Shown piece after piece: positions 1 to 64,000 of a DNA stretch of 64,000 nt. The position numbers and the translations under genes are program-made. A model generated the notes under the pieces. The model searched no databases and was not told the DNA's origin. It saw only the letters and a list, made by a program, of their open reading frames with translations. This stretch comes from an uncultured Spirochaetaceae bacterium (GTDB lineage Bacteria; Spirochaetota; Spirochaetia; Sphaerochaetales; Sphaerochaetaceae), in the NCBI GenBank assembly GCA_944389105.1, contig CALXLD010000022.1, forward strand, positions 124,001 to 188,000, given 5' to 3'. Numbering within the stretch: the stretch's first letter is position 1; the number at the start of each line of letters is the position of its first letter.

Positions 1-204
1 ACCCTTCTTTTTCTGCTCATCCGTAAGACGGGAGATTTTATAATATGCGCCTCGGACCTTGAAGGATCCTGTGGTCTGAAGATTCTCCGTCTTCAGATAG
101 ACTTCATCGGACGGAAACATACGGGGAGCACGGATAAGATCCGTAACTCTTGCTACTTCCTTCAATGTAAAGGAAGCCTGGTACACAGTATCTAACGTCA
201 GCAT
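1..204 (-). CDS. Threonine ammonia-lyase (threonine dehydratase), N-terminal part, cut by window edge
   Basis: The first 68 codons of a PLP enzyme run off the left edge with no stop. The segment [13 protein letters not shown] near residues 45-57 is the fold-type II PLP-lysine motif of threonine/serine dehydratases (S-F-K-x-R-G-A). The family deaminates threonine to 2-oxobutyrate; whether this is the biosynthetic IlvA form or the catabolic TdcB form depends on the C-terminal regulatory domain, which lies outside. There is no ribosome binding site: the ATG follows a -10 box (TATTAT on the minus strand) by six bases, so the transcript is probably leaderless. It is divergent from the TetR gene at 306, and an 11-bp inverted repeat covers its promoter. 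Confidence 0.85.
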
Positions 205-250
205 GAATCAATAATACGTTTTCCTATCTTTTGTGTCACGATAGGAAAAC
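205..250 (-). promoter_or_regulatory. Promoter of the threonine dehydratase gene overlapped by a long inverted repeat (candidate TetR operator)
   Basis: On the minus strand GTGACA (234-239) and TATTAT (211-216) are separated by 17 bases, and the -10 ends six bases before the ATG. A perfect 11-bp inverted repeat, GTTTTCCTATC (218-228) and GATAGGAAAAC (240-250) with 11 bases between, flanks the -35 and fills the spacer. A repressor bound here would block the promoter, and the divergent TetR-family gene is the obvious candidate. Promoter and repeat are seen; the TetR assignment is inferred from position. Confidence 0.55.
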
Positions 251-305
251 AATTTCCCGCAAATATATAAGCCCCATGCTAAAATTGATAAAAAAGGGGA
301 TTACG

Positions 306-896
306 ATGAACAAGAAAGGGAGAGGAAAACTTCCTGTGGGGGAAGATTGCCGTTTCAAACGCTCAGAAAACACAAAAGAAAGACTTTCAGATACTCTTAA
401 GAAGCTTATCAGACATATGGATTACAACGCGATCGGAGTTTCAAGAATAGCAAGGGAATCAGGGATGAGCAGGAATAGCTTCTACTACCATTTCGCAAGC
501 AAGGAAGAGCTTGTGGACTACATTCTTGAGAGAGATCTCAGGAAAGGAACGGAGAAAGCTTATGGAAATCTCATAGGATGGGATTCACTGGTTATACTCT
601 GCAGAACGCTATATGCTGACCATTATTTCTATAAAGCAATCTCTGCCTCCTCAGATTCAAGGAAAATCCAGGCTATCATCTCACCTCTGATTACGAAAGC
701 GACGGGGAGCATCTTCCATATACCGGAAAAAAGCAGCTGCTCGACGCTGGCGGTGGATTCAGTCATGACAGCAATCATAAGGTGGATGGAAGCTGACAAT
801 CCAAGGAAACCATATGATTTTCTTTACAATCTGAGAAATGAATATCTAGCACTTGCGGAAGGATTCATGATGCAGCCGGGAAGCCCGGTTTTATAG
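306..896 (+). CDS. TetR/AcrR-family transcriptional regulator
   Basis: A 196-residue protein. The segment GVSRIARESGMSRNSFYYHF (about residues 50-69) is the TetR helix-turn-helix, ending in the usual S-x-Y-x-H-F. The rest should be the helical ligand-binding and dimerisation domain and gives no clue to the ligand. An upstream in-frame start at 231 exists, but 306 follows AAGGGGA at good spacing and drops an unlikely basic extension. It lies between a divergent threonine dehydratase gene and a downstream radical SAM gene; the inverted repeat at 218-250 is a likely operator. A TAAAAT box at 280-285 may be its -10. Confidence 0.85.
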   Translation: MNKKGRGKLPVGEDCRFKRSENTKERLSDTLKKLIRHMDYNAIGVSRIARESGMSRNSFYYHFASKEELVDYILERDLRKGTEKAYGNLIGWDSLVILCRTLYADHYFYKAISASSDSRKIQAIISPLITKATGSIFHIPEKSSCSTLAVDSVMTAIIRWMEADNPRKPYDFLYNLRNEYLALAEGFMMQPGSPVL

Positions 897-926
897 ACAA
901 CTAGCCTGAACTGACTAATTACTTTC

Positions 927-1000
927 CACCTGAGCATTACTATCTTTTTTCCAGGGAAAGAAAAATGAAAGGAAAAAGCATAAAGGAAAATGCTCAGGTG
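927..1000 (+). promoter_or_regulatory. 12-bp inverted repeat enclosing the start of the radical SAM gene
   Basis: CACCTGAGCATT (927-938) and AATGCTCAGGTG (989-1000) are perfect reverse complements. Folded in mRNA they would place the purine-rich ribosome binding region and the ATG at 965 in a 50-base loop, with the 3' arm inside codons 9-12. It could control translation initiation, or could be a protein site; chance occurrence is not excluded. Confidence 0.35.
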
Positions 1001-2332
1001 CTGGCAATGAAGACAGCCCTCAGCTATATCAACGGGAAAGACCCGGATGAAGCAATTGAGAAAGTCTTAAGCTGGGTTGACAAGTTCGACGAGAAAGACG
1101 GGACAGTCGCGGTACAGAGAAAATACATCCATCAGTATCTCGGCGATAAGAACGGAAACTGGTACAGATTCGTGAAAAGCTTCTGGGATGATATCGATCC
1201 GGATGTACGGATGAGGACTTTCGAGAACTTCATAATAAACGCAACGATCTTTGGCGGAAGACGCAAGAAAGAAGCAATGGAAAAGTATGGCTGCAACATA
1301 CCTTGGACAATACTCATAGATCCAACCTCAGCCTGCAATCTCCACTGCACAGGATGCTGGGCTGCAGAGTATGGGAACAAGCTTAATCTTGACTACGATA
1401 CCCTTGATTCCATAATCAGGCAGGCAAATGAACTTGGGGTAAGGATGTTCCTCTTCTCCGGCGGAGAGCCTCTTGTAAGAAAGAAGGATATACTGCAGCT
1501 CTGCGCTTCCCATCCTGACTCACAGTTCATGGCGTTCACAAACGGAACTCTCATCGATGATGAATTTGCCGATGCAATGCTTGAGGTTAAGAATTTCATC
1601 CCGGCAATCTCCGTCGAGGGTTTTGAGGAGGCTACTGATTTCCGCAGAGGAGAAGGAACCTTCAAGTCGATAGAGAAAGCAATAGGCATCCTCCGCTCCC
1701 ATAAGCTGCCATTCGGAGTTTCCTGCTGCTATACACATCAGAATGTCAATGTTATCGGATCGGAAGAATACTTTGACTGGATGATCGATAACGGGGCAAA
1801 GTTTGCCTGGTTCTTCACGTATGTCCCCGTTGGGAAAGGGGCCCCTACCAACCTTATGGCTACAGCAGAGGACAGGGCATTCATGTATAGGAAAATAAGG
1901 GAATACAGGAATACAAAGCCAATTTTCACTATGGATTTCTGGAATGATGGAGAGTATGTAAAAGGGTGTATCGCAGGTGGAAGATACTACTTCCATATTA
2001 ACGCTAACGGAGATGCCGAGCCATGTGCATTCATACACTATTCAGATACGAACATAAAAACGCATACACTTATCGAAGCATTGCAGGGACCGCTTTTCCA
2101 GCAATATGCCGCACACCAGCCATTCTCTCCGAACTATCTCAGGCCATGCCCGCTCCTCGATAATTATGGTGCACTGAGCTCAATGGTCCATGAAGCAAAG
2201 GCCGAATCGACCGATCTTGCAGCTAAAGAGGATGTTGATGAACTATGCGGCAAATGCAGGACAGCAGCAGAGAACTGGAAGAAAACTGCCGATGGCATCT
2301 GGAGTAGCACCCATCCGGGAGAGCCTGTATAA
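965..2332 (+). CDS. Radical SAM protein with SPASM-like C-terminal cysteines
   Basis: A 455-residue protein. The CxxxCxxC cluster motif CNLHCTGC (C124, C128, C131) binds the [4Fe-4S] cluster that cleaves S-adenosylmethionine, and FLFSGGEPL downstream is the family's GGE motif for the SAM amino group. A roughly 100-residue helical N-terminal extension precedes the barrel. C-terminal cysteines (GC near 337, EPC near 357, RPC near 398, CGKC near 429) suggest one or more auxiliary iron-sulfur clusters of SPASM or twitch type. Such proteins often modify peptides or small molecules; no precursor peptide is visible nearby, so the substrate is unknown. metK starts 9 bases after its stop, so SAM user and SAM maker are adjacent. 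Confidence 0.85.
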   Translation: MKGKSIKENAQVLAMKTALSYINGKDPDEAIEKVLSWVDKFDEKDGTVAVQRKYIHQYLGDKNGNWYRFVKSFWDDIDPDVRMRTFENFIINATIFGGRRKKEAMEKYGCNIPWTILIDPTSACNLHCTGCWAAEYGNKLNLDYDTLDSIIRQANELGVRMFLFSGGEPLVRKKDILQLCASHPDSQFMAFTNGTLIDDEFADAMLEVKNFIPAISVEGFEEATDFRRGEGTFKSIEKAIGILRSHKLPFGVSCCYTHQNVNVIGSEEYFDWMIDNGAKFAWFFTYVPVGKGAPTNLMATAEDRAFMYRKIREYRNTKPIFTMDFWNDGEYVKGCIAGGRYYFHINANGDAEPCAFIHYSDTNIKTHTLIEALQGPLFQQYAAHQPFSPNYLRPCPLLDNYGALSSMVHEAKAESTDLAAKEDVDELCGKCRTAAENWKKTADGIWSSTHPGEPV

Positions 2333-2341
2333 TCAGAAAAC

Positions 2342-3499
2342 ATGAAAAGACTTTTTACCTCTGAATCAATTACCAACGGGCATCCTGATAAAGTATGTGA
2401 TCAGATAGCTGATGCCATCCTCGATAAACTCATCTCTTCAGATCCGATGTCCCGCTCTGCATGTGAAGTAACTGCAGAGCCGGGCGCGGTTCATATCATG
2501 GGAGAAATTACGACAAAAGCCGATGTTGATTATATAAAAACAGCAAGACAGGTTATAAGAAGCATAGGTTACACAAAACCAGAATACGGCTTCGATGACA
2601 GCGCTGAGATAACCTGTTCCATCCACAGGCAATCTCCTGATATAGCAATGGGTGTCAATTCTTCATATGAAGATAGTTCCACACTAGGTGCAGGGGATCA
2701 GGGGATGATGTTCGGCTATGCAACGGATGAGAGCGAAGAATGCATGCCTCTGGCCCTCTCTCTTTCAAGAAGGCTTACAATGGCGCTCCGTGATTCCAGA
2801 ACAGCTGGCACACTCCCCTTCCTCCGCCCTGATGGAAAAAGCCAGGTCACGATTGAATACGATGGGAGAACACCGAAAAGAATTGATACTGTTGTTCTCT
2901 CCGCACAGCATGATGAAGATATAGAGCTTGAGGATTTAAGGCACCAGATTCTTGAAGGCATCATAAAGCCCAGCCTTCCTGAAAACCTTATCGACAGCAA
3001 CACCAGGTATTTCATTAACCCGACAGGGCGATTCGTACTGGGAGGGCCAGCTGCAGATACGGGGCTCACAGGCAGGAAAATCATCGCTGATACATATGGC
3101 GGCTATGCCCATCATGGCGGTGGCGCATTCTCTGGAAAAGATCCTACAAAAGTAGACAGGACAGCCTCTCTTGCCCTCAGGAATATCGCAAAGACAATTG
3201 TTCTTTCAGGAGCAGCTTCCGAATGCGAGCTTCAGGCAGCTTATGCAATAGGCGTAGCAGAACCTGTATCACTTGCGGTCTTTACATATGGAACTGCCAG
3301 AATAAGCGAAGAGAGGATATTAGGCTGGATTAAGGCAAACTATGACCTCAGGCCCGAGGGAATGATCGCCCGATATGATCTCAGACGGCCTGTTTATCTT
3401 GATTCCGCTTCTTTCGGAGCATTCGGAAGAAGCGATGTCACCCTGCCTTGGGAGATAGTGGACAGGAAAGCCATGGAAGAGCTATCAGCTCTCCTCTGA
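2342..3499 (+). CDS. metK: S-adenosylmethionine synthetase (methionine adenosyltransferase)
   Basis: A 385-residue enzyme that makes SAM from methionine and ATP in the cytoplasm. Motifs GHPDKVCDQIADAI (about 13-26), GAGDQGMMFGYAT (about 117-129) and GGGAFSGKDPTKVDR (about 260-274) are the diagnostic MetK signatures for ATP, Mg/K and triphosphate binding, and the length is normal. It follows the radical SAM gene by 9 bases. A TATAAT hexamer spans the preceding gene's stop, 8 bases before this ATG, so it may also have its own promoter giving a very short leader. Its end overlaps the convergent membrane protein gene by 15 bases. Confidence 0.97.
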   Translation: MKRLFTSESITNGHPDKVCDQIADAILDKLISSDPMSRSACEVTAEPGAVHIMGEITTKADVDYIKTARQVIRSIGYTKPEYGFDDSAEITCSIHRQSPDIAMGVNSSYEDSSTLGAGDQGMMFGYATDESEECMPLALSLSRRLTMALRDSRTAGTLPFLRPDGKSQVTIEYDGRTPKRIDTVVLSAQHDEDIELEDLRHQILEGIIKPSLPENLIDSNTRYFINPTGRFVLGGPAADTGLTGRKIIADTYGGYAHHGGGAFSGKDPTKVDRTASLALRNIAKTIVLSGAASECELQAAYAIGVAEPVSLAVFTYGTARISEERILGWIKANYDLRPEGMIARYDLRRPVYLDSASFGAFGRSDVTLPWEIVDRKAMEELSALL

Positions 3500-4309
3500 T
3501 CTATCAATAGGCAGGTGCTTCTTGATGAGAGTAGGCATAAAACGTTTTGCAAACTTTCCGGAGCCCCTGCCCTTCACGTAGAAGAAGCCTATTATCGAGA
3601 AGACAATCGCCCCGATCATATTCACAAAAAGATCCTTCATCGTATCAATCAGCCCGATATCAAGATAACCGCCTATACCAAGTTCAATTCCATTTACAGT
3701 AACCGTTGTTATGTTTTCTATTGATACCGGCCTGTTTATCCTGGATGGATTCAGAAGGACCGAATGTATTGAATGCACTACACTATCTTTCTGCATATCA
3801 AGCCCCAAAAACATATCGGAAGCGAATTCGAAGAACTCCCAAATAACCCCTATTGTCATCGAGAAGCAGAAAGCAGCTATTGCTACATAGACAGGAGAAA
3901 GATAGAGATTGGTATTCTCATTCCTGTTTATGATATCAACAAGTGAAAAACCAACTGCAGCAGACAGAAATCCTGTAGTCGTATGAAGCGCAGTATCCCA
4001 TCCAGGAACGCTTACATAGAACGACCGGATCTCTCCAAGTATCTCAGCAGCAAATATGAATAGGAGAATTATCACTTCAAGTGTATTCGGAATATCTATA
4101 TGCCAGTTGCGTTCTATAAATGATGGAATGGTGAAAAGAATCAGAGTGAAGATGCAGAGCATCACATTCTGCCAGTCCTTATTGAAGATCTGGGCAAGCA
4201 TGACAAGAACAACAGCAGCTCTAAGAAGGATATAAACTGCAAAAAGCCCCGGCTCCTTCTTGATCTGCTCTTTAAGGGATAAGGTATGAATTCTTCGTCT
4301 CTTCTTCAT
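3485..4309 (-). CDS. Multi-pass membrane protein, YjdF/DUF2238-like
   Basis: A 274-residue protein with about seven hydrophobic segments starting near residue 22 and a basic, hydrophilic C-terminus. Conserved-looking polar positions lie inside membrane stretches: WDTALHTTTGF (about 123-133) and GVIWEFFEFASDM (about 172-184). These recall integral membrane families annotated DUF2238/YjdF, for which no function is established. It is transcribed alone, convergent with metK (15-base overlap), and starts beside the divergent aminopeptidase gene, so the roughly 80 bases at 4310-4387 should hold both promoters. Family assignment is by motif impression only. Confidence 0.65.
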   Translation of the reverse strand: MKKRRRIHTLSLKEQIKKEPGLFAVYILLRAAVVLVMLAQIFNKDWQNVMLCIFTLILFTIPSFIERNWHIDIPNTLEVIILLFIFAAEILGEIRSFYVSVPGWDTALHTTTGFLSAAVGFSLVDIINRNENTNLYLSPVYVAIAAFCFSMTIGVIWEFFEFASDMFLGLDMQKDSVVHSIHSVLLNPSRINRPVSIENITTVTVNGIELGIGGYLDIGLIDTMKDLFVNMIGAIVFSIIGFFYVKGRGSGKFAKRFMPTLIKKHLPIDRSEES

Positions 4310-4387
4310 ATTTTAAAAGCATATCAGCAATTGAGGAGCTTTGCACCATCATCCAAAATGGATATCATCCGTTAGGAGGAGACAAAA

Positions 4388-5698
4388 ATGGACGAAATCA
4401 GGCGATACAGGACATTCCTCGATAACGGCAAGACCGAACGCGAATGCATCAAAGAGATAATCGCTCTTGCAGAAGAGAAAGGATACAGGAATATCGAGGA
4501 TGTTGATAAACTCCAGAGCGGAGACAAGGTCTACTATGTTCAGTATGGCAAATCCATAGCACTGTTCAGAATCGGCGATGAGCCTATCGAGAACGGAATG
4601 AATATTCTCGGAGCTCATATTGATTCCCCAAGGCTCGATGTGAAGATGAACCCAATCTATGAAAACGACAACATCGTTTATCTCGATACACATTACTATG
4701 GCGGAATCAAGAAATATCAGTGGGTAACCCTTCCTCTTGCAATCCATGGTGTTGTTGTCAGGAAAGATGGGACAAAGAAGGAAATCTGCATCGGAGAAGA
4801 TGACGAACTTACCTTCTGCATATCCGACATCCTTCCTCATATGGCCCAGGAGCAGATGAAGAAGACAGCTTCTGATTTTATCGCAGGAGAAGACCTCGAC
4901 CTTGTAATCGGACTCAATGAAGAGAGGGGCGAAAACTCAAAGGATAAGGGCAAGGCTAGGATTCTTTCAATTCTTGCAGAAACTGCCAGTATGGATGAAA
5001 AGGATTTCCAGAGCGCAGAGCTTGAAATCGTGCCATCAGGAAAGGCCAAGATGCTTGGTTTTGATAAATCCATGGTCCTCGCTTATGGGCAGGATGACAG
5101 AGTATGTGCATTCACATCCCTTGATGCCCTTCTTGAGACAGAGGATGCTAAAAGAACAAGCTGCTGTCTTCTTGTTGACAAAGAAGAAATCGGTTCTGTA
5201 GGAGCGACTGGTATGGACAGCGTATTCCTTGAGAATGCTGCAGCCGAGGTACTTGAAAGGATTTCGGGATACAACGGCCTTAAGCTGAAGAGGATGATGA
5301 GGTCCTCAATAATGCTCTCCAGCGATGTGAACGCCGCATATGATCCTCTGAACTCTTCTCTCTACGACAAGAAAAATGCCTCTGTCCTTGGCGGTGGCGT
5401 CGTCTTCAACAAATACACAGGCTCAAGAGGAAAATCCGGCGCATCGGATGCAAATGCTGAGTTCATAGCGTCGCTGAGAAAAGCAATGGATGACAACGGA
5501 GTCATGTATCAGATGTCTGAAATGGGAAAGGTCGATACAGGCGGCGGCGGAACAATTGCCAAATTCGCAGCTTACTATGGAATGCAGGTAATAGACTGCG
5601 GTGTTGCCGTACTCTCAATGCATGCTCCCTGGGAAATAACAGCTGTCAGCGATATCATCTCCGCAAAAGAATGCTATAAAGCATTTCTTAAGATATAG
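4388..5698 (+). CDS. M18-family aminopeptidase (aspartyl aminopeptidase type)
   Basis: A 436-residue zinc aminopeptidase. Metal and catalytic motifs in order: GAHIDSPRLD (His ligand, near 77), GQDDRVCAF (bridging Asp, near 235), DKEEIGSVGATG (general-base Glu pair, near 263) and SMHAPWE (C-terminal His ligand, near 412). The fold forms large cytosolic oligomers that trim N-terminal, often acidic, residues from peptides. AGGAGGA at about 4375-4381 gives a strong ribosome binding site for the 4388 start. It is a single-gene unit ending in a clear terminator at 5708-5734. Confidence 0.9.
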   Translation: MDEIRRYRTFLDNGKTERECIKEIIALAEEKGYRNIEDVDKLQSGDKVYYVQYGKSIALFRIGDEPIENGMNILGAHIDSPRLDVKMNPIYENDNIVYLDTHYYGGIKKYQWVTLPLAIHGVVVRKDGTKKEICIGEDDELTFCISDILPHMAQEQMKKTASDFIAGEDLDLVIGLNEERGENSKDKGKARILSILAETASMDEKDFQSAELEIVPSGKAKMLGFDKSMVLAYGQDDRVCAFTSLDALLETEDAKRTSCCLLVDKEEIGSVGATGMDSVFLENAAAEVLERISGYNGLKLKRMMRSSIMLSSDVNAAYDPLNSSLYDKKNASVLGGGVVFNKYTGSRGKSGASDANAEFIASLRKAMDDNGVMYQMSEMGKVDTGGGGTIAKFAAYYGMQVIDCGVAVLSMHAPWEITAVSDIISAKECYKAFLKI

Positions 5699-5707
5699 TA
5701 AACTCAG

Positions 5708-5734
5708 AAAAGTCCATCCAGGCGGTGGACTTTT
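5708..5734 (+). terminator. Rho-independent terminator after the aminopeptidase gene
   Basis: AAAAGTCCA (5708-5716) pairs perfectly with TGGACTTTT (5726-5734) around a 9-base loop, followed by a T-rich tract, 10 bases after the stop codon. Confidence 0.85.
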
Positions 5735-5822
5735 CCTTTCCCTGTTAAGAAACGCACTTATTCTCCCCTTTTTCTTCATCATTTCTTTGCAAAATTATTT
5801 CAGCATGATGCATCATAAGAGT

Positions 5823-6428
5823 ATGGGAAAAAGGATAGCTTTCATTATATCTCTCTCCATTCTGCTGCTTGCTTCGTGCAATTTATCCTCAATATTCGGA
5901 GGATCTGTAATACTTGTGAATAATTCCGACAGCGAAGTCACAGCAACGATAGATGCAACAGATGTAGCAATAGCGGCAAGAGATGAAAGCCAGATGATTT
6001 CCATCAATAAGGACAATATACGGAATAACAGAATAACAGTCTCCCTTGACGGAATTTATTATGAGGAGACAACCAGGGAATACAATGTTGCGGACAGAAT
6101 TTCCCTGAACCCTGACTGTGGCTGGATAAACATCAGAAACAGCACGGGCAACACGCTTAATGAGCTTTCTGTAAGGGGAAGTTATCCAAGAATAACGCAG
6201 TCCTTTGATGATTCCCAGATAATCACAGACTCTCAGCCTAATGGCAATTTCTTCGTTCTGGTATCAGATTTCTCATCAGGAAACCCCGTGCTTTCATTCA
6301 CTGCAGATAATACCCCTGTTTCTCTGGAAATCGATCTGTCAGCACTGAATGCTGAAGAAGGAAAGACTGTACAGGCTGAGATAACAGCAGCTGACGGAAC
6401 ATTCACGATAGCAGAAGCTTCTTTCTAG
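5823..6428 (+). CDS. Predicted lipoprotein of unknown function
   Basis: About 200 residues. After a short basic start, a hydrophobic stretch ends in the lipobox LLAS-C (Cys about residue 19), so it should be lipidated by Lgt and cut by LspA, whose gene is at 11186. The mature part is rich in Asn, Ser, Thr and Asp with short beta-prone repeats and no recognisable domain. In-frame starts also exist at 5805 and 5808 and a TTG at 5787; 5823 gives the most compact signal peptide, but no good ribosome binding site decides. The reading frame meets its stop directly before the broken ATPase tail, so the 3' end may lie at an old recombination junction. Confidence 0.6.
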   Translation: MGKRIAFIISLSILLLASCNLSSIFGGSVILVNNSDSEVTATIDATDVAIAARDESQMISINKDNIRNNRITVSLDGIYYEETTREYNVADRISLNPDCGWINIRNSTGNTLNELSVRGSYPRITQSFDDSQIITDSQPNGNFFVLVSDFSSGNPVLSFTADNTPVSLEIDLSALNAEEGKTVQAEITAADGTFTIAEASF

Positions 6429-6641
6429 CATTTTATAACAAGAGAAATCAATTTTGCAGCAAATACAAAAGGAAGAAGAACATATATACAGTCAGCATAT
6501 GCGATACCAGATGATACAAAGATGATTGAGGAATCATATCCATTCCAGCTTACTGGTGATTCCTTTGACAAGATCATCGTACGTGAGGACATATCAAAGC
6601 GCTGGTATGATGATAAGGGTGTACCGAACGAGAACCAATGA
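6429..6641 (+). pseudogene. C-terminal remnant of a DUF4143-type ATPase gene
   Basis: Translating from the codon after the lipoprotein stop gives 70 residues without a start codon, containing EINFAANTKGRR, TYIQSAYAIPDD and LTGDSFDKIIVREDI and ending at a TGA. This is the C-terminal nuclease-like end typical of one subfamily of AAA/DUF4143 ATP-binding proteins. Walker motifs and the whole N-terminal part are missing. The neighbouring intact ATPase is on the other strand and ends in a different subfamily sequence, so this is not a piece of it. Read as a deletion remnant. Confidence 0.65.
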
Positions 6642-6740
6642 GCATCTTTTCTCATACCTTCCGACGTATCCGAAGCGATAAATCAGCCATCGTAGAGAAA
6701 ACTATGCAGAGGATATCTTCATGATGGCGACAAAGGAGTT

Positions 6741-8054
6741 TCAGAGAATAGCTATGAAAGCTTCAGGATCAAGGGAGAACCTCCAGCCGCGGATGATATC
6801 AATTATCCCTTCTTCACATTCCTCCTGTCCTTCTTCATCCAGAGTAACAATTATACCTCTTCGCATTCCCAGTGCGGACATTGCGCTTCTGAGACCCCTG
6901 ATTTCACGTGTTCTGTTCTCTTCGAGTCTGTATGATACCTGTACTAAGGCTCTAGGAACCATTGAGATATCTGAAACTACGAAATCCGTCTCATAGCTAT
7001 CAGCATCACGATAGTAACTGATTTTCATTCCGGTTCTGAGAAGAGCAGAGAAAACGGCATGTTCAAGAACTATCCCCTCTGAATAGCCAAACTCACGGAA
7101 AAGAACAGCCATCTGATGATCAACGGCATATAACTTCCTCGGATTCCTTTTCCTTTCGGACTCCGTGCCGTATATTTCGACCTCCTCCATGAACTTGGTG
7201 TCCTTGATCATCTCTATATAGGAAGCAACCAGTTCTGCCGATGTCGGGAAACCTTCACTCTTCAGTATGTGGACAAGGCGAGCCACGGTGTATGGGCTTC
7301 CGCTGTTCTTCACAAGCCTGAAGAGAAGCTTTCTAAGAAGAGTGCCCTTTGTCACCTCGAACCTGTCTATGATATCCCGTGAATATGCAAGGTCAAAATA
7401 GTCGTTAAGTACCATTTGCCGGAGACTCTCATCATCAACAGCAGCAAGTGCTGGATATGAACCCCTTTCCAGGTAAGATGAAAACAGATTCGAAAGAGTA
7501 TTCTGCAGTGAAATCGGATAGATGCCGCCACCTTGGACCTCGACCCCATTGAATCGACAGAACTCCCTGAATGACAGAGGATAGAATGAATTGGAAAGCC
7601 CCCTTCCCCTCATTTCATCGGCTATATCCACAGATAAGTATTTTGCAGAGGATCCTGTTAGAACCACATGGCAGGGATGCCTGTCCATCAGTACAGAAAC
7701 TCCCCGTCCCCATCCTTCTAGATTCTGCACTTCATCAAAGAGAAACCAGACATCGGCTTCATCCTGAAATTCAGGATACAACTCGAAATATGCCTTCTCC
7801 ACAAGAGATATAGTCATATCTTCCATACTTTCGAAAAAGTTCATATAGCAGATTTTCTCTTTTGGCAGACCTCCATCGACAAGCATCCTTGCATAGCTTC
7901 TGAGGAGTGATGTCTTTCCGGAACGCCTTGCTCCGACGATTATTACAGCCATACCAGGAAGTTCCCTGAAGCTGAAATCCCGTTTAACGTATCTTCTCGA
8001 AAAGATGTATTCCCGGTCCGAAAGAATCTTCTCCTGGATTGCCCTGATATTCAT
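6741..8054 (-). CDS. AAA-type ATP-binding protein with DUF4143 C-terminal domain
   Basis: About 437 residues. GARRSGKTS (about 41-49) is Walker A, VWFLFDEVQN (about 102-111) Walker B, and VVLTGSSAKYL a sensor-like motif; the C-terminal half (SYETDFVV...LVQVSYRL) resembles the restriction-like fold attached to DUF4143 ATPases. These common, mobile genes are of unclear function, sometimes suspected of being antitoxin- or defence-related. The ATG at 8054 follows GGAGGT by three bases; a GTG just upstream would sit too close. The end of a related but distinct ATPase lies directly downstream on the opposite strand, suggesting turnover of such genes here. Confidence 0.85.
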   Translation of the reverse strand: MNIRAIQEKILSDREYIFSRRYVKRDFSFRELPGMAVIIVGARRSGKTSLLRSYARMLVDGGLPKEKICYMNFFESMEDMTISLVEKAYFELYPEFQDEADVWFLFDEVQNLEGWGRGVSVLMDRHPCHVVLTGSSAKYLSVDIADEMRGRGLSNSFYPLSFREFCRFNGVEVQGGGIYPISLQNTLSNLFSSYLERGSYPALAAVDDESLRQMVLNDYFDLAYSRDIIDRFEVTKGTLLRKLLFRLVKNSGSPYTVARLVHILKSEGFPTSAELVASYIEMIKDTKFMEEVEIYGTESERKRNPRKLYAVDHQMAVLFREFGYSEGIVLEHAVFSALLRTGMKISYYRDADSYETDFVVSDISMVPRALVQVSYRLEENRTREIRGLRSAMSALGMRRGIIVTLDEEGQEECEEGIIDIIRGWRFSLDPEAFIAIL

Positions 8055-8246
8055 CACACCTCCAATTCGATAGTATTATTTTAACTAATAACTGGATATT
8101 CATCAAAATTATTTTTATGATTTTAATGTATTTTATCTTGGACTATAGATAATAGAAGCCCTAGATACCCGTCGAAGAAGAGTTTTTATCCACTGAATGA
8201 GAAACATGGCAGTCACCACCAGCATCTGTTCATGCAAAGCCGAAAT

Positions 8247-8420
8247 GATAATGAGAAAGTTGTCGCTACGATATCCAAGTGCAGGCAGAAACTGAGGAAT
8301 GATAACGACAAAGTTGTAAATGGGTAGCCCTCCAGAAAGGACTGGGATAACGACTGAAGTTGTCGATTCATGATTTGAAAATGGGGTAAATGGAGGGAAA
8401 TCGTAACGACAAGAGTTGTT
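8247..8420. repeat. Four-copy cluster of degenerate palindromic repeats
   Basis: Four related units occur at 8247-8265, 8301-8317, 8346-8365 and 8403-8420, each close to GATAACGACAAAGTTGTCG; the core CGACAA-AG-TTGTCG can pair with itself. Start-to-start distances are about 54, 45 and 57 bases and the intervening sequences are unrelated. The last unit lies about 30 bases from the tRNA. The rest of 8055-8446 holds no supported gene. Confidence 0.55.
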
Positions 8421-8448
8421 GACCAACAACTTTTGGGATAAAAATTAT

Positions 8449-8521
8449 TGGAGCCGACGAGACTCGAACTCGCCACTTTCAGATTGCGAACCTGACGCTC
8501 TACCAGATGAGCTACGGCCCC
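8449..8521 (-). tRNA. tRNA-Ala (anticodon CGC)
   Basis: The minus strand folds into a complete cloverleaf: 7-bp acceptor GGGGCCG/CGGCTCC including the G3-U70 pair that identifies alanine tRNA, D-arm GCTC/GAGC, anticodon stem TCAGG/TCTGA with loop TTCGCAA (anticodon CGC, reading GCG), and T-arm with TTCGAGT. The discriminator base is A and CCA is not encoded. Confidence 0.95.
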
Positions 8522-8585
8522 ATTCAACACATCGGAATATAACAGCAATAGACTAATATTGCAATCTTCCGATGTGAATGCAGTT

Positions 8586-9077
8586 TTAGAAATCCCAGCC
8601 GAATCCAATTGAAGGAAGCGGAATTATAAATGAAGGATTCTTTCCATAGTTTTCACCAATCTGGCCGAGGTCAGTGATAAAACCTGTTCCTAGTCTTATG
8701 AACATATTATTTGTAATCGTGAAATCAAAATCAGCTGTTACAAAGAAATCCAGACCAAGTGCAGGATTAAGACCGAAAACAGCACCAGCACCAAGTATGA
8801 AATCACAAGTAGAACTTATGTCTGTCTGATATGCATAACCAACACTCAGGTCAATTTCATTCATGGAAAGAAGAACACCGACAAGCATTCCATGTCCTCT
8901 ACCAAAATCCAGATCAACTTCTCCGTCAACAGAGAATGTATAGCTTGCATTATCGCTTATCTGAAGTTCTCCGAAAGTTCCCTGTCCACCTACAACAAGG
9001 CTTGCATCGACTGCTGCCGCAAGAGATGATACACAGATAGCAAGTACAGCAAACACTACCAAAATGCGCTTTTTCAT
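8586..9077 (-). CDS. Small beta-barrel outer-membrane protein
   Basis: A 163-residue protein. The first ~22 residues form a Sec signal peptide (KKR, a hydrophobic run, LAAAVDA) with no lipobox. The mature part alternates polar and hydrophobic residues in strands and ends in GFGWDF, the aromatic C-terminus recognised by the BAM machinery. At about 140 mature residues it fits an eight-stranded barrel. GGAGGAGG sits 6 bases before the ATG. A hairpin with a T run lies just upstream, at the predicted 5' end of the mRNA. Its function beyond an outer-membrane role is not visible. Confidence 0.75.
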   Translation of the reverse strand: MKKRILVVFAVLAICVSSLAAAVDASLVVGGQGTFGELQISDNASYTFSVDGEVDLDFGRGHGMLVGVLLSMNEIDLSVGYAYQTDISSTCDFILGAGAVFGLNPALGLDFFVTADFDFTITNNMFIRLGTGFITDLGQIGENYGKNPSFIIPLPSIGFGWDF

Positions 9078-9094
9078 AAATCCTCCTCCAGAAA

Positions 9095-9152
9095 AAAGGG
9101 GAAATCTCCCCTTTCAGATTTCATTTTTAACCAACAGGAGAATGTTAATCAA
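9095..9152 (-). promoter_or_regulatory. Promoter and 5'-end hairpin of the outer-membrane protein gene; possible terminator of the upstream operon
   Basis: On the minus strand TTGATT (9147-9152) and TAAAAA (9124-9129) are 17 bases apart, placing transcription start near 9117. The hairpin AAAGGGGA/TCCCCTTT (arms 9107-9114 and 9095-9102) begins at once, followed by six Ts and the GGAGGAGG ribosome binding site. For transcripts from the preceding operon (stop at 9173) the same element works as a terminator; for the local promoter it would be a 5'-terminal stem-loop, as on ompA-type mRNAs. Confidence 0.5.
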
Positions 9153-9172
9153 CAAAGGAAAAGACATTGTAT

Positions 9173-9916
9173 TTAAAATCCTCCTACATTCTTAGGGAAT
9201 ATCCTGCTGCCATACTGAGCTGCAAAAACCTTTCCGTCCTCATCTCTGACAGCTGTCAGATAAACATCAGAGTATTTCTTTCTTACTATACCCTGCCAAG
9301 GATAAACCGCAATCAGGTCGACATGTTTTCCGTTGAGATCCATCAGCAGCTTTCCGTCAGAAATGTACAAAGAGAAACTATCACCCTCTCCTGAAACATA
9401 ATCCCCTGCAAGTTCCTCCATCTCTTCATTGCTCCACGTTCTGTTTTCATGTACAGGAAGGGATGGCCTGACAGGAAGATCGCAGCAGTAATTTACGGCA
9501 GCATCCGCAATCGTCCCCACGGAAACATCCATAGTATTGCAGAGGACCACAACACCAAATCCTTTCTGCGGGCAGAATGAGAAACTCGAAGAAACCCCAG
9601 GCAGGCTTCCTGTATGATCAATGAGCGTCATATCACCAAGCTGTCTGATTTCAAGGCCATATCCATAGTAGACACCAGGTTTCATAAGAATTCTTGGCTT
9701 CTGAATTTCCCTTACGAATCTATCATGAAGGATATTAAGCTCTGTCCACGGAGAATGAGGAAGATCCTCATTATGGACATAAAGCGCAAAGCACTGGGCA
9801 CCGACTCCGTTTTCTTCAAGATTCCTTTTTGTAAGATAAAGCGGACTATCGAGCAGGGAATTCCCAGCTCCTAGACGATTCAGGCTATAAATTGTATCTG
9901 AATGAAGATCTATCAT
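9173..9916 (-). pseudogene. In-frame chimera: M19 dipeptidase N-terminus joined to a serine beta-lactamase-family C-terminus
   Basis: The 247-residue open frame has two unrelated parts. Residues 1-70 (MIDLHSDTIYSL, then GVGAQCFALYVH and SPW) look like the start of a membrane dipeptidase (M19, zinc H-x-D motif). From about residue 72 (YYGYGLEI, LIDHTGSLPGVSS) it is the C-terminal third of a class C beta-lactamase/D-alanyl-peptidase family protein, with its HTG motif and a DUF3471-like lipocalin tail. The M19 barrel and the beta-lactamase SxxK nucleophile are both absent, so neither activity is expected. Most likely two adjacent genes were fused by an internal deletion with junction near 9700-9710. 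It overlaps the gene before it by 4 bases and could still be translated. Confidence 0.65.
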
Positions 9917-10881
9917 CGTTTTTTCCCCAGCAGCAGCCCCAGAGACTCTCTGCGTATAGGAAGTTTCGAATCAGGGTAGCCGTCTGCAGAATAATAACAA
10001 TACCAGGTCTCTTCGTTTTCCTTGTACCGCAGATCACATGAGGTGATATACCCTGAAGCCCATCCCTGTTCCGGAGTCATCTGCATCACGCATTCATCCC
10101 TGAAGGAAAGGCCATCCTCACTCTGGGACAGAAGCATGACCGATCTGGATTTTCTGTTTTCTCTATCGTAATAACGTGTACAGCTGACAGCAGCAACTGC
10201 ATCTGAACAGGGAATTATCTTTACAGAACCAGAAGCAAGGTTTCTGTACCTGCTTTCAGGATCTGTAACGATAACTGGTTCCGGCATAATCTCATAAGGT
10301 CCTTCGAGATAATATGATTCTGCGTACATCAGCCTGGCAGCTGTCTTCTCCCCTGTGTCATACATCCGAGTCTCGCCTGCGCCAAAATAAAGCCTGTACC
10401 GGCCCTCCCACTGAATGAGCTGAGGCCGTGAAATCCGCCTTATTCCACCCCGCCATGAGGAGGCTGCAATTGATGAGGAATCGATGATCTTCCGAGGTTC
10501 AGACCACAGTGCAAGATCTGAGGAGCTGGACAGCATTATCCTCGAAGAAACCGTATTCTCGCCTCTCCTTCTGAAGCTTCTTGAATGAAGCTCAAAAAGC
10601 ATATAGTAAATACTTCCTTCCTTATAGATAAAAGGAGAATGGGCCCGGAAAAAAACAGTATGCTCCCTTTTCCACTCAAGCCCCGATGTGGAAGTATAGT
10701 GCTCAACCCCCTTCCAGGTATGAGCGAACAGATGCCAGAGAGCATCCGGCGACTCATCCGGAAGAAGGAATGCTGGGTCAGAAAGCCTTGGCGCTATATA
10801 AGGATTTCCGGTAGCTATCGGTTCATCATTGAATGAATACCAGTAGATATCATCAAGTGAACGCACAGGAACAAAGCGCAA
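9913..10881 (-). CDS. Glycoside hydrolase-like five-bladed beta-propeller protein (GH43/GH32-like)
   Basis: A 322-residue cytoplasmic protein (no signal peptide). Repeated patterns such as DPAFLLPD, HSPFIYKEGSIYYMLFE, SRPQLIQWEGRYRLYFGAG and TWYCYYSADG are typical blades of GH43/GH32/GH68/DUF377-type propellers, where Asp/Glu residues in the central cavity act on furanosides or mannosides. The substrate cannot be read from sequence. The start is a TTG at 10881 preceded by a G-rich ribosome binding site; no ATG fits. It is the fourth gene of the nif3-lspA operon and overlaps the next frame by ATGA. Confidence 0.65.
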   Translation of the reverse strand: MRFVPVRSLDDIYWYSFNDEPIATGNPYIAPRLSDPAFLLPDESPDALWHLFAHTWKGVEHYTSTSGLEWKREHTVFFRAHSPFIYKEGSIYYMLFELHSRSFRRRGENTVSSRIMLSSSSDLALWSEPRKIIDSSSIAASSWRGGIRRISRPQLIQWEGRYRLYFGAGETRMYDTGEKTAARLMYAESYYLEGPYEIMPEPVIVTDPESRYRNLASGSVKIIPCSDAVAAVSCTRYYDRENRKSRSVMLLSQSEDGLSFRDECVMQMTPEQGWASGYITSCDLRYKENEETWYCYYSADGYPDSKLPIRRESLGLLLGKKR

Positions 10882-10884
10882 TGC

Positions 10885-11193
10885 TTATTCCCCCCTTTCC
10901 TTCCTGTATTTCTTCGGAGTGAAAATAGGGGCAAGCTTGTTTTCAAGATCAAATCTGGCAGATGCCCACTTTATGAGCTTTGAATAGACAAAGAATGAGA
11001 GGAATATCGATCCAGCAAACCAGATAAGCGGTAAAATGAAGCTCATTGACTGCATCTCCATTACCTGTGGGAACACAGAAGGAAGCAGGGCAAAGAGCAG
11101 GATAAAAAGCAATACGAAAAATACAATGAGCAGGACAAGATTCAGCAGAGTCGCGACTATCATGAAAACAGCTGTCTTACCTTTCTTATTCAT
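10885..11193 (-). CDS. Small membrane protein downstream of lspA
   Basis: About 102 residues with two long hydrophobic segments (about 7-38 and 52-72) and a basic, cytoplasmic-looking tail with FTPKKYRKERGE at the end. AAAGGAGG sits 8 bases before the 11193 ATG, better than the in-frame start at 11235. It overlaps the end of lspA by 8 bases, so the two are translationally coupled. No known family recognised; the position suggests a role linked to envelope or lipoprotein biogenesis, but that is only guilt by association. Confidence 0.7.
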   Translation of the reverse strand: MNKKGKTAVFMIVATLLNLVLLIVFFVLLFILLFALLPSVFPQVMEMQSMSFILPLIWFAGSIFLSFFVYSKLIKWASARFDLENKLAPIFTPKKYRKERGE

Positions 11194-11710
11194 CAGATTT
11201 TTTCCTCCTTTCAGTAAAAAGCACAATGATAACAAGAAAAATCACGGAGATAACCACCGATGCATCAGCGATGTTGTAAGTCGGGAATCTCTCCATTCCG
11301 AATAGTCCGTAATTGTTTGTGGAAATCCAGTCCACAACGCGCAGGGAACGGAATATCCTGTCAATCAGATTTCCAACCCCTCCACCAATAATGCCCGCAA
11401 TACACCACCTTTCAGCATTTGTAAGCTCTTTATCGAACCTGCTGGCTATTATTGCATATGAAAGCACCACCATCAGAACAAGAGGCAGCCCTATGAAGAA
11501 AATATACTTCACCCATTCAGGGAGCCCGGCTCCCAAAGAAAAGGCGACGGCATCGTTACGCACATGGCAAATCCAGAGGAAGTCTCCGAAAAGAGAAATA
11601 CCAACAGATCCTTCCGGTATGAAATGCACAATGATGGCCTTTGTCAGCTGATCGAGAAGAACAACAGCAGCTGACAGAATAAATGGCAGATATCTTTTCT
11701 TATCTCTCAA
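11186..11710 (-). CDS. lspA: Prolipoprotein signal peptidase II
   Basis: A 174-residue membrane aspartic protease that removes signal peptides from lipid-modified prolipoproteins. Four transmembrane segments are visible. The catalytic aspartates lie in GNLIDR (about 125) and YNIADASV (about 153), and the N-terminal VLLDQLTKAI and VRNDAVAFSLG match the family's conserved boxes. Normal length. It overlaps the nif3-like gene upstream (4 bases) and the small membrane gene downstream (8 bases). Likely clients in this window include the lipoproteins at 5823 and 51059. Confidence 0.95.
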   Translation of the reverse strand: MRDKKRYLPFILSAAVVLLDQLTKAIIVHFIPEGSVGISLFGDFLWICHVRNDAVAFSLGAGLPEWVKYIFFIGLPLVLMVVLSYAIIASRFDKELTNAERWCIAGIIGGGVGNLIDRIFRSLRVVDWISTNNYGLFGMERFPTYNIADASVVISVIFLVIIVLFTERRKKSDE

Positions 11711-12465
11711 AGTCCTGTCTCCGCATCAATAAAGAAGGATTCAATCCCAAGTTCTCTCTCAGTGAATCTCATCAAAGCCCTGACTCCGAATACCTCGCTT
11801 CTGTAGTGTCCGCCAGAGAGAAGGTTCATTCCGTTCTCCTTCACAGTATGGAAAATCTCATGAGGAGCTGTACCTGTAATAAAGAGATCAAGTCCTTCTG
11901 CAATAGCCTGATCAACATCCTCTCCGCCACCTCCGGATATTATTCCTACAGTGTCTATCATGTCGGGACCGAATTTGATGACCTGCATTCCGGTATCAGG
12001 TGAAAAGCCCAGAAGCCTTGCTATCTCAGGAATTGTCATGGGAAATGGAAGATGTCCCTTGAAACCCAGCTTCACGCCTTTGTAAAGTCCGAAAGGATCG
12101 AATTCCCTCATGCCAAGGGTCAGTGCCATCTGAGCATTGTTTCCATACATCGGATGAGCATCCAGCGGAAGATGTACGGCAAAAAGCGTCAGGCCGCCAT
12201 CAATAGCTCTTTTTACCCTTCTGTAATGACTGCCGGTCAAAGCAACGGGAGATCCCCAGAAAAGACCATGATGGACAACGAGGATATCCGCACCGCCTTC
12301 TACAGCCTGGTCGATTGTATCGAATGAAGCATCTACTGCGAATGCCGCTTTCTTAAGCTCTCTGTCAGGTGCTCCTATCTGGACACCGTTGAGGGAGATA
12401 TCGAAAGGAAAGGATTCTATCATAAGCCTCTTTTCCAGATCTTCCGTATATTCTCTTACAAACAT
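11707..12465 (-). CDS. Nif3-like dinuclear metal centre protein
   Basis: About 252 residues. ILVVHHGLFWG, VHLPLDAHP and GTAPHE are the conserved metal-binding boxes of the NIF3/YbgI family, which form toroidal hexamers with two metals per subunit; the function is debated (a GTP cyclohydrolase I type 2 label is common in databases). I chose the ATG at 12465 because a minus-strand TATACT ends seven bases before it, implying a leaderless transcript; the longer in-frame start near 12516 adds an atypical Gly/Cys-rich leader. First gene of a five-gene operon, divergent from the Lon-like gene. Confidence 0.85.
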   Translation of the reverse strand: MFVREYTEDLEKRLMIESFPFDISLNGVQIGAPDRELKKAAFAVDASFDTIDQAVEGGADILVVHHGLFWGSPVALTGSHYRRVKRAIDGGLTLFAVHLPLDAHPMYGNNAQMALTLGMREFDPFGLYKGVKLGFKGHLPFPMTIPEIARLLGFSPDTGMQVIKFGPDMIDTVGIISGGGGEDVDQAIAEGLDLFITGTAPHEIFHTVKENGMNLLSGGHYRSEVFGVRALMRFTERELGIESFFIDAETGL

Positions 12466-12536
12466 AGTAGAAAGTATAATCCGTTTTCCTCCGCCGCATC
12501 CACAATCGTCGAGCATCTGCTATAATCACCAGAACG

Positions 12537-14423
12537 ATGATCAGGGAACTAAGAACTGATGAGCTGCAGCTCAGCAAAACAGAATCCTCTTTCTCCTCAA
12601 TTGAGGCAGGAATATCAATCACAGGACAGGAAAAGGCAATAAGCCTGCTTCGTCTGGGGCTTTCCATTGACCGTGTTGGCTACAATATCTTTCTTTCCGG
12701 AGATGATGGTTCTGGAAGGCTGACGGCTGTAATGGAGGAACTGAAGAACCTGCCAGAGAAACCTTCCATGCTGAAAGATGCAGCATATGTATGGTCAGGG
12801 GCCTCCCAAAGCATAAAGCTCCTGATGTTCGAAAAAGGAAAGGCTGCCGAGTTCCAGAATGATCTGACGGATTATGGGAAAGGATCAGTCTCCTTCTCCG
12901 CAATGGCTGAAAAATGGAAGGACCCCAGGATTTCATCTTTCATCTCTACCCTTCCTCCCTATTCTTCTGACAGTTCTGCTTACAGGATGAATATCATAAT
13001 CGACAGAAGCAGAGAAGAAGAGCGTACAGCAATAATAGAGACACACCCTTCGCATCAGTCTCTTTTCGGGCTTATACGCAAAGATCTTCCGCCACATCTA
13101 TCAATCGAGGCCGGATCATACCAGAGGGCAGCCGGAGGCTTCCTGATCATGAACGCAGAGGAAGTAACAGGAGATGAAGCATTATGGAAGACGCTGAAAA
13201 GATATCTCGAGATGACGCAGCGTGCCCTTTCATCTGATGCTGTTCCCGGTGAAATGATCGGCAGCATCCGTCCCGCACCGATACCGCTGATTACGAAAAT
13301 CATCCTCATAGGTACAGAGGATACCTATAACCGGCTGATAGAAAAGGATGAGAAATTCACCAGATACTTCAGGATAGCCCCTGAATTCGATTACACGATG
13401 CCAAGGAATGAGGCAAACATGAATGGCACTGTCAGATATCTGAAAGCAGCCGGGAAGGAAATGCTGCCTGCTGATGACAGCGCATACGCAGAACTTCTGA
13501 GATACTCATCATGGCTTGCTGAGGACAGGGAGAAGCTCTCAACGGAACTTTCACTTCTCGGAGATCTGCTGGATGAGGCAAATCTCCATGCACTAAGCAG
13601 AGGAAAGAACATCATAAGCGGAGAAGATGTTGAGGAAGCCCTCTACAAAAGGGACTGGCATGCATCGCTGTCAGAAGAAAACATAAACGAGGAGATAAGA
13701 AAGGGAGCTATGGTTATATCCCTCTCCGGGACAAAGGTCGGGATCGTCAATGGCCTTGCAGTCATGGACAGAGGTGTATCATCCTTCGGAACCCCCGCCG
13801 TAATCTCCGCAACTGTTGCCCCCGGAAGCGAGGGGATTGTCAATATTGAGCATGAAGCCGGCCTTTCCGGAGGTATCCATGACAAAGGTCTTCTTATTCT
13901 AGAGGGCTTTCTCCGTCACCGCTATGCAAGAACATTCCCGCTCTCGCTCTATGCGGGAATATGCTTTGAGCAGAGCTATGCGGAAGTGGATGGGGACAGT
14001 GCCTCGTTAGGAGAGCTCTATGCGCTTCTTTCCGCTATTGCAGAGATACCGCTGAGGCAGGATATCGCAGTGACGGGATCAGTGAGCCAGATGGGAGCCC
14101 TGCAGCCTGTCGGCGGAATAAACGAGAAGATACAGGGATTCTTCAATGCATGCTCCGTCTCAGGTCTTACCGGAACACAGGGGGTGATGCTGCCAAGCCA
14201 GAACGTCTCTTCCCTTATACTACCCCGGAATATCGAGAAGGCGATAGACGATGGGCTTTTCCATATATATGCGATTTCCGATATAGATGAAGGTATAGAG
14301 CTTATGTCCGGAATCAGAAGCGGCAAAAGGGACAGAAAGGGAATATTCCCCCCATCCTCATTCAACAGAAGAGTTGAAGATGGGCTGAGGAGCCTCTGCA
14401 GATATAGCCAGGAGAAGGGTTAA
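12537..14423 (+). CDS. Lon-family protease with degenerate ATPase (LonB/AAA_32-like)
   Basis: A 628-residue protein. The proteolytic domain is intact: catalytic Ser in DGDSASLGELYALL (about 483) and Lys in GGINEKIQGF (about 527), preceded by the Lon-type segment GIVNIEHEAGLSGG. The N-terminal AAA module has SGDDGSGRLTA where Walker A should be, so the nucleotide-binding Lys is replaced by Arg, as in proteins of the YcbZ/LonH group that may work without ATP. TATAAT at 12521-12526 lies 10 bases before the ATG and no Shine-Dalgarno is seen. Presumed cytoplasmic quality-control protease. Confidence 0.85.
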   Translation: MIRELRTDELQLSKTESSFSSIEAGISITGQEKAISLLRLGLSIDRVGYNIFLSGDDGSGRLTAVMEELKNLPEKPSMLKDAAYVWSGASQSIKLLMFEKGKAAEFQNDLTDYGKGSVSFSAMAEKWKDPRISSFISTLPPYSSDSSAYRMNIIIDRSREEERTAIIETHPSHQSLFGLIRKDLPPHLSIEAGSYQRAAGGFLIMNAEEVTGDEALWKTLKRYLEMTQRALSSDAVPGEMIGSIRPAPIPLITKIILIGTEDTYNRLIEKDEKFTRYFRIAPEFDYTMPRNEANMNGTVRYLKAAGKEMLPADDSAYAELLRYSSWLAEDREKLSTELSLLGDLLDEANLHALSRGKNIISGEDVEEALYKRDWHASLSEENINEEIRKGAMVISLSGTKVGIVNGLAVMDRGVSSFGTPAVISATVAPGSEGIVNIEHEAGLSGGIHDKGLLILEGFLRHRYARTFPLSLYAGICFEQSYAEVDGDSASLGELYALLSAIAEIPLRQDIAVTGSVSQMGALQPVGGINEKIQGFFNACSVSGLTGTQGVMLPSQNVSSLILPRNIEKAIDDGLFHIYAISDIDEGIELMSGIRSGKRDRKGIFPPSSFNRRVEDGLRSLCRYSQEKG

Positions 14424-15166
14424 CCGATATTCTCCATCCATTTATAGAGGAGTATGGCAGCAGCTGAGGCAACATTGATTGACCCCTTCGCTCCGAACTG
14501 CGGGATCGAGACAATACCGCAGGAAGCCATCGCAATATCCCTTGCTTCCGAAGTTATCCCAGTCTCCTCTGATCCTATTATGCAGACCCCATGATCTGGA
14601 AAAGAGAAGCTCCTGATATCCTCTCCTCCGACCTCAAGCGCAAAAACGGGAACAGGAGGGAGCGAATCGAGTTCTCCTTCCCTCCAGGGAATTCCATCAA
14701 CGGTATTCCTTGATGTTCTCATTGCCCTTGGGTGTTCAGGAGAAGCCGTACCAGGAGCAAGGATTATCTCATCAACGCAGAATGCTTCTGCATTTCTGAA
14801 AATTGCCCCGACATTATATGGAGAACGAAGATGATCGAGAAACAGCGTATGCCCAAGAACCTTCCTCTTTGACCAGTCTATTTCGCCATCTACTGTATAT
14901 TTATCCCAGTCAGCAGGGCTATCGCCAAGGATTGAAAGCACATTGTAATAAATATCCTCATACCCTGTACCCCTGCCCTTCTCATAGAACTTCCTCAGCC
15001 TATCTGCTTCTTTATCATCAACGAGATCCGAAGAAAGGATTATATCAAAGACGGAAGAAAGGTAATCTTCCTCCACCTCCTCAATATTAGCCTGATGGAA
15101 TACATCCGCAGCTTTCCTCAGCTGAACTCTGGGTTTAAGGCTCCGGATCTTCTTCAGTGTTATCAT
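14420..15166 (-). CDS. TrmH/SpoU-family RNA 2'-O-methyltransferase
   Basis: About 248 residues. The SPOUT knot motifs are present in order: RSPYNVGAIFRNAEAF (motif 1, Asn/Arg), CIIGSEETGI (motif 2) and KGSINVASAAAILLY (motif 3). The N-terminal ~100 residues form a helical substrate-recognition region not matching standard TrmH or RlmB. Target RNA unknown (tRNA or rRNA ribose). The ATG at 15166 follows AGAGGT at 5 bases; a TTG two codons upstream is less likely. It overlaps rsmI by 32 bases, so the two methyltransferases are co-transcribed, and overlaps the Lon-like gene end by 4 bases. Confidence 0.85.
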   Translation of the reverse strand: MITLKKIRSLKPRVQLRKAADVFHQANIEEVEEDYLSSVFDIILSSDLVDDKEADRLRKFYEKGRGTGYEDIYYNVLSILGDSPADWDKYTVDGEIDWSKRKVLGHTLFLDHLRSPYNVGAIFRNAEAFCVDEIILAPGTASPEHPRAMRTSRNTVDGIPWREGELDSLPPVPVFALEVGGEDIRSFSFPDHGVCIIGSEETGITSEARDIAMASCGIVSIPQFGAKGSINVASAAAILLYKWMENIG

Positions 15167-15842
15167 TATCAACCTCTGGGACCACTATAATCGCAAATTC
15201 CCCCTTGATCTTATCCTTTGCATTCAGTGCCTCGATAACGCTTTCTGGACTTCCGGTTATTATCTCCTCGAATGCCTTTGTCAGTTCGCGGCCTGCTACA
15301 ATACGGCATGAGGGAGAAACATTTCTTATATCCTCAAGCGTCTTGACCACACGGAAAGGGGACTCATAGACAATGAATGCGTTCTTCTGGGAAAAGAGCT
15401 CTTCAAGCCTCTTTGTACGACGTCCTTTTTTAGGTGAAAGGAAGCCCTCGAAAGTAAAGCTCTTCCCGATATTCCCTGCAGCAGAAACAAGTGTGACAGA
15501 AGCAGATGCTCCAGGAACAGGAACTACCCTGTGCCTGCCATCTTCCCTGACAGCCTCAACAAGTCTTGCTCCGGGATCAGATACCCCAGGAGTGCCTGCA
15601 TCAGAACAATAAGCTACATTCATTCCGCTATCTAGAAGCTCAAGAATTCCTTTTGCGCTTTCCTTCTCATTATGGGCATGGCAGGCTATAAGGCGTTTCC
15701 TGATTCCATAATGGGAAAGAAGCTGCTGCGTATGCCTTGTATCCTCACAGGCAATAACATCAACAGAACCAAGAATCCTGACAGCTCTGTAAGTGATATC
15801 CTCTAGATTCCCTATCGGGGTCGCAACCATATATAGGTCCAT
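15135..15842 (-). CDS. rsmI: 16S rRNA (cytidine1402-2'-O)-methyltransferase RsmI
   Basis: A 235-residue tetrapyrrole-methylase-fold enzyme that uses SAM to methylate C1402 in the decoding centre. Signature blocks: MVATPIGNLEDITYRA (about 5-20), CEDTRHTQQLL, CSDAGTPGVSDPG (about 79-91) and VPVPGASA. The short acidic tail (DNDNTEEDPEP) is slightly unusual. The promoter TTGAAT (15872-15877), 17 bases, TAGAAT (15849-15854) ends six bases before the ATG with no ribosome binding site, so the mRNA should be leaderless. Confidence 0.95.
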   Translation of the reverse strand: MDLYMVATPIGNLEDITYRAVRILGSVDVIACEDTRHTQQLLSHYGIRKRLIACHAHNEKESAKGILELLDSGMNVAYCSDAGTPGVSDPGARLVEAVREDGRHRVVPVPGASASVTLVSAAGNIGKSFTFEGFLSPKKGRRTKRLEELFSQKNAFIVYESPFRVVKTLEDIRNVSPSCRIVAGRELTKAFEEIITGSPESVIEALNAKDKIKGEFAIIVVPEVDNDNTEEDPEP

Positions 15843-15877
15843 ATTGCGATTCTACAGGACAGCGAAACCAGATTCAA
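15843..15877 (-). promoter_or_regulatory. rsmI promoter, leaderless type
   Basis: Minus-strand TTGAAT, 17-base spacer, TAGAAT, then six bases and the ATG. Transcription would start at or within a base or two of the start codon. Confidence 0.7.
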
Positions 15878-15901
15878 CCTTAAGCTATGCGCTATCATCA
15901 A

Positions 15902-15984
15902 GGTTATATTAACCATCTAAAGGTCAAATAAACCATAATTAGTGTACATGATTCCAATAATAAGGAGTTGGCACAGCTATTGCA
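15902..15984 (+). promoter_or_regulatory. Psp promoter 1: two PspF-type sites and a sigma-54 promoter
   Basis: GGTTATATTAACC (15902-15914) and GGTCAAATAAACC (15922-15934) are 13-bp inverted repeats spaced exactly 20 bp. The sigma-54 core TTGGCAC (15968-15974) and TTGCA (15980-15984) has GG and GC 12 bases apart, as required, predicting a start near 15995. The same layout recurs at 17951-18034. pspF lies between the two operons, so PspF is the obvious activator. Confidence 0.85.
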
Positions 15985-16009
15985 TATGGTGAGCAAGGAG
16001 AAAATAGAT

Positions 16010-16657
16010 ATGAACGCATTTAAAAGACTTGGAGATATAATCTCATCCAACATCAACTCAGCACTGGATAAGGCAGAGGATCCGGAAAAGATGATAGATC
16101 TCTCGATCAAGAAGCTCGAGGATTCCAGATGCGATATCAGAGCAGCGATTGCGGAGAAAAGCGCGGAGAAAAGCGCATATGAGAAGAAACTGGAGGGCGA
16201 ACGTGAGGCAATAGCAAGATGGACCGAGAGAGCCCGGCTTGCGGTGGGGAAAGGCCGTGACGACATGGCACGCGAGGCCATTGCCGCAAAACAGGATCTT
16301 GAAAAGAGTGCCAAAGATGATCAGAACCTCATATCCTCGCTTGGCAATGTACTTATTTCCCTGAATGAAACCTTGTCGAAAATCGAGGAAAAGCTTTCCG
16401 AGATGAAGGCAAAGTCAGCAGAACTCAAAGCACGGGCAAGGAGCGCAAAGGAGAGAATAAAGGCAAATGAAGCTATGGCGAAAAGCTCAGATGCACAGTG
16501 GCTCAGGAAGATCGAGGAGCTGAATTCCAGAATCGAGAGATGGGAAGCCGAAGCAAATATAACAGCACCAGCTGAAAACAAGACCATGACTTTCGAGGAG
16601 ATGGAGAAGGAAGAAGCTATCGAAGCCGAACTCAGGAGAATCAAGGAAAATGCGTGA
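16010..16657 (+). CDS. pspA: PspA/IM30-family membrane-stress protein (first copy)
   Basis: About 215 residues, almost all charged amphipathic helix. The start NAFKRLGDIISSNINSALDK is the PspA N-terminal amphipathic helix followed by DKAEDPEKM, the family hallmark; long coiled coils continue to about residue 180. PspA binds stressed inner membrane as ESCRT-III-like rods and restrains PspF. AAGGAG stands before the 16010 ATG; the longer frame from 15968 would begin inside the promoter. Co-transcribed with pspC (8-base overlap) from the sigma-54 promoter. Confidence 0.93.
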   Translation: MNAFKRLGDIISSNINSALDKAEDPEKMIDLSIKKLEDSRCDIRAAIAEKSAEKSAYEKKLEGEREAIARWTERARLAVGKGRDDMAREAIAAKQDLEKSAKDDQNLISSLGNVLISLNETLSKIEEKLSEMKAKSAELKARARSAKERIKANEAMAKSSDAQWLRKIEELNSRIERWEAEANITAPAENKTMTFEEMEKEEAIEAELRRIKENA

Positions 16658-16856
16658 TTACGAATACAGAAAGAAACTTCAGAGAGTTCCGAACGGCATA
16701 ATCTTCGGAGTTGCAGAAGGAATTGCCAGGTATCTGTCAATGCCTGTGTGGGTTGTCAGAGCACTCTGGATTCTTGCAGCAATCGTGACAGGTTTCTTTC
16801 CAGCAGCTGTCCTATACCTCATTCTTGCCATCGCGCTTCCTGCAGGACCAGCATAA
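16650..16856 (+). CDS. pspC: PspC-domain membrane protein (short form)
   Basis: A 68-residue protein that is essentially one PspC domain: basic start, VPNGIIFGVAEGIARYL, then two hydrophobic segments around VVRALWILAAIVTGFFP. PspC proteins sense or relay inner-membrane stress to PspA. It overlaps the pspA end by 8 bases. This two-gene operon lacks the PspB-like and DUF4097 genes of the second Psp operon. Confidence 0.9.
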   Translation: MRDYEYRKKLQRVPNGIIFGVAEGIARYLSMPVWVVRALWILAAIVTGFFPAAVLYLILAIALPAGPA

Positions 16857-16887
16857 GGAAAGACAAGCGATAGTTCTGTTTTACGGA

Positions 16888-16916
16888 CAAAGCAGGGTTC
16901 AAGCCCTGCTCTGTTC
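16888..16916. terminator. Hairpin between convergent psp operon 1 and pspF
   Basis: AGCAGGG (16891-16897) pairs with CCCTGCT (16904-16910), with flanking ACA/TGT able to extend the stem past a bulge. There is no good T run on either strand, so it is a weak terminator candidate. Confidence 0.4.
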
Positions 16917-16952
16917 ATAAGCATGGAATATCTATGGCAAACAGCATATCAG

Positions 16953-17948
16953 CTACTCTTTCTGCAGGATCCTGTCCTTAAGCTTTCTGTAAACCCCTCT
17001 GAACTGATCATAGGTTATACCAAGCTTTTCAGAAGCTTTTTTCTGATTTCCCCCGCTCTCCTGCAATGCTTTCCTGAAAAATTCAACATCTATATCATCA
17101 TGGATCTCCGGATAATCAGAAAGAGAATAAGAATCGGAAAGAGCTTCTTCTTTTTCTACAGACGGCGCGGAAGAAAAAGGATTCTGAAAAGGGTTGAAAT
17201 CTATATCCGAGATTTCCTGTGTCCGGCTTCTGTAAACCGCTCTCTCAACTGTATTCTTGAGCTCCCTAATATTTCCCGGCCATGAATAGCTAAGCAGGAG
17301 ATTCTCTGCCTCCGGAGAGAAATACGGGACATCATCCAACCCGCATTCCGTAGCCATTCTCGTGCTGAAATGATTCGCAAGCAGCATTATATCATTTCCG
17401 CGCACACGGAGAGGAGGAACAAAAAGGACTTCGAAGGAGAGGCGATCAAGAAGGTCCTCCTTGAATTTCCCCTCCCTAGCCAGCTTCTTAAGGTCAGCAT
17501 TGGTTGCAGAAACAATCCTTACATCAATATGCCTTGTCTCGGACGATCCGACCCTCTCGAATGTACCATACTCCACAGTTCTCAGGATTTTCTCCTGAAC
17601 AGAAAGCGGAACAAGCCCTATCTCATCCAGGAAGAGAGTACCTCCCTCGGCCTCTTCAAATCGACCTTTCCTTGTCCCCCGGGCGCCCGTGAACGCTCCG
17701 CTTTCATAGCCGAATAATTCGGTTTCTATCAGTGTTTCAGGCAAAGAAGCAAGATTTACTGTGACAAGAGGCCCCTGCCACCTCTTCGAAAGGAAATGCA
17801 GTCTTCTGGCAGCAAGCTCTTTCCCGCTGCCGCGTTCTCCGACAAGGATTACCGGCCGATCGACTTTCGCAGCTCTGGAAACAGCTTCTATGAAGTCGAG
17901 GTACACCTCGCTCTCACCTATTCCTTCCCTTATATTCTCTCTTCCCAT
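16953..17948 (-). CDS. pspF: PspF-like sigma-54 activator
   Basis: A 331-residue AAA+ activator with no N-terminal sensor domain, as in PspF. GERGSGKE (about 37-44) is Walker A, ELFGYESGAFTGA (about 77-89) carries the GAFTGA loop that contacts sigma-54, GTLFLDEIG is Walker B, and the C-terminus (GNQKKASEKLGITYDQFRGV) is a Fis-type helix-turn-helix. It should be held inactive by PspA and released on membrane stress. Its ATG is only 3 bases from the inner binding site at 17951 and lacks a ribosome binding site, which suggests autoregulation and possibly a leaderless message. Transcribed towards psp operon 1 and divergent from operon 2. Confidence 0.93.
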   Translation of the reverse strand: MGRENIREGIGESEVYLDFIEAVSRAAKVDRPVILVGERGSGKELAARRLHFLSKRWQGPLVTVNLASLPETLIETELFGYESGAFTGARGTRKGRFEEAEGGTLFLDEIGLVPLSVQEKILRTVEYGTFERVGSSETRHIDVRIVSATNADLKKLAREGKFKEDLLDRLSFEVLFVPPLRVRGNDIMLLANHFSTRMATECGLDDVPYFSPEAENLLLSYSWPGNIRELKNTVERAVYRSRTQEISDIDFNPFQNPFSSAPSVEKEEALSDSYSLSDYPEIHDDIDVEFFRKALQESGGNQKKASEKLGITYDQFRGVYRKLKDRILQKE

Positions 17949-17950
17949 AT

Positions 17951-18034
17951 GGTTAAATATACCATAATAAGGTTATAAGAACCAATTATTACAAGCAGGG
18001 ATGGTATGATATAGCAATTGGCATAGCTCTTGCA
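17951..18034 (+). promoter_or_regulatory. Psp promoter 2: two PspF-type sites and a sigma-54 promoter, overlapping the pspF 5' end
   Basis: GGTTAAATATACC (17951-17963) and GGTTATAAGAACC (17971-17983) are again exactly 20 bp apart. TTGGCAT (18018-18024) and TTGCA (18030-18034) form the sigma-54 core with correct GG-GC spacing. Distances match promoter 1 within a base. The first site abuts the pspF start codon. Confidence 0.85.
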
Positions 18035-18055
18035 TAGAATGTAACAGGAGCACAT

Positions 18056-18685
18056 ATGAATATATTCTCTCGATTCATCGATATCATAAACGCAAACATG
18101 AATGCCATCCTGGACAAAGCAGAAGATCCCGAGAAGATGCTGCGCATGATGATCCAGGAAATGGAAGACACCCTTATTGAGCTCAAGAGCTCCTGTGCTG
18201 CCTCAATGGCAGAAGGGGCAAAGCTTGAAAGGAACAGAAAAGAAGCCGAAGAAGCTGAAGAGCGATGGGAAAAACGTGCGGTTCTCGCTGTTTCAAAGGG
18301 AAAGGACGACCTTGCAAGAGAAGCCCTTTCCGAGAAAATCTCAGCAAGGAAGGAGGCAGAACGCCTGAAAAAGCTTCTCGAGGAAAATAAAAGCACAATA
18401 AGCGAAGCCAGGAAGGACATTGCCGCGCTTGAAGAGAAGCTCTCGGAGTCAAAATCACGTTTCCGGATCCTCAAGGAAAAGGAAGAAAGAGCAAAGAATG
18501 AGAGGAAAGCCCGCGAATCCATTAAAAAGGATACAGAGGCCCGATTCAGGGACATGGAAGAAAAACTTGACAGGATGAATGCTTTTTCAGATCTCAGCCG
18601 GTCCCAGAGGTTTGAGGAAATGGAAAAATCAGACGAGATAGAGAAGGAGCTTGAAGAGCTCAGGAAAAAGGCGGGAATGAAATGA
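18056..18685 (+). CDS. PspA/IM30-family protein (second copy)
   Basis: A 209-residue paralogue of the protein at 16010, with the same start logic (IFSRFIDIINANMNAILDKA, then EDPEKMLRMMIQEMED) and coiled coils throughout. AGGAG precedes the ATG by 6 bases. First gene of a four-gene operon under sigma-54 promoter 2. Two PspA copies under the same activator suggest divided roles, for example regulator and membrane effector; which is which cannot be told from sequence. Confidence 0.92.
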   Translation: MNIFSRFIDIINANMNAILDKAEDPEKMLRMMIQEMEDTLIELKSSCAASMAEGAKLERNRKEAEEAEERWEKRAVLAVSKGKDDLAREALSEKISARKEAERLKKLLEENKSTISEARKDIAALEEKLSESKSRFRILKEKEERAKNERKARESIKKDTEARFRDMEEKLDRMNAFSDLSRSQRFEEMEKSDEIEKELEELRKKAGMK

Positions 18686-18954
18686 CAGCTGTAGCAATCG
18701 TGGGCATTGTCTTCACTTTCGTAACAATCATATCCATAGTCGGGATCTTCAAGGAAAGCCAGGACAAAAGGGAAAAGCTGAAAATCAAGACAGAGGCCGC
18801 ACTGCGCATGATGGAGATGGAAAAGGGAATAAAGCCCGGAACATACTCTGAATGGAATACGAGGAAAGAGGATCCTGAGTTCAGGAAAGCAATGGATAAT
18901 CTGAAGCAGAGAGTTGAAAACCTTGATACAATCCTGAAGGGGGAAGGAAAATGA
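18682..18954 (+). CDS. PspB-like single-span membrane protein
   Basis: A 90-residue protein: an N-terminal transmembrane helix (VAIVGIVFTFVTIISIVGIF), then a charged helical region and a C-terminal coiled coil (KAMDNLKQRVENLDTILKG). Topology and position between pspA and pspC match PspB, which works with PspC, but the sequence is too short for a firm family call. ATGA overlap with the preceding pspA. Confidence 0.7.
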   Translation: MTAVAIVGIVFTFVTIISIVGIFKESQDKREKLKIKTEAALRMMEMEKGIKPGTYSEWNTRKEDPEFRKAMDNLKQRVENLDTILKGEGK

Positions 18955-19316
18955 GAACAGCAAGATGGACACGTTCGCCGAGGGGCGTTGTTTTCGGGGT
19001 TGTGACAGGACTTGCCGAATGGAGGGACCTCAACCCATCGATGACGCGGCTTATCGTTCTTCTTATTATTCTTTTCACCGGAATATTCCCCGGTGTCGCC
19101 ATTTATCTTGCCCTTGCTCTCATTCTTCCAATACAGACGGAAAATGATATAATCAAGGAGCATCATAAGGACGATCCGATAGACGTAAGCTACGAAGAAG
19201 CCGATGATGACCTGAAAAGAGAGTACGAGGATCTCAAGCGCAAGGTCGAAGAAATGGAAGGACGTGTCTACGACAAAGAAAAAGACTGGGACGAGAGATT
19301 CAGGAAAGGAGAATGA
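18951..19316 (+). CDS. pspC: PspC-domain protein with C-terminal coiled coil
   Basis: A 121-residue protein. Residues 1-62 are a PspC domain (SPRGVVFGVVTGLAEW, then two membrane segments around LIVLLIILFTGIFPG). From about residue 85 an acidic/basic coiled coil follows (YEDLKRKVEEMEGRVYDKEK), absent from the short PspC at 16650, that could contact PspA or the PspB-like partner. It overlaps its neighbours by 4 bases on each side. Confidence 0.9.
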   Translation: MRTARWTRSPRGVVFGVVTGLAEWRDLNPSMTRLIVLLIILFTGIFPGVAIYLALALILPIQTENDIIKEHHKDDPIDVSYEEADDDLKREYEDLKRKVEEMEGRVYDKEKDWDERFRKGE

Positions 19317-20095
19317 TGAAGAAGATGCCTCGCATCAGAGTATCACTGTGGGTAACTGCAGCTGTAATAATAGCGGCAATTCTTGCTATAAGCATCTTTT
19401 TGTCACGAGATGCCTTCCCTTCTGTCTTTCCAGTCTCAGAAAATACAGTCCTGACAATCAATACAGGGGATGCCTCTGTCTTCATTTCGGTGGAATCCCG
19501 TATGGATATGGAAGTCATAGGGCATCATACAAGAGGGCTGCAGGTTGACAGTTCAGGCAATTCCATCACCATCTCCGCAGGCGGAAGAGGCATAGTGGAA
19601 GTATCAGTGCCATCCTGGATAAGGATAAAAAGCATCGATATCAGCACAACAAAGGGTGATATCGTCGTAGAAAGCGTTTTAGCTGAAGAGATATCATTAA
19701 GTTCTGGAAGCGGCAGCATGATGATAACGGAAACATCGTCAGCAACCATTGATGGAGAGAGCGTTTCCGGCAACATAATCCTTACGGACACGACAAGCAA
19801 GACAGCCAGGCTTAACAACACCGCAGGTTTTCTCAGGGCAATCGGAACTCTTGGAAACATAGATGCCTCGACAGAAAGCGGCAGCATCTACATAGTCCCG
19901 ATCGGAGACGGCGTGATAAAGGCAGAAACCAATAGCGGCAACGTGAATATAATCGCAGGAGAAAGAAGCCTCATGTGGGAAACAGCTGCAGGATCTGCAA
20001 AAATCTATGGAGAAGCTATGCCGACAGCGGGCGGAACAGAAGATGCAAAAGTAACTGTCTCCACAAATACAGGGAACATCACAATAGACAAATAA
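19313..20095 (+). CDS. Membrane-anchored DUF4097-type beta-solenoid protein
   Basis: A 260-residue protein with one N-terminal transmembrane helix (about 11-30) and a long Ser/Thr/Gly-rich extracytoplasmic region of short repeating strands (ISTTKGDIVVES, SGSGSMMITE, ETNSGNVNII, NTGNITID). This is the pattern of DUF4097/LiaG-like putative adhesin domains, commonly coupled to Psp or Lia envelope-stress operons. Last gene of psp operon 2, ATGA overlap. It may be the outward-facing sensor or a stress effector; unproven. Confidence 0.8.
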   Translation: MMKKMPRIRVSLWVTAAVIIAAILAISIFLSRDAFPSVFPVSENTVLTINTGDASVFISVESRMDMEVIGHHTRGLQVDSSGNSITISAGGRGIVEVSVPSWIRIKSIDISTTKGDIVVESVLAEEISLSSGSGSMMITETSSATIDGESVSGNIILTDTTSKTARLNNTAGFLRAIGTLGNIDASTESGSIYIVPIGDGVIKAETNSGNVNIIAGERSLMWETAAGSAKIYGEAMPTAGGTEDAKVTVSTNTGNITIDK

Positions 20096-20141
20096 TGTTG
20101 CAGCATTGTTGCACTATGTTGTTTTTGTTGCCTTTCCGTTG
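20096..20141 (+). repeat. Helically phased GTTG repeats upstream of carA
   Basis: TGTTG begins at 20096, 20107, 20117 and 20126, and CGTTG at 20137: five copies spaced 9-11 bases, about one DNA turn. They fill the gap between psp operon 2 and carA. This could be an array for a DNA-binding regulator, a repeated RNA recognition motif in the carA leader, or low-complexity chance. Confidence 0.35.
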
Positions 20142-20184
20142 ATAATCCAGAATAAAACACTGTACTATTCCGTGGGTAAATCCA

Positions 20185-21285
20185 ATGGAAAGAAAAGCAA
20201 TACTGAAACTCAAGGATGGAACAGAATTTTCTGGGATAGCATTCGGAGCTGATAACCCGATAAGCATCGGGGAAGCTGTATTCAATACCGGAATACCAGG
20301 CTATCAGGAGATACTTACAGATCCATCATACGCTGGGCAGATCGTCACAATGACAAGCCCGATGATCGGAAACTACGGAATAACAGAAGAAGATAATGAA
20401 AGCAATGGCATAAAAGCCGCAGCACTCATTGTCAGGAAGCTTTACAGAGGGCCGGTACTGGATGGCAGGATTTCCCTTGAGACGTTCATGGAAAACAACG
20501 GCATCACAGGAATCGAAGATGTTGATACAAGAGCTCTCACGCTCCATCTCCGTGACCATGGCTCACAGAATGCAGTGATATTCACCCCTGAAAACAGGGC
20601 TGAGGCAGAAGCCCTCCTCGCCTCTTTCCCGGCAATTACTGAAAGAGATCTGATTGATGGTGTCTCGGTAAAAGAGAAGATCATAAATCCAGAACTCGGC
20701 TACGGCTTCTGCAGAGCTCCGGAGAATGCCATCAAGCATTTTTCCCTTGTAGACTATGGTATCAAGAAATCAATAATAGACTGCCTATATAAAAGAGGAG
20801 TATCAGTCACGCTCTTCCCGCCTACAGCAACTGCCGAAGATATTCTCAGCGATAATCCTGATGCACTCTTCCTGTCGAATGGACCGGGAGATCCTGCCCT
20901 TCTCACAGATGCTGTCGCTATGGTCAGAAGTCTTATCGGGAAACTGCCTATCGAAGGAATATGCCTAGGGCATCAGATAATAACAATCGCAATAGGCGGA
21001 AAAACCGAGAAAATGATATTCGGGCATCATGGCTCAAATCAGCCGGTTCGCGATGCACTGACAGGGAAGACCTTTGTTACGGCACAGAACCATGGCTTCA
21101 TGACAGTCAGATCATCCCTTCCGGAAACAGCATCTGTCTGGCTTGAGAATGCAAATGATGGAACCGTCGAAGGGCTTTATGACGAAAGCCTGAATGTCCG
21201 TTCTGTCCAGTTCCACCCAGAAGCCTCTCCAGGGCCTATGGAAGCAGAGGCCATCTTCGATATTTTCGTGGAGAAAGCAAAATGA
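20185..21285 (+). CDS. carA: Carbamoyl-phosphate synthase small subunit
   Basis: A 366-residue glutaminase subunit. The N-terminal CarA domain (ILKLKDGTEFSG, GYQEILTDPSYAGQIV) is followed by a class I amidotransferase with nucleophile Cys in EGICLGHQI (about 256) and the His-x-Glu pair in VQFHPEASPGP (about 341). It supplies ammonia to CarB for arginine and pyrimidine synthesis. No strong ribosome binding site is seen before 20185. It overlaps carB by 4 bases. Confidence 0.97.
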   Translation: MERKAILKLKDGTEFSGIAFGADNPISIGEAVFNTGIPGYQEILTDPSYAGQIVTMTSPMIGNYGITEEDNESNGIKAAALIVRKLYRGPVLDGRISLETFMENNGITGIEDVDTRALTLHLRDHGSQNAVIFTPENRAEAEALLASFPAITERDLIDGVSVKEKIINPELGYGFCRAPENAIKHFSLVDYGIKKSIIDCLYKRGVSVTLFPPTATAEDILSDNPDALFLSNGPGDPALLTDAVAMVRSLIGKLPIEGICLGHQIITIAIGGKTEKMIFGHHGSNQPVRDALTGKTFVTAQNHGFMTVRSSLPETASVWLENANDGTVEGLYDESLNVRSVQFHPEASPGPMEAEAIFDIFVEKAK

Positions 21286-24200
21286 GAAGAGATGATATAC
21301 ACCATATACTGGTAATCGGCTCTGGTCCTATCGTGATAGGACAGGCATGTGAATTCGACTACTCGGGCAACCAGGCTGTCAGAGCCCTGAAGGAAGAAGG
21401 TTATGAGGTGTCCCTCATAAATCCTAACCCCGCAACTGTCATGACGACTCCAGGGCTTGCAGATCACATATTCCTTGAACCTCTGAAAAAAGAATATATC
21501 GAGAGAATCTTCGATCAGGTAGGACCGGATGCGATTCTTTCAACGATGGGCGGACAGACAGCCCTCAACCTCACGATGGAACTTGAGAAGGAAGGGATTC
21601 TTGAAAAGTACGGAGTGAAAGTCATAGGCGCCTCAGCGGAAGCTATCGAAAAAGCAGAAGACAGAGGCAGATTCAAGGAAATAATAACGGAACTTGGTTA
21701 CGAGAGCGCAAAAAGCGGCATTGCGCACAGCATCGAGGAAGCACTGAAAATCAAGGAAGAGATTCCGCTTCCCCTGATAATAAGGCCATCATTCACCCTT
21801 GGAGGAATGGGAGGCTCTATTGCAGAAAAGGAAGAGGATTTCATACCTCTCTGCGAACATGCCCTTCAGATGAGCCCCGTCCACGAAATCCTCATAGAGG
21901 AGTCTCTTATAGGCTGGAGAGAGTTCGAGATGGAGGTGATGAGGGACAGGAAGGACAATGCAATCATAGTCTGCTCGATCGAGAACGTGGATCCAATGGG
22001 AGTGCATACTGGTGACAGCATAACAATTGCACCTATTCAGACTCTAAGTGACAGGGAGTATCAGAAGATGAGGACAGCCTCCATAGAGATACTCAGAGCC
22101 GTCGGTGTTGACTGCGGCGGGTCAAATGTACAGTTCGCGCTCTCTCCGGACCACTCCAGAATGATAGTCATCGAGATGAATCCAAGGGTTTCAAGATCCT
22201 CCGCTCTGGCAAGCAAGGCAACGGGATTCCCCATCGCAAGGATCTCTGCAAAGCTTGCTGTCGGATACACGCTGGATGAAGTCGAGAACGAGATCACGGG
22301 AGAATCAGTATCATGCTTTGAGCCCGCACTGGATTATGTAGCAGTAAAAGTTCCGAGGTTTGAGCTTGAGAAATTCCCGCTTGAAGCCTCGGCGCTGGGC
22401 ACTCAGATGCGATCTGTCGGAGAGACTCTTGCACTTGGACGCACAGCACTTGAAGCAATGAACAAGGCTTTCAGATCATCTGAGCAGAAACTTGAGGGAA
22501 TTATGGCCCTCGATGAAAAAAAGCATGATGCCGAGCTTCTTCTCCGCTCTGCCCACCCTCTCAGGTACCTTGCAGCCTTCACTGCGATAAAGAAAGGAGA
22601 AACCGACTTAGCCAGGCTTTCGGAAATAACAGGTTTTGACATCTATTTCATCAACCTTCTGATGGAGGAAAAGGAACTTGAAGATGAGCTTGAAAAGGGA
22701 GAGCTTACCGATGAGCTCTACCTGAAAGCCAAGAAAGCCGGTCTTTCAGATAAATATATCGAGCTTCTTTCAGGGAGCAAGCCCGATACGAAGCTGATAC
22801 CTGCACGCCATTATGTAGATACATGCGCCGGAGAATTCAAGGCACTTACGCCATACTGCTATACATCCTATGGCGAGGAAGATGAAGGAACGGGACTTGG
22901 AAAGGATGCCGTGATCATCATAGCCTCCGGACCAAACAGGATCGGTCAGGGACTTGAGTTCGACACATGCTGCACCCTCTCATCAAAAGCATTCCGGAAA
23001 CTCGGCAGAAAGACTGTCATGATAAACAGCAATCCAGAGACGGTATCTACCGACTACAACACCTCGGACAGGCTCTACATCTCACCGCTTACAGCTGAGG
23101 ATGTACTTGCCATAATGCGCAAAGAAGGCACGAATGACGTTGTGGTCCAGCTTGGCGGACAGACTCCTCTGAATATGGCAGCAGAGCTGGAGAAAAACGG
23201 AGCCCACATAATAGGTACATCATTGAAGAGCATCGATGAGACCGAGGACCGTGGGCTTTTCTCAGAAGTCGTAAAGAAGCTAGGACTGAGGCAGCCTGAG
23301 AACAGAAGTGCCTCCAGCGTTACGGAAATCAAGGAAAAAGCACATGAGATAGGCTTCCCTGTACTCCTTCGCCCTTCCTTCGTCCTTGGCGGAAGAGCAA
23401 TGTTCATCGCTTATGATGATGAAGGACTTGAGGAATTCATAAGAAAGCCGGAAGTCACAGTCTCCGAGAGCGCCCCTGTCCTTGTCGATCAGTTCCTTGA
23501 GGATGCTTTCGAGTATGACCTGGATGCTGTTTCCGACGGGAAGTCAATCTACATAGGCGGAATACTTCAGCATATAGAAGCTGCTGGTATACACTCAGGA
23601 GACAGCGCTGCAGTATTCCCTCCATACAAGAGCAAACCGGAAATCCTGGACGAGATGAGAGAATGGACGCTTAAGCTTGCACGCTATCTGAACGTGCAGG
23701 GACTCATGAATATCCAGTTTGCCGAAAAAGATGGCAAGCTCTACATAATCGAGGTCAATCCAAGGGCAAGCCGCACAGTTCCTTTCATCTCCAAATCAAG
23801 CGGAGTGGATCTTGTAGAAGCCGCTGTAAGGGTATGGCAGGGAGAGGATCTGGTTAAGCAGGGACTTGTAAAGGAAGAAGGAAGCTATAGCGAGGGACGC
23901 TGCATAATGGGATGGGCAGTAAAGGAAGCTGTCTTCTCATTCGACAGATTCCAGAATGTAGACCCCGCCCTCGGCCCTGAGATGAGAAGCACTGGAGAAG
24001 TCGTAGGCTACGGACGCACATTCGGAGAAGCCTATGCAAAAAGCCAGGCCGCAGCATTCAACAAGCTTCCGACATCTGGAAGGGTAATCATAAGCGTAAA
24101 CAGCAAGGACAGGAAAACGATTGTGCCTATTGCGAAAGCACTGGAGGACCTTGGATTCCACATTCTTGCGACCAAGGGAACAGCCAGGGACCTCTTCAGC

Positions 24201-24467
24201 GAGGGAATTCTTGCCGATGTCGTCCTGAAAACCCATGATGGGCATCCGAATATAGTCGATTACATCAGGGAAAAGAAAGCGGATCTGATCATCAATACCC
24301 CGATGGGATGGAGATCAAGGCAAAGCGATGATGACATCAGGACGGAAACGATCAAAGCCCATATACCTTATACAACGACGACAAGCGCAGCCCGCGCAGC
24401 TGTCGAAGCTATAAGATATCTTCAGGAAAACAGGTTCATCGTAAGGGAACTTCCGAAGGGCCGATAG
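21282..24467 (+). CDS. carB: Carbamoyl-phosphate synthase large subunit
   Basis: A full-length 1061-residue enzyme with the duplicated layout: preATP-grasp/ATP-grasp domain 1 (GSGPIVIGQACEFDYSG near 14, phosphorylating bicarbonate), a helical oligomerisation region, a second copy (SGPNRIGQGLEFDTCC near 550, phosphorylating carbamate), and a C-terminal MGS-like allosteric domain (ATKGTARDLF near 965) where UMP or ornithine control usually acts. Translationally coupled to carA through ATGA. Ends before a perfect 10-bp hairpin. Confidence 0.98.
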   Translation: MRRDDIHHILVIGSGPIVIGQACEFDYSGNQAVRALKEEGYEVSLINPNPATVMTTPGLADHIFLEPLKKEYIERIFDQVGPDAILSTMGGQTALNLTMELEKEGILEKYGVKVIGASAEAIEKAEDRGRFKEIITELGYESAKSGIAHSIEEALKIKEEIPLPLIIRPSFTLGGMGGSIAEKEEDFIPLCEHALQMSPVHEILIEESLIGWREFEMEVMRDRKDNAIIVCSIENVDPMGVHTGDSITIAPIQTLSDREYQKMRTASIEILRAVGVDCGGSNVQFALSPDHSRMIVIEMNPRVSRSSALASKATGFPIARISAKLAVGYTLDEVENEITGESVSCFEPALDYVAVKVPRFELEKFPLEASALGTQMRSVGETLALGRTALEAMNKAFRSSEQKLEGIMALDEKKHDAELLLRSAHPLRYLAAFTAIKKGETDLARLSEITGFDIYFINLLMEEKELEDELEKGELTDELYLKAKKAGLSDKYIELLSGSKPDTKLIPARHYVDTCAGEFKALTPYCYTSYGEEDEGTGLGKDAVIIIASGPNRIGQGLEFDTCCTLSSKAFRKLGRKTVMINSNPETVSTDYNTSDRLYISPLTAEDVLAIMRKEGTNDVVVQLGGQTPLNMAAELEKNGAHIIGTSLKSIDETEDRGLFSEVVKKLGLRQPENRSASSVTEIKEKAHEIGFPVLLRPSFVLGGRAMFIAYDDEGLEEFIRKPEVTVSESAPVLVDQFLEDAFEYDLDAVSDGKSIYIGGILQHIEAAGIHSGDSAAVFPPYKSKPEILDEMREWTLKLARYLNVQGLMNIQFAEKDGKLYIIEVNPRASRTVPFISKSSGVDLVEAAVRVWQGEDLVKQGLVKEEGSYSEGRCIMGWAVKEAVFSFDRFQNVDPALGPEMRSTGEVVGYGRTFGEAYAKSQAAAFNKLPTSGRVIISVNSKDRKTIVPIAKALEDLGFHILATKGTARDLFSEGILADVVLKTHDGHPNIVDYIREKKADLIINTPMGWRSRQSDDDIRTETIKAHIPYTTTTSAARAAVEAIRYLQENRFIVRELPKGR

Positions 24468-24483
24468 GACAGATAATACACAG

Positions 24484-24510
24484 CTGGGCAATGTGAAGAG
24501 CATTGCCCAG
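24484..24510 (+). terminator. Hairpin after carB
   Basis: CTGGGCAATG (24484-24493) and CATTGCCCAG (24501-24510) pair perfectly around a 7-base loop, 16 bases past the carB stop. There is no strong T run, so the terminator call is likely rather than certain. Confidence 0.55.
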
Positions 24511-24643
24511 ACTGCTTAAGTCCAACTAAACAATGATTAGTACTTAATATTTGGTAAGTATTTTAGTTTTTTCCAAAATCTTTTCTTTTTTGTTCGTAAA
24601 TCTAACAAAACAGGCCATAATACAATTGATTTTCATAAAAGAA

Positions 24644-24833
24644 GTGAAGTGTTGGGCGTTTTTCCCGGGATGAAACGGCATTTTCTATACGTAAAACTAC
24701 CGAAAACTTCACGATAAATTCATTTTCAAAATGAAGTAAAAATGCGATATTTACATGTAGCGAGCATGAGCGCAGAAAACCTCAGATCCCCCCACGGACA
24801 AAACAGCGCATGCTCGCTTTTCTTTTGTCTTTT
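24644..24833 (+). ncRNA. Candidate structured leader or small RNA upstream of aspS, ending in a terminator
   Basis: The 400-base gap 24468-24867 has no gene. Within it GTGAAGT (24644-24650) can pair with ACTTCAC (24706-24712) around inner helices including CGTTT/AAACG. Further on, GCGAGCATG (24760-24768) pairs with CATGCTCGC (24809-24817), extended by CGC/GCG past a bulge and followed by TTTTCTTTTGTCTTTT, a convincing terminator with a 40-base loop. It ends about 34 bases before the aspS start, so it is either an attenuator in the aspS leader or a separate small RNA. No T-box or known riboswitch core recognised, and no good promoter found. Confidence 0.45.
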
Positions 24834-24867
24834 GAGATGATAGAATCCACGGTAGCCGGAGGAATCT

Positions 24868-26655
24868 ATGGAAGAAGCATTCATGCAGCGGACAGCCACA
24901 TGCGGTAGCCTCAGAGCTGCAGATGAAGGAAAGACAGTTGTACTCAACGGATGGGTGCATAGAAACAGAAACCACGGAGCTCTTCATTTCATTAATCTTC
25001 GTGATCGCTATGGTATTACGCAGGTAGTCGTCGACGATGATGCTGATGACAGTCTTCAGAAAGCGGCCAATGACCTCAAGCTTGAATACTGTATTGCTGT
25101 ACGCGGCATAGTCCGTCGCCGTCCTGATGAGATGATCAACCCGGACATGCAGACAGGGGAAATAGAAGTCAAGGCTGAGAAGATAGAGATACTCTCGAAG
25201 TGTGACACTCTCCCCTTCATGATTGATGAGGAGAACAATTCCAGAGAAGACCTCAGACTTAAATACCGTTATCTCGATCTCCGCTGCTTCGGCATGCAGA
25301 AGAGAATAATGATGAGGCATCAGATAGTCCGTGCCATAAGAGAATACTTCTATAACACAGACTTCCTCGAGATAGAGACACCGACTCTTATCCGCAGCAC
25401 ACCGGAAGGAGCCCGTGACTTCCTTGTACCTTCCAGAATATATCCTGGGAAGTTCTTTGCACTGCCTCAGTCCCCTCAGCTTTACAAGCAGCTTCTGATG
25501 GTCTCCGGATTTGACAAGTATTTCCAGATAGCACGCTGCTACAGAGACGAAGACCCAAGAGGTGACAGACAGCTTGAATTCACCCAGCTTGATATCGAGA
25601 TGAGCTACGTAAAGCGCGATGACGTACTTGCCCTGATGGAGGATCTCTTCGGAAGCGTATTCAGGAAGGTCCTTAATGTTGAGCTTCCAGCTCATTTCAG
25701 ACGTCTTACATATCATGATGCGATGAACACATACGGCTGTGATAAGCCGGACCTCAGATTCGGCGTGGAGATCAAGGACGCATCATCCTTTGCGGCAAAG
25801 TCATCATTCAAGGCTTTCACTGATACGCTGGCAGAGGGAGGTTATGTCAAATACCTCGTTGCACCGAGAACTGAGGGACATGAATACACAAGAAAATATC
25901 TTTCAGAGCTTGAAAGCGCTGCAAAAATCTACGGTGCCCATGGCCTGGCATGGATGAAGTGCGAGAATAAAAGCATCAGAGGAGGAGTTTCCAAGTTCTT
26001 CCAGGGAATGGAGAAAGAAGTTCTTGCAGAAACCGGTGCAGAAGATGGAGACGTAATCCTTCTTATTGCGGAGAAAGACTGGAAGAAATGCTGCACATCA
26101 ATGGGAGCTGTACGTTCACGCCTTGGTGCGGATCTCGGCATCATCAGACCAGGATTTGAATTCTGCTGGATCATCGACTTCCCTCTCTTTGAATACAATG
26201 AGGATGAAGGACACTGGGAAGCTGCGCATCATATGTTCTCAATGCCGCAGGCTGAGTACATTGAGACACTTGAATCCGACCCAGGTTCTGTAAAGGGAGA
26301 CCTGTATGATCTTGTTCTAAATGGCTATGAACTTGCCTCAGGCTCAATAAGAATCCATGATGTAGAGCTCCAGAAGAGAATCTTCAGGATCTGCAATATC
26401 CCAGATGAAGTTTCAAAGGAGCGTTTCGGCTTCCTTCTTGATGCCTTCCGCTTCAGCCCACCACCACATGGAGGAATCGCTCCGGGAATCGACAGGCTCT
26501 GCATGATTATCGCAGATGAGCAGTCAATCAAGGAAGTCATCGCATTCCCGAAGAATACTGCTGCGCTCTCTCCGATGGATGACAGCCCTTCATATGTAGA
26601 GGAGAAGCAGCTGGAAGAACTCCATCTCTCCATTGTTCAGGAAGAGAAGAAATGA
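24868..26655 (+). CDS. aspS: Aspartyl-tRNA synthetase
   Basis: A 595-residue class II synthetase of the bacterial type. N-terminal OB-fold anticodon domain (VVLNGWVHRNRNHG), motif 2 (FQIARCYRDEDPRGDRQLEF, about 211-230), an inserted GAD domain, and motif 3 near the C-terminus (GIAPGIDRLCMI). SPQLYKQLLM is the aspartate-site block. GGAGG stands 5 bases before the ATG. First gene of a unit with the flavoprotein (4-base overlap). Whether it is discriminating or non-discriminating (Asp/Asn) is not settled here. Confidence 0.97.
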   Translation: MEEAFMQRTATCGSLRAADEGKTVVLNGWVHRNRNHGALHFINLRDRYGITQVVVDDDADDSLQKAANDLKLEYCIAVRGIVRRRPDEMINPDMQTGEIEVKAEKIEILSKCDTLPFMIDEENNSREDLRLKYRYLDLRCFGMQKRIMMRHQIVRAIREYFYNTDFLEIETPTLIRSTPEGARDFLVPSRIYPGKFFALPQSPQLYKQLLMVSGFDKYFQIARCYRDEDPRGDRQLEFTQLDIEMSYVKRDDVLALMEDLFGSVFRKVLNVELPAHFRRLTYHDAMNTYGCDKPDLRFGVEIKDASSFAAKSSFKAFTDTLAEGGYVKYLVAPRTEGHEYTRKYLSELESAAKIYGAHGLAWMKCENKSIRGGVSKFFQGMEKEVLAETGAEDGDVILLIAEKDWKKCCTSMGAVRSRLGADLGIIRPGFEFCWIIDFPLFEYNEDEGHWEAAHHMFSMPQAEYIETLESDPGSVKGDLYDLVLNGYELASGSIRIHDVELQKRIFRICNIPDEVSKERFGFLLDAFRFSPPPHGGIAPGIDRLCMIIADEQSIKEVIAFPKNTAALSPMDDSPSYVEEKQLEELHLSIVQEEKK

Positions 26656-27767
26656 TTGATACGCTGATTATCGGAGGAGGAGCTGCGGGGCTGTATGCCT
26701 CATCACTCCTTCCCGATGCGGCGATTCTTGAAGCAAACAGCAGCTGTGGCAGGAAGCTCCTGCTGACAGGTGGCGGAAGATGCAATTATACCCACAGCAG
26801 TTCTGTCACTGATCTCCTTGAGCATTACCACGGAAGCCTTCCTTTCATCAGGAAGGTTCTTTATTCACACACTCCCGCAGATATAATCCAGAGAATGGAA
26901 AACCTCGGGGTCTTCCCAGAAGATGAGAATGGAAAGATCTTTCCGCGTTCCGGGAGGGCCGAAGATGTCCTTAACGCCCTTCTGCAGCATAATCCGAAGA
27001 TAATCCACGGCAAGGCCCTCTCGATAACAAAGGAAGAGGACGGATTTACTGTTGAGACGGAAAAAGCGGCAATAAGGGCCGGCAGAATACTTCTGGCTTC
27101 CGGAGGTAACGCATATCCTCATACAGGCTCTGACGGTTCTGGCTATCATCTTGCGAAATGCCTAGGGCATTCAGTCACCCCACCCCGACCGGCTTTGGCA
27201 GCAATCGCATTAGAGCCATCCCTGAAAGATGCAGAGGGAGTATCAATCGAGGCCGAGCTGAAGAAAGGGAAGAAAGCTGTACTAGGTATGGCCGTAATCA
27301 CAAAAAGAGGGATATCCGGACCTGCTTCAGAAGATTTCTCATACCTTCTCAGCGGGAAGGAGGAAATCACAATCCGCTTCGCGGATCCTGACATGAAAGC
27401 CCTCAGGAAGGAAAAAGGAGCGATGCTGCTGAAAAATGCTCTTCCTCTTCCCCCTCGCCTTGTGCAGGCACTCCTTGGCAGCATCGCAGAGAATAGGATC
27501 GGGAATATATCGAAAAAAGAAGAGCAGTACATATATGAAAGACTCTCAGGGTGTCATTTCAATGCTTATCCTATCCCAGCAAGCGCAATGTCCACAGCCG
27601 GAGGCATAAAAACAGCGGAGATCAATCCTGAGACAATGGAATCGAAACTGGTTCCCGGACTTTATTTTGCAGGAGACATAATCGATGTCGATGCAGATTG
27701 CGGAGGCTACAGTCTTACATGGGCCTTTGCAACAGCATTCATAGCGGCAAAAGCTCTGCGTAGATAA
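26652..27767 (+). CDS. HI0933/YhiN-family FAD-dependent oxidoreductase
   Basis: A 371-residue flavoprotein. LIIGGGAAGLYA (about 5-16) is the dinucleotide-binding motif, GRKLLLTGGGRCNYT (about 33-47) is the family's diagnostic box, and CGGYSLTWAFATAF near the end closes the FAD site. Members are widespread and often named aminoacetone oxidase or BaiN-like; the physiological substrate is usually unknown. ATGA overlap with aspS, so co-expressed, though no functional link is evident. Confidence 0.9.
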   Translation: MIDTLIIGGGAAGLYASSLLPDAAILEANSSCGRKLLLTGGGRCNYTHSSSVTDLLEHYHGSLPFIRKVLYSHTPADIIQRMENLGVFPEDENGKIFPRSGRAEDVLNALLQHNPKIIHGKALSITKEEDGFTVETEKAAIRAGRILLASGGNAYPHTGSDGSGYHLAKCLGHSVTPPRPALAAIALEPSLKDAEGVSIEAELKKGKKAVLGMAVITKRGISGPASEDFSYLLSGKEEITIRFADPDMKALRKEKGAMLLKNALPLPPRLVQALLGSIAENRIGNISKKEEQYIYERLSGCHFNAYPIPASAMSTAGGIKTAEINPETMESKLVPGLYFAGDIIDVDADCGGYSLTWAFATAFIAAKALRR

Positions 27768-27792
27768 TGCCTCTGTGTGCTATACTCTGGAT

Positions 27793-28173
27793 ATGGGACA
27801 GAAAAGAACAATTACTGCACATTTTACTTCGGAAAGACGTTTTTTCGAGAATGCCATCGGAAAAGAATTTGATTTCACCCAATCCACAGGGCCTTATGAA
27901 TATCTTTTAGGAGCGCTTTCCGGGTGTTTCTATTCAACGCTGGCTTCTTTTGACCATAAAGGCAGCTGGGGAGAGGTCGAAATCGAGGTCGTGGGAATAA
28001 AGCGCGATACAGTCCCGACAACTCTGGAGAAGACCACGCTCATAATAAAAGCCTCTGCAGTTGAAGACAGGGATGAATTCGAGAATCTCGTAAAGAAAGC
28101 AAGCGAGGACTGCTCGATATACAATACAATAAAAGCAGTAAGTGAGATGGAATGGAGAATAGAATACAGATAG
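27793..28173 (+). CDS. OsmC/Ohr-family protein
   Basis: About 126 residues. The central block LLGALSGCFYSTL (Cys about 52) and the C-terminal DCSIYNTIKAVSEM place it in the OsmC superfamily of thiol-dependent peroxide reductases, but the second Cys is in an unusual context, so peroxidase activity is not assured. The ATG at 27793 is 6 bases after an extended -10 (TGCTATACT, 27778-27786) with no ribosome binding site, so it is probably leaderless; a GTG-type start at 27775 would lie within the promoter. Confidence 0.8.
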   Translation: MGQKRTITAHFTSERRFFENAIGKEFDFTQSTGPYEYLLGALSGCFYSTLASFDHKGSWGEVEIEVVGIKRDTVPTTLEKTTLIIKASAVEDRDEFENLVKKASEDCSIYNTIKAVSEMEWRIEYR

Positions 28174-28670
28174 AACAGTCTATAGAGATCTTTGAATCCT
28201 TCAGAAAAGGAATGGAAGCTTATTTCATGCTTCCTGAGATTCCGAAGAATCTTAGGCCAAAGCATTCTGCCGTTTCAGCCAGAATCGCAGCCTCATTGCG
28301 GCCCTTATTCCCTCGTTCCGTATCTGTGGATATCGATCTTCTCGGTGCTGATATCCTTGTATGGAATGAAGAAGGCCCGCTTCTGGCTCTGTTCTGGTCT
28401 TCCTCCTATCTGGCAAAGGACAGGAAGAAGAAAGCCATAGCATTCCATGAGAAAGGGAACACCCCTCTTACTCTTGCATTCTCCCTCTTCCCTGATAAGG
28501 AAAAATTCCTCGTATAAAGAATAGAGAATGGATACATCGCTTATCTTCACATAAACAAAAACACCTTCTCTGAGGATGTGCTGAGAAGGTGCACCATAGA
28601 TGAAGGGAAAAATGACAACGGCCAGCTTCTGCTTCCCTTAAAGCAGAAACGGAGAAAACCTACTTCCTGA
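28152..28670 (+). pseudogene. Unknown gene interrupted by an in-frame TAA stop
   Basis: The first part (28152-28517, 121 residues, with VDIDLLGADILVWNEEG and LALFWSSSYLAKDRKKKA) stops at TAA 28515-28517. The same frame then stays open for 50 codons to a TGA at 28668 and reads as plausible protein (RIENGYIAYLHINKNTFSED). One base change, TAT or TAC to TAA at ...EKFLV-Y-RIENG, would explain it. The first half has a nuclease-like look (acidic residues on strands, then K-rich helix), but no family is recognised. The tail also overlaps the terminator of the opposite operon, which weakens the coding case. It overlaps the OsmC-like gene by 22 bases. Confidence 0.5.
28556..28591 (-). terminator. Terminator of the aldolase/transketolase operon
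   Basis: On the minus strand CACCTTCTC (28591-28583) pairs with GAGAAGGTG (28570-28562) around 12 bases, followed by TTTTTG. It lies about 70 bases past the last gene's stop at 28660. Confidence 0.75.
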
Positions 28671-29400
28671 CAGGATCAAGGACCCTTCCCTCTCCAATAA
28701 GCTTATACACAGCCCTCTTCTGCGCATCTTCTGCACCATTCCAGGGCTTATCCTTGTTCTCGCTCTTATACTTCTGAGTCATCCACCAGTCATCATGCTG
28801 TACACGGTCAAGATTCTTCTGCAGAAGCACTGCCATATCCTTTATGAACCCATCAAAATCATCACCGGAAAGAGCTTCTTTAGCGGTTTTTATCAGGGCT
28901 TCAGTATGATGCAGGCAGAAACCTTTTGATTCATTCAATGCCTTCCTGAAATCCTGATCATCCCTCCAGAGCGAAGCAACGGTATAGCAGTATCTAAGAA
29001 GCCGCTCTTCCATTCTTGAACAGATAAGGCAGCCCTTCTCCCTTGAATGAGCCGCCTCAAAAAGAGCCTCGGCGGCTTTCTCTGCTTTTCTGGCATTGCC
29101 AGCTCCCTGTATCTTTTCGATCAGAGGCGTGAAAATCCTCTTATTCTCTTCGTAATAGGTATCCATAGCAAGTGCAAGAGACTGTGGTTTCCCTCCTTCT
29201 GCAAGCATTGCTGAGTGGTGAGGGCAGAATCCATGCCTATTCATCTCAACTCTGACCTCCGGTGTCATTACAGCGGAGGAGAGATAGTATCTTACGCCAT
29301 CCTCCTCAGCCTTTTTCATCAGAGAGCAGATAAAGCACTCGCTATTTTCCTTTACGCCATCCCATACAGGGATTGTTTCCAGCTGAAGCTGTAATCTCAC
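28660..29400 (-). CDS. DUF6062-like cysteine/histidine-rich protein
   Basis: A 246-residue soluble protein with two similar halves, each with a CxxC and a later CxxHH: ECFICSLM (about 22-29) with GFCPHH (about 57-62), and GCLICSRM (about 123-130) with GFCLHH (about 163-168). This spacing suggests two metal sites, zinc or iron-sulfur. I relate it to DUF6062 by this pattern; function unknown. Last gene of an operon with aldolase and split transketolase, overlapping the latter by 4 bases. Confidence 0.7.
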   Translation of the reverse strand: MRLQLQLETIPVWDGVKENSECFICSLMKKAEEDGVRYYLSSAVMTPEVRVEMNRHGFCPHHSAMLAEGGKPQSLALAMDTYYEENKRIFTPLIEKIQGAGNARKAEKAAEALFEAAHSREKGCLICSRMEERLLRYCYTVASLWRDDQDFRKALNESKGFCLHHTEALIKTAKEALSGDDFDGFIKDMAVLLQKNLDRVQHDDWWMTQKYKSENKDKPWNGAEDAQKRAVYKLIGEGRVLDPVRK

Positions 29401-30344
29401 TTTCCAAGAAGCTCCTCTGCCTTTGCAGCTACATTTTCTGCCGTGAATCCGAATGCGGAAGACAGATACTTGAGATTACCGACTTCGCCGAATCTTTCAC
29501 CGACATTGACAAATCCCATCTTCACAGGATCAACAGCAGCAAGATGACCAGCTATCATCTCACCGATGCCTCCTGCATAGCGGCCATTCTCGCAGACCAG
29601 GACATGCCCTGTGCGCTTAGCGGCTTTTTCTATCAGGGCTGTATCAAGCGGCCTGATAGTATGAAGATCTATAACAGTTGCCCTGATGCCTTTCTCCGCC
29701 AGAAGCTTCTCTGCACCAAGCGCGGCATCTACCATCAGCGCACCTGTCGCGATGATAGCAATATCTTCTCCATCCTTGAGCTCAATGCCCTTTCCGAGCT
29801 CTATCTTATCCTCCGGCGTATATCTGAAGCAGATTCCTTTTCTCGGTGTTCTTATATAGGAAGAATGTCCATTCTCATATACCTGAAGAGTAAGCTCATA
29901 AAGCGACTGGGCATCTGAAGGTTCCACTATTACCATCCCCGGAATCTGTCTCATGAGAGCTATATCCTCAAATGGCATATGCGTTCCGCCATTATACTGT
30001 GCAGTAATTCCCGGGTCAGATCCTATTACATGAACAGTCTGATGTGTATAGCCGACTGAAATGAAAAGCTGATCATAATCACGGCGGGAGGCAAAGCATC
30101 CGAAGGAATGGATGAAAGGCACAAGTCCTGTTGAAGCAAGACCTGCGGCAACTCCTGCCATATTCGCCTCAGCTATTCCGCAGTTGAAGAAGCGATCAGG
30201 ATAAGCCTTCTGGAAAGCCGTCGACCCGATACAGGAAGAAAGGTCTGCATCAAGAAAGACTATCTCCGGATGCTTTTCTGCTAGATCAACAACTGCTCCG
30301 ATCACAGCTTCTTTATAGTGTGAGTATACATGTGCATCCTTCAT
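29397..30344 (-). CDS. Transketolase, C-terminal (pyrimidine-binding) subunit
   Basis: A 315-residue half-transketolase. It has the Pyr domain (FLDADLSSCIGS, RFFNCGIAEANMAGVAAGLA with the catalytic Glu that activates thiamine diphosphate) and the C-terminal domain (VIDLHTIRPLDTALI). It pairs with the product of the upstream gene to form the enzyme that moves two-carbon units between sugar phosphates. 4-base overlaps on both sides. Split transketolases are common in archaea and anaerobic bacteria. Confidence 0.93.
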   Translation of the reverse strand: MKDAHVYSHYKEAVIGAVVDLAEKHPEIVFLDADLSSCIGSTAFQKAYPDRFFNCGIAEANMAGVAAGLASTGLVPFIHSFGCFASRRDYDQLFISVGYTHQTVHVIGSDPGITAQYNGGTHMPFEDIALMRQIPGMVIVEPSDAQSLYELTLQVYENGHSSYIRTPRKGICFRYTPEDKIELGKGIELKDGEDIAIIATGALMVDAALGAEKLLAEKGIRATVIDLHTIRPLDTALIEKAAKRTGHVLVCENGRYAGGIGEMIAGHLAAVDPVKMGFVNVGERFGEVGNLKYLSSAFGFTAENVAAKAEELLGK

Positions 30345-31177
30345 TCTCTTCCCTCCCTCTCTTTCAGAGCCTTGATAGCTTCTTCAGCACCTTCCGGCGT
30401 GATAGGCATAGAATGATTGCTCTTTATTCCTTCTCCAGGTATATAGCCATAGCTCTTGATTGTATCCATGACAATCATATGTGGCATTCCATGGCACTGC
30501 TTTGCTGATTCTATGGCCTTCTCTATCTCCTCGAAGTCATGGCCGTTTATCTCATGCACATCCCATCCGAAGGATTTCCATCTTTCAGGAATATGTATCT
30601 GAGGAATGATATCCCTTGTATATCCATCGAGCTGCTGTCCGTTGAGATCAAGGAATGCAAAGAGGTTATCCAGCTTCCAGGCTCCGGCACTTTCTGCAGC
30701 TTCCCAGATCTGTCCTTCCTGTGACTCTCCGTCCCCTATGATGGTGAATGTCCTTGCATCAAGCTTCTTTACCCTCTGTCCGAGTGCAATGCCGACAGCA
30801 GCGGAAAAGCCCTGTCCAAGAGAACCGCCTGTGAAATCCACGCCTGGGGTCTTTGTCATATCACAATGAGAAGGAAGCTTTGTTCCGCCCTGGTTCAGCG
30901 TTGACAGCCAGGAAGATGAAAAGAATCCCTTTGAAGCAAGAGCTGCATAAACTGCCGGACCGGCATGTCCTTTAGAGACAACAAGCCTGTCCCTATCCTC
31001 TTTCTTCGGATTTTCCGGATCTACGTTCATTTCTCTGTAGTAAAGATATGAAAGAATCTCAACTATAGACATACTTCCGCCGATATGCCCCGAACCAAAT
31101 GAGGCAATCTCACGGATTGTGCTGCATCTTATCCCGAAAGCTTTATCCTTCAGCATTTCAAGGGTTGCTTTATCCAT
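30341..31177 (-). CDS. Transketolase, N-terminal (thiamine diphosphate-binding) subunit
   Basis: A 278-residue partner of the gene at 29397. SFGSGHIGGSMSIVE (about 27-41), SKGHAGPAVYAAL, GSLGQGFSAAVGIALG and the ThDP/Mg motif GDGESQEGQIWEAA (about 148-161) are all present. It starts 10 bases after the aldolase-like gene, so aldolase and transketolase are made together, consistent with pentose or short-chain sugar phosphate interconversion. Confidence 0.93.
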   Translation of the reverse strand: MDKATLEMLKDKAFGIRCSTIREIASFGSGHIGGSMSIVEILSYLYYREMNVDPENPKKEDRDRLVVSKGHAGPAVYAALASKGFFSSSWLSTLNQGGTKLPSHCDMTKTPGVDFTGGSLGQGFSAAVGIALGQRVKKLDARTFTIIGDGESQEGQIWEAAESAGAWKLDNLFAFLDLNGQQLDGYTRDIIPQIHIPERWKSFGWDVHEINGHDFEEIEKAIESAKQCHGMPHMIVMDTIKSYGYIPGEGIKSNHSMPITPEGAEEAIKALKEREGRE

Positions 31178-31187
31178 AATAAGTCTC

Positions 31188-31808
31188 CTATCTCATCAGG
31201 GCGATTCCAGCCCTTTCTTCTCCTGTTAATCCACGCACCCTGACAGTGCGCGAAAGATATGTAAGCTTTGCTGCCTGCTCAAGACATTCAAGCCTGTCGA
31301 ATGCAGCAAGAAGAGTCTCCCCGACTGCCAGTGCTCCATGATTTTCAAGAAGCAGCGCATTATTATGAAGGGCCTCCTCCGAAACAGCCTCAGCAAGCTC
31401 CTCTGTTCCCATTAAAGCATACGATACCTTCTTCACCTTATCCAGCAAAAACCAGTTCTCAGCAATAATGGATGTATCTATCTCATCCTCAGATGCAGAA
31501 AAAAGACATGAGAATAACGGATGGGAATGAACCACCGCCCCTGCATCTTTCCTCTTCAGATAAATAAGCCGATGCATCCCGCTTTCTATGCTCAGCTTTT
31601 TTCCCGGAGTGAGATTGGCACCATCCCTGATCCTGACCTCAGCTATGTCCTCAGCTGAAAGAGAAGCCTTGTCCTTGCCGGATGGGGTTATAAGCATTAT
31701 ATCTCCGGCCCTCATGCTTATATTCCCGCCCGTAGCTGTAGTAAGACCACGGTCATAACATCGTTTCATGAAGAGAGCAACTTCTCTCTTCCCTTCAATG
31801 ATATCCAT
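31188..31808 (-). CDS. Class II aldolase (fuculose-1-phosphate aldolase-like)
   Basis: A 206-residue zinc aldolase/epimerase-fold protein. TATGGNISMR (about 23-32), TPSGKDKASL, VVHSHPLF (zinc His pair, about 97) and LLENHGALAVG (about 154-164) are the family motifs. Likely substrates are fuculose-, rhamnulose- or ribulose-phosphate; not decidable. The ATG at 31808 follows a -10 (TAATAT) by six bases with TTGGGA upstream and lacks a ribosome binding site. First gene of a four-gene operon. Confidence 0.88.
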   Translation of the reverse strand: MDIIEGKREVALFMKRCYDRGLTTATGGNISMRAGDIMLITPSGKDKASLSAEDIAEVRIRDGANLTPGKKLSIESGMHRLIYLKRKDAGAVVHSHPLFSCLFSASEDEIDTSIIAENWFLLDKVKKVSYALMGTEELAEAVSEEALHNNALLLENHGALAVGETLLAAFDRLECLEQAAKLTYLSRTVRVRGLTGEERAGIALMR

Positions 31809-31852
31809 AGGAAAATATTAACACAGCTCGGCAGAATCCCAAATACACCCCA

Positions 31853-31892
31853 GACCAACCTGCAGATCTGTGGAAGGAACTGCAGGCCGGTC
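31853..31892. terminator. Hairpin downstream of the malic enzyme gene
   Basis: CCTGCAG (31859-31865) pairs with CTGCAGG (31880-31886), flanked by GACC/GGTC across a small internal loop. It lies just past the malic enzyme stop on the minus strand; no T run, so weakly supported as a terminator. Confidence 0.35.
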
Positions 31893-31900
31893 AGGAACCA

Positions 31901-33184
31901 TCATACCCAGTATTTCTCCATCCTTTTCCTGAGGCTCTCCCTGTATGCATCCCAGTCCGTTACAGGTTTTCTGGCAACACCATCCTCACAGGCGGCCTTA
32001 GCAACCGCCACAGCCTCATACTCTATAACCCTGGGATCAAATGGTTTCGGAACGATATACTCACGTCCAAATGAGAAATCCTTGCCGCCATACGCTTTCC
32101 TTACTTCTTCCGGAATCTCTTCTTTAGCAAGGGAGGCAAGTGCATGCGATGCAGCCATCTTCATATTCTCTGTTATTTTTGAGGCCCTTACATCGAGTGC
32201 CCCACGGAATATGAAGGGGAAGCCAAGGACATTGTTTATCTGATTAGGATAATCAGAACGGCCGGTAGCCATTATCACATCGGGTCTTGCAGCCTTTGCC
32301 TCCTCTGGCGTTATCTCTGGATCAGGATTAGCCATTGCGAAGACAATCGGATCAGGGTTCATCGTCTTAAGCATCTCTCCCTTCAGGCATCCAGCAACAG
32401 AAAGCCCCATGAAGACATCGGCACCATTGACAGCTTCTGCAAGAGTTCTCTTGTCTGTTTCTGCCGCGAACTCTGCTTTTTCTGCTGTCAAACCGTCTCT
32501 ACCCTCATAAATTACTCCACGGCTGTCAAGCATTATAAGGTTCTCTTTTCTTACTCCTGCAGCAATAAACATTCTGGCACAGCTTATTCCGGCAGCACCT
32601 GCTCCATTGACCACGACCTTCATCTCAGAAAGCTTTCTTCCTGTTATCTCCGCAGCATTCATAAGACCTGCTGTCGCTATTATTGCAGTTCCATGCTGAT
32701 CATCATGGAATACAGGGATATCACACTGCTTAATCAGTTCCTGCTCAATGTAAAAGCACTCAGGACCTTTTATATCCTCGAGATTTATTCCGCCGAATGT
32801 CGGAGAGATGGCTTTTACGATCTCAACTATTTTCGCCGGATCTTTTTCATCAATTTCGATATCAAAGACATCTATATCCGCAAATCTCTTGAAAAGAACA
32901 CCTTTTCCTTCCATTACAGGCTTTGAGGCCATTGCTCCCCTGTTTCCCAGACCAAGGATAGCAGTCCCATTGGATATCACGGCAACAAGGTTACCCTTGG
33001 ATGTATAGCGATAGGCATCCTCTGCGTTATCGGCAATACGAAGAACCGGTTTCGCAACCCCAGGCGTATATGCGAGGGAAAGATCCTCTGCCGTGCTGCA
33101 GGGCTTTGTCGGAACTACCGATACCTTTCCGGGAATCCCGTCCTTTTCATGATAATCCAGTGCTCTCTTCTCAAGATCATCCAT
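31901..33184 (-). CDS. NAD(P)-dependent malic enzyme
   Basis: A 427-residue oxidative decarboxylase turning malate into pyruvate and CO2. LAYTPGVAKPVL (about 37-48), GLGNRGAMASKPVMEGKG, ADIDVFDIEI, PVFHDDQHGTAI (about 157-168) and VVNGAGAAGIS (about 191-201) are the malic enzyme catalytic and dinucleotide motifs. It is the short bacterial form without the phosphotransacetylase domain of MaeB. AGGAGG lies before the start. Single gene; a LacI-type operator-like sequence lies upstream. Confidence 0.95.
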   Translation of the reverse strand: MDDLEKRALDYHEKDGIPGKVSVVPTKPCSTAEDLSLAYTPGVAKPVLRIADNAEDAYRYTSKGNLVAVISNGTAILGLGNRGAMASKPVMEGKGVLFKRFADIDVFDIEIDEKDPAKIVEIVKAISPTFGGINLEDIKGPECFYIEQELIKQCDIPVFHDDQHGTAIIATAGLMNAAEITGRKLSEMKVVVNGAGAAGISCARMFIAAGVRKENLIMLDSRGVIYEGRDGLTAEKAEFAAETDKRTLAEAVNGADVFMGLSVAGCLKGEMLKTMNPDPIVFAMANPDPEITPEEAKAARPDVIMATGRSDYPNQINNVLGFPFIFRGALDVRASKITENMKMAASHALASLAKEEIPEEVRKAYGGKDFSFGREYIVPKPFDPRVIEYEAVAVAKAACEDGVARKPVTDWDAYRESLRKRMEKYWV

Positions 33185-33271
33185 ATAAATCCTCCTAGCA
33201 GGAAACTACATAGTTACAGCTGCATGCTCCTATAGAGCGTGAAAAGTACGGCTTGGCACCTTTCCTCTCAA

Positions 33272-33293
33272 ATATACCAGATGATACGTTTCA
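33272..33293 (-). promoter_or_regulatory. Candidate LacI-type operator and -10 upstream of malic enzyme
   Basis: On the minus strand TGAAACGTATCA (33293-33282) is a near-palindrome with the central CG typical of LacI-family operators (TGAAACGTTTCA type, one mismatch). It is followed within a few bases by GTATAT/TATATT, a possible -10 for the gene starting at 33184. The LacI-family genes at 38867 and 63232 are possible binders. Suggestive only. Confidence 0.35.
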
Positions 33294-33326
33294 TCGTACA
33301 GGAGGAAACCGTGGCTGAGACTTCCG

Positions 33327-34226
33327 TCAGAAGACTTCTCCGGAAACTGGCATTGATTCCATTGCACCATCTCGTGACACAGTTATTGAGGCAGCTTTAT
33401 TTGCTATTTCAAGTGCTTTCTCAATTGGATATCCCAGAACCCTGGCAGAGATGAAGTAACCGCAGAATGTATCGCCGGCTCCAGTTGTATCCCTGACGGT
33501 GCATTCCCGTGCCGAAGCATGAAACACTTTTCCGGATTCTGCATAATATGCACCATCAGCTCCAGCAGTCAGCACAAAGGATGATTCTGGATACAAAGTG
33601 CACAGTTTCATCGCCAGATCATGGAAGCAGATGTCTTTCCCAGAGCCAGCTTCCCATTCAGCAAGTGCTGCGCCCTCCAGTTCATTTACAAAGAAACAAT
33701 CAACAAGCTCAAGCGGAAGTTCTCTGATATCAGAATCAAAGGGAGACGGATTGAAGCAGATGTACAGTCCCTTTCTGCTTGCTTCGCGTATTGCATAATC
33801 AATCAGGTTAATTTCATTCTGAAGCAGGAGAATATCGTTTTCTGAGAAATTCCCCAGGATATTATCAATGTCGGATTCCGTGAATTCCTTATTGCCTCCG
33901 GCATAAAGTATGATCGAATTCTGGCCTTTATCATCGACCTGTATTATTGCATGCCCTGTAGAGAAGCTATCATCAGCAATTGTGTAGCCTGTATCTACGT
34001 TCATTGATGAAAGTATATCCAGCACCCATTTGCCGTCAGACCCCATTTTGCCTGCAAAACAGACATCAAGACCTGCTTTTGCAAGAGCCGCTGCCTGATT
34101 GGCACCTTTCCCTCCAGCATTGTGCGACACAGATCTGCTGGAAATAGTTTCTCCTGCGACGACAATATGCTCTACGGCATAAACGTCATCGATATTTATA
34201 GAACCAAGAACAAGTATCCTTCTCAT
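33327..34226 (-). CDS. Ribokinase-type PfkB-family sugar kinase
   Basis: About 299 residues. Start RRILVLGSINIDDVY, GGKGANQAAALAKAG (about 39-53) and the C-terminal DTTGAGDTFCGYF (about 244-256, catalytic Asp and anion hole) are the PfkB signatures, and the whole matches ribokinase well. An alternative ATG lies 12 bases upstream (34238); 34226 follows a weak GGATGG. It stands downstream of, but is separately promoted from, the sugar ABC operon at 34355-38595. A perfect 15-bp palindrome overlaps its -10. Confidence 0.88.
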   Translation of the reverse strand: MRRILVLGSINIDDVYAVEHIVVAGETISSRSVSHNAGGKGANQAAALAKAGLDVCFAGKMGSDGKWVLDILSSMNVDTGYTIADDSFSTGHAIIQVDDKGQNSIILYAGGNKEFTESDIDNILGNFSENDILLLQNEINLIDYAIREASRKGLYICFNPSPFDSDIRELPLELVDCFFVNELEGAALAEWEAGSGKDICFHDLAMKLCTLYPESSFVLTAGADGAYYAESGKVFHASARECTVRDTTGAGDTFCGYFISARVLGYPIEKALEIANKAASITVSRDGAMESMPVSGEVF

Positions 34227-34248
34227 CGCATTTTCCATCCGATTGCAG

Positions 34249-34267
34249 CTAGTGAATCACTAGTATA
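34249..34267 (-). promoter_or_regulatory. Palindromic operator overlapping the ribokinase -10
   Basis: CTAGTGAATCACTAG (34249-34263) is a perfect palindrome of 7-bp arms around one base. On the minus strand TATACT (34267-34262) is a likely -10 and shares its last bases with the palindrome, so a bound repressor would block initiation. The regulator is not identified. Confidence 0.5.
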
Positions 34268-34281
34268 AAGCAAAATGACAG

Positions 34282-34340
34282 CCGGCCCTAGCTTTTTAAG
34301 CTAAAGGAGAAAAGCAAGAAGAGGTCTGCTTCAGGGCCGG
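34282..34340. other. Foldable three-way-junction element between ribokinase and the PLP enzyme
   Basis: CCGGCCCT (34282-34289) pairs with AGGGCCGG (34333-34340), enclosing two inner hairpins: AGCTT/AAGCT (34290-34302) and AAGCA/TGCTT (34312-34331). It lies just past the stop of the PLP enzyme (34355) on the minus strand. It may be the operon terminator, though there is no T run, or a 3'-end stability element. Confidence 0.4.
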
Positions 34341-34354
34341 TTATCAATAAGTGC

Positions 34355-35527
34355 TTATTTTACAGAATCCAGAGCCTGTTCAAGGTCTTTCCTGAGCAGA
34401 TCCAGATCCTCCAATCCTGCATGCACCCTTATCAGGGATACTCTGTCATCAGGAATCGGTTTTCCAGGTGCAAACTGTGTGGCGGCAGGATCAAACAGGC
34501 TTTCGTAGCCACCCCAGCTTACAGCTCTCTTGAAGAATTTCACGCTATTCGTAATCTTCTTTATCTTTTCTACATCCCTTGTCTTAAGCCTGAACGAGAA
34601 GAGTCCGCTTCCTCCCCTCATCTGTTCTTTCGCAAGATCATACTGCGGGAAGGATGGAAGGAATGGATAAAGAACGCTTTCAACATCATCACGGCTTTCA
34701 AGGAACTCTGCAAGACCAAGCGCATTTGAGAAATGTACAGGCATCCTGATATGAAGAGTACGGAGATTGCGCATGATGAGCCATGCCATGAACGGATCTG
34801 GAACAGGGCCCAGAGGAAGGAACTCAGTGTTGAAGATATGGGTTATATCTTCTTCAGATCCCATTATCACACCAGCAATAAGGTCCGAATTGCCTCCAAG
34901 GTATTTAGTAGCAGAATGAACAACGATATCAATACCAAGATCTATTGGATTCTGATAGAAAGGCGTAGCCCATGTATTATCGATGATTGTCTTGATATGA
35001 TGAGCTTTTGCCAGTTCCGCAACCTGCTTAAGCGGCTGAAGCTTAAACGTGAATGTTGCAGGGCTTTCAAGATAAATCACCTTTGTCTCTGGACGGATTG
35101 CTTCCTCAAACTGCTCTATCTTTGTTCCTTCCACGAATGTTGCCGAAACACCGAACCGAGGAAGATATTCGTTGAACATATAGCGTGTCCAGCTGTATGA
35201 GTTATCAACGACGACACAATGGTCTCCTGATTTGACCTGCGATAGGATCGCACAGGATATTGCTGCTACGCCGCTGCCAACAAGCTTGGCTCTTTCCGCA
35301 TGTTCCAGTGCAGCCAGTTTCCTCTCGCAGAGATTGACTGTCGGGTTATTTCCGCGGGAATAAAGAAAATTATGTGCTTCATCAGCAAGGGCTGCCTGAA
35401 AATCCTCGAATGATTTAAAGCAGAAAATCGAAGTCTGGAAAATCGGAGGGGCTACTGCATTTGACGGGAAATCCCTCTCTCCCAGATGATGAAGAATCTC
35501 GCTGATTTCATAATTCTCAGCATTCAT
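34355..35527 (-). CDS. Cys/Met-metabolism PLP enzyme (cystathionine/methionine gamma-lyase or O-acetylhomoserine sulfhydrylase type)
   Basis: A 390-residue fold-type I PLP enzyme. YSRGNNPTVNLCERKLAALE (about 56-75), IDNTWATPFYQNP (about 189-201) and the PLP-lysine motif HSATKYLGGNSD (about 211-222) fix the family; lyase, beta-lyase or synthase cannot be chosen from sequence. The unusual point is context: it starts 11 bases after a carbohydrate ABC permease gene and should be co-transcribed with the importer. AGGAGG precedes its ATG. The imported compound may therefore carry sulfur or an amino acid moiety. Confidence 0.85.
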   Translation of the reverse strand: MNAENYEISEILHHLGERDFPSNAVAPPIFQTSIFCFKSFEDFQAALADEAHNFLYSRGNNPTVNLCERKLAALEHAERAKLVGSGVAAISCAILSQVKSGDHCVVVDNSYSWTRYMFNEYLPRFGVSATFVEGTKIEQFEEAIRPETKVIYLESPATFTFKLQPLKQVAELAKAHHIKTIIDNTWATPFYQNPIDLGIDIVVHSATKYLGGNSDLIAGVIMGSEEDITHIFNTEFLPLGPVPDPFMAWLIMRNLRTLHIRMPVHFSNALGLAEFLESRDDVESVLYPFLPSFPQYDLAKEQMRGGSGLFSFRLKTRDVEKIKKITNSVKFFKRAVSWGGYESLFDPAATQFAPGKPIPDDRVSLIRVHAGLEDLDLLRKDLEQALDSVK

Positions 35528-35537
35528 ACAAAACCTC

Positions 35538-36380
35538 CTAACCTTTTACGCCGCCATCTGTAAGACCAGCGACAATATACTTCTGGCCGATTCCGAAGAC
35601 TATCATTGTCGGAAGCAGGGCCACTACAATTCCCGCACTCATGACATCCCAGCTGATTCCTGCCTTTGAAATGAATGAATTCAAAGCAACAGGAACTGTC
35701 ATCTTGCTGCTGCTGTTCAGAAGCATTACAGCCAGGAAGAGCTCGTTCCAGACATTTATGAATGCAAAGCAGAATATTGCAGCCATCCCAGGAAGGGTCA
35801 TAGGAAGAATTACCTTCGTGATTGACTGGAACATATTGCATCCATCGATTTCCGCAGCCTCTTCCAGGCTCCGCGGAATCCTGTCGAAGAAGCTTTTGCT
35901 CATTATTGTACAGAACGCTACAACAGTCGCAATATAGACAACGCCCAGAGCTCCACGGTTATCAACAGCATGAATGCTGGAGAAAATCCTGAAAAGAGGA
36001 ACCATGATTATGAATGTCGGTATCGTCTGGGTGAAATACATAACAAGCTCTATTCCGCTTTTGATCCTCTGTCTTGTAAACCTTGAAAGCGCGAAGCCGC
36101 TCATAACGGCGACTACCATCGCTCCAAACGATGCAAAGAGCGACAGAAGCAGAGAGTTCTTGAAATATGTCCCGAAGTTGCTGAATGAGAAAAGCTTGGC
36201 ATAGCTCTCAAAAGAAGGCTTCGAGGGGAAATAAATCAACGGGACTGTGTATATCTCATCAACACTCTTGATGCTCGTTATGAAAATCCAATACAGCGGA
36301 ATGATAGCTGCAAGAAGGTACAAGGTAAGCATCGCTGCTCTGAATACTTTATAAGCTGCTTTCTTCTTTCTGTTAATCAT
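35538..36380 (-). CDS. Carbohydrate ABC transporter permease (MalG type)
   Basis: A 280-residue inner-membrane permease with six membrane segments. The coupling loop EEAAEIDGCNMFQSITKVIL (about 176-195) is the EAA motif that contacts the ATPase. It overlaps the partner permease by 4 bases. No ATPase gene is present in this operon, so it probably uses a shared MsmK/UgpC-type ATPase encoded elsewhere, as is common for CUT1 importers. Confidence 0.92.
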   Translation of the reverse strand: MINRKKKAAYKVFRAAMLTLYLLAAIIPLYWIFITSIKSVDEIYTVPLIYFPSKPSFESYAKLFSFSNFGTYFKNSLLLSLFASFGAMVVAVMSGFALSRFTRQRIKSGIELVMYFTQTIPTFIIMVPLFRIFSSIHAVDNRGALGVVYIATVVAFCTIMSKSFFDRIPRSLEEAAEIDGCNMFQSITKVILPMTLPGMAAIFCFAFINVWNELFLAVMLLNSSSKMTVPVALNSFISKAGISWDVMSAGIVVALLPTMIVFGIGQKYIVAGLTDGGVKG

Positions 36381-37255
36381 ACGTCGTCTCCTGCTGATTT
36401 AGTAAGCTTCAGATAGATAACGGAGTAAACAAAAAGAATGACCATAATGATGACACCTATTGCAGAGCCCTTTCCATAGTCATACTCCTTGAAGACTGTA
36501 TTAATCATCTGGGTTGCCAGTATATTCGTGCTGTTTACAGGACCTCCGTTAGTCATTGCATAGATGATATCCGGGAAGTTCACTATCCACATTGTTCTCA
36601 AGAGAAGCGTACTTATGATAGTTGGCTTAATATATGGAATGGTAACAGAGAAAAGCTGTCTGAAGACACCACAGCCATCTATAACCGCAGCTTCATAAAG
36701 ATCATTCGGTACCGACTGCAGCGCAGCGAGCAGCATAATCCCAAAGAATGGTATGCCATACCATACATTTGTTATTATGACGCTGATCATTGCAATCTTC
36801 GGATTGGACAGGAAGCCTATTGATTCATCAATAATGCCAAGCCTTACCAGAAGGTCATTGAATAGTCCGAACTGTCCATTGAAGAGCCAGGACCATAGAA
36901 GTCCTATTGCGAATCCCGAAAGTGCATATCCATAGAAAACAAAGCCAGAATAAACTCCTCTTCCAGCAAAAGGCTTCTTCAGAAGCAGAGCCAGACCAAA
37001 GCCGAGAATGAACTGGAACAGAAGAGAAAAAACAGTCCAGATAAGAGTATTAAGAAGGATCTGGACAAAACTTATATTCGGATTTGAAATTACGGCTTTA
37101 AAATTATCAAGACCGATGAAATGGACATTCGTCAGATCAAACATATTGTAGTTCTGGAATGCCATGACAATACCGCGTACAAGTGGGAAATAAAGGAAGA
37201 TAACGACCAGCAGGAAAGCAGGAAGCATCATCAGTATATACCATTTGTTCTTCAC
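36377..37255 (-). CDS. Carbohydrate ABC transporter permease (MalF/UgpA type)
   Basis: A 292-residue permease with six membrane segments and the EAA motif LYEAAVIDGCGVFRQLFSVT (about 183-202). It starts after an AGGAGG site, about 70 bases downstream of the binding protein gene, and overlaps the MalG-type partner. Together with 35538 and 37324 it makes a CUT1 importer. Confidence 0.92.
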   Translation of the reverse strand: MKNKWYILMMLPAFLLVVIFLYFPLVRGIVMAFQNYNMFDLTNVHFIGLDNFKAVISNPNISFVQILLNTLIWTVFSLLFQFILGFGLALLLKKPFAGRGVYSGFVFYGYALSGFAIGLLWSWLFNGQFGLFNDLLVRLGIIDESIGFLSNPKIAMISVIITNVWYGIPFFGIMLLAALQSVPNDLYEAAVIDGCGVFRQLFSVTIPYIKPTIISTLLLRTMWIVNFPDIIYAMTNGGPVNSTNILATQMINTVFKEYDYGKGSAIGVIIMVILFVYSVIYLKLTKSAGDDV

Positions 37256-37323
37256 CTGTTATATCCTCCTATTTGAAAATTTCCGGAGGCAGTCAGACTG
37301 CCCCCAGATAAGTATTTTCTGAA

Positions 37324-38595
37324 TCAGAATCCCCAGTATTCTGCCCAGGAAGCAATAGCCTCATCAATGGTTATATTGCCGAGAAGAAGCGACTGCATTG
37401 ACTGTTCCTGAACCTGTGCCCATGCTGGGTACTCTGGAGCATCAAGCGGATACTTTACGAATACTGTATCTTCAGCTTCGAGCTCTTCTGCCCATGCCTG
37501 ATATACACCGGTGCTGAAATATGGATCGCTTTCAAATGTTGATTTATGAACCGGAAGAGGACCATATGCTTTGCAGAATGCAGCATTGTTCTCAGCCGAG
37601 CACATCCATTTAATGAAATCCCATGCCTCATCAGGATGCTTGCTGCTTGTAGGAATTGAAAGACCATTGAAGCCGTAATCAAGGTATCTCTTTCCTGTTG
37701 TTCCGACTGGAACTGGTACTACAGTGTACTGAGATGGGTCAAGCTGGCCTTCAAATGAGCTGAATACATCCGGATCCTGGATAAGGAAAGGAGTTGTTCC
37801 GGAAACGAATCCGTTTATCTGCTCGTTGAATCCCCAGTTGATAGCATCGGATGGACATGCATTCCTGAAAAGATCAACAAACTTTGCCAAAGCTTCGCGT
37901 CCTGCTTCATTGTCGAGGAAGAACTTTCCATCAAGACTCTCATAGAAATTATCCGGGTTCACATTTCCTACATCGCCCAGAAGCATGATATCGCTGATCT
38001 TGTATGTATTTGCCTTTCCTCTGAAGCTATAGCCATACTGGCCAGGAGCCTTTCCTGTGATTTCCTTGCATGCAGCATAAAGCTCATCCATAGTCGTAGG
38101 AATTTCAATGCCATACTGTTCAAGGATATCTGTTCTTATAAGAAGAGCCTTTACATAGAAGAACTGCGGAATAAGATAAGGCGTATCATTAACAGTCTTT
38201 GCAGCTTCCCATGTAAGATCCATAAGATCATCAGCCTCATCCCATGTCTCGATATACGGAGTCAGATCGCGGAGCTTTCCATTATTCACGAACTGCTTGA
38301 CCGTATAGTCCCTTGTCTCGATAATATCGAGTTCCTGATTGCTGTTAAGCATCATCGTAAGCTTATTGTCAGCCTGCTCATATGGTGGCGAGATAAGCTC
38401 GATCTCTATGCCAGGATTAAGTGATTCATATTCATCGATCATGCTCTGCAGAACCTGAGTACGCTGCGGGCTGGTCATCGTTTCTACAAATGTAAGTTTA
38501 ACAACATCCGATGAAGCAGACTCTGAAGATCCTCCAGCAAAGATGCTTGTGCAAAGAATGCCTAAAACCAGAAGTGTTATAACCACCTTTTTCAT
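37324..38595 (-). CDS. Extracellular sugar-binding protein of the ABC importer
   Basis: A 423-residue family 1 solute-binding protein. The signal peptide runs to about residue 20 and ends in FAGGSSESA, a style common in Sphaerochaeta/Treponema binding proteins; a Cys at residue 15 is inside the hydrophobic core rather than a clean lipobox. The mature part has the usual SBP blocks (NPGIEIELISPPYEQ, LDIIETRDYTVK, PDEAWDFIKWM). Ligand unknown. AGGAGG precedes the start. Divergent from the LacI regulator, its likely controller. Confidence 0.92.
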   Translation of the reverse strand: MKKVVITLLVLGILCTSIFAGGSSESASSDVVKLTFVETMTSPQRTQVLQSMIDEYESLNPGIEIELISPPYEQADNKLTMMLNSNQELDIIETRDYTVKQFVNNGKLRDLTPYIETWDEADDLMDLTWEAAKTVNDTPYLIPQFFYVKALLIRTDILEQYGIEIPTTMDELYAACKEITGKAPGQYGYSFRGKANTYKISDIMLLGDVGNVNPDNFYESLDGKFFLDNEAGREALAKFVDLFRNACPSDAINWGFNEQINGFVSGTTPFLIQDPDVFSSFEGQLDPSQYTVVPVPVGTTGKRYLDYGFNGLSIPTSSKHPDEAWDFIKWMCSAENNAAFCKAYGPLPVHKSTFESDPYFSTGVYQAWAEELEAEDTVFVKYPLDAPEYPAWAQVQEQSMQSLLLGNITIDEAIASWAEYWGF

Positions 38596-38866
38596 AATTG
38601 CCTCCTATTTTTATGTGATCTGCGGCAGAAAAGAGCAAATCACATTTAAATTATTACCCCCACCCGTATGATTTTGCACCTAAAATTTTTTCCATTTGTT
38701 TTTTGTATCTGCAAAAATAAACCAATATGTTTTTTATCTATTTAAAAAGAAATTAACTAAAAAATGAAAAAGCATTTTGAAAAAATATTGCACAAAAATG
38801 AAAATTTACTGAAAAATTTTTATAAGATTTTTATATACGGCAGGAAAGATATAGTAAAATGCAGAT
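38596..38866. other. A/T-rich divergent promoter region between the ABC operon and the LacI gene
   Basis: This 271-base gap holds no gene. For the LacI gene, TAAAAT (38855-38860) ends six bases before the ATG with no ribosome binding site. I see no convincing LacI-type palindrome; short repeats such as TTGCAC (near 38675 and 38790) are the only hints of operators. Confidence 0.5.
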
Positions 38867-39871
38867 ATGAATACAAGGCCCACATTGAAAGAACTGGCTT
38901 CAGCAACGGGAATGTCTATAGCAACTATCTCCAGGGCTCTTTCCGAACCTGGGAAGGTTAAATATTCAACACGCCTCAGGGTCGAAGCAGCTAAAAGAGA
39001 ACTTCAGCAGCAGAGCATGCATGATCGGAAGGGAATCATCGGAATAATTGTCCCTGATATCTCAAACGAATTCTTTCCGCTGATGCTTGAAGGCATTGAG
39101 AGCATTTCCTCAAGCTATGACAACACGATTATGCTCTGCAATTCTCTTGGGAACATAAAAAACGAAGAAAATATCCTAAGGAAGCTTCTGGATATCAAAG
39201 CTGACGGAATCATATATATCACAACAGGAGAAGCTCCTGCTCTTGCAAAAGAAATAATAAACAATAATATAGTCCCGGTCATTTTCCTTGACCGCAACCC
39301 GGGACTTAAGAATATCAGCCTGGTTACAACGGATAATCATAACGGCATGTATCAGGCAACCAGGTATCTTATAACCCTAGGACACAGAAAGATAATGTAT
39401 CTAGGCGGAAGGGAGGGTACATCGACGGATAATGACAGGCTTGCGGGTTTCAGGGACGCTATAAGCGATTCAGCTATAGATGATGGGCAGATAGCGGAAA
39501 TACATGCTGATTTCGCATACCAGAAAGCATTCGAATCAGTATCATCAATGATTGCCCAGGGTACAATGAAATATACAGCAATAGCATCTGCAAACGATAC
39601 TATGGCTATGGGTGCTATGAAGGCGCTGAAAAATGCTGGCCTAAGGATTCCTGAAGATATCTCGATAATAGGCTATGACGATATCCCCGCAGCCACATTT
39701 GCAGAGCTTACGACGGTGCGGCAGCCATTTGCGGACATGGGAAGAACTGCAATCCTGCAGCTGATGGCATCGATAGCGGATTTCAGCGCCCCAAAGAAAA
39801 CCACAGTACTTCCAAGCAGTATTGTTTTCAGGAATTCCTGTGCTATTCCCAAATCCGTGTTGCCCAGCTAA
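38867..39871 (+). CDS. LacI-family transcriptional regulator
   Basis: A 334-residue repressor. Residues 5-24 (PTLKELASATGMSIATISRA) are the LacI helix-turn-helix and hinge start; the rest is the periplasmic-binding-like effector domain (GIIGIIVPDISNEFF, VIFLDRNPG, GYDDIPAATFAELTTVRQP near the end). Divergent from the sugar importer operon at 38595, so it most likely senses the imported sugar or its phosphate. Probably leaderless. Confidence 0.92.
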   Translation: MNTRPTLKELASATGMSIATISRALSEPGKVKYSTRLRVEAAKRELQQQSMHDRKGIIGIIVPDISNEFFPLMLEGIESISSSYDNTIMLCNSLGNIKNEENILRKLLDIKADGIIYITTGEAPALAKEIINNNIVPVIFLDRNPGLKNISLVTTDNHNGMYQATRYLITLGHRKIMYLGGREGTSTDNDRLAGFRDAISDSAIDDGQIAEIHADFAYQKAFESVSSMIAQGTMKYTAIASANDTMAMGAMKALKNAGLRIPEDISIIGYDDIPAATFAELTTVRQPFADMGRTAILQLMASIADFSAPKKTTVLPSSIVFRNSCAIPKSVLPS

Positions 39872-39915
39872 CCTCTTTAAAAGTATAATCCTAGGCTGTT
39901 TAGGAGACTATCACC

Positions 39916-41676
39916 ATGAGAATGTCCAGAATGTTTTCAAAGACCCTCAGAGAAGCACCTAACGGAGCTGATACAAAGGGATACGAATACCTATTGAGAG
40001 CCGGATACATAAGACAGATGGGAGCCGGCATCTTCTCTCTTTTACCACTTGGATTCAAAGCAACGCAGAAGATTGAGACAATCATAAGAGAAGAAATGGA
40101 CAGGATAGGAGCAGAAGAGCTTATGATGCCTGTCGTCAACCCTGCAGATATCTGGAAGGAAACAGGCAGATTCTACTCTATCGATAAGGAAATGGGACGT
40201 TTCAAGGACCGCAACAACCGTGACATGGTTCTTGCAATGACGCACGAGGAGGCAGTTACGGACCTCGCAAGGAATCTTATCGATTCATATAAGCGCCTGC
40301 CTCTTCTTGTCTACCATATCCAGACAAAATGGAGAGATGATCCAAGACCAAGGGCAGGTCTTATCCGTGTGCGTGAATTCACCATGCTGGACTCCTATAC
40401 ATTCGATAAGGACTATGAAGGTCTTCAGAAGCAGTATGCAGCCCATTACAAAGCATATTTCAGGATCTATTCCCGCTGTGCCCTTCCTTGCGTAGCTGTC
40501 GCAGCAGATACGGGAATGATGGGAGGAAAGGTTTCACATGAATATATGTACCTCTCCCCTATCGGCGAAGATACGATCATCCTCTGCCCTGAATGCGGTT
40601 ATACGGCAAACAGGCAGGTCGCGAAGATGAAGAAGGAGTATTTCAAGGAAGAGGCAAAGCCAATCGAGAAAGTCGAGACTCCTGAGGCAAAGACAATAGA
40701 AGCTCTTGCTGATTATCTGAAGATCGATCCCAGGAAGACTGCAAAGTGCGTATTCATGGTAGGCTCCTTCATCAATGACAGGAACGGAGAGGAAGAGGAT
40801 AAGCTTGTTGTAGCACTTGTACGCGGAGATCTCGAGGTAGAGGAATCAAAGCTCTCAAACGCAATAAAGGCAAACTCACTCCGCCCTGCACGCCCAGAGG
40901 AAATCGAAGAGCATTCAATGGTTCCAGGGTTCGCTTCCCCAATCGGAGCTACTGGCGAATTCATCACAGTAGTCGATGATACAGTGGCAGAATCAAACAA
41001 CCTCGTAGCAGGTGCAAACGAAGCTGGATACCATTATCTGAATACGAATTTCGGCCGTGACTACACAGGAATCGTCGCTGATATAGCATCAGCCCGCGAA
41101 GGTGCGCTCTGCCCTCATTGCGGAAAGCCTCTCAAGGCATCAAAGGGTGTTGAGATAGGAAATATCTTCCAGCTTGGAACAAGATACTCCGCAGCAATGA
41201 ATGCAACATACCAGGACGAGGAAGGAAAGCAGATTCCTGTAGTGATGGGATCATATGGAATCGGAGTAGGACGTCTTCTTGCCTGCCTTGCAGAAGAGTA
41301 CAATGATGACGGAGGTCTTAAGCTCCCTATATCAGTTGCTCCTTATCAGGTACACCTTGTCTCCCTTGTAAAGGATACGGCAGTTGCAGAATCAATCTAT
41401 GACGAGCTCACGAAGGCTGGAATCGAAGTTCTCTATGACGACAGGAAGGAAACAGCCGGAGTTAAATTCGCAGACGCAGATCTTATCGGCGCTCCTATCA
41501 GGATCACTCTTGGAAACAGAAGCCTCAAGGAAGGAAAGGTGGAAGTGAAGCTCAGGAGCACAGGAGAAGAAAAGAGCTTCCTCATTTCAGATCTTGCTGA
41601 TGAAGTCAAAGAAGAAATCAGAAGAGAAATGGATGAGATCGAGAAAAACATCGTAGAAAAGGAACTTGAAGACTAA
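39916..41676 (+). CDS. proS: Prolyl-tRNA synthetase (bacterial type)
   Basis: A 586-residue class II synthetase with the bacterial layout: motif 1/2 region (MVLAMTHEEAVTDLARN; KWRDDPRPRAGLIRVREF, about 137-154), an inserted YbaK-like editing domain (about 225-385) against mischarged alanyl-tRNA, motif 3 (GSYGIGVGRLLACLAE) and a C-terminal anticodon domain. TAGGAGA precedes the start. Single-gene unit with a strong terminator at 41697-41736. Confidence 0.97.
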   Translation: MRMSRMFSKTLREAPNGADTKGYEYLLRAGYIRQMGAGIFSLLPLGFKATQKIETIIREEMDRIGAEELMMPVVNPADIWKETGRFYSIDKEMGRFKDRNNRDMVLAMTHEEAVTDLARNLIDSYKRLPLLVYHIQTKWRDDPRPRAGLIRVREFTMLDSYTFDKDYEGLQKQYAAHYKAYFRIYSRCALPCVAVAADTGMMGGKVSHEYMYLSPIGEDTIILCPECGYTANRQVAKMKKEYFKEEAKPIEKVETPEAKTIEALADYLKIDPRKTAKCVFMVGSFINDRNGEEEDKLVVALVRGDLEVEESKLSNAIKANSLRPARPEEIEEHSMVPGFASPIGATGEFITVVDDTVAESNNLVAGANEAGYHYLNTNFGRDYTGIVADIASAREGALCPHCGKPLKASKGVEIGNIFQLGTRYSAAMNATYQDEEGKQIPVVMGSYGIGVGRLLACLAEEYNDDGGLKLPISVAPYQVHLVSLVKDTAVAESIYDELTKAGIEVLYDDRKETAGVKFADADLIGAPIRITLGNRSLKEGKVEVKLRSTGEEKSFLISDLADEVKEEIRREMDEIEKNIVEKELED

Positions 41677-41696
41677 GATTCTCAGCTATGATGCGA

Positions 41697-41736
41697 AAAG
41701 CCTCCAGTCTGCACAAAAGCGGATTGGAGGTTTTGT
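41697..41736 (+). terminator. Rho-independent terminator after proS
   Basis: AAAG-CCTCCAGTCTGC pairs with GCGGATTGGAGG-TTTT (two G-U pairs) around ACAAAA, followed by a T-rich tract. Confidence 0.9.
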
Positions 41737-41806
41737 TTTAAGAAGTGATTCCTGCAGATTGGATTTTCAGGTTGCTATCTGGGTAATCGGGAGATAATCT
41801 GGATAT

Positions 41807-43591
41807 ATGAGATTCTACGACAAGAATACTGGTCTCTTTATTGAGGATACAGATGTTTCTATCACTACCGGACAAGCTACAGACGAAAGTCTAAGGACAG
41901 CTCTTTCAAAATGCATATTATCAGCTTCAGGCTGGAGATCCGTAATGGCTGCCTCAGGAGAGGAAGAAGATCCCTCTGAAGATGTATCCGAAGAGATGCT
42001 TCTGCTTGCAGCCGCTGCTGCAATATCATTCATTGACTACCTAGGCAAGAAGAACCCAAGGATAATCCTTGGCTGCGATGCAAGGCCAACGGGTAGGATG
42101 CTTTCTGCTGCTGTAAGACGTGCAATGGTAGCAGAAGGAGCAGATCTTGATGATATATACATCTCTTCCGCTCCGGAAATAATGGCGGCATCCCACCGCT
42201 ACGATGGGTTCTTCTATATCTCAGCCTCCCATAATCCAGTGGGACACAACGGATACAAGTTCGGCATCAATGGCGGAGTATATCCAAAAGATGAGATGGA
42301 CAAGATCATCCTGATCTTCAAAGCGATGATCGAAAAAGACGGCGCTGCTGAAAATCTGCGGAAAATCATAAATTCAGCCAGCAAGGATGAAACAGAGAAG
42401 GTTCTGAAGAACCACAATACTGCCAAACGCAACGCCCTCAGCAGTTATGAATCTTTCATCAGGCGGACAGCACACTCACCTTCATCCTTCTCGCTCCCGT
42501 TCGGTGTCGTAATAGACTTCAATGGTTCTGCCAGAGCTGCTTCAATAGATACCCAGTTCCTCCGCAAGCACGATGCGGGAGTCTGGGCAATCAATTCGCT
42601 CCCGAGGGAAATAGCACACGCAATAGTCCCTGAAGCGGAGAATCTTGAATGGGTGAAGAAAGAACTTGAGAAATGCCATAGCAAAGATCCTTCTTTCATA
42701 CTTGGCTATATGCCCGACAATGACGGAGACAGGGGAAATTTTGTTTACACCGATAAGAAAGGCAAAGCCCACATTCTCAGCGCACAGACGGTATTTGCAC
42801 TAGTCGGGACAATAGAGCTGGCACATGATGTGATGAGAGGCAGGAAGCGGATAGCAATTGCCGTAAATGGTCCAACATCTCTCCTGGTCGATGAAATAGC
42901 GGAAAGAATAGGAGCAGAGGTATTCAGATCCGATATCGGAGAAGCAAATGTGGTAACACTCTCAGAGAAGCTGAGGGAAAAAGGCTATACATGCCGCGTA
43001 TGCGGAGAAGGAAGCAACGGAGGGAACATTACCTACCCTGCAAAAGTCAGGGATCCGATGAATTCCCTGATGACTTTCTCCAAGCTCTGGTCAGTTGAAG
43101 GGCTCTACCAGTTCATAATGGAGAAGCTAGGAAGGAAAGCGGATGCAGAGCCATCAGTTTATTCTGTGATAAACGCGCTTCCCGCTTACATCACAACCTC
43201 TGCATTCTCCTCAGAAGCTGTAATGCACATAAAGAGCAGTGATTACAACAGACTCAAGGCAGAGTATGAAGACATTCTTGAATACGAAGCAAACGGGAGG
43301 ATGCCCAGTATTTTCTCCAGATGGGAAGTCAGACAGTATGAAGGCTCAGAAGAAGAAATCGGAATAGGACCAGAGCACAGGCTTCCGGATTCAACAGGGG
43401 GACTTAAGGTGCAGTTCTATGATGCTGCGGATAAGCCCTGCGGCTACTTATGGCTGTCAAAATCAAGAACAGAACCTGTAATAAGGACAATGGTAGATAT
43501 AAAAGGCAGGGATAAGAAACTCCATGATGCCCTTCTCGGATGGCAGCATGAACTGGTACAAAGAGCTGATGACAGAGTGCTGAATAGCTGA
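41807..43591 (+). CDS. Phosphohexomutase (phosphoglucomutase/phosphomannomutase family)
   Basis: A 594-residue alpha-D-phosphohexomutase. YISASHNPVGHNGYKFG (about 142-158) carries the phosphoserine, YMPDNDGDRGNF (about 303-314) the Mg loop, CGEGSNGGNITYP the sugar-binding loop and SRTEPVIRT (about 550) the phosphate-binding loop. The phosphate loop lacks the usual GT (RTEP instead of SGTEP), and the N-terminal ~60 residues are longer than standard PGM, so substrate range is uncertain. GATAAT lies 8 bases before the ATG; no ribosome binding site. Confidence 0.88.
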   Translation: MRFYDKNTGLFIEDTDVSITTGQATDESLRTALSKCILSASGWRSVMAASGEEEDPSEDVSEEMLLLAAAAAISFIDYLGKKNPRIILGCDARPTGRMLSAAVRRAMVAEGADLDDIYISSAPEIMAASHRYDGFFYISASHNPVGHNGYKFGINGGVYPKDEMDKIILIFKAMIEKDGAAENLRKIINSASKDETEKVLKNHNTAKRNALSSYESFIRRTAHSPSSFSLPFGVVIDFNGSARAASIDTQFLRKHDAGVWAINSLPREIAHAIVPEAENLEWVKKELEKCHSKDPSFILGYMPDNDGDRGNFVYTDKKGKAHILSAQTVFALVGTIELAHDVMRGRKRIAIAVNGPTSLLVDEIAERIGAEVFRSDIGEANVVTLSEKLREKGYTCRVCGEGSNGGNITYPAKVRDPMNSLMTFSKLWSVEGLYQFIMEKLGRKADAEPSVYSVINALPAYITTSAFSSEAVMHIKSSDYNRLKAEYEDILEYEANGRMPSIFSRWEVRQYEGSEEEIGIGPEHRLPDSTGGLKVQFYDAADKPCGYLWLSKSRTEPVIRTMVDIKGRDKKLHDALLGWQHELVQRADDRVLNS

Positions 43592-43604
43592 AGACGGCAT
43601 CAAG

Positions 43605-43640
43605 AAAGGCCAGAGTAAACAACGCTCTGGCCTTTTCTCT
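43605..43640. terminator. Bidirectional terminator between phosphohexomutase and ankyrin genes
   Basis: AAAGGCCAGAG (43605-43615) pairs perfectly with CTCTGGCCTTT (43625-43635), with T runs in both directions, between two convergent genes. Confidence 0.9.
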
Positions 43641-43674
43641 GGCTATATCGCTAGGCAATCCTCCTCCGAGAAGA

Positions 43675-44187
43675 TCACACTGCGCCCTTGCTCTTAAGAA
43701 GGTTTACGATATATGTCTTCTTTGCGTTCTTTGCATAATCAAGAACAGAGTGTCCCTGATAATCACGTGCATTGATATCAGCTCCGGATTTGATGAGCTG
43801 TGTTGTGATCTTTGTTTCATCATTGCTGTTTACAGCCATGATCAGTGCAGTCTCTCCAAGATAGTTCCTGGCATCGATGTTTGCGCCTGCCTCAAGAAGA
43901 GCTTCAATAATCTTTGGATTCTTTGAACTATTAGCAGCAAGATGAAGAGCATTTGACCTGTACTTCGGCTCTGCCTCATGAATATCCGCACCTGCCTCAA
44001 TAAGAGCCTTGAGAACAGCTACTGAATGATTGTACTGTGCAGCGAGCATAACAGGTGTAAGTCCCCATTCATTATGTGCATTGATATCAGCTCCCTTATC
44101 CAGAAGTTCCTTGATATCCCTAGCCTTTGTTGCGCTGATAGCTGCAGCAAGAAGCTTCTTGTTAATAGTCTCAGATGTCTTTGCCAT
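43675..44187 (-). CDS. Ankyrin-repeat protein
   Basis: A 170-residue protein made almost wholly of about four ankyrin repeats with clear consensus pieces: ADINAHNEWGLTPVMLAAQ, ADIHEAEPKYRSNALHLAA, ANIDARNYLGETALIMAV and ADINARDYQGHSVLDYA. No signal peptide, so cytoplasmic; presumably a protein-binding scaffold. GGAGG precedes the ATG. Single gene ending in a shared terminator. Confidence 0.92.
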   Translation of the reverse strand: MAKTSETINKKLLAAAISATKARDIKELLDKGADINAHNEWGLTPVMLAAQYNHSVAVLKALIEAGADIHEAEPKYRSNALHLAANSSKNPKIIEALLEAGANIDARNYLGETALIMAVNSNDETKITTQLIKSGADINARDYQGHSVLDYAKNAKKTYIVNLLKSKGAV

Positions 44188-44329
44188 TTTTCAATAATCC
44201 TCCAAGCAATCGTAATTAGGATAATGTCGAGAAAAAATCATATTGTAAAGAGGAAAAACATTATTTTGATGAATATAACTTTCCTGCTTTCAAAAAATTA
44301 GGCATAACAATCTAAAACTACTGGTTTTT

Positions 44330-44364
44330 TTGCATCTTTCGGCTTCTAGGGGTACAATCTCAAT
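44330..44364 (+). promoter_or_regulatory. Adenosine deaminase promoter, leaderless type
   Basis: TTGCAT (44330-44335), 17 bases, TACAAT (44353-44358), then six bases and the ATG at 44365. No ribosome binding site. Confidence 0.7.
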
Positions 44365-45447
44365 ATGTTAGATGAGAAGATTATCAGGAAAGCCCCAAAG
44401 GTTGAGCTGCATGAGCATCTGGATGGATCACTGCGGCCGGAAACTGTCATCGCCCTAGCAGAGAAGAAAGGCATGAGCCTGCCATGTTTCACCCCGGAAG
44501 AGATCGCAGCATGGTTCTCTAAAGGATCTGATGAGAAATCCCTGAGCCTCTATCTGAAATCATTTGAGGTCACAACAGCTCTGATGCAGGACAGGGACAG
44601 CCTGAAAAGAATAGCAAGAGAGGAAATCGAGGACCTTGCTGCTGACGGGGTTGTGTATGCTGAAATAAGATTTGCCCCGGTACTCCATACAAAAGAAGGT
44701 CTTTCCATGGAAGATGTCGTCTCTTCCGTGATAGAAGGACTTCAGGAAGGAAGGAAAAGCACCGGGGTCGAATTCGGCCTTATTCTATCCGCAATGAGAG
44801 ATCAGAGCGCCGAGATCTCACTGAAGACAGCAGAGCTTGCTGTCGCATTCTCGGATCGTGGAGTTGTCGGATTCGATCTTGCTGGAGATGAATCCGGCAA
44901 TCCTGCCAAAAAGCATATAAAAGCATTCGAGTTCATCAGAGCGCAGAACTTCAACATAACAATACACGCAGGAGAAGCCTTCGGACTGGAATCAATCTGG
45001 CAGGCTATACAGATATGCGGTGCACACAGGATAGGACATGGGACAAGGCTTACGGATGACATGACCATCGAAAACGGGAAAATAAGAAAGATGGGAACAC
45101 TTGCCCATTTTGTCCTTGATAAAAGAATCCCTCTTGAAATGTGCCTGACAAGCAATGTAGGAACAGGGGCTGCAGAAAGCTATGAAACCCACCCCTTCCC
45201 TCTTTTCTTCAGGAACAATTTCAGGGTTTTCCTATCTACTGACAACAGACTGATGAGCAATACATCCCTGACAAAGGAATTCTATATTGCCGCGGAAAAA
45301 TACAGCCTTGATATCCATGATATCGAAAAGATAACCCTGAATGCGATGAAGAGCGCATTCATACACCATGAGAAAAGGCTCAGGCTGATCTACGATGTCA
45401 TCAAGAAAGGCTATGCAGAACTCAGAGAGGAGTACGGGCTTTCATGA
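44365..45447 (+). CDS. add: Adenosine deaminase
   Basis: A 360-residue zinc hydrolase of purine salvage, converting adenosine to inosine. VELHEHLDGSLRPET (zinc HxH, about 13-27), TIHAGEAFG (about 199-207), IGHGTRL and LSTDNRLMSNTSLTKEF (about 290-306) are the deaminase motifs. In the last block Asn-Arg replaces the common Asp-Pro (usually TDDP), so adenine or a related substrate is possible. Convergent with the rhomboid gene, overlapping it by 6 bases. Confidence 0.9.
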   Translation: MLDEKIIRKAPKVELHEHLDGSLRPETVIALAEKKGMSLPCFTPEEIAAWFSKGSDEKSLSLYLKSFEVTTALMQDRDSLKRIAREEIEDLAADGVVYAEIRFAPVLHTKEGLSMEDVVSSVIEGLQEGRKSTGVEFGLILSAMRDQSAEISLKTAELAVAFSDRGVVGFDLAGDESGNPAKKHIKAFEFIRAQNFNITIHAGEAFGLESIWQAIQICGAHRIGHGTRLTDDMTIENGKIRKMGTLAHFVLDKRIPLEMCLTSNVGTGAAESYETHPFPLFFRNNFRVFLSTDNRLMSNTSLTKEFYIAAEKYSLDIHDIEKITLNAMKSAFIHHEKRLRLIYDVIKKGYAELREEYGLS

Positions 45448-46068
45448 AAACCATACTCTCCAGGGTTTTATCCTCAGTCTGATAACACAATAGAGGAGAG
45501 CAAAAACAAGGCCGAAAAGATGAGTCATATGGGCTATGCCACCACCATATGAATTCATCTGGCTGAAAAGCTCAATGAAGAAATATCCGAGAACGAGTAT
45601 AGGCGCCCTGACTGGAAAGACTCCGAAAAGATACACCACTGCCCGTGGATAGATGACGGAGAAAAGAAGCATCACTGCATAAAGGGCACCAGATGCCCCA
45701 AGCAGTATTGCATTGGTTCCAGTGAAGATATAGAAAAAAAAGCTTGCAATTCCAGACAGTATGCCAGTCAGGAAATAGAAAAGAAGGAATTCCCGTGTAC
45801 CCACTGCCCTTTCCACGGCAGTACCGAAGATGAACAAGCCAAGCATGTTCGAGAACAAGTGCCAGAATCCGGAATGAGTGAACATATACGTGACAAACTG
45901 CCAGTAGCTGTGTCCATATATAATCGCGGAAGGAATCAGGGCAAAATAATATGTAATAGCAGGATACAACAAATACGCAACAAGAAAGACAATACAGTTG
46001 GCAACAATCAGCATTGTTGCAGAATTTGAGTAAGTATACCGGAACTTTCTATTGATTATGCTGTTCAT
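45442..46068 (-). CDS. Rhomboid-family intramembrane serine protease
   Basis: A 208-residue protein with six membrane segments. HLFSNMLGLFIFG (about 66-78), the nucleophile in LLGASGALYAV (about 126-136, GxSG) and GGGIAHMTHLFGLVF with the catalytic His (about 176-190) are the rhomboid motifs. The promoter TTGACC, 17 bases, TAATTT ends six bases before the ATG without a ribosome binding site, predicting a leaderless message. Substrates unknown. Confidence 0.93.
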   Translation of the reverse strand: MNSIINRKFRYTYSNSATMLIVANCIVFLVAYLLYPAITYYFALIPSAIIYGHSYWQFVTYMFTHSGFWHLFSNMLGLFIFGTAVERAVGTREFLLFYFLTGILSGIASFFFYIFTGTNAILLGASGALYAVMLLFSVIYPRAVVYLFGVFPVRAPILVLGYFFIELFSQMNSYGGGIAHMTHLFGLVFALLYCVIRLRIKPWRVWFS

Positions 46069-46134
46069 TATCGGAAATTAAGCAAATTATCAGCAAAGGT
46101 CAACAGCCCTGAAAGTGGAAGATTTTTCACAGTA

Positions 46135-46151
46135 TGTGCAATATTTTCACA
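46135..46151 (+). promoter_or_regulatory. Candidate activator site upstream of the first sigma-54 small RNA
   Basis: TGTGCAATATTTTCACA is a 17-bp near-palindrome (TGTGmAA-TAT-TTkCACA, one mismatch) centred about 84 bases before the predicted start at 46227, the normal position for a sigma-54 activator site. It differs from the GGTTA-type PspF sites, so another activator is implied. Confidence 0.35.
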
Positions 46152-46199
46152 CTAATAAATGCCAGAATATTAAATAGATTCCTCTAATGTAATGAAAAG

Positions 46200-46217
46200 T
46201 TGGCACGAATCCTGCAA
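46200..46217 (+). promoter_or_regulatory. Sigma-54 promoter of small RNA 1
   Basis: TTGGCACG (46200-46207) with TGCAA at 46213-46217; GG (46202-46203) and GC (46214-46215) are exactly 12 bases apart. Only one position departs from the consensus TGGCACG-N4-TTGC. Confidence 0.85.
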
Positions 46218-46226
46218 GGAAACTGT

Positions 46227-46303
46227 AGAGCAAACAGTTTTTTCAACAAACCTCCTTTTTAGTGTGTACAAAGACGTCACTTTTTGACGTCTTTGTCTTT
46301 TTC
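46227..46303 (+). ncRNA. Sigma-54-dependent small RNA 1
   Basis: About 77 bases from the predicted start to the end of a T run. The 5' segment has GAGCAAACAGTTTTTT (46228-46243) and CAAACCTCCTTTTT (46247-46260). The terminator ACAAAGACGTCA/TGACGTCTTTGT (46268-46279, 46285-46296) is a perfect 12-bp stem followed by CTTTTT. No open reading frame with a ribosome binding site is present. ACCTCCTTT is the complement of AAAGGAGGT, so pairing with ribosome binding sites is the obvious mode of action. A sister unit follows at 46359. Confidence 0.75.
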
Positions 46304-46331
46304 TCAATATTTTTTCTTAGTTTTGTCTGTT

Positions 46332-46349
46332 TTGGCATGAGAAATGCAA
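46332..46349 (+). promoter_or_regulatory. Sigma-54 promoter of small RNA 2
   Basis: TTGGCATG (46332-46339) with TGCAA at 46345-46349; GG (46334-46335) and GC (46346-46347) are 12 bases apart. It lies right after the terminator of small RNA 1. Confidence 0.8.
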
Positions 46350-46358
46350 CAAAATTAA

Positions 46359-46455
46359 TACAGAGCAACAGTTTTTCATACCTCCTTTGCAACGTGTGAA
46401 AAAACTAACGTCGGACAGCTCTCTCCCACCCCATATGCTGTCCGACGGTTTTTTT
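46359..46455 (+). ncRNA. Sigma-54-dependent small RNA 2 (paralogue of small RNA 1)
   Basis: About 97 bases. The 5' part repeats small RNA 1: GAGCAACAGTTTTT (from 46363), TACCTCCTTT (46379-46388) and a GTGTG after it. The terminator CGTCGGACAGC/GCTGTCCGACG (46409-46419, 46437-46447) is a perfect 11-bp stem, here with a 17-base pyrimidine-rich loop (CTCTCCCACCCC) that could be a second seed, then seven Ts. The body diverges from small RNA 1 while the 5' seed and promoter type are kept, as expected for a duplicated regulatory RNA. Confidence 0.75.
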
Positions 46456-46464
46456 CTGACTTAT

Positions 46465-46499
46465 TTGACCAAGTTCGAAGCTATGTATAGACTCTCGCT
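46465..46499 (+). promoter_or_regulatory. rlmE promoter, leaderless type
   Basis: TTGACC (46465-46470), 17 bases, TAGACT (46488-46493), six bases, ATG at 46500. No ribosome binding site. Confidence 0.75.
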
Positions 46500-47102
46500 A
46501 TGGCCAATTCACGAAGAGACAAAGCAGATTCCTACACACAGAGAGCGCACAGGGAAGGATATCCGGCAAGATCCGTCTATAAGCTTGAAGAAATCAATGC
46601 GGCACACAAACTGATAAAACCCGGCGATTCCGTCCTTGATGTGGGAGCAGCCCCGGGATCATGGACGCTTTATACTCATAGGGAACTTATAAAAGGAAAA
46701 GGGCGGATTGTCTCTGTCGATCTCAACCCGCTCTCTCTCGACCCGATACCGCCTACAGTAACGGAATTCACAGGTGATGCATTCTCAAAGGAAATAAGGG
46801 CCAGACTCGTTGAGGAAGGACCGTATGATGCGATAATCTCCGATGCCGCTCCTATGACGACTGGAAACAGGATTGTCGATACCACCCGCTCAGAGTACCT
46901 TGCAGAGCAGGTTGTGCTCCTTGCACAGGAGCAGCTTAAAATACATGGGAACATGGTCATCAAGATCTTCCAGGGAGGAGGAGAACAGGAAGTTCTGAAA
47001 ACGATGAGGACAATCTTCCAGAAAGCAAAGGCTTTCAAACCCAAGGCATCGAGGGATGATTCGTTCGAGATATTCCTCATTGGCCTGGATAAGAAAGCCT
47101 AA
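46500..47102 (+). CDS. rlmE: 23S rRNA (uridine2552-2'-O)-methyltransferase
   Basis: A 200-residue FtsJ-fold enzyme. RSVYKLEEIN (catalytic Lys about 28), SVLDVGAAPGSWTLYT (SAM motif I, about 44-59), AIISDAAPMTTG (Asp about 119) and MVIKIFQGGGE (Lys about 159) give the K-D-K-E arrangement. It methylates the A-loop of 23S rRNA late in 50S assembly. Its -10 hexamer ends six bases before the ATG, giving a leaderless transcript. Convergent with mscS, 2 bases apart. Confidence 0.95.
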   Translation: MANSRRDKADSYTQRAHREGYPARSVYKLEEINAAHKLIKPGDSVLDVGAAPGSWTLYTHRELIKGKGRIVSVDLNPLSLDPIPPTVTEFTGDAFSKEIRARLVEEGPYDAIISDAAPMTTGNRIVDTTRSEYLAEQVVLLAQEQLKIHGNMVIKIFQGGGEQEVLKTMRTIFQKAKAFKPKASRDDSFEIFLIGLDKKA

Positions 47103-47104
47103 GG

Positions 47105-47977
47105 TCAGCTGTCCTTTGAAATCTGGACAACAAGCTGATTGAATGGCATATCGATTCCGTTGTCTCTAAGGGTTTTCAGGACATCGCTATTGAAGCGCCA
47201 GTATACATTCCAGTAATCAGAAGGTGCTACCCATGGCCGTACATAGAAAACAATCGCGGAATCGCCATATGAGCCAACCTCAACAAGAGGAGCAGGATCT
47301 GGCATGACCTCTGGATACGTTCCGATAAGATTCCTCAGAACCGTCTTTGTCTTCTCCACATCATCTGTATAACGCACGGATACTGTCATATCCAGCCTTC
47401 TTCTCTCGATGTATGAATAGTTAAGTATCGTATTACTCCAGACATATTTGTTGTTGACTGTATATTTCTTGTTATCCCCTGTAGACAGCGTAATGCACAT
47501 CAGGTCCATATCAACGACAGTACCAGCTACACCATCCTGGCCTATTTCGATCCAGTCACCTACCCTGAATGGATTATTGACAGCAATCATAACACCGCTG
47601 AAGAGGGAACTTATCGTTTCCTGAAGCGCGAAGCCAAGCACGACACCGGTAATTCCAAGACCAGCAAGGACAGGAGTAAGATCTATTCCAAATACGCCAA
47701 GCACTGAGACAATCGCGATTATCCATATGATAACGGCACAGATCTTTATGACAAGATTAGCCATGATCGGGGTGAACTTAGGATCGCGTTTTGAAAAACC
47801 AGTCAGGGAATTCTTTATTACCGCATTAATAATCTTCGCAACGATTATTATCACCAGGGCGATGATTGCGGAAACTGCAATACGAGGCATATTAAAGGTT
47901 TTTGACACCGTTGAAACAACATTAGTAAGTTCCTCGGCCTGCTCACTTGCGCTTGCAGCGGCTTCCAGCAAAAGCAT
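47105..47977 (-). CDS. mscS: Small-conductance mechanosensitive channel (MscS family)
   Basis: A 290-residue channel with three transmembrane helices. The pore helix LAGLGITGVVLGFALQETIS (about 128-147) has the Gly/Ala packing of TM3, followed by the beta domain VGDWIEIGQDGVAGTVVDMD and a C-terminal cage domain. It opens on hypo-osmotic shock to release solutes. The N-terminal ~20 residues are short and Ala/Glu-rich with no signal peptide. AGGAGG precedes the start. Confidence 0.93.
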   Translation of the reverse strand: MLLLEAAASASEQAEELTNVVSTVSKTFNMPRIAVSAIIALVIIIVAKIINAVIKNSLTGFSKRDPKFTPIMANLVIKICAVIIWIIAIVSVLGVFGIDLTPVLAGLGITGVVLGFALQETISSLFSGVMIAVNNPFRVGDWIEIGQDGVAGTVVDMDLMCITLSTGDNKKYTVNNKYVWSNTILNYSYIERRRLDMTVSVRYTDDVEKTKTVLRNLIGTYPEVMPDPAPLVEVGSYGDSAIVFYVRPWVAPSDYWNVYWRFNSDVLKTLRDNGIDMPFNQLVVQISKDS

Positions 47978-48002
47978 GAAGACCTCCTATCAGATTAAAA
48001 AA

Positions 48003-48023
48003 TGGGCGGGGAATCCCCACCCA
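48003..48023 (-). terminator. Terminator after htpG
   Basis: TGGGCGGGG (48003-48011) pairs with CCCCACCCA (48015-48023, one mismatch); on the minus strand it is followed by ATTTTTTAA, 24 bases past the htpG stop. Confidence 0.8.
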
Positions 48024-48046
48024 TCAATTTTAACCGAAAAATCCCA

Positions 48047-49921
48047 TTATGAAAGGAGTCTTGTGAGATTTGCTGCAAATGCTGCCGGATCAGGAGGCAT
48101 TACACCTTCCTGGATCAGAGCCTGATCAAGAATCACGCTGCAGAGTGCTTTGACAAGATCCTCATCCTTTTCCGCCTCTATCTTTGCAATCACAGGCGAG
48201 TCAGGATTGATTTCCAGAAGAGGCTTCACCTCAGGCATCTCGCCTCCCATCTGCTTCATCAGACGCTGCATCTCCATTGATGGATCCTCGTCTGAGAGAA
48301 TAACAGCAGCTGGAGAAGAAGAAAGACGGGAGGAAATAACAACATCCTTGACCCTGTCCCCCAGTGCCGTCTTGATCTTCTCTGCAACAGGTTTCTTTGC
48401 CTCTTCCTTTGCCTTATCCTCTTCACTCTTAAGGTCATCAAGAGCTCCGGCTTTGTTTATAGCCCGGAGAGGAGTCTTATCATATTCACCGATAGTGGAG
48501 ACGACTATATCATCGATATCATCCCCCATGATGAGAACCTCATAGCCCTTTTCGCGATAAGCAGCTACAAGAGGCGACGTTCTCAGGACATCTTCCTTTC
48601 CGCCGGAAATGTAATATATCGCCTTCTGTCCTTCCTTCATTCTGGACTTGTATTCCTTAAGCGAAACATATCCATCATCGGCAGTGCTCTTGTACCTGAC
48701 AAGCTCAAGAAGAGTCTCTCTGTTAGCATAGTCGGAGTACAGTCCTTCCTTCAGCGGCCTGTTATACTCAGCTATGAACTTCTTATAGAGCTCAGGATTG
48801 TTCTCCGCAATCTTCCTGAATTCTCCCAGAAGCTTCTTGACCGAAGCATTCCTGATTGCGGTCATCACCCTGTTCTCCTGAAGTATCTCCCTGGAAACAT
48901 TGAGAGGAAGGTCCTCGCTATCGATAATACCTCTTACGAATCTCAGATATGTCGGCAGGAGATCCTTGTCATCATCTGTTATGTAGACTCTCTTCACATA
49001 GAGCTTCACACCAGGACGATAATCAGCATAGTACATATCAAACGGAGCTTTAGAAGGGATGTAGAACAGTGTGGTATACTCGGTTGTTCCCTCCGCCTGA
49101 GTATGAATATAGAAAAGAGGATCCTCGGAATCATAGAAGGTATTCTTATAGAATTCCTTATAATCCTCATCCTTGATCGAGGACTTTGATCTCTTCCAGA
49201 GTGCGGAGGCAGTATTGATCTGCTCCACCTTGTGCTCAGTGGTCTTCAGAGCATTTCCATTTTCATCCTTTTTCTCGTTGTCGTAATGGACCTGGTCATA
49301 TTCAAGATAGATAGGATATGCGATGTTATCAGAATACTTCTTGATAAGCGTCTCAAGCTGCCAGCGGTTTGCGAACTCCTCGCCTTCCTCGTTGAGAGTA
49401 AGGATTATGGTCGATCCCTGCTCGCTACGCTCGGATTCTGTAACAGAATAGGATGATTCGCCGTCGGATTCCCATTTCCAAGCCTGATCCTCACCTGCTT
49501 TTCTGGAAATGACAGTAATCTTCTTTGCAACCATGAAGGCCGAATAGAAACCTACACCGAACTGACCGATGAGATTGGAATCCTTCTTCTGCTCATCTGT
49601 CAGGGATGCAAGGAATTTCCTCGTACCAGAAGAAGCAATTGTTCCGAGGTTATCATTGAGATCGGCTTCATTCATGCCGATTCCATTATCTTTTATAGTA
49701 AGGATCCTCTCACCCTCTTCCGTAAAGCTGAGATCAATGCGCGGACTGAATGAGAATCCCTTGAGCTTCTCATCTGTAAGTGAAAGATATCTGAGCTTGT
49801 CTATTGCATCTGAAGCATTCGAGATAAGCTCTCTCAGAAAGATCTCCTTGTTTGAATAAAGTGAGTGGATAATAAGATGAAGGAGGTCAGCTACCTCCGT
49901 TTTGAATTTTTTCGTGGACAT
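48047..49921 (-). CDS. htpG: Hsp90-family chaperone HtpG
   Basis: A 624-residue ATP-dependent chaperone. SNASDAIDKLRYLSL (about 31-45), TIKDNGIGMNEADL, GTIASSGT and GQFGVGFYSAFMV (about 117-129) form the GHKL nucleotide site; middle and C-terminal dimerisation domains are full length. The start at 49921 follows GGAGG; the frame stays open 33 codons upstream, but that extension overlaps the divergent ROK region and is not Hsp90-like. Confidence 0.97.
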   Translation of the reverse strand: MSTKKFKTEVADLLHLIIHSLYSNKEIFLRELISNASDAIDKLRYLSLTDEKLKGFSFSPRIDLSFTEEGERILTIKDNGIGMNEADLNDNLGTIASSGTRKFLASLTDEQKKDSNLIGQFGVGFYSAFMVAKKITVISRKAGEDQAWKWESDGESSYSVTESERSEQGSTIILTLNEEGEEFANRWQLETLIKKYSDNIAYPIYLEYDQVHYDNEKKDENGNALKTTEHKVEQINTASALWKRSKSSIKDEDYKEFYKNTFYDSEDPLFYIHTQAEGTTEYTTLFYIPSKAPFDMYYADYRPGVKLYVKRVYITDDDKDLLPTYLRFVRGIIDSEDLPLNVSREILQENRVMTAIRNASVKKLLGEFRKIAENNPELYKKFIAEYNRPLKEGLYSDYANRETLLELVRYKSTADDGYVSLKEYKSRMKEGQKAIYYISGGKEDVLRTSPLVAAYREKGYEVLIMGDDIDDIVVSTIGEYDKTPLRAINKAGALDDLKSEEDKAKEEAKKPVAEKIKTALGDRVKDVVISSRLSSSPAAVILSDEDPSMEMQRLMKQMGGEMPEVKPLLEINPDSPVIAKIEAEKDEDLVKALCSVILDQALIQEGVMPPDPAAFAANLTRLLS

Positions 49922-50027
49922 AATTCCTCCATTGGGATTTACCAGAATGGAAGATACTAACAGCTTGATGAAACGGCAACACTCATACTTGATGGAAAAA
50001 TATGGGCTGTCCGTATACAATCATGAT

Positions 50028-51068
50028 ATGGATTTCTCACGACCTGACAATGCAAGGATTATAAACAAGCTGAAGGTATTATCAGAACTAAGGAAGGGAG
50101 AGTGTTCCAGAGCGGAACTCTCAAGGAAACTTGGAATAAACAAAGTCTCTATCGGAGATATAATCCAGGCTCTTGTCAGCGAAGGGGTTGTCACTGAAGG
50201 GAAAAAGGACACATCATCCCCTGGACGCCCAGGAACGCTTGTGTCAATAAACAGAACGGGAGGTAGGGTCTTTGCTTTTGATATCAGACCACGTTCCGTC
50301 TCTGTCTCAGTGTCCGACACAATCGGAAGCATCCTAAGGTTTGAGCGTTTCCCAAGAAATGCAGATGTGATGGAAAACATAAAACATGCTATCGGGAAAA
50401 TGAGCGCAGGAAATGATATAAAAATCTATGGAAGCGCAGTTGTTGCCTCCGACGATGATATCGACACATCCTCTTTTCCACAGCCTGTAATCACAATACC
50501 AAGGGCAATTGCTGAAGCTGAAGCCGAAATAGATAAATCGGACAATCTTGACGGATTTCTCTTCCTGTCATGGTCGGATACATTCGACGCAGCAATAAAC
50601 AGAGGCGATCTTATCCATCTTCCGACACTTGCCCATATGAAGGCCCAGAAAGATGGGATATGCTCATGTGGAGGCAAAGGATGCCTGGAGATCGCGGCTT
50701 CAGGGAAAACACTCATGGAAAGGACAGGAGCAATGTCTGTAAGGGACCTTGTCAGGAACTCCAGCTATGCAGCCTCAATCAAAGAAGCTCTCAGGCCAAT
50801 TGCAGTGGCTCTGTCAGAGGCTGTACAGGCGACAGCGGCTTCAGGCGTCATGATCACAGGGGATCTCTCTGTGCTGCCGGATTCAGCATATGCCTACCTG
50901 CAGAATCTGCTCTCCTCACTTCTTCCGCCTACAAGGGAAATAATAGTCTACAGGGCATTATCAGGGGAAAAAGGGACAAGAGAAGGTGCGGCCATTGCCG
51001 CTCTGGATCTCTTTTTCTACAAGACAATGCTCCTCAGGAAGCTCGATTCGATACAGAATTATGATTGA
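50028..51068 (+). CDS. ROK-family transcriptional regulator
   Basis: About 346 residues. N-terminal winged helix-turn-helix (CSRAELSRKLGINKVSIGDI, about 27-46), then a ROK sugar-kinase-like fold with the zinc motif CSCGGKGCLE (about 208-217). The ATP phosphate motif is weak, so it is likely a regulator of XylR/NagC type without kinase activity. TACAAT (50016-50021) ends six bases before the ATG at 50028 and TGGAAA lies 17 bases upstream of it, so I prefer this start over longer in-frame ones that run back into the htpG 5' region. Divergent from htpG. Confidence 0.85.
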   Translation: MDFSRPDNARIINKLKVLSELRKGECSRAELSRKLGINKVSIGDIIQALVSEGVVTEGKKDTSSPGRPGTLVSINRTGGRVFAFDIRPRSVSVSVSDTIGSILRFERFPRNADVMENIKHAIGKMSAGNDIKIYGSAVVASDDDIDTSSFPQPVITIPRAIAEAEAEIDKSDNLDGFLFLSWSDTFDAAINRGDLIHLPTLAHMKAQKDGICSCGGKGCLEIAASGKTLMERTGAMSVRDLVRNSSYAASIKEALRPIAVALSEAVQATAASGVMITGDLSVLPDSAYAYLQNLLSSLLPPTREIIVYRALSGEKGTREGAAIAALDLFFYKTMLLRKLDSIQNYD

Positions 51069-51847
51069 TGGCTCCTGCCTTTTGACCTGAATACGAAGTA
51101 TGTGAAAAGAAGCAGCAGATAGGCAGCATATATCCCTGATTGTCCCGCGATGATATAAGAAAGGACCCATGACAGGGAAGTAAAAAGTACAGCTATCGCG
51201 GCCGACACAAGTCTATTAAGAGGAGCCTTGTACGCATTTCTGATAGCAGCTGCTGTAGTGAAGAGAATCATATCAACAATGAGTACAGCCATCAGGCAGA
51301 GCATCCATGGCTTCATCGGCTCATCCATGATGCTTCTTGCATTATCATCTGCAGGAATCGCTACAGGATAGATTACAGGCTCTGCCTCCTCCGCTTCCCC
51401 TGAAACGGGAATCACGTCTGAGCTCTCTTCAGCTGGAAGGGGAACAATCTCATCCTCATCAGGAGGAAAAGAAATAACCACGTCTTCCTCAGCCGCTTCC
51501 TCAGGTACAGGATCCGGAACAGGCTCAGAAGGCAGAGGAGTACTTTCTGCCACTTCTTCTGCAGCAGGAACAGAAACCGGTTCAGGAAGGACCTCTTCGG
51601 CTACCGGCTCTTCTTCAGGAGGAGTCTCAGCGGGCACTGCCTCTGTATTCACCTCCCTGACTGTCTCAGGAGTCGGGAGGACTATTTCCGGTACACTCTC
51701 GCTGTTCTGGCCAGTAGGATTCTCCGCAAGTGCTTCCATAAGTGCTGTAGTACGGTCCCTTGGCTCAACAACATTGCCGCCTGATGTCACACAGGCGGTC
51801 ATAAACAACGGAAATAAAATCAGAAGCAATGCTAATACTCTTCTCAT
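51059..51847 (-). CDS. Predicted lipoprotein with Pro/Glu-rich linker and C-terminal membrane segments
   Basis: About 262 residues in three parts. The N-terminal signal ends in the lipobox LFMTAC (Cys about 19). Residues about 55-165 are low-complexity Pro/Glu/Val (VPAAEEVAE, LPSEPVPDPVPEEAAEED), a likely extended spacer. Then come three hydrophobic segments (about 182-200, 212-232, 236-252). A lipid-anchored N-terminus with C-terminal transmembrane helices is an unusual combination. No family recognised. The ATG at 51847 is preferred over a TTG nine bases upstream. Convergent with the ROK gene, 10-base overlap. Confidence 0.7.
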   Translation of the reverse strand: MRRVLALLLILFPLFMTACVTSGGNVVEPRDRTTALMEALAENPTGQNSESVPEIVLPTPETVREVNTEAVPAETPPEEEPVAEEVLPEPVSVPAAEEVAESTPLPSEPVPDPVPEEAAEEDVVISFPPDEDEIVPLPAEESSDVIPVSGEAEEAEPVIYPVAIPADDNARSIMDEPMKPWMLCLMAVLIVDMILFTTAAAIRNAYKAPLNRLVSAAIAVLFTSLSWVLSYIIAGQSGIYAAYLLLLFTYFVFRSKGRSHQS

Positions 51848-51926
51848 TGGATGCAATTCAATATCTATCAGTAAATAACAAGGCTTGCAAGCAAGTCCGG
51901 CATACTTCTTTCAATCTCCACAGAAG

Positions 51927-52880
51927 CTATTTAGCTATCAATCTGAAAACAGTTTCCGTATTAAATGGCTTTCCGGGCTCGGTATATGCGCAAGGATACT
52001 CCGGATGGTTTGGAGAATCAGGGAAGAATTCCGTCTCCAGTGCGAATCCCTCAGACGCGAAAAGCATCCTGCCACCCTTTCCCGGAACATCTGAATACAA
52101 TGATGTAGCCGTATAGAAGTGAACAGCAGGAAGATCCGTAGTCATCTCAAGAATATATGAGTCCCCTTCAATGACAGCCTTCTTCTCTTCTCCGAAGATA
52201 AAGCAGTGATCATAAGCACCATCGCGTCTCTCTCCGATAAGATGGGGCTCCAGGAAATCAAAAGGAGTGCCTTTTACAGAAACTCTGGCAACAGGAATAA
52301 GACCATCATCAACTTCAAGATATTCCGGGCAGCTGAGCTTTGCCTTATGATTCTTTATGTCTCCAGTACCATTGAGATTGAAATAGACATGGTTTGTCAC
52401 ATTGACAGGGCATTTCTTCTCACTTTCAACATGATAGTTCAAAGACAGTGCACCATCTTCAGTAAGAGCGTAAGTAATCTCTGCATGATGACTTCCGGGG
52501 AAACCGCCGGCCTCTGGGGATTCGAGCGTAAGCTTAACGCTGTTTTCCGTAGTCTCTGCTATTTTCCAGAATTTCGACCCGAAATTCTTCGATCCCGAAT
52601 GGAGATTGTTTTTGCCATTGTTCTTCTCCAGAACATAGCGTGTTCCATCCATTGTGAACTCTGCATCTGCTATTCTGTTCGCAAAAGGTCCGACAACCTC
52701 TCCAAGGTGACCAGGTGCTGTAAGATATGGCTCATAGCTGTCATATCCCAGGACTATGTCCCTATCCTTATGTGAAAAGGAATGAAGGATAGCACCATAG
52801 GTATAAACTGAAACCCTATACTCTCCTGCCGTGATTATCACTTCGGAAACTTTATCATCTATTTTTCTTATCTCCGTCAT
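51927..52880 (-). CDS. galM: Aldose 1-epimerase (galactose mutarotase)
   Basis: A 317-residue mutarotase of free aldoses. GPFANRIADAEFTMDG (Arg), KNNLHSG (about 93), VTNHVYFNLNG (catalytic His about 160) and FALETEFFPDSPNHPEY (base Glu, about 281-297) match GalM. GGAGG precedes the start. The nitrilase-family gene ends 21 bases upstream, so they may be co-transcribed. Confidence 0.93.
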   Translation of the reverse strand: MTEIRKIDDKVSEVIITAGEYRVSVYTYGAILHSFSHKDRDIVLGYDSYEPYLTAPGHLGEVVGPFANRIADAEFTMDGTRYVLEKNNGKNNLHSGSKNFGSKFWKIAETTENSVKLTLESPEAGGFPGSHHAEITYALTEDGALSLNYHVESEKKCPVNVTNHVYFNLNGTGDIKNHKAKLSCPEYLEVDDGLIPVARVSVKGTPFDFLEPHLIGERRDGAYDHCFIFGEEKKAVIEGDSYILEMTTDLPAVHFYTATSLYSDVPGKGGRMLFASEGFALETEFFPDSPNHPEYPCAYTEPGKPFNTETVFRLIAK

Positions 52881-52901
52881 AATGCCTCCATGTGTATTAT
52901 A

Positions 52902-53654
52902 TCAGCAACGATACGCTTCTGGATGCCTGTATTTGCCGATATCCTCATCTTCGCGCCATTTCCGGAGTTTCTCAATATCCGCCTCACCGTATATGATGCC
53001 CTTGAAAAGAGGATCCGCCTCAGCTACCATGCTCTCGCCTTCCCATGCAAACGGAGAATACATCACAGAGCATCCCTTGTTCATTCCAGGAGGATTTGCA
53101 GAGGCTGTGTAGCATGCATTCTGAAGAGAGCAGACCATCAGTTCCATATTCCTTGGCTTCATATCAGATGTATCGCTCGGGACAAGTATAACCTCCGCAC
53201 CTGCCAGCATCAGGGCGCGTCCGCTTTCAGGATACTCTCTGTCATAGCAGATCATGATGCCGATACTGACCCCACGGTAAGATGCAACAGGGAAACCCCG
53301 GCCTGGAGAAAGTACCCGCTCATGCGAAAAAGCACAGGTGTGTACCTTGTCATAGACAAGAATGATGTCCCCAATTTCATCAATCAGGAACGCAGAATCC
53401 ATCACACTGCCATTGCAGCTGCGGAAAGCGGTAATTACAGCACCTATGGAGCAATCCCTGCATACTTTCTGTATAGGCTTCAGGTCATCTTCTTTCACCG
53501 TCCTTGGAGGAAAAGAATATGATGAGAGGAAACACTCAGGGAAAAGCACTATATCGGCACAATTGAGGCTCGCTTCCTTTATCACACCAGCAGCAGCTGC
53601 AATATTGTCCTGGACTGATGGAGAGGCATCCAGCTGTACAATCGCGATTTTCAT
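52902..53654 (-). CDS. Carbon-nitrogen hydrolase (nitrilase/omega-amidase-like)
   Basis: A 250-residue member of the nitrilase superfamily with the Glu-Lys-Cys triad: VLFPECFL (Glu about 40), VYDKVHTC (Lys about 105) and IMICYDREYPES (Cys about 138). The tail is normal length. The substrate (amide, carbamoyl amine or deaminated glutathione) is not decidable. The promoter TATAAT ends six bases before the ATG without a ribosome binding site. Directly upstream lies the small-RNA-like element. Confidence 0.88.
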   Translation of the reverse strand: MKIAIVQLDASPSVQDNIAAAAGVIKEASLNCADIVLFPECFLSSYSFPPRTVKEDDLKPIQKVCRDCSIGAVITAFRSCNGSVMDSAFLIDEIGDIILVYDKVHTCAFSHERVLSPGRGFPVASYRGVSIGIMICYDREYPESGRALMLAGAEVILVPSDTSDMKPRNMELMVCSLQNACYTASANPPGMNKGCSVMYSPFAWEGESMVAEADPLFKGIIYGEADIEKLRKWREDEDIGKYRHPEAYRC

Positions 53655-53675
53655 GTCCTGATTATAATATATAAG

Positions 53676-53795
53676 GACAAAAAATCACCGCTGGAGCAAA
53701 CCAGCGGCAAACCTCCTTGTTCCCACTTTTGAATAATGAGAGCCGTTCTGGGAACCTGCTGGGTCAATCAGGGCTTCCCTTCACTTGTTATATTC
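53676..53795. ncRNA. Third small-RNA-like element between the isochorismatase-type and nitrilase genes
   Basis: On the plus strand GAGCAAAC (53694-53701) and CAAACCTCCTT (53708-53718) repeat, in the same order, the two blocks of small RNA 1 (11 bases apart there, 6 here). The first block sits in the hairpin CCGCTGG-AGCAAA-CCAGCGG (53688-53707). Downstream GTTCCCA can pair with TGGGAAC (about 53719-53753). There is no sigma-54 promoter; TATAAT at 53663-53668 could serve either strand. On the minus strand the same hairpin followed by TGATTTTTT is a good terminator for the isochorismatase-type gene, so direction and identity are open. Confidence 0.4.
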
Positions 53796-53850
53796 TCGCA
53801 CTTAATCTTCTGGAAATCAAACAAAAAAGTATTTCTTTTAAGTAAATTTT

Positions 53851-54420
53851 TCACAATTTATTAACACCAAGGTCGCCAGAAATAGAACAGATATACTCAT
53901 CAACGTTCATTATTGAACCATGAACGGGAATCATATAGGAAACTATTGATTTAGCCTCATTCTCTGACTCCCTGCAGAGACCTGATACAGCATCCTGAAG
54001 ATATACAAAAGGAATCCCCGCATCGACGAGAGAGAATACAGTTGCAAGCACGCAGCACTCTGCAACGACACCGGTTACCACTACCCTGTCGTAAGATCCC
54101 ACGAGCTCCCTGAGCCCGGGAGCGGAAAGCGATGAATACCTGCTTTTATTGAAAACCCTGTGCCGGGAAAGATATGGGGAAAGCTCTGGGATTATCTCAT
54201 TCGCCCATTCGTTTTCATTGATCTCTCTGTTGACAGCGTTGTATTCCTTCCAGGCCCCATCTGGATCGGAAGGAGGAAGGAATGCAGTGAAGACAGCATC
54301 AACGCCTGTTTCCAGAAGACGCATTACATTCTTCTTCGTCCTTTCAATACTATGGCACTCCCATGGCATCCCTTTTTCATATGCATTCTGCATATCAATA
54401 ACAAGAATGAGATCTTTCAT
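53851..54420 (-). CDS. Isochorismatase-family cysteine hydrolase (nicotinamidase-like)
   Basis: A 189-residue alpha/beta hydrolase of the isochorismatase fold. LVIDMQNAY (Asp about 9), FNKSRYSS (Lys about 91) and VTGVVAECCVLATVFS (Cys about 123) give the catalytic triad. Nicotinamidase and other amidases share these, and the metal-binding set of true PncA is not evident, so the substrate is open. TACAAT ends seven bases before the ATG and no ribosome binding site is present. Divergent from the nucleoside phosphorylase. Confidence 0.87.
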   Translation of the reverse strand: MKDLILVIDMQNAYEKGMPWECHSIERTKKNVMRLLETGVDAVFTAFLPPSDPDGAWKEYNAVNREINENEWANEIIPELSPYLSRHRVFNKSRYSSLSAPGLRELVGSYDRVVVTGVVAECCVLATVFSLVDAGIPFVYLQDAVSGLCRESENEAKSIVSYMIPVHGSIMNVDEYICSISGDLGVNKL

Positions 54421-54478
54421 ATCTAAGATTGTACGATATTTCCCCGCATTGCGTTAGAATATAGCAGAGGAGACGGTT

Positions 54479-55222
54479 ATGAGCTCTAAGATGCCCCATA
54501 TAAGGCTTGGAAACGAAATAAATACCAGGCTTGCGATTCTTCCAGGAGATCCCGGAAGAGTAGAACGGATTGCGGAATATTTCACTGACATCTCGGACTT
54601 CGGGATGGCAAGGGAATACAGAAGCATTGCAGGAAATTACAAAGGGACAAGAATCCTTGCTATGTCCACAGGCATGGGAGGTCCTTCTGCAGCAATAGCC
54701 GTAGAGGAACTGAAGAAGCTAGGCGTCGAATGGATTATAAGGATAGGAAGCTCCGGATCACTGAAAGAAGAAGTGAAAGTAGGAGATCTTGTCATTGTCA
54801 CAGGAGCAATAAGAGATGATGGTACTAGCCGGGGCTATATCGAACCGGAATTCCCCGCCGTCTCTGATTATACTCTGCTGACTCTTCTTAAGAATAATGC
54901 GGAAGAACTCGGAATAAGCTATAAGCTCGGAATCTGCAGAAGTCATGATACAATGTACAGCGATAGGAATCCTGACCTTTACAGGAAATGGTCAAAGACT
55001 CCTGCAATGGCTTCCGATATGGAAACCGCTACCGTGCTCACAGTAGCTTCATTGCGAGGGGTCCATGCAGCTTCCGTCCTGAACACCGTATCCGGATTCC
55101 AGAGCGACGTGCCCTCCTCTGTCGGGAAGTACGCCGATGAGGAAAAGCTCTCGATGATAGGAGAGAAAAATGAGATAATCATTGCTCTTGAAGCACTGAA
55201 AGGAGTTGAAAATGGAAGGTAA
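54479..55222 (+). CDS. Uridine phosphorylase-type nucleoside phosphorylase
   Basis: A 247-residue PNP/UDP family enzyme that cleaves nucleosides with phosphate to base and (deoxy)ribose-1-phosphate. AILPGDPGRVERIAEYF (about 19-35), STGMGGPSAAIAVEEL (about 63-78), IRIGSSGSL and ASDMETATVLTVASLRG (about 180-196) fit uridine phosphorylase best. GAGGAG precedes the ATG. The ECF S component starts inside its end, so salvage enzyme and importer are made together. Confidence 0.9.
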   Translation: MSSKMPHIRLGNEINTRLAILPGDPGRVERIAEYFTDISDFGMAREYRSIAGNYKGTRILAMSTGMGGPSAAIAVEELKKLGVEWIIRIGSSGSLKEEVKVGDLVIVTGAIRDDGTSRGYIEPEFPAVSDYTLLTLLKNNAEELGISYKLGICRSHDTMYSDRNPDLYRKWSKTPAMASDMETATVLTVASLRGVHAASVLNTVSGFQSDVPSSVGKYADEEKLSMIGEKNEIIIALEALKGVENGR

Positions 55223-55820
55223 GAACATCTTTAGAACAAAATTTGATGTTGCTTCAATCGTACTCATACCGGCATGTATCGGTATCAACTACATCGGAAA
55301 GCTGTTTGCCTCAGCTCTGAAGCTTCCTCTGTGGCTGGATTCAATCGGAACCTGTCTTGGTGCATGTCTTGGAGGACCTATCATCGGCGGAATCTGCGGT
55401 GCCGCAAACAATCTTATCTACGGACTGACCACAGGAGACTCAATCACGCTGATCTATGCGCTTACAAGCCTTTTCATAGGTTTCTTTGTCGGAATAATGG
55501 CAAGAGCCGGCTTTATGAAGAGCTTCCCGAAATCGCTTCTCACCGCTCTTGTTGCGGGAGGCGTGGCAATAGTAATCTCAACTCCTCTGAACATCGTCTT
55601 CTGGGGCGGGCAGACCGGAAACGTCTGGGGAGATGCAGTATTTGCAGCTTCGCAGGCAGCCTCTCTTCCCCTCTGGCTCTCATCATTGTTCGATGAAATC
55701 ATAGTAGATGTTCCAGACAAGATCATCACACTCATCCTCACATTCATCATTCTCAAGGCACTTCCTGATAAACTCACAGCACTTTACGATGCAGATGATG
55801 AAGTGGAGAGACTTGACTAG
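55212..55820 (+). CDS. ECF transporter substrate-binding S component
   Basis: About 202 residues with six membrane helices. LPLWLDSIGTCLGACLGGPI and GGICGAANNLIYG (helices 2-3) are the Gly/Ala-rich packing segments typical of ECF S proteins. The ATG at 55212 follows AAAGGAG; a TTG two codons upstream is possible. It begins inside the phosphorylase gene and is followed at once by EcfT and EcfA, forming a dedicated (group I) importer. Co-transcription with a nucleoside phosphorylase suggests a nucleoside or nucleobase as ligand; inferred from context only. Confidence 0.8.
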   Translation: MEGKNIFRTKFDVASIVLIPACIGINYIGKLFASALKLPLWLDSIGTCLGACLGGPIIGGICGAANNLIYGLTTGDSITLIYALTSLFIGFFVGIMARAGFMKSFPKSLLTALVAGGVAIVISTPLNIVFWGGQTGNVWGDAVFAASQAASLPLWLSSLFDEIIVDVPDKIITLILTFIILKALPDKLTALYDADDEVERLD

Positions 55821-56596
55821 TGAAGAGCATCAGTCTTTACAGGGATAATGGGACGTGGTTATGCCGCGTCCATCCCTTTACAAAACTCATGTATATTGCT
55901 GCTGCGATTCTCTGTCCCCCGATTCTAGGATCGCTATGGGCATATGCAGCGGCAATCGTCGTGGATATCATCATACTGGTAAGTGCGAAATCGCTGAAAA
56001 GAGCGAAGAACCTGATAATCTTCTCCTTTACCATCATCCTCACGATATTCATCATCAAAGGTCTTTTTGATGCAGAGAATGCCACACCGGCATTCGCAAT
56101 AGGTCCTGCTGTATTCTACAAAGAAGGACTTATGAAAGCCCTGAGAACCGGAGCTGTTATTATAAACATGCTTCTCTCATTCTCAATTCTGGTACTGACT
56201 TCCAAACCCGAAGATATAGCCGATGAAATGGAAAGACATGGCTTCTCTCCGCGCCTGAGTTATGTCATCTCATCCGTATTCAGCATAATTCCCCAGATGA
56301 TGGGCACAATGGATACAATAACAGATGCACAGAGAAGCAGAGGGATGGAAACAGAGGGAAGCCTTGGGAAAAGGATGAAGGCATTCATCCCTCTGATAAC
56401 CCCTGTTGTCACAAGCTCGCTTATAAACACAAGGGAAAGAGCTATAGCCCTTGAAGTAAGAGGTTTCGGAGGAAAGGGAAAAAGAAGCTATCTCAGGACA
56501 TGGCAGAAGCATCGGGGAGATAAAGCCATGACAATCTCTCTGGCAATCCTTATTATCCTTGCTTCAATCTGGAGGGTTATCGTATGGCTTATATAG
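55820..56596 (+). CDS. ECF transporter transmembrane T component
   Basis: A 258-residue EcfT: five or so membrane helices in the first 120 residues, then the two coupling helices with their Arg-Gly signatures (QRSRGMETEG about 173-182 and LEVRGFGGKGKRS about 211-223) that dock into the ATPases. GTG start overlapping the S component stop by one base. Confidence 0.9.
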   Translation: MKSISLYRDNGTWLCRVHPFTKLMYIAAAILCPPILGSLWAYAAAIVVDIIILVSAKSLKRAKNLIIFSFTIILTIFIIKGLFDAENATPAFAIGPAVFYKEGLMKALRTGAVIINMLLSFSILVLTSKPEDIADEMERHGFSPRLSYVISSVFSIIPQMMGTMDTITDAQRSRGMETEGSLGKRMKAFIPLITPVVTSSLINTRERAIALEVRGFGGKGKRSYLRTWQKHRGDKAMTISLAILIILASIWRVIVWLI

Positions 56597-58263
56597 AGAT
56601 TGAGAATCTGAAATACAGATATCCCAGGACAGACAGGCTTGCGCTTGACGGGATAACCCTGAAAATCGAGAAAGGAAGTTTTCTCGGCATTATCGGGAAA
56701 AACGGTTCCGGTAAATCAACCCTCGCAAGCGCTATTATCGGGCTTGTCCCTCAGTTCTACAAAGGAGCATATGGCGGAAGCGTGAGAATAGACGGGCTTG
56801 ATGCTGCAAAGGTGCCTGTGACTGAGCTGGCGAGGAAAGTGGGACTTGTATTCCAGAATCCATTCAACCAGCTTTCCGGGGCGAAGGATAAGGTATATGA
56901 CGAGGTATGCTTCGGCATGCAGAACTTCGCAATTGCTCCAGATGAGATGGCAAGGAGAGCTGATGATATCCTGAAGCGCCTGGGAATATACGAATTCAGG
57001 GACAGGAATCCTTTTGATTTATCCGGCGGCCAGATGCAGAGAGTCGCAATAGCCTCGATTCTTGTGCTGAACCCCGATGTCATCATACTCGATGAGCCGA
57101 CGAGCCAGCTTGATCCAGCTGGTTCCGAAGAAGTCTTCAGAGTTGTAGAAAAGCTCAGGGAAAGCGGAATCACCGTAATAATGATCGAACAGAAGATCGA
57201 CAAGATCGCAGATTACTCAGACTCGATTCTTCTTCTTGATGATGGCAGGATGATAGCTTATGGATCCCCTTCTGAAGTGCTTTCGATGGATGGAATAGAG
57301 AGCCATGGCGTTCTTCCTCCTGCTGTAACGAGGATATCCAGGAAACTCTCTATAAGAAAACCTGACGGCTATCTGCCTGTAAACATCGAAGAAGCAGGTC
57401 CACTGATGAAAGGGAGGATAGCTTTCCGGGATATCAGCGATAAGAGCAGAAGCACTGGCCCGGAGATGCTCAGAGCTGAAGATCTGTTCTTCCATTACAG
57501 AGAGGGATTGGATGTACTGAAAGGAGTGAATCTATCTTTTGATGCCCGCCCTACTGCAATAATCGGGCAGAACGGAGCCGGAAAGACAACGCTGGCAAAA
57601 CTCATGAAAGGTCTTCTGAAACCTTCCTCTGGCAAGATCCTATTCAAGGGAAAAGACACAGCAGGAGCAACAGCAGCTTCGCTTGCTCCATCCATCGGAT
57701 ATGTCTTCCAGAATCCTGATGACCAGATTTTCAAGCCCAGAGTCATAGATGAGGTCATGTTCGGTCCTCTGAATATCGGAATGGCAGCAGAAAAAGCGAA
57801 AGAAAAAGCTTCTGCGGCACTTCATATGGTAAAGCTTGACAATGCCATGAACAGAAACCCCTATGATCTGGATCTTCATGAAAGGAAGATGGTGGCTCTG
57901 GCTTCAGTAATTGCAATGGAACCGGATGTGATAATCCTGGATGAGCCTACCATTGCACAGGATGACAGAGGCAAGGATATGATCAGGGGAATCATAAAGG
58001 AGCTTCATAAGAATGGGATGCTTGTAATCTCGATCCTTCATGACATGGATCTTGTTGCCCTCTCTTTTGACAGGGTGATAGTCATGGCCCATGGTCAGGT
58101 TATAAAGGATGGAAGCCCACGGGAAGTATTCTCCGATTCACAGGCTCTTATGGAAGCAGGGCTTGAACTGCCTCATGTAGCTTCACTTGCAAGAGCTCTG
58201 GGAGATGATGGGATAAAGCTATCTGAGGAGGAGTTCCTCTCATCCTGTACCTTCACAGGATGA
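56584..58263 (+). CDS. ECF transporter ATPase, two ABC domains in one chain
   Basis: A 559-residue fused EcfA-EcfA'. Domain 1: IGKNGSGKST (about 37-46), LSGGQMQRVAIAS (about 142-154), VIILDEPTSQLD. Domain 2: IGQNGAGKTTL (about 325-335) and VIILDEPTIAQDD, but its signature reads LDLHERKMVALAS instead of LSGGQ, so one of the two composite ATP sites is probably degenerate. Overlaps EcfT by 13 bases. The plus-strand gene ends 11 bases inside the convergent nucleotidase gene. Confidence 0.92.
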   Translation: MAYIEIENLKYRYPRTDRLALDGITLKIEKGSFLGIIGKNGSGKSTLASAIIGLVPQFYKGAYGGSVRIDGLDAAKVPVTELARKVGLVFQNPFNQLSGAKDKVYDEVCFGMQNFAIAPDEMARRADDILKRLGIYEFRDRNPFDLSGGQMQRVAIASILVLNPDVIILDEPTSQLDPAGSEEVFRVVEKLRESGITVIMIEQKIDKIADYSDSILLLDDGRMIAYGSPSEVLSMDGIESHGVLPPAVTRISRKLSIRKPDGYLPVNIEEAGPLMKGRIAFRDISDKSRSTGPEMLRAEDLFFHYREGLDVLKGVNLSFDARPTAIIGQNGAGKTTLAKLMKGLLKPSSGKILFKGKDTAGATAASLAPSIGYVFQNPDDQIFKPRVIDEVMFGPLNIGMAAEKAKEKASAALHMVKLDNAMNRNPYDLDLHERKMVALASVIAMEPDVIILDEPTIAQDDRGKDMIRGIIKELHKNGMLVISILHDMDLVALSFDRVIVMAHGQVIKDGSPREVFSDSQALMEAGLELPHVASLARALGDDGIKLSEEEFLSSCTFTG

Positions 58264-59737
58264 GAATGAAATCAGTCCGGACTGGGAGTTCCAGGGTTCC
58301 GCCATATTCAAATTTATTTATGATGATATCCTGGACTTCCTCGCTGAAGCGTTCTACAACCTCCGCATTCCTATACACCCCATACCCTCCGGTTCCTGTG
58401 GCTCTGTAGCTATTGAGTGCAATCGTAAGCTCCCGATCGGGGGCAGAAAGGAGATCCACTCCATCAAGCTCAAGGCGCACAACTCTTTCTCCAAGCGGCC
58501 TGCTTATATCAAAGGAATATGCCACTCCTCTGTAGAAATCATAATTGTAATGTTCTTCCTTAGGTATGATGAACCTGTCGCTTATTATGACCTTCCCATC
58601 TTCTATATCGAAATACGCAGCAGACCTTTCCATCGCGCATTTCAGCATTCTTGCGGAAATACGGAGCTTCAGAAGCGTATTTGAAAATGGATAAGCAGCA
58701 AGAAGCGCTCCAAGAGTCACCTCTGGCCCCAATGATACAGGGTCATTGAAAAGGGAGACAGCAGAAACATCGGCTCCAGTTGCCTCAAGCTGCACATCAT
58801 TGAAGAAATCAGCAAGAGAGGAGCCATGGATTGCGCTCTCAAGCTTAGAGATATCGGAAAGCCTTCCATTTATCTTCCCGATGGGTTCAGATAGAGAGGC
58901 AATTACTTTCTTCTCGGTATCATCCGGAATGCCCTTCATCTTCTCTTTCAGCGGAAGCGAGGCATCTGCATGGAGGATCTCTGCATCAATGACACCATTC
59001 TTATCAAACGTCAGATGCGCAGCGTACATTGCTTTTGAGCCAACCTGAAGCGTAAGGGTCTTTCCTATATGCCTAGGCTCTATCATTGCATGCTGATGGG
59101 CAGTAAGAAGAACATCGAACCCCAGAGCCGCCAGCTCGGCTCCTCTGTTCTCTTTTATCTCTCCCTCTTCATCTCCGAATCCGCCATGATAAATGCAGAT
59201 CGTGAAATCCGGAGACAGCTTTCTTCCCTCCTCCAGTGCCATAGCAGCCGCTTTGACAGAATCTGTGATCTCAAGCCCTTCAAGATTCTCCTTCTTCTCC
59301 CAGATATTCACATAATCCGTTATAACGCCGACGAAAAGAAATCTGAGGCCATCTTCCGTCTCTTTTACTGTATACGGCTTTACAGAGAGCTCTTCCCTCA
59401 GATCTTTAAGATTCGCTGCAAGGATCTCAGCATCCAGCGATGAGAGGAAATCACGGAGCGTATCATATCCGAAGTTGAAATCATGGTTTCCCGGAACATA
59501 GACCGAAAGCCCTGCCCTGTTGAATACTTCGGAGGCAAGAAATGGCCTGATCCTGTTTCTTATCTCATACCGTACAAGAGGAGAGCCCTGCAGAACATCT
59601 CCCCCATCAGCTATAATCGCACCATCCCTGAAGCAGGAAGACAATGCGATATACCCCATATTCTTCTTACCATCAGAGATATAATCAGTTGGATAGATAT
59701 ATGAATGGGTATCACTGGTAAAATACAGATCTGCCAT
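58253..59737 (-). CDS. 5'-nucleotidase-family metallophosphatase
   Basis: A 494-residue protein. N-terminal calcineurin-like domain: TSDTHSYIYP (about 7-16), IIADGGDVLQGSPL (about 41-54), VPGNHDFNFG (about 81-90), YHGGFGD and TAHQHAMIEP (about 214-223) carry the dinuclear metal ligands. A 5'-nucleotidase C-terminal domain follows (LNSYRATGTGGYGV near 443 stacks the base). Unlike periplasmic UshA it has no signal peptide, so it acts in the cytoplasm. Last gene of the phosphonate-type importer operon, which suggests it dephosphorylates the imported compound. Confidence 0.85.
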   Translation of the reverse strand: MADLYFTSDTHSYIYPTDYISDGKKNMGYIALSSCFRDGAIIADGGDVLQGSPLVRYEIRNRIRPFLASEVFNRAGLSVYVPGNHDFNFGYDTLRDFLSSLDAEILAANLKDLREELSVKPYTVKETEDGLRFLFVGVITDYVNIWEKKENLEGLEITDSVKAAAMALEEGRKLSPDFTICIYHGGFGDEEGEIKENRGAELAALGFDVLLTAHQHAMIEPRHIGKTLTLQVGSKAMYAAHLTFDKNGVIDAEILHADASLPLKEKMKGIPDDTEKKVIASLSEPIGKINGRLSDISKLESAIHGSSLADFFNDVQLEATGADVSAVSLFNDPVSLGPEVTLGALLAAYPFSNTLLKLRISARMLKCAMERSAAYFDIEDGKVIISDRFIIPKEEHYNYDFYRGVAYSFDISRPLGERVVRLELDGVDLLSAPDRELTIALNSYRATGTGGYGVYRNAEVVERFSEEVQDIIINKFEYGGTLELPVRTDFILIL

Positions 59738-59738
59738 A

Positions 59739-60557
59739 CTATCCTCTCATAAGTACGGTTCTGAGTCTGGAAGAGCACCATTCCACAATGAGAACAAGGA
59801 TGACAAGTCCCAGAAGAATAGCACCAACATCATTCCACCTGTAGGAATTCATGGCAAAGATAAGAGGCGCACCTATACCACCTGCACCTACGATTCCGAG
59901 AACCGTCGCATCCCGGAGATTCATATCAAAGCGATAAATAAGCGTAGATGTGAATGACGGCATCAGCTGTGGAATTATTCCATACCGTATTTTATCGAAA
60001 ACAGAGCATCCAGCGGCTGAAAGAGATTCGAGAATACCTTTATCCAGATCCTCAATCGTCTCTATGAACATCTTCGAGAGCATGCCTATAGAGCAGACAG
60101 ACATCGTCAGAAGACCGGCAAATGCACCAGGCCCTGTAACCATGATGAACATAAGGCCATAGACAAAGGACGGAACGGTCCTTATTGCCATTACAAGTAT
60201 GCGGAATATGACTGCAATAGGCTTAGGAACTATATTCCCCGCGCCAAGGAAAGCAAGCGGTATTGAAATAACAGCCCCCACAAGCGTTCCAAGAAATGCA
60301 ATACACATCGTCTCAAGCAGGAGGTATGGCACTCCGTTTCTTCCAAGCGTGAAGAGGATATCCGTGGTCGGATGAAGAATGCCAAGGACAATCCCTTTAG
60401 CGACAGAGAGACCGGAGCCTCCTGTGGAATTGGATTCAAGCGCGCTTCCTGACCAGGCTGTAAGCAGCACGCAGATCAGTATAATAAGAAGTGTTGCTAT
60501 CCACTTTCTGGGTTCTTTAGAGAGGGTTTCAGCAGGTGTTAGCTTTATTTCTGGCAT
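59739..60557 (-). CDS. phnE: Phosphonate-type ABC permease (PhnE), second copy
   Basis: About 272 residues, six membrane segments, coupling loop SLSAAGCSVFDKIRYGIIPQ (about 177-196) and LGIVGAGGIGAPL near the C-terminus as in PhnE. GGAGGG precedes the 60557 ATG; the frame stays open upstream but overlaps the first phnE in a non-homologous way. Pairs with 60566 to form the membrane channel. Confidence 0.9.
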   Translation of the reverse strand: MPEIKLTPAETLSKEPRKWIATLLIILICVLLTAWSGSALESNSTGGSGLSVAKGIVLGILHPTTDILFTLGRNGVPYLLLETMCIAFLGTLVGAVISIPLAFLGAGNIVPKPIAVIFRILVMAIRTVPSFVYGLMFIMVTGPGAFAGLLTMSVCSIGMLSKMFIETIEDLDKGILESLSAAGCSVFDKIRYGIIPQLMPSFTSTLIYRFDMNLRDATVLGIVGAGGIGAPLIFAMNSYRWNDVGAILLGLVILVLIVEWCSSRLRTVLMRG

Positions 60558-60565
60558 ACTCCCTC

Positions 60566-61405
60566 CTACGTAAGCTTGCTTCTGAGCCAGGAGCTCAGAG
60601 ATTCTATGACGACAACAGCGACAAACAGGGCGATAAGGATCATTCCGACTCTTGGATACTCCCTCCACCCTATTTTCTCATTGAGGATAAGCCCAAGACC
60701 GCCAGCTCCGACATAACCAAGAATCGAAGCATAACGGACATTGCCCTCAAAACAGAAAAGCACAGTTGAAAGGAACGAAGGAAGGACCTGCGGCCATACT
60801 GAATACCTTATTGCCGAAAGCTTTCCCATACCCAGCGCTTCCAATGCCTCATGCGATCCCATATCAACGGTCTCTATCTGCTCATAAAGTATCTTTCCGC
60901 AATATGCGAACGTAAATACCGCGATGGCAACTGTTCCGGCAAGCGTACCAAGGCCGAAGACATATGTGGCAATAAGTGCGACAACAAGTGTCGGAAGAGT
61001 TCTCACAACTGAGAAGAAGAACTTGAAAAATCCAGTAACGGCTCTGTTTTTAACAAGATTACCGCTTGATAGTACAGAAAATGGGATGCATAGGAGCGCT
61101 CCGATCACAGAACCGAGCAGACTCATCTTTATTGTGTCCCACAGCGGCGTCCACACCTGTGACATATAAGCCCAGTCAGGGGGGAACATATCACCGAGCA
61201 TTACGAAAAAGTAATTTATTCTCAGCAGAAGAGTGGACAGGGAGAAACCAGTAATCTCTCCGGAAATGATAGTGGCAGCAAGAAGCAGGATGATAACAAG
61301 AGGAAGTCTTGAACGCTTCTCTTCTACCTTCTTGCCGTTTCCTAAAGTGTAGCTGTATGGCCTGAAGATGCGATCATAAAGTCCTGGAGAATCAGACGGC
61401 TTCAT
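60566..61405 (-). CDS. phnE: Phosphonate-type ABC permease (PhnE), first copy
   Basis: About 279 residues. Coupling loop ALEALGMGKLSAIRYSVWPQ and C-terminal LGYVGAGGLGLIL mark PhnE. A ~30-residue hydrophilic N-terminus precedes the first membrane segment. The 61405 ATG is chosen because GGGGA stands 8 bases upstream; it overlaps the end of phnC by 14 bases. Longer in-frame starts would extend far into phnC. Confidence 0.9.
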   Translation of the reverse strand: MKPSDSPGLYDRIFRPYSYTLGNGKKVEEKRSRLPLVIILLLAATIISGEITGFSLSTLLLRINYFFVMLGDMFPPDWAYMSQVWTPLWDTIKMSLLGSVIGALLCIPFSVLSSGNLVKNRAVTGFFKFFFSVVRTLPTLVVALIATYVFGLGTLAGTVAIAVFTFAYCGKILYEQIETVDMGSHEALEALGMGKLSAIRYSVWPQVLPSFLSTVLFCFEGNVRYASILGYVGAGGLGLILNEKIGWREYPRVGMILIALFVAVVVIESLSSWLRSKLT

Positions 61406-62144
61406 AGCTTTCATCCCCATATATTGATGCAAGAACAGCTTTATCCACATCACCAGCAGGTCCATCGAATACAATCTGCCCTGCTCTTACTCCGATTACC
61501 CTATCACAGTATTCAAGAGCAAGTTCTACATGATGTATATTGATCAGAACCGTTATTCCCATGTTCTTGTTTATATTCCTGAAATCATCCATAACAGCCT
61601 TGGCTGTAACTGGATCGAGAGCTGCAACTGGCTCATCTGCAAGGATTATTGAAGGATTCTGAGCAAGAGTACGGGCAAGTGCCACCCTCTGCTGCTGTCC
61701 TCCTGACAGCTGATCTACTCTTGTATAGGCTTTCTCAAGTATTCCGACTTTATCAAGTGCCTCAAGAGCCTTGAGTTTAGCGCTTCTTGGGAATATGCCA
61801 AGGACACGCCTCCACAGTGGAAGATCCGGTACGAATGCTGTGAGAACATTTCTTATTACCGTCGTACGGGTAACAAGATTAAAGGACTGGAAGATCATGC
61901 CGATCCCTCTTCTGAGCTTTCGCAGTCCCTTGCCTGAAAGCCTGCTTACATCTGTTCCATCGACAGTCAGAGTACCCTGGGAAATCGGATGCATTCTATT
62001 TATTGCCCTGATCAGCGTAGATTTTCCAGCACCCGAAAGTCCTATTATCGCGACAAATTCCCCGTCCGCTATTGTAAGGTTTACATCCTTCAGGCCAACA
62101 GTGCCATTCGGATATACCTTGGTGACATCTTTGAAAACTATCAT
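61392..62144 (-). CDS. phnC: Phosphonate-type ABC transporter ATPase
   Basis: A 250-residue ATPase: GLSGAGKSTLIR (about 35-46), LSGGQQQRVALART (about 144-157), IILADEPVAALDPVTA (about 165-180). Closest in style to PhnC/PhnT of phosphonate importers. A GGAG site follows an intercistronic hairpin that separates it from phnD, a common device for making binding protein in excess over the membrane parts. Confidence 0.93.
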   Translation of the reverse strand: MIVFKDVTKVYPNGTVGLKDVNLTIADGEFVAIIGLSGAGKSTLIRAINRMHPISQGTLTVDGTDVSRLSGKGLRKLRRGIGMIFQSFNLVTRTTVIRNVLTAFVPDLPLWRRVLGIFPRSAKLKALEALDKVGILEKAYTRVDQLSGGQQQRVALARTLAQNPSIILADEPVAALDPVTAKAVMDDFRNINKNMGITVLINIHHVELALEYCDRVIGVRAGQIVFDGPAGDVDKAVLASIYGDESYEAV

Positions 62145-62157
62145 CTTTCTCCATAAA

Positions 62158-62179
62158 GGGAGGGGAATCCACCCCTCCC
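62158..62179 (-). terminator. Intercistronic hairpin between phnD and phnC
   Basis: GGGAGGGG (62158-62165) pairs perfectly with CCCCTCCC (62172-62179) around 6 bases. On the minus strand only three Ts follow before the phnC ribosome binding site, so it probably acts as a partial terminator or 3'-end stabiliser. Confidence 0.6.
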
Positions 62180-62191
62180 ATTCAGCATATT

Positions 62192-63235
62192 TTATACGCC
62201 AGTGTTCCTCATGATATCCTGAGCAATTCTCTCGTTATCATAATCAGAAGATGTTGCTGGAAGATATCCTGTATGGCTGTAAATCGCGATTACATTTCTT
62301 CCTTCCTCTGTCTTGTTGAGGTTCATGAAAGCTGTCTGGAGAGCTGAGACAAACTCCGGAGTAATCGTCCTGCTTGTCTTTGACACACAGACTGTATCGT
62401 TATAGATCATCGGAGTTACGCCTACAAGATCTGTCTCTGTCCAGATATCCTGAGTGCGGCCGAATGTAGTAACCCAGTCCTCCTCATAGTCTCTTCTGGC
62501 ATCTGCGAATGTGCAGAGGACATCTACCTGGCCGGAAGCAAGGCGTGCAAAGGCTGATGGATATGAATCAACCTGAACTGTATGCTGAAGATCGCCGATT
62601 GTCTTTCCATCATAATTATCCATAAGCCAGATTGTAGGATATACATAACCAGCAGAACTTGTAGAGCTCATTACAGCCCAGTTAGCAGAATTGAGATCAT
62701 CCCATGTAAGAGTCTCGCCAGCATTCACCTTTGCTGCAAGTTCCTGTCCCTTTGCAGAAGGTCCGGCAATGATCAGAGCACGGTATCCGACAGCCTGATT
62801 ATCGCTTGCTGTTATAGGCTCATTGCTGTTCCAGTCCCTTGGATCATCGCTATCAACGGAAAGACCATCGCGTGTTGCTGTCAGAATTACATCGCAGCCA
62901 TCCTCATAAAGGATGTATGTATTTGCAGGCATACCTACAGCCACATCAGCGGTTCCTGCTGAAAGCGCAATACCTACAGCCTCATAGTTTGTTCCTACAG
63001 AAATATTTACATTCTCTACATCGTAACCTAGAGAAGCGAGTTCTGTTGTAAGGAGATTCTTCAGCGGTTCTGTAACCATGATGATCTCGCTTGGCTCACG
63101 GGATGGAACATACATGATGTTAAGATCGCGGATAACAGTGTTTCCTGACTCCGATACGGCAGCTTCAGAACTGCCCTGTGCAAACAGGCTGAGCGCCATA
63201 AGCGCAACAGCGAAGACCATTAAAGCCTTTTTCAT
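62192..63235 (-). CDS. phnD: Phosphonate-type substrate-binding protein
   Basis: A 347-residue PhnD/phosphite-binding family protein with a signal peptide ending LFAQGSSEAA. The core shows VPSREPSEIIMVTEPLKNLL (about 43-62), SAGTADVAVGMP and STSSAGYVYPTIWLM, where Ser/Thr residues usually hold the phosphonate oxygens. The ligand could be a phosphonate, phosphite or a phosphate ester. It overlaps the LacI-type gene by 4 bases, so regulator and importer are one operon. Confidence 0.88.
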   Translation of the reverse strand: MKKALMVFAVALMALSLFAQGSSEAAVSESGNTVIRDLNIMYVPSREPSEIIMVTEPLKNLLTTELASLGYDVENVNISVGTNYEAVGIALSAGTADVAVGMPANTYILYEDGCDVILTATRDGLSVDSDDPRDWNSNEPITASDNQAVGYRALIIAGPSAKGQELAAKVNAGETLTWDDLNSANWAVMSSTSSAGYVYPTIWLMDNYDGKTIGDLQHTVQVDSYPSAFARLASGQVDVLCTFADARRDYEEDWVTTFGRTQDIWTETDLVGVTPMIYNDTVCVSKTSRTITPEFVSALQTAFMNLNKTEEGRNVIAIYSHTGYLPATSSDYDNERIAQDIMRNTGV

Positions 63236-64000
63236 TTTTGTTCTCCTTGCTTCAATGAAGCTGTATTTTCTGAAAGACGAGCCGGACAGAAAACACTCAT
63301 GCTCTGCCCTCTTTCACCTTTCATCTTCTCTGATAGCATCCTGAAAGCTGTGAGCCAGACATCATCTGTGAAGATCCTCAGCTCAAGCCCCTTCTCCACC
63401 GCACCGGGGAAGAAATTATTATATGTTACTGTAACTGCTCTTGATTTCCGCTCTTCAAGTGCCCTGAAAACACCTTTCGCGGTATCTGGATCTGAGATGA
63501 ATATTCCATCAGGAAGCTTTTCCATTGCCATTACTTCCTTATATCCGGAATCCGCTTCCATTGTTCCTATCCGGAACCATTCCTCCCTAAATAGGCCATT
63601 TGCATCAAGAAGGCTTCTGAATTCTTCGGCCCTTCTTTTCCCGATAACAGATGAAGATCTTCTGTACAGTCCTCCAACGTATCCGATATCCCTGATGCCA
63701 CCTGCAAGGAAATAATCCATAACCTGCTTCTCTGCATTGCTATAGTCAATCATTATGGAATCATAGGAGTAATCCGAACCGGTATTGTTTATCAGCAGAA
63801 GGCTCTCTGAAATGCTCTGGAAATAGGAAATCTCATCAGCTGAGAACTCCCCAAGCGCAATAACGCCATCAGCACCTTCAGGGGACAGGGAAAGCTGAAA
63901 ACCCCTCATCCTTGCGTTCGGCTCAAGAAAGGAGAGGAGCTTCTTCTCAAACCCCGGCTTCTCGACAGGGGAAAGAGAAAGAAACACATGGTTCTGCGTT
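63232..64000 (-). CDS. LacI/EbgR-type transcriptional regulator, N-terminus beyond window edge
   Basis: At least 255 residues of the effector-binding and dimerisation part of a LacI-family protein: DGVIALGEFSADEI, SIMIDYSNAEKQVMDYFLAG, GYVGGLYRRSSS, PDGIFISDPDTAKGVFRAL and TDDVWLTAFRMLSEKM match the EbgR-like branch. The frame is open to the right edge and the expected helix-turn-helix is absent, so the true start lies outside; an internal GTG near 63987 is not the start. It is first in line with phnD-phnC-phnE-phnE-nucleotidase, which suggests control by a sugar-like ligand. Confidence 0.82.
   Translation of the reverse strand, partial: TQNHVFLSLSPVEKPGFEKKLLSFLEPNARMRGFQLSLSPEGADGVIALGEFSADEISYFQSISESLLLINNTGSDYSYDSIMIDYSNAEKQVMDYFLAGGIRDIGYVGGLYRRSSSVIGKRRAEEFRSLLDANGLFREEWFRIGTMEADSGYKEVMAMEKLPDGIFISDPDTAKGVFRALEERKSRAVTVTYNNFFPGAVEKGLELRIFTDDVWLTAFRMLSEKMKGERGQSMSVFCPARLSENTASLKQGEQK

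Follow-up and report, generated by a model that had tools for sequence, protein, structure and literature searches.

The 2.13-Mb genome of an uncultured gut spirochaete carries, on its contig C22, two tandem units (46200–46456, in the 64-kb stretch of DNA analysed here, called the window) that, judged by their sequences, are genes of a previously undescribed family of small RNAs (sRNAs) present in Sphaerochaetaceae and some related spirochaete families. These RNAs probably act in trans and without Hfq, under the control of a sigma-54 activator, by occluding ribosome-binding sites; each includes a ribosome-binding site in mirror image and would therefore be expected to block the translation start of chosen messages. 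The promoters, enhancer, 5′ block, terminators, conservation and absence of Hfq on which this reading draws are established computationally.

Two tandem units with sigma-54 promoters and intrinsic terminators

The original prediction placed two tandem units here, each with a sigma-54 promoter, a common 5′ block and an intrinsic terminator, and both sequence analysis and folding bear this out. The units lie on the plus strand, with a rhomboid protease gene on the minus strand (45442–46068) as their left flank, and a genome-wide search found only these two copies in the host genome. Promoter 1 (46200–46216; TTGGCACGAATCCTGCA) matches the consensus exactly and is kept in relatives, promoter 2 (46332–46348; TTGGCATGAGAAATGCA), recognised from its sequence, is also conserved, and the GG-N10-GC spacing is exact in both, as had been claimed. 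The pattern TTGGCAN7TGCA has 10 exact occurrences in the 2.13-Mb genome, two of them at this locus, 132 bp apart.

The 5′ block common to both units reads GAGCAA(A)CAGTTTTT..ACCTCCTTT. In unit 1 (46227–46303, about 77 nt), GAGCAAACAGTTTTTTCAACAAACCTCCTTTTTAGTGTGT begins at 46228, and the anti-initiation-region block GAGCAAACAGTTTTTTCAACAAACCTCCTTTT (46228–46259) is near-invariant among Ornithospirochaeta loci; in unit 2 (46359–46456, a predicted length of about 94–98 nt), GAGCAACAGTTTTTCATACCTCCTTTGCAACGTGTG begins at 46363. The start predicted at 46227 falls 1 nt before GAGCAA and that predicted at 46359 falls 4 nt before it; since the GC-to-GAGCAA distance in relatives is mostly 12–18 nt, the unit 2 start may lie 1–4 nt further on. 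The terminators agree with the 11–12 bp stems and T runs that had been expected: unit 1 ends in a 12-bp hairpin (46268–46296), whose stem sequence varies by species with pairing retained, followed by a T run, and unit 2 in a terminator (46409–46456) made of an 11-bp hairpin (46409–46447) and T8, whose stem shows two-sided changes and whose conserved C-rich loop, CTCTCCCACCCC, is unpaired with a probability of 0.99.

RNA folding z-scores of the two units are −2.6 and −5.0, and the CCUCC anti-Shine-Dalgarno (anti-SD) element is predicted to be unpaired with probabilities of 0.73 and 0.82, versus 0.52–0.56 across the whole RNA. In unit 1 the anti-SD element is predicted to be largely single-stranded; in unit 2 it forms the loop CTCCTTTGCAAC of a hairpin (46370–46406) with the stem AGTTTTTCATAC/GTGTGAAAAAACT, and relatives show the same display on other stems. 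This hairpin-loop display, the C-rich motif in the unit 2 terminator loop, the match of the block to a start codon and lysine codons, the paired enhancer upstream and the copy number per genome are all points beyond the original prediction. Its claim that no coding frame fits is upheld: the longest closed ATG/GTG open reading frame is shorter than 10 amino acids in 120 of 127 homologous transcripts, none is preserved, and linker length among homologues changes in single-base steps.

The predicted sRNA family is conserved in Sphaerochaetaceae

A lack of conservation in related genomes had been named beforehand as a finding that would refute tandem paralogous sigma-54 sRNAs with an anti-SD element; promoter, block and terminator proved to be kept across Sphaerochaetaceae, and this family-wide conservation argues for such RNAs. 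Searched at the DNA level, 31 of 60 genomes, all of one genus, contain the locus with promoters, block and terminators preserved. A promoter-blind pattern, consisting of the 5′ block only, was run over 84,980 GTDB species genomes and gave at least 80 loci; among the matches listed, the exact sigma-54 box accompanied 75 of 77 spirochaete units, with a one-base variant in the other two, and none of 17 non-spirochaete matches. By this comparison of sequences, the block and the sigma-54 box are conserved beyond chance.

At E ≤ 0.01, a sequence-only model of promoter and block had matches in 114 of 395 Spirochaetia genomes, 82 within Sphaerochaetaceae, which is most genomes of that family, and 32 outside it, where three other spirochaete families were matched weakly (the majority at E 0.001–0.01). 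The matches in f3, f4 and f17, with E down to 1e-7, are recognisable diverged units with UUUUUCAUACCUCC, lying mostly upstream of rlmE and usually retaining the C-rich terminator loop. Genomes carry one to four tandem units. Across 33 sequences, 9 of 10 terminator stem pairs show two-sided changes that keep the pairing, and the block itself is fixed. Minimum-energy folds place the anti-SD element in a hairpin loop in 27 of 49 units with the C-rich loop (type 2), on stems such as AGUUUUUCAUAC/GUGUGAAAAAACU, GUUUUUCAUGC/GUAUGAAAAAU and UCAUAC/GUGUGA, and leave it mainly single-stranded in type 1 units. In one relative (L028 1212), a unit with a sigma-54 promoter and a C-rich terminator loop has lost the CCUCC anti-SD element and sits beside an intact unit; it is perhaps a diverging copy.

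In Sphaerochaetaceae and in other spirochaete families alike, the unit immediately upstream of rlmE is the C-loop one, as would be expected if the units were a cis-acting leader (attenuator) in which sigma-54 transcripts enter rlmE and the unit 2 terminator sets read-through. We consider this improbable. Up to four units occur in tandem, each with a complete terminator, many units do not adjoin rlmE, and rlmE (46500–47102, plus strand) has its own promoter and a leaderless-type start past the terminator. This sigma-70-like promoter (46465–46493, plus strand; TTGACC-N17-TAGACT) bounds the sRNA locus; its TTGACC/TATAGACT form occurs in most congeners, and the rlmE of the relatives inspected has no Shine-Dalgarno sequence (SD), so the RNAs are not simply an rlmE leader. 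At 46465–46510 of the window, the −35/−10 promoter stands immediately before the rlmE ATG at 46500, which has no SD, and this arrangement recurs in the Sphaerochaetaceae relatives inspected. The gene thus appears leaderless, and should therefore be insensitive to an anti-SD RNA.

A paired enhancer and probable sigma-54 control

About 65 nt upstream of promoter 1 lies the palindrome TGTGMAAWWWTTKCACA, present as two sites 20 bp apart that form a putative activator site: half 1 (GTGGAAGATTTTTCACAG, 46115–46132) and half 2 (TGTGCAATATTTTCACAC, 46135–46152) are the second-best and best matches in the 64-kb window to an enhancer position weight matrix (PWM). This PWM, trained only on loci outside the L002–L031 genus set, in a general collection that may include some congeners, gave 26 of the 30 upstream regions from congeners a score of at least 11, versus 2.2% of shuffles. 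The host genome encodes RpoN to serve the −24/−12 promoters, together with several sigma-54 activators, including NtrC-type ones, as candidate enhancer-binding proteins for the upstream site, which is the outfit of a sigma-54-dependent sRNA. Two NtrC-type activators are widely conserved, in nearly all family genomes examined, and no enhancer-like site was found near either activator gene in the loci examined. With 0–1 mismatches, TGTGMAAWWWTTKCACA occurs only at this locus, at half 2, in its own genome (90.7% complete), which suggests an activator that serves mostly these RNAs, in the way that LuxO serves Qrr.

The parallel with LuxO and Qrr could extend to feedback, in which the RNA chiefly silences the message encoding its own NtrC-type activator. 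Of the 344 gene starts sampled, the one that forms the best unit 1 duplex, at −30.2 kcal/mol, is indeed that of an NtrC-like activator on contig C47 (L220, near 9236, minus strand), and the single occurrence of the enhancer in the genome would suit such a circuit. We nevertheless regard feedback as very unlikely: in 21 congeners, the starts of orthologous activators mostly show pairing that does not exceed that of ordinary SD genes, and one 95% complete genome (G028) has the RNAs with no C47-type activator detected. The pairing is strong in the host genome and is not conserved among congeners, and feedback onto the activator gene was rejected.

PspF was also considered as the controller and is unlikely, because pspA promoters have a different palindrome, GGTTA..TAACC. 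In the window, two sigma-54 promoters at 15968–19100 lead into pspA-like operons, with GGTTA..TAACC palindromes upstream, which flank a pspF-like activator gene (about 17436–17921, minus strand). Elsewhere, a strong sigma-54 promoter, TTGGCACGCATCCTGCA, with GGGTCATTTTGACCC-like sites, stands ahead of a sigma-70-family gene (L034, G000:C14:34346), reminiscent of the Borrelia sigma-54 to RpoS cascade, and an operon for Hsp20, a small heat-shock protein (L040, G000:C33:21612), has a sigma-54 promoter and a similar GGTCA/TGACC palindrome.

Complementarity to translation initiation regions

Read as its reverse complement, the block gives AAAGGAGG-(spacer)-(A/T)TG-AAA-AAA-CTG: an SD, a start codon and Met/Leu-Lys-Lys-Leu. 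Most non-spirochaete block matches, clostridial ones among them, are a ribosome-binding site and lipoprotein-like Met-Lys-Lys start on the opposite strand; being gene starts read backwards, they reveal what the block complements. As family members, the clostridial and other non-spirochaete matches were rejected, being reversed ribosome-binding sites with signal-peptide starts, or chance.

Across the genus, GGAGG..TGAAAAAACTNTT marks about one real gene per genome, largely encoding ABC solute-binding proteins, and no single ortholog was found among these genes. An extended target search for TGAAAAAACTGTTTGCTC at up to three mismatches turned up four further sites, of which only two are at gene starts, and no single conserved target emerged. 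In duplex energy against the 344 gene starts of a 411-kb sample, unit 2 beats 57 of 60 5′-shuffled controls and unit 1 beats 44 of 60. Because these energies are only slightly better than those of the shuffled versions, tuning to gene starts beyond the anti-SD element appears weak, and anti-SD pairing is the main established complementarity; the start-codon register also differs between members. Solute-binding-protein and lipoprotein mRNAs that start Met-Lys-Lys-Leu are candidate targets.

The same complementarity would be read differently if, instead of pairing with mRNA, the RNAs mimicked the 3′ end of 16S rRNA and titrated an rRNA maturation factor that recognises the anti-SD tail. Some members carry UCACCUCCUUU, identical to the typical 16S rRNA tail, and the neighbouring rlmE encodes an rRNA methyltransferase. 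Many others have CAUACCUCC or CAACAAACCUCC, which disrupt the rRNA-like context, and the conserved U-tract and GAGCAACAG are unlike rRNA, making mimicry a most improbable account.

The original prediction also imagined a genome with many leaderless genes. An SD of 4 nt or more precedes 286 of the 344 sampled genes, albeit with start picking that favours SDs, and leaderless genes are accordingly a minority. In a broader scheme, a stress-activated sigma-54 activator would have as its main or only genomic output a set of Hfq-free RNAs copying the anti-SD tail that throttle SD-led translation at large, with leaderless mRNAs such as that of rlmE escaping; we hold this to be unlikely. Hfq was found in none of 61 family genomes, while controls were detected, and together with the anti-SD complementarity this favours Hfq-free occlusion of ribosome-binding sites.

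Discussion

For the trans-acting RNAs that we favour, expression, the identity of the activator, pairing and repression are what we infer, along the following lines. A sigma-54 enhancer-binding protein would occupy the paired palindrome and fire both sigma-54 promoters, the protein probably being a response regulator of the NtrC type. Each RNA would terminate at its own intrinsic terminator. The exposed 5′ block would then base-pair with initiation regions, covering the SD, start codon and first lysine codons, and exclude 30S ribosomes; the C-rich terminator loop of unit 2 may offer a second site for binding G-rich or SD sequences. All of this would proceed independently of Hfq. Sphaerochaetaceae would thereby gain an anti-SD regulator that needs no Hfq and has a clear on-switch, in a family that is open to testing in culturable Sphaerochaeta.

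The literature yielded no description of this RNA family or of sigma-54 small RNAs in spirochaetes, and the Borrelia sigma-54 literature found was centred on rpoS. Neither the window nor the loci of five relatives gave a match to an Rfam sRNA family at threshold. The best sub-threshold match, Pseudomon-1/ErsA (RF01719), reached 26.1 bits where the gathering score is 50, and spans only model positions 34–108 of 116; ErsA resembles the spirochaete RNAs in having a hairpin followed by a terminator with a C-rich loop.

Vibrionaceae Qrr RNAs (PMC10162802) are likewise small RNAs driven by a sigma-54 promoter and an NtrC-type enhancer-binding protein. The Qrr Rfam model was not matched at its gathering score in the window or the five relatives' loci. 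Qrr RNAs use Hfq and have a seed different from that of the spirochaete RNAs. The alpha-proteobacterial NfeR1/AbcR sRNAs (alpha-r14, 'cuckoo'; PMC10746234) share an ultraconserved unpaired anti-SD element on stems of varying sequence; their targets are largely ABC transporters, including the solute-binding-protein class, and NfeR1 is Hfq-independent. They differ in carrying a CCUCCUCCC motif in three hairpins, whereas the spirochaete units have one ACCUCCUUU plus CUCUCCCACCCC, and in their sigma-70 promoter, NtrC being a repressor of NfeR1 (PMC10746234).

Closest in their active region are the Streptococcus csRNAs (PMC3091779), which also occur as several similar copies per genome under one response regulator, each with its own terminator, and which expose an unpaired anti-SD and anti-start-codon sequence in a short conserved tract, in a host without Hfq. 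In the spirochaete RNAs, CCUCC is similarly preceded by CAU or CAA and mainly unpaired, but the unit 2 CAU sits in a stem. The csRNAs belong to an unrelated phylum, are unrelated in sequence and are transcribed from CiaR-activated promoters that have a −10 box rather than from sigma-54 promoters; the CiaR repeat TTTAAG-N5-TTTAAG with its −10 box is absent from the spirochaete promoter, which reads TTGGCA-N7-TGC. Unlike csRNAs, the spirochaete units are often in tandem and have a C-rich terminator loop. The family is apparently another independent invention of RNAs directed against initiation regions, beside the csRNAs and cuckoo RNAs, with a csRNA-like business end and Qrr-like transcription, and is a member of neither group.
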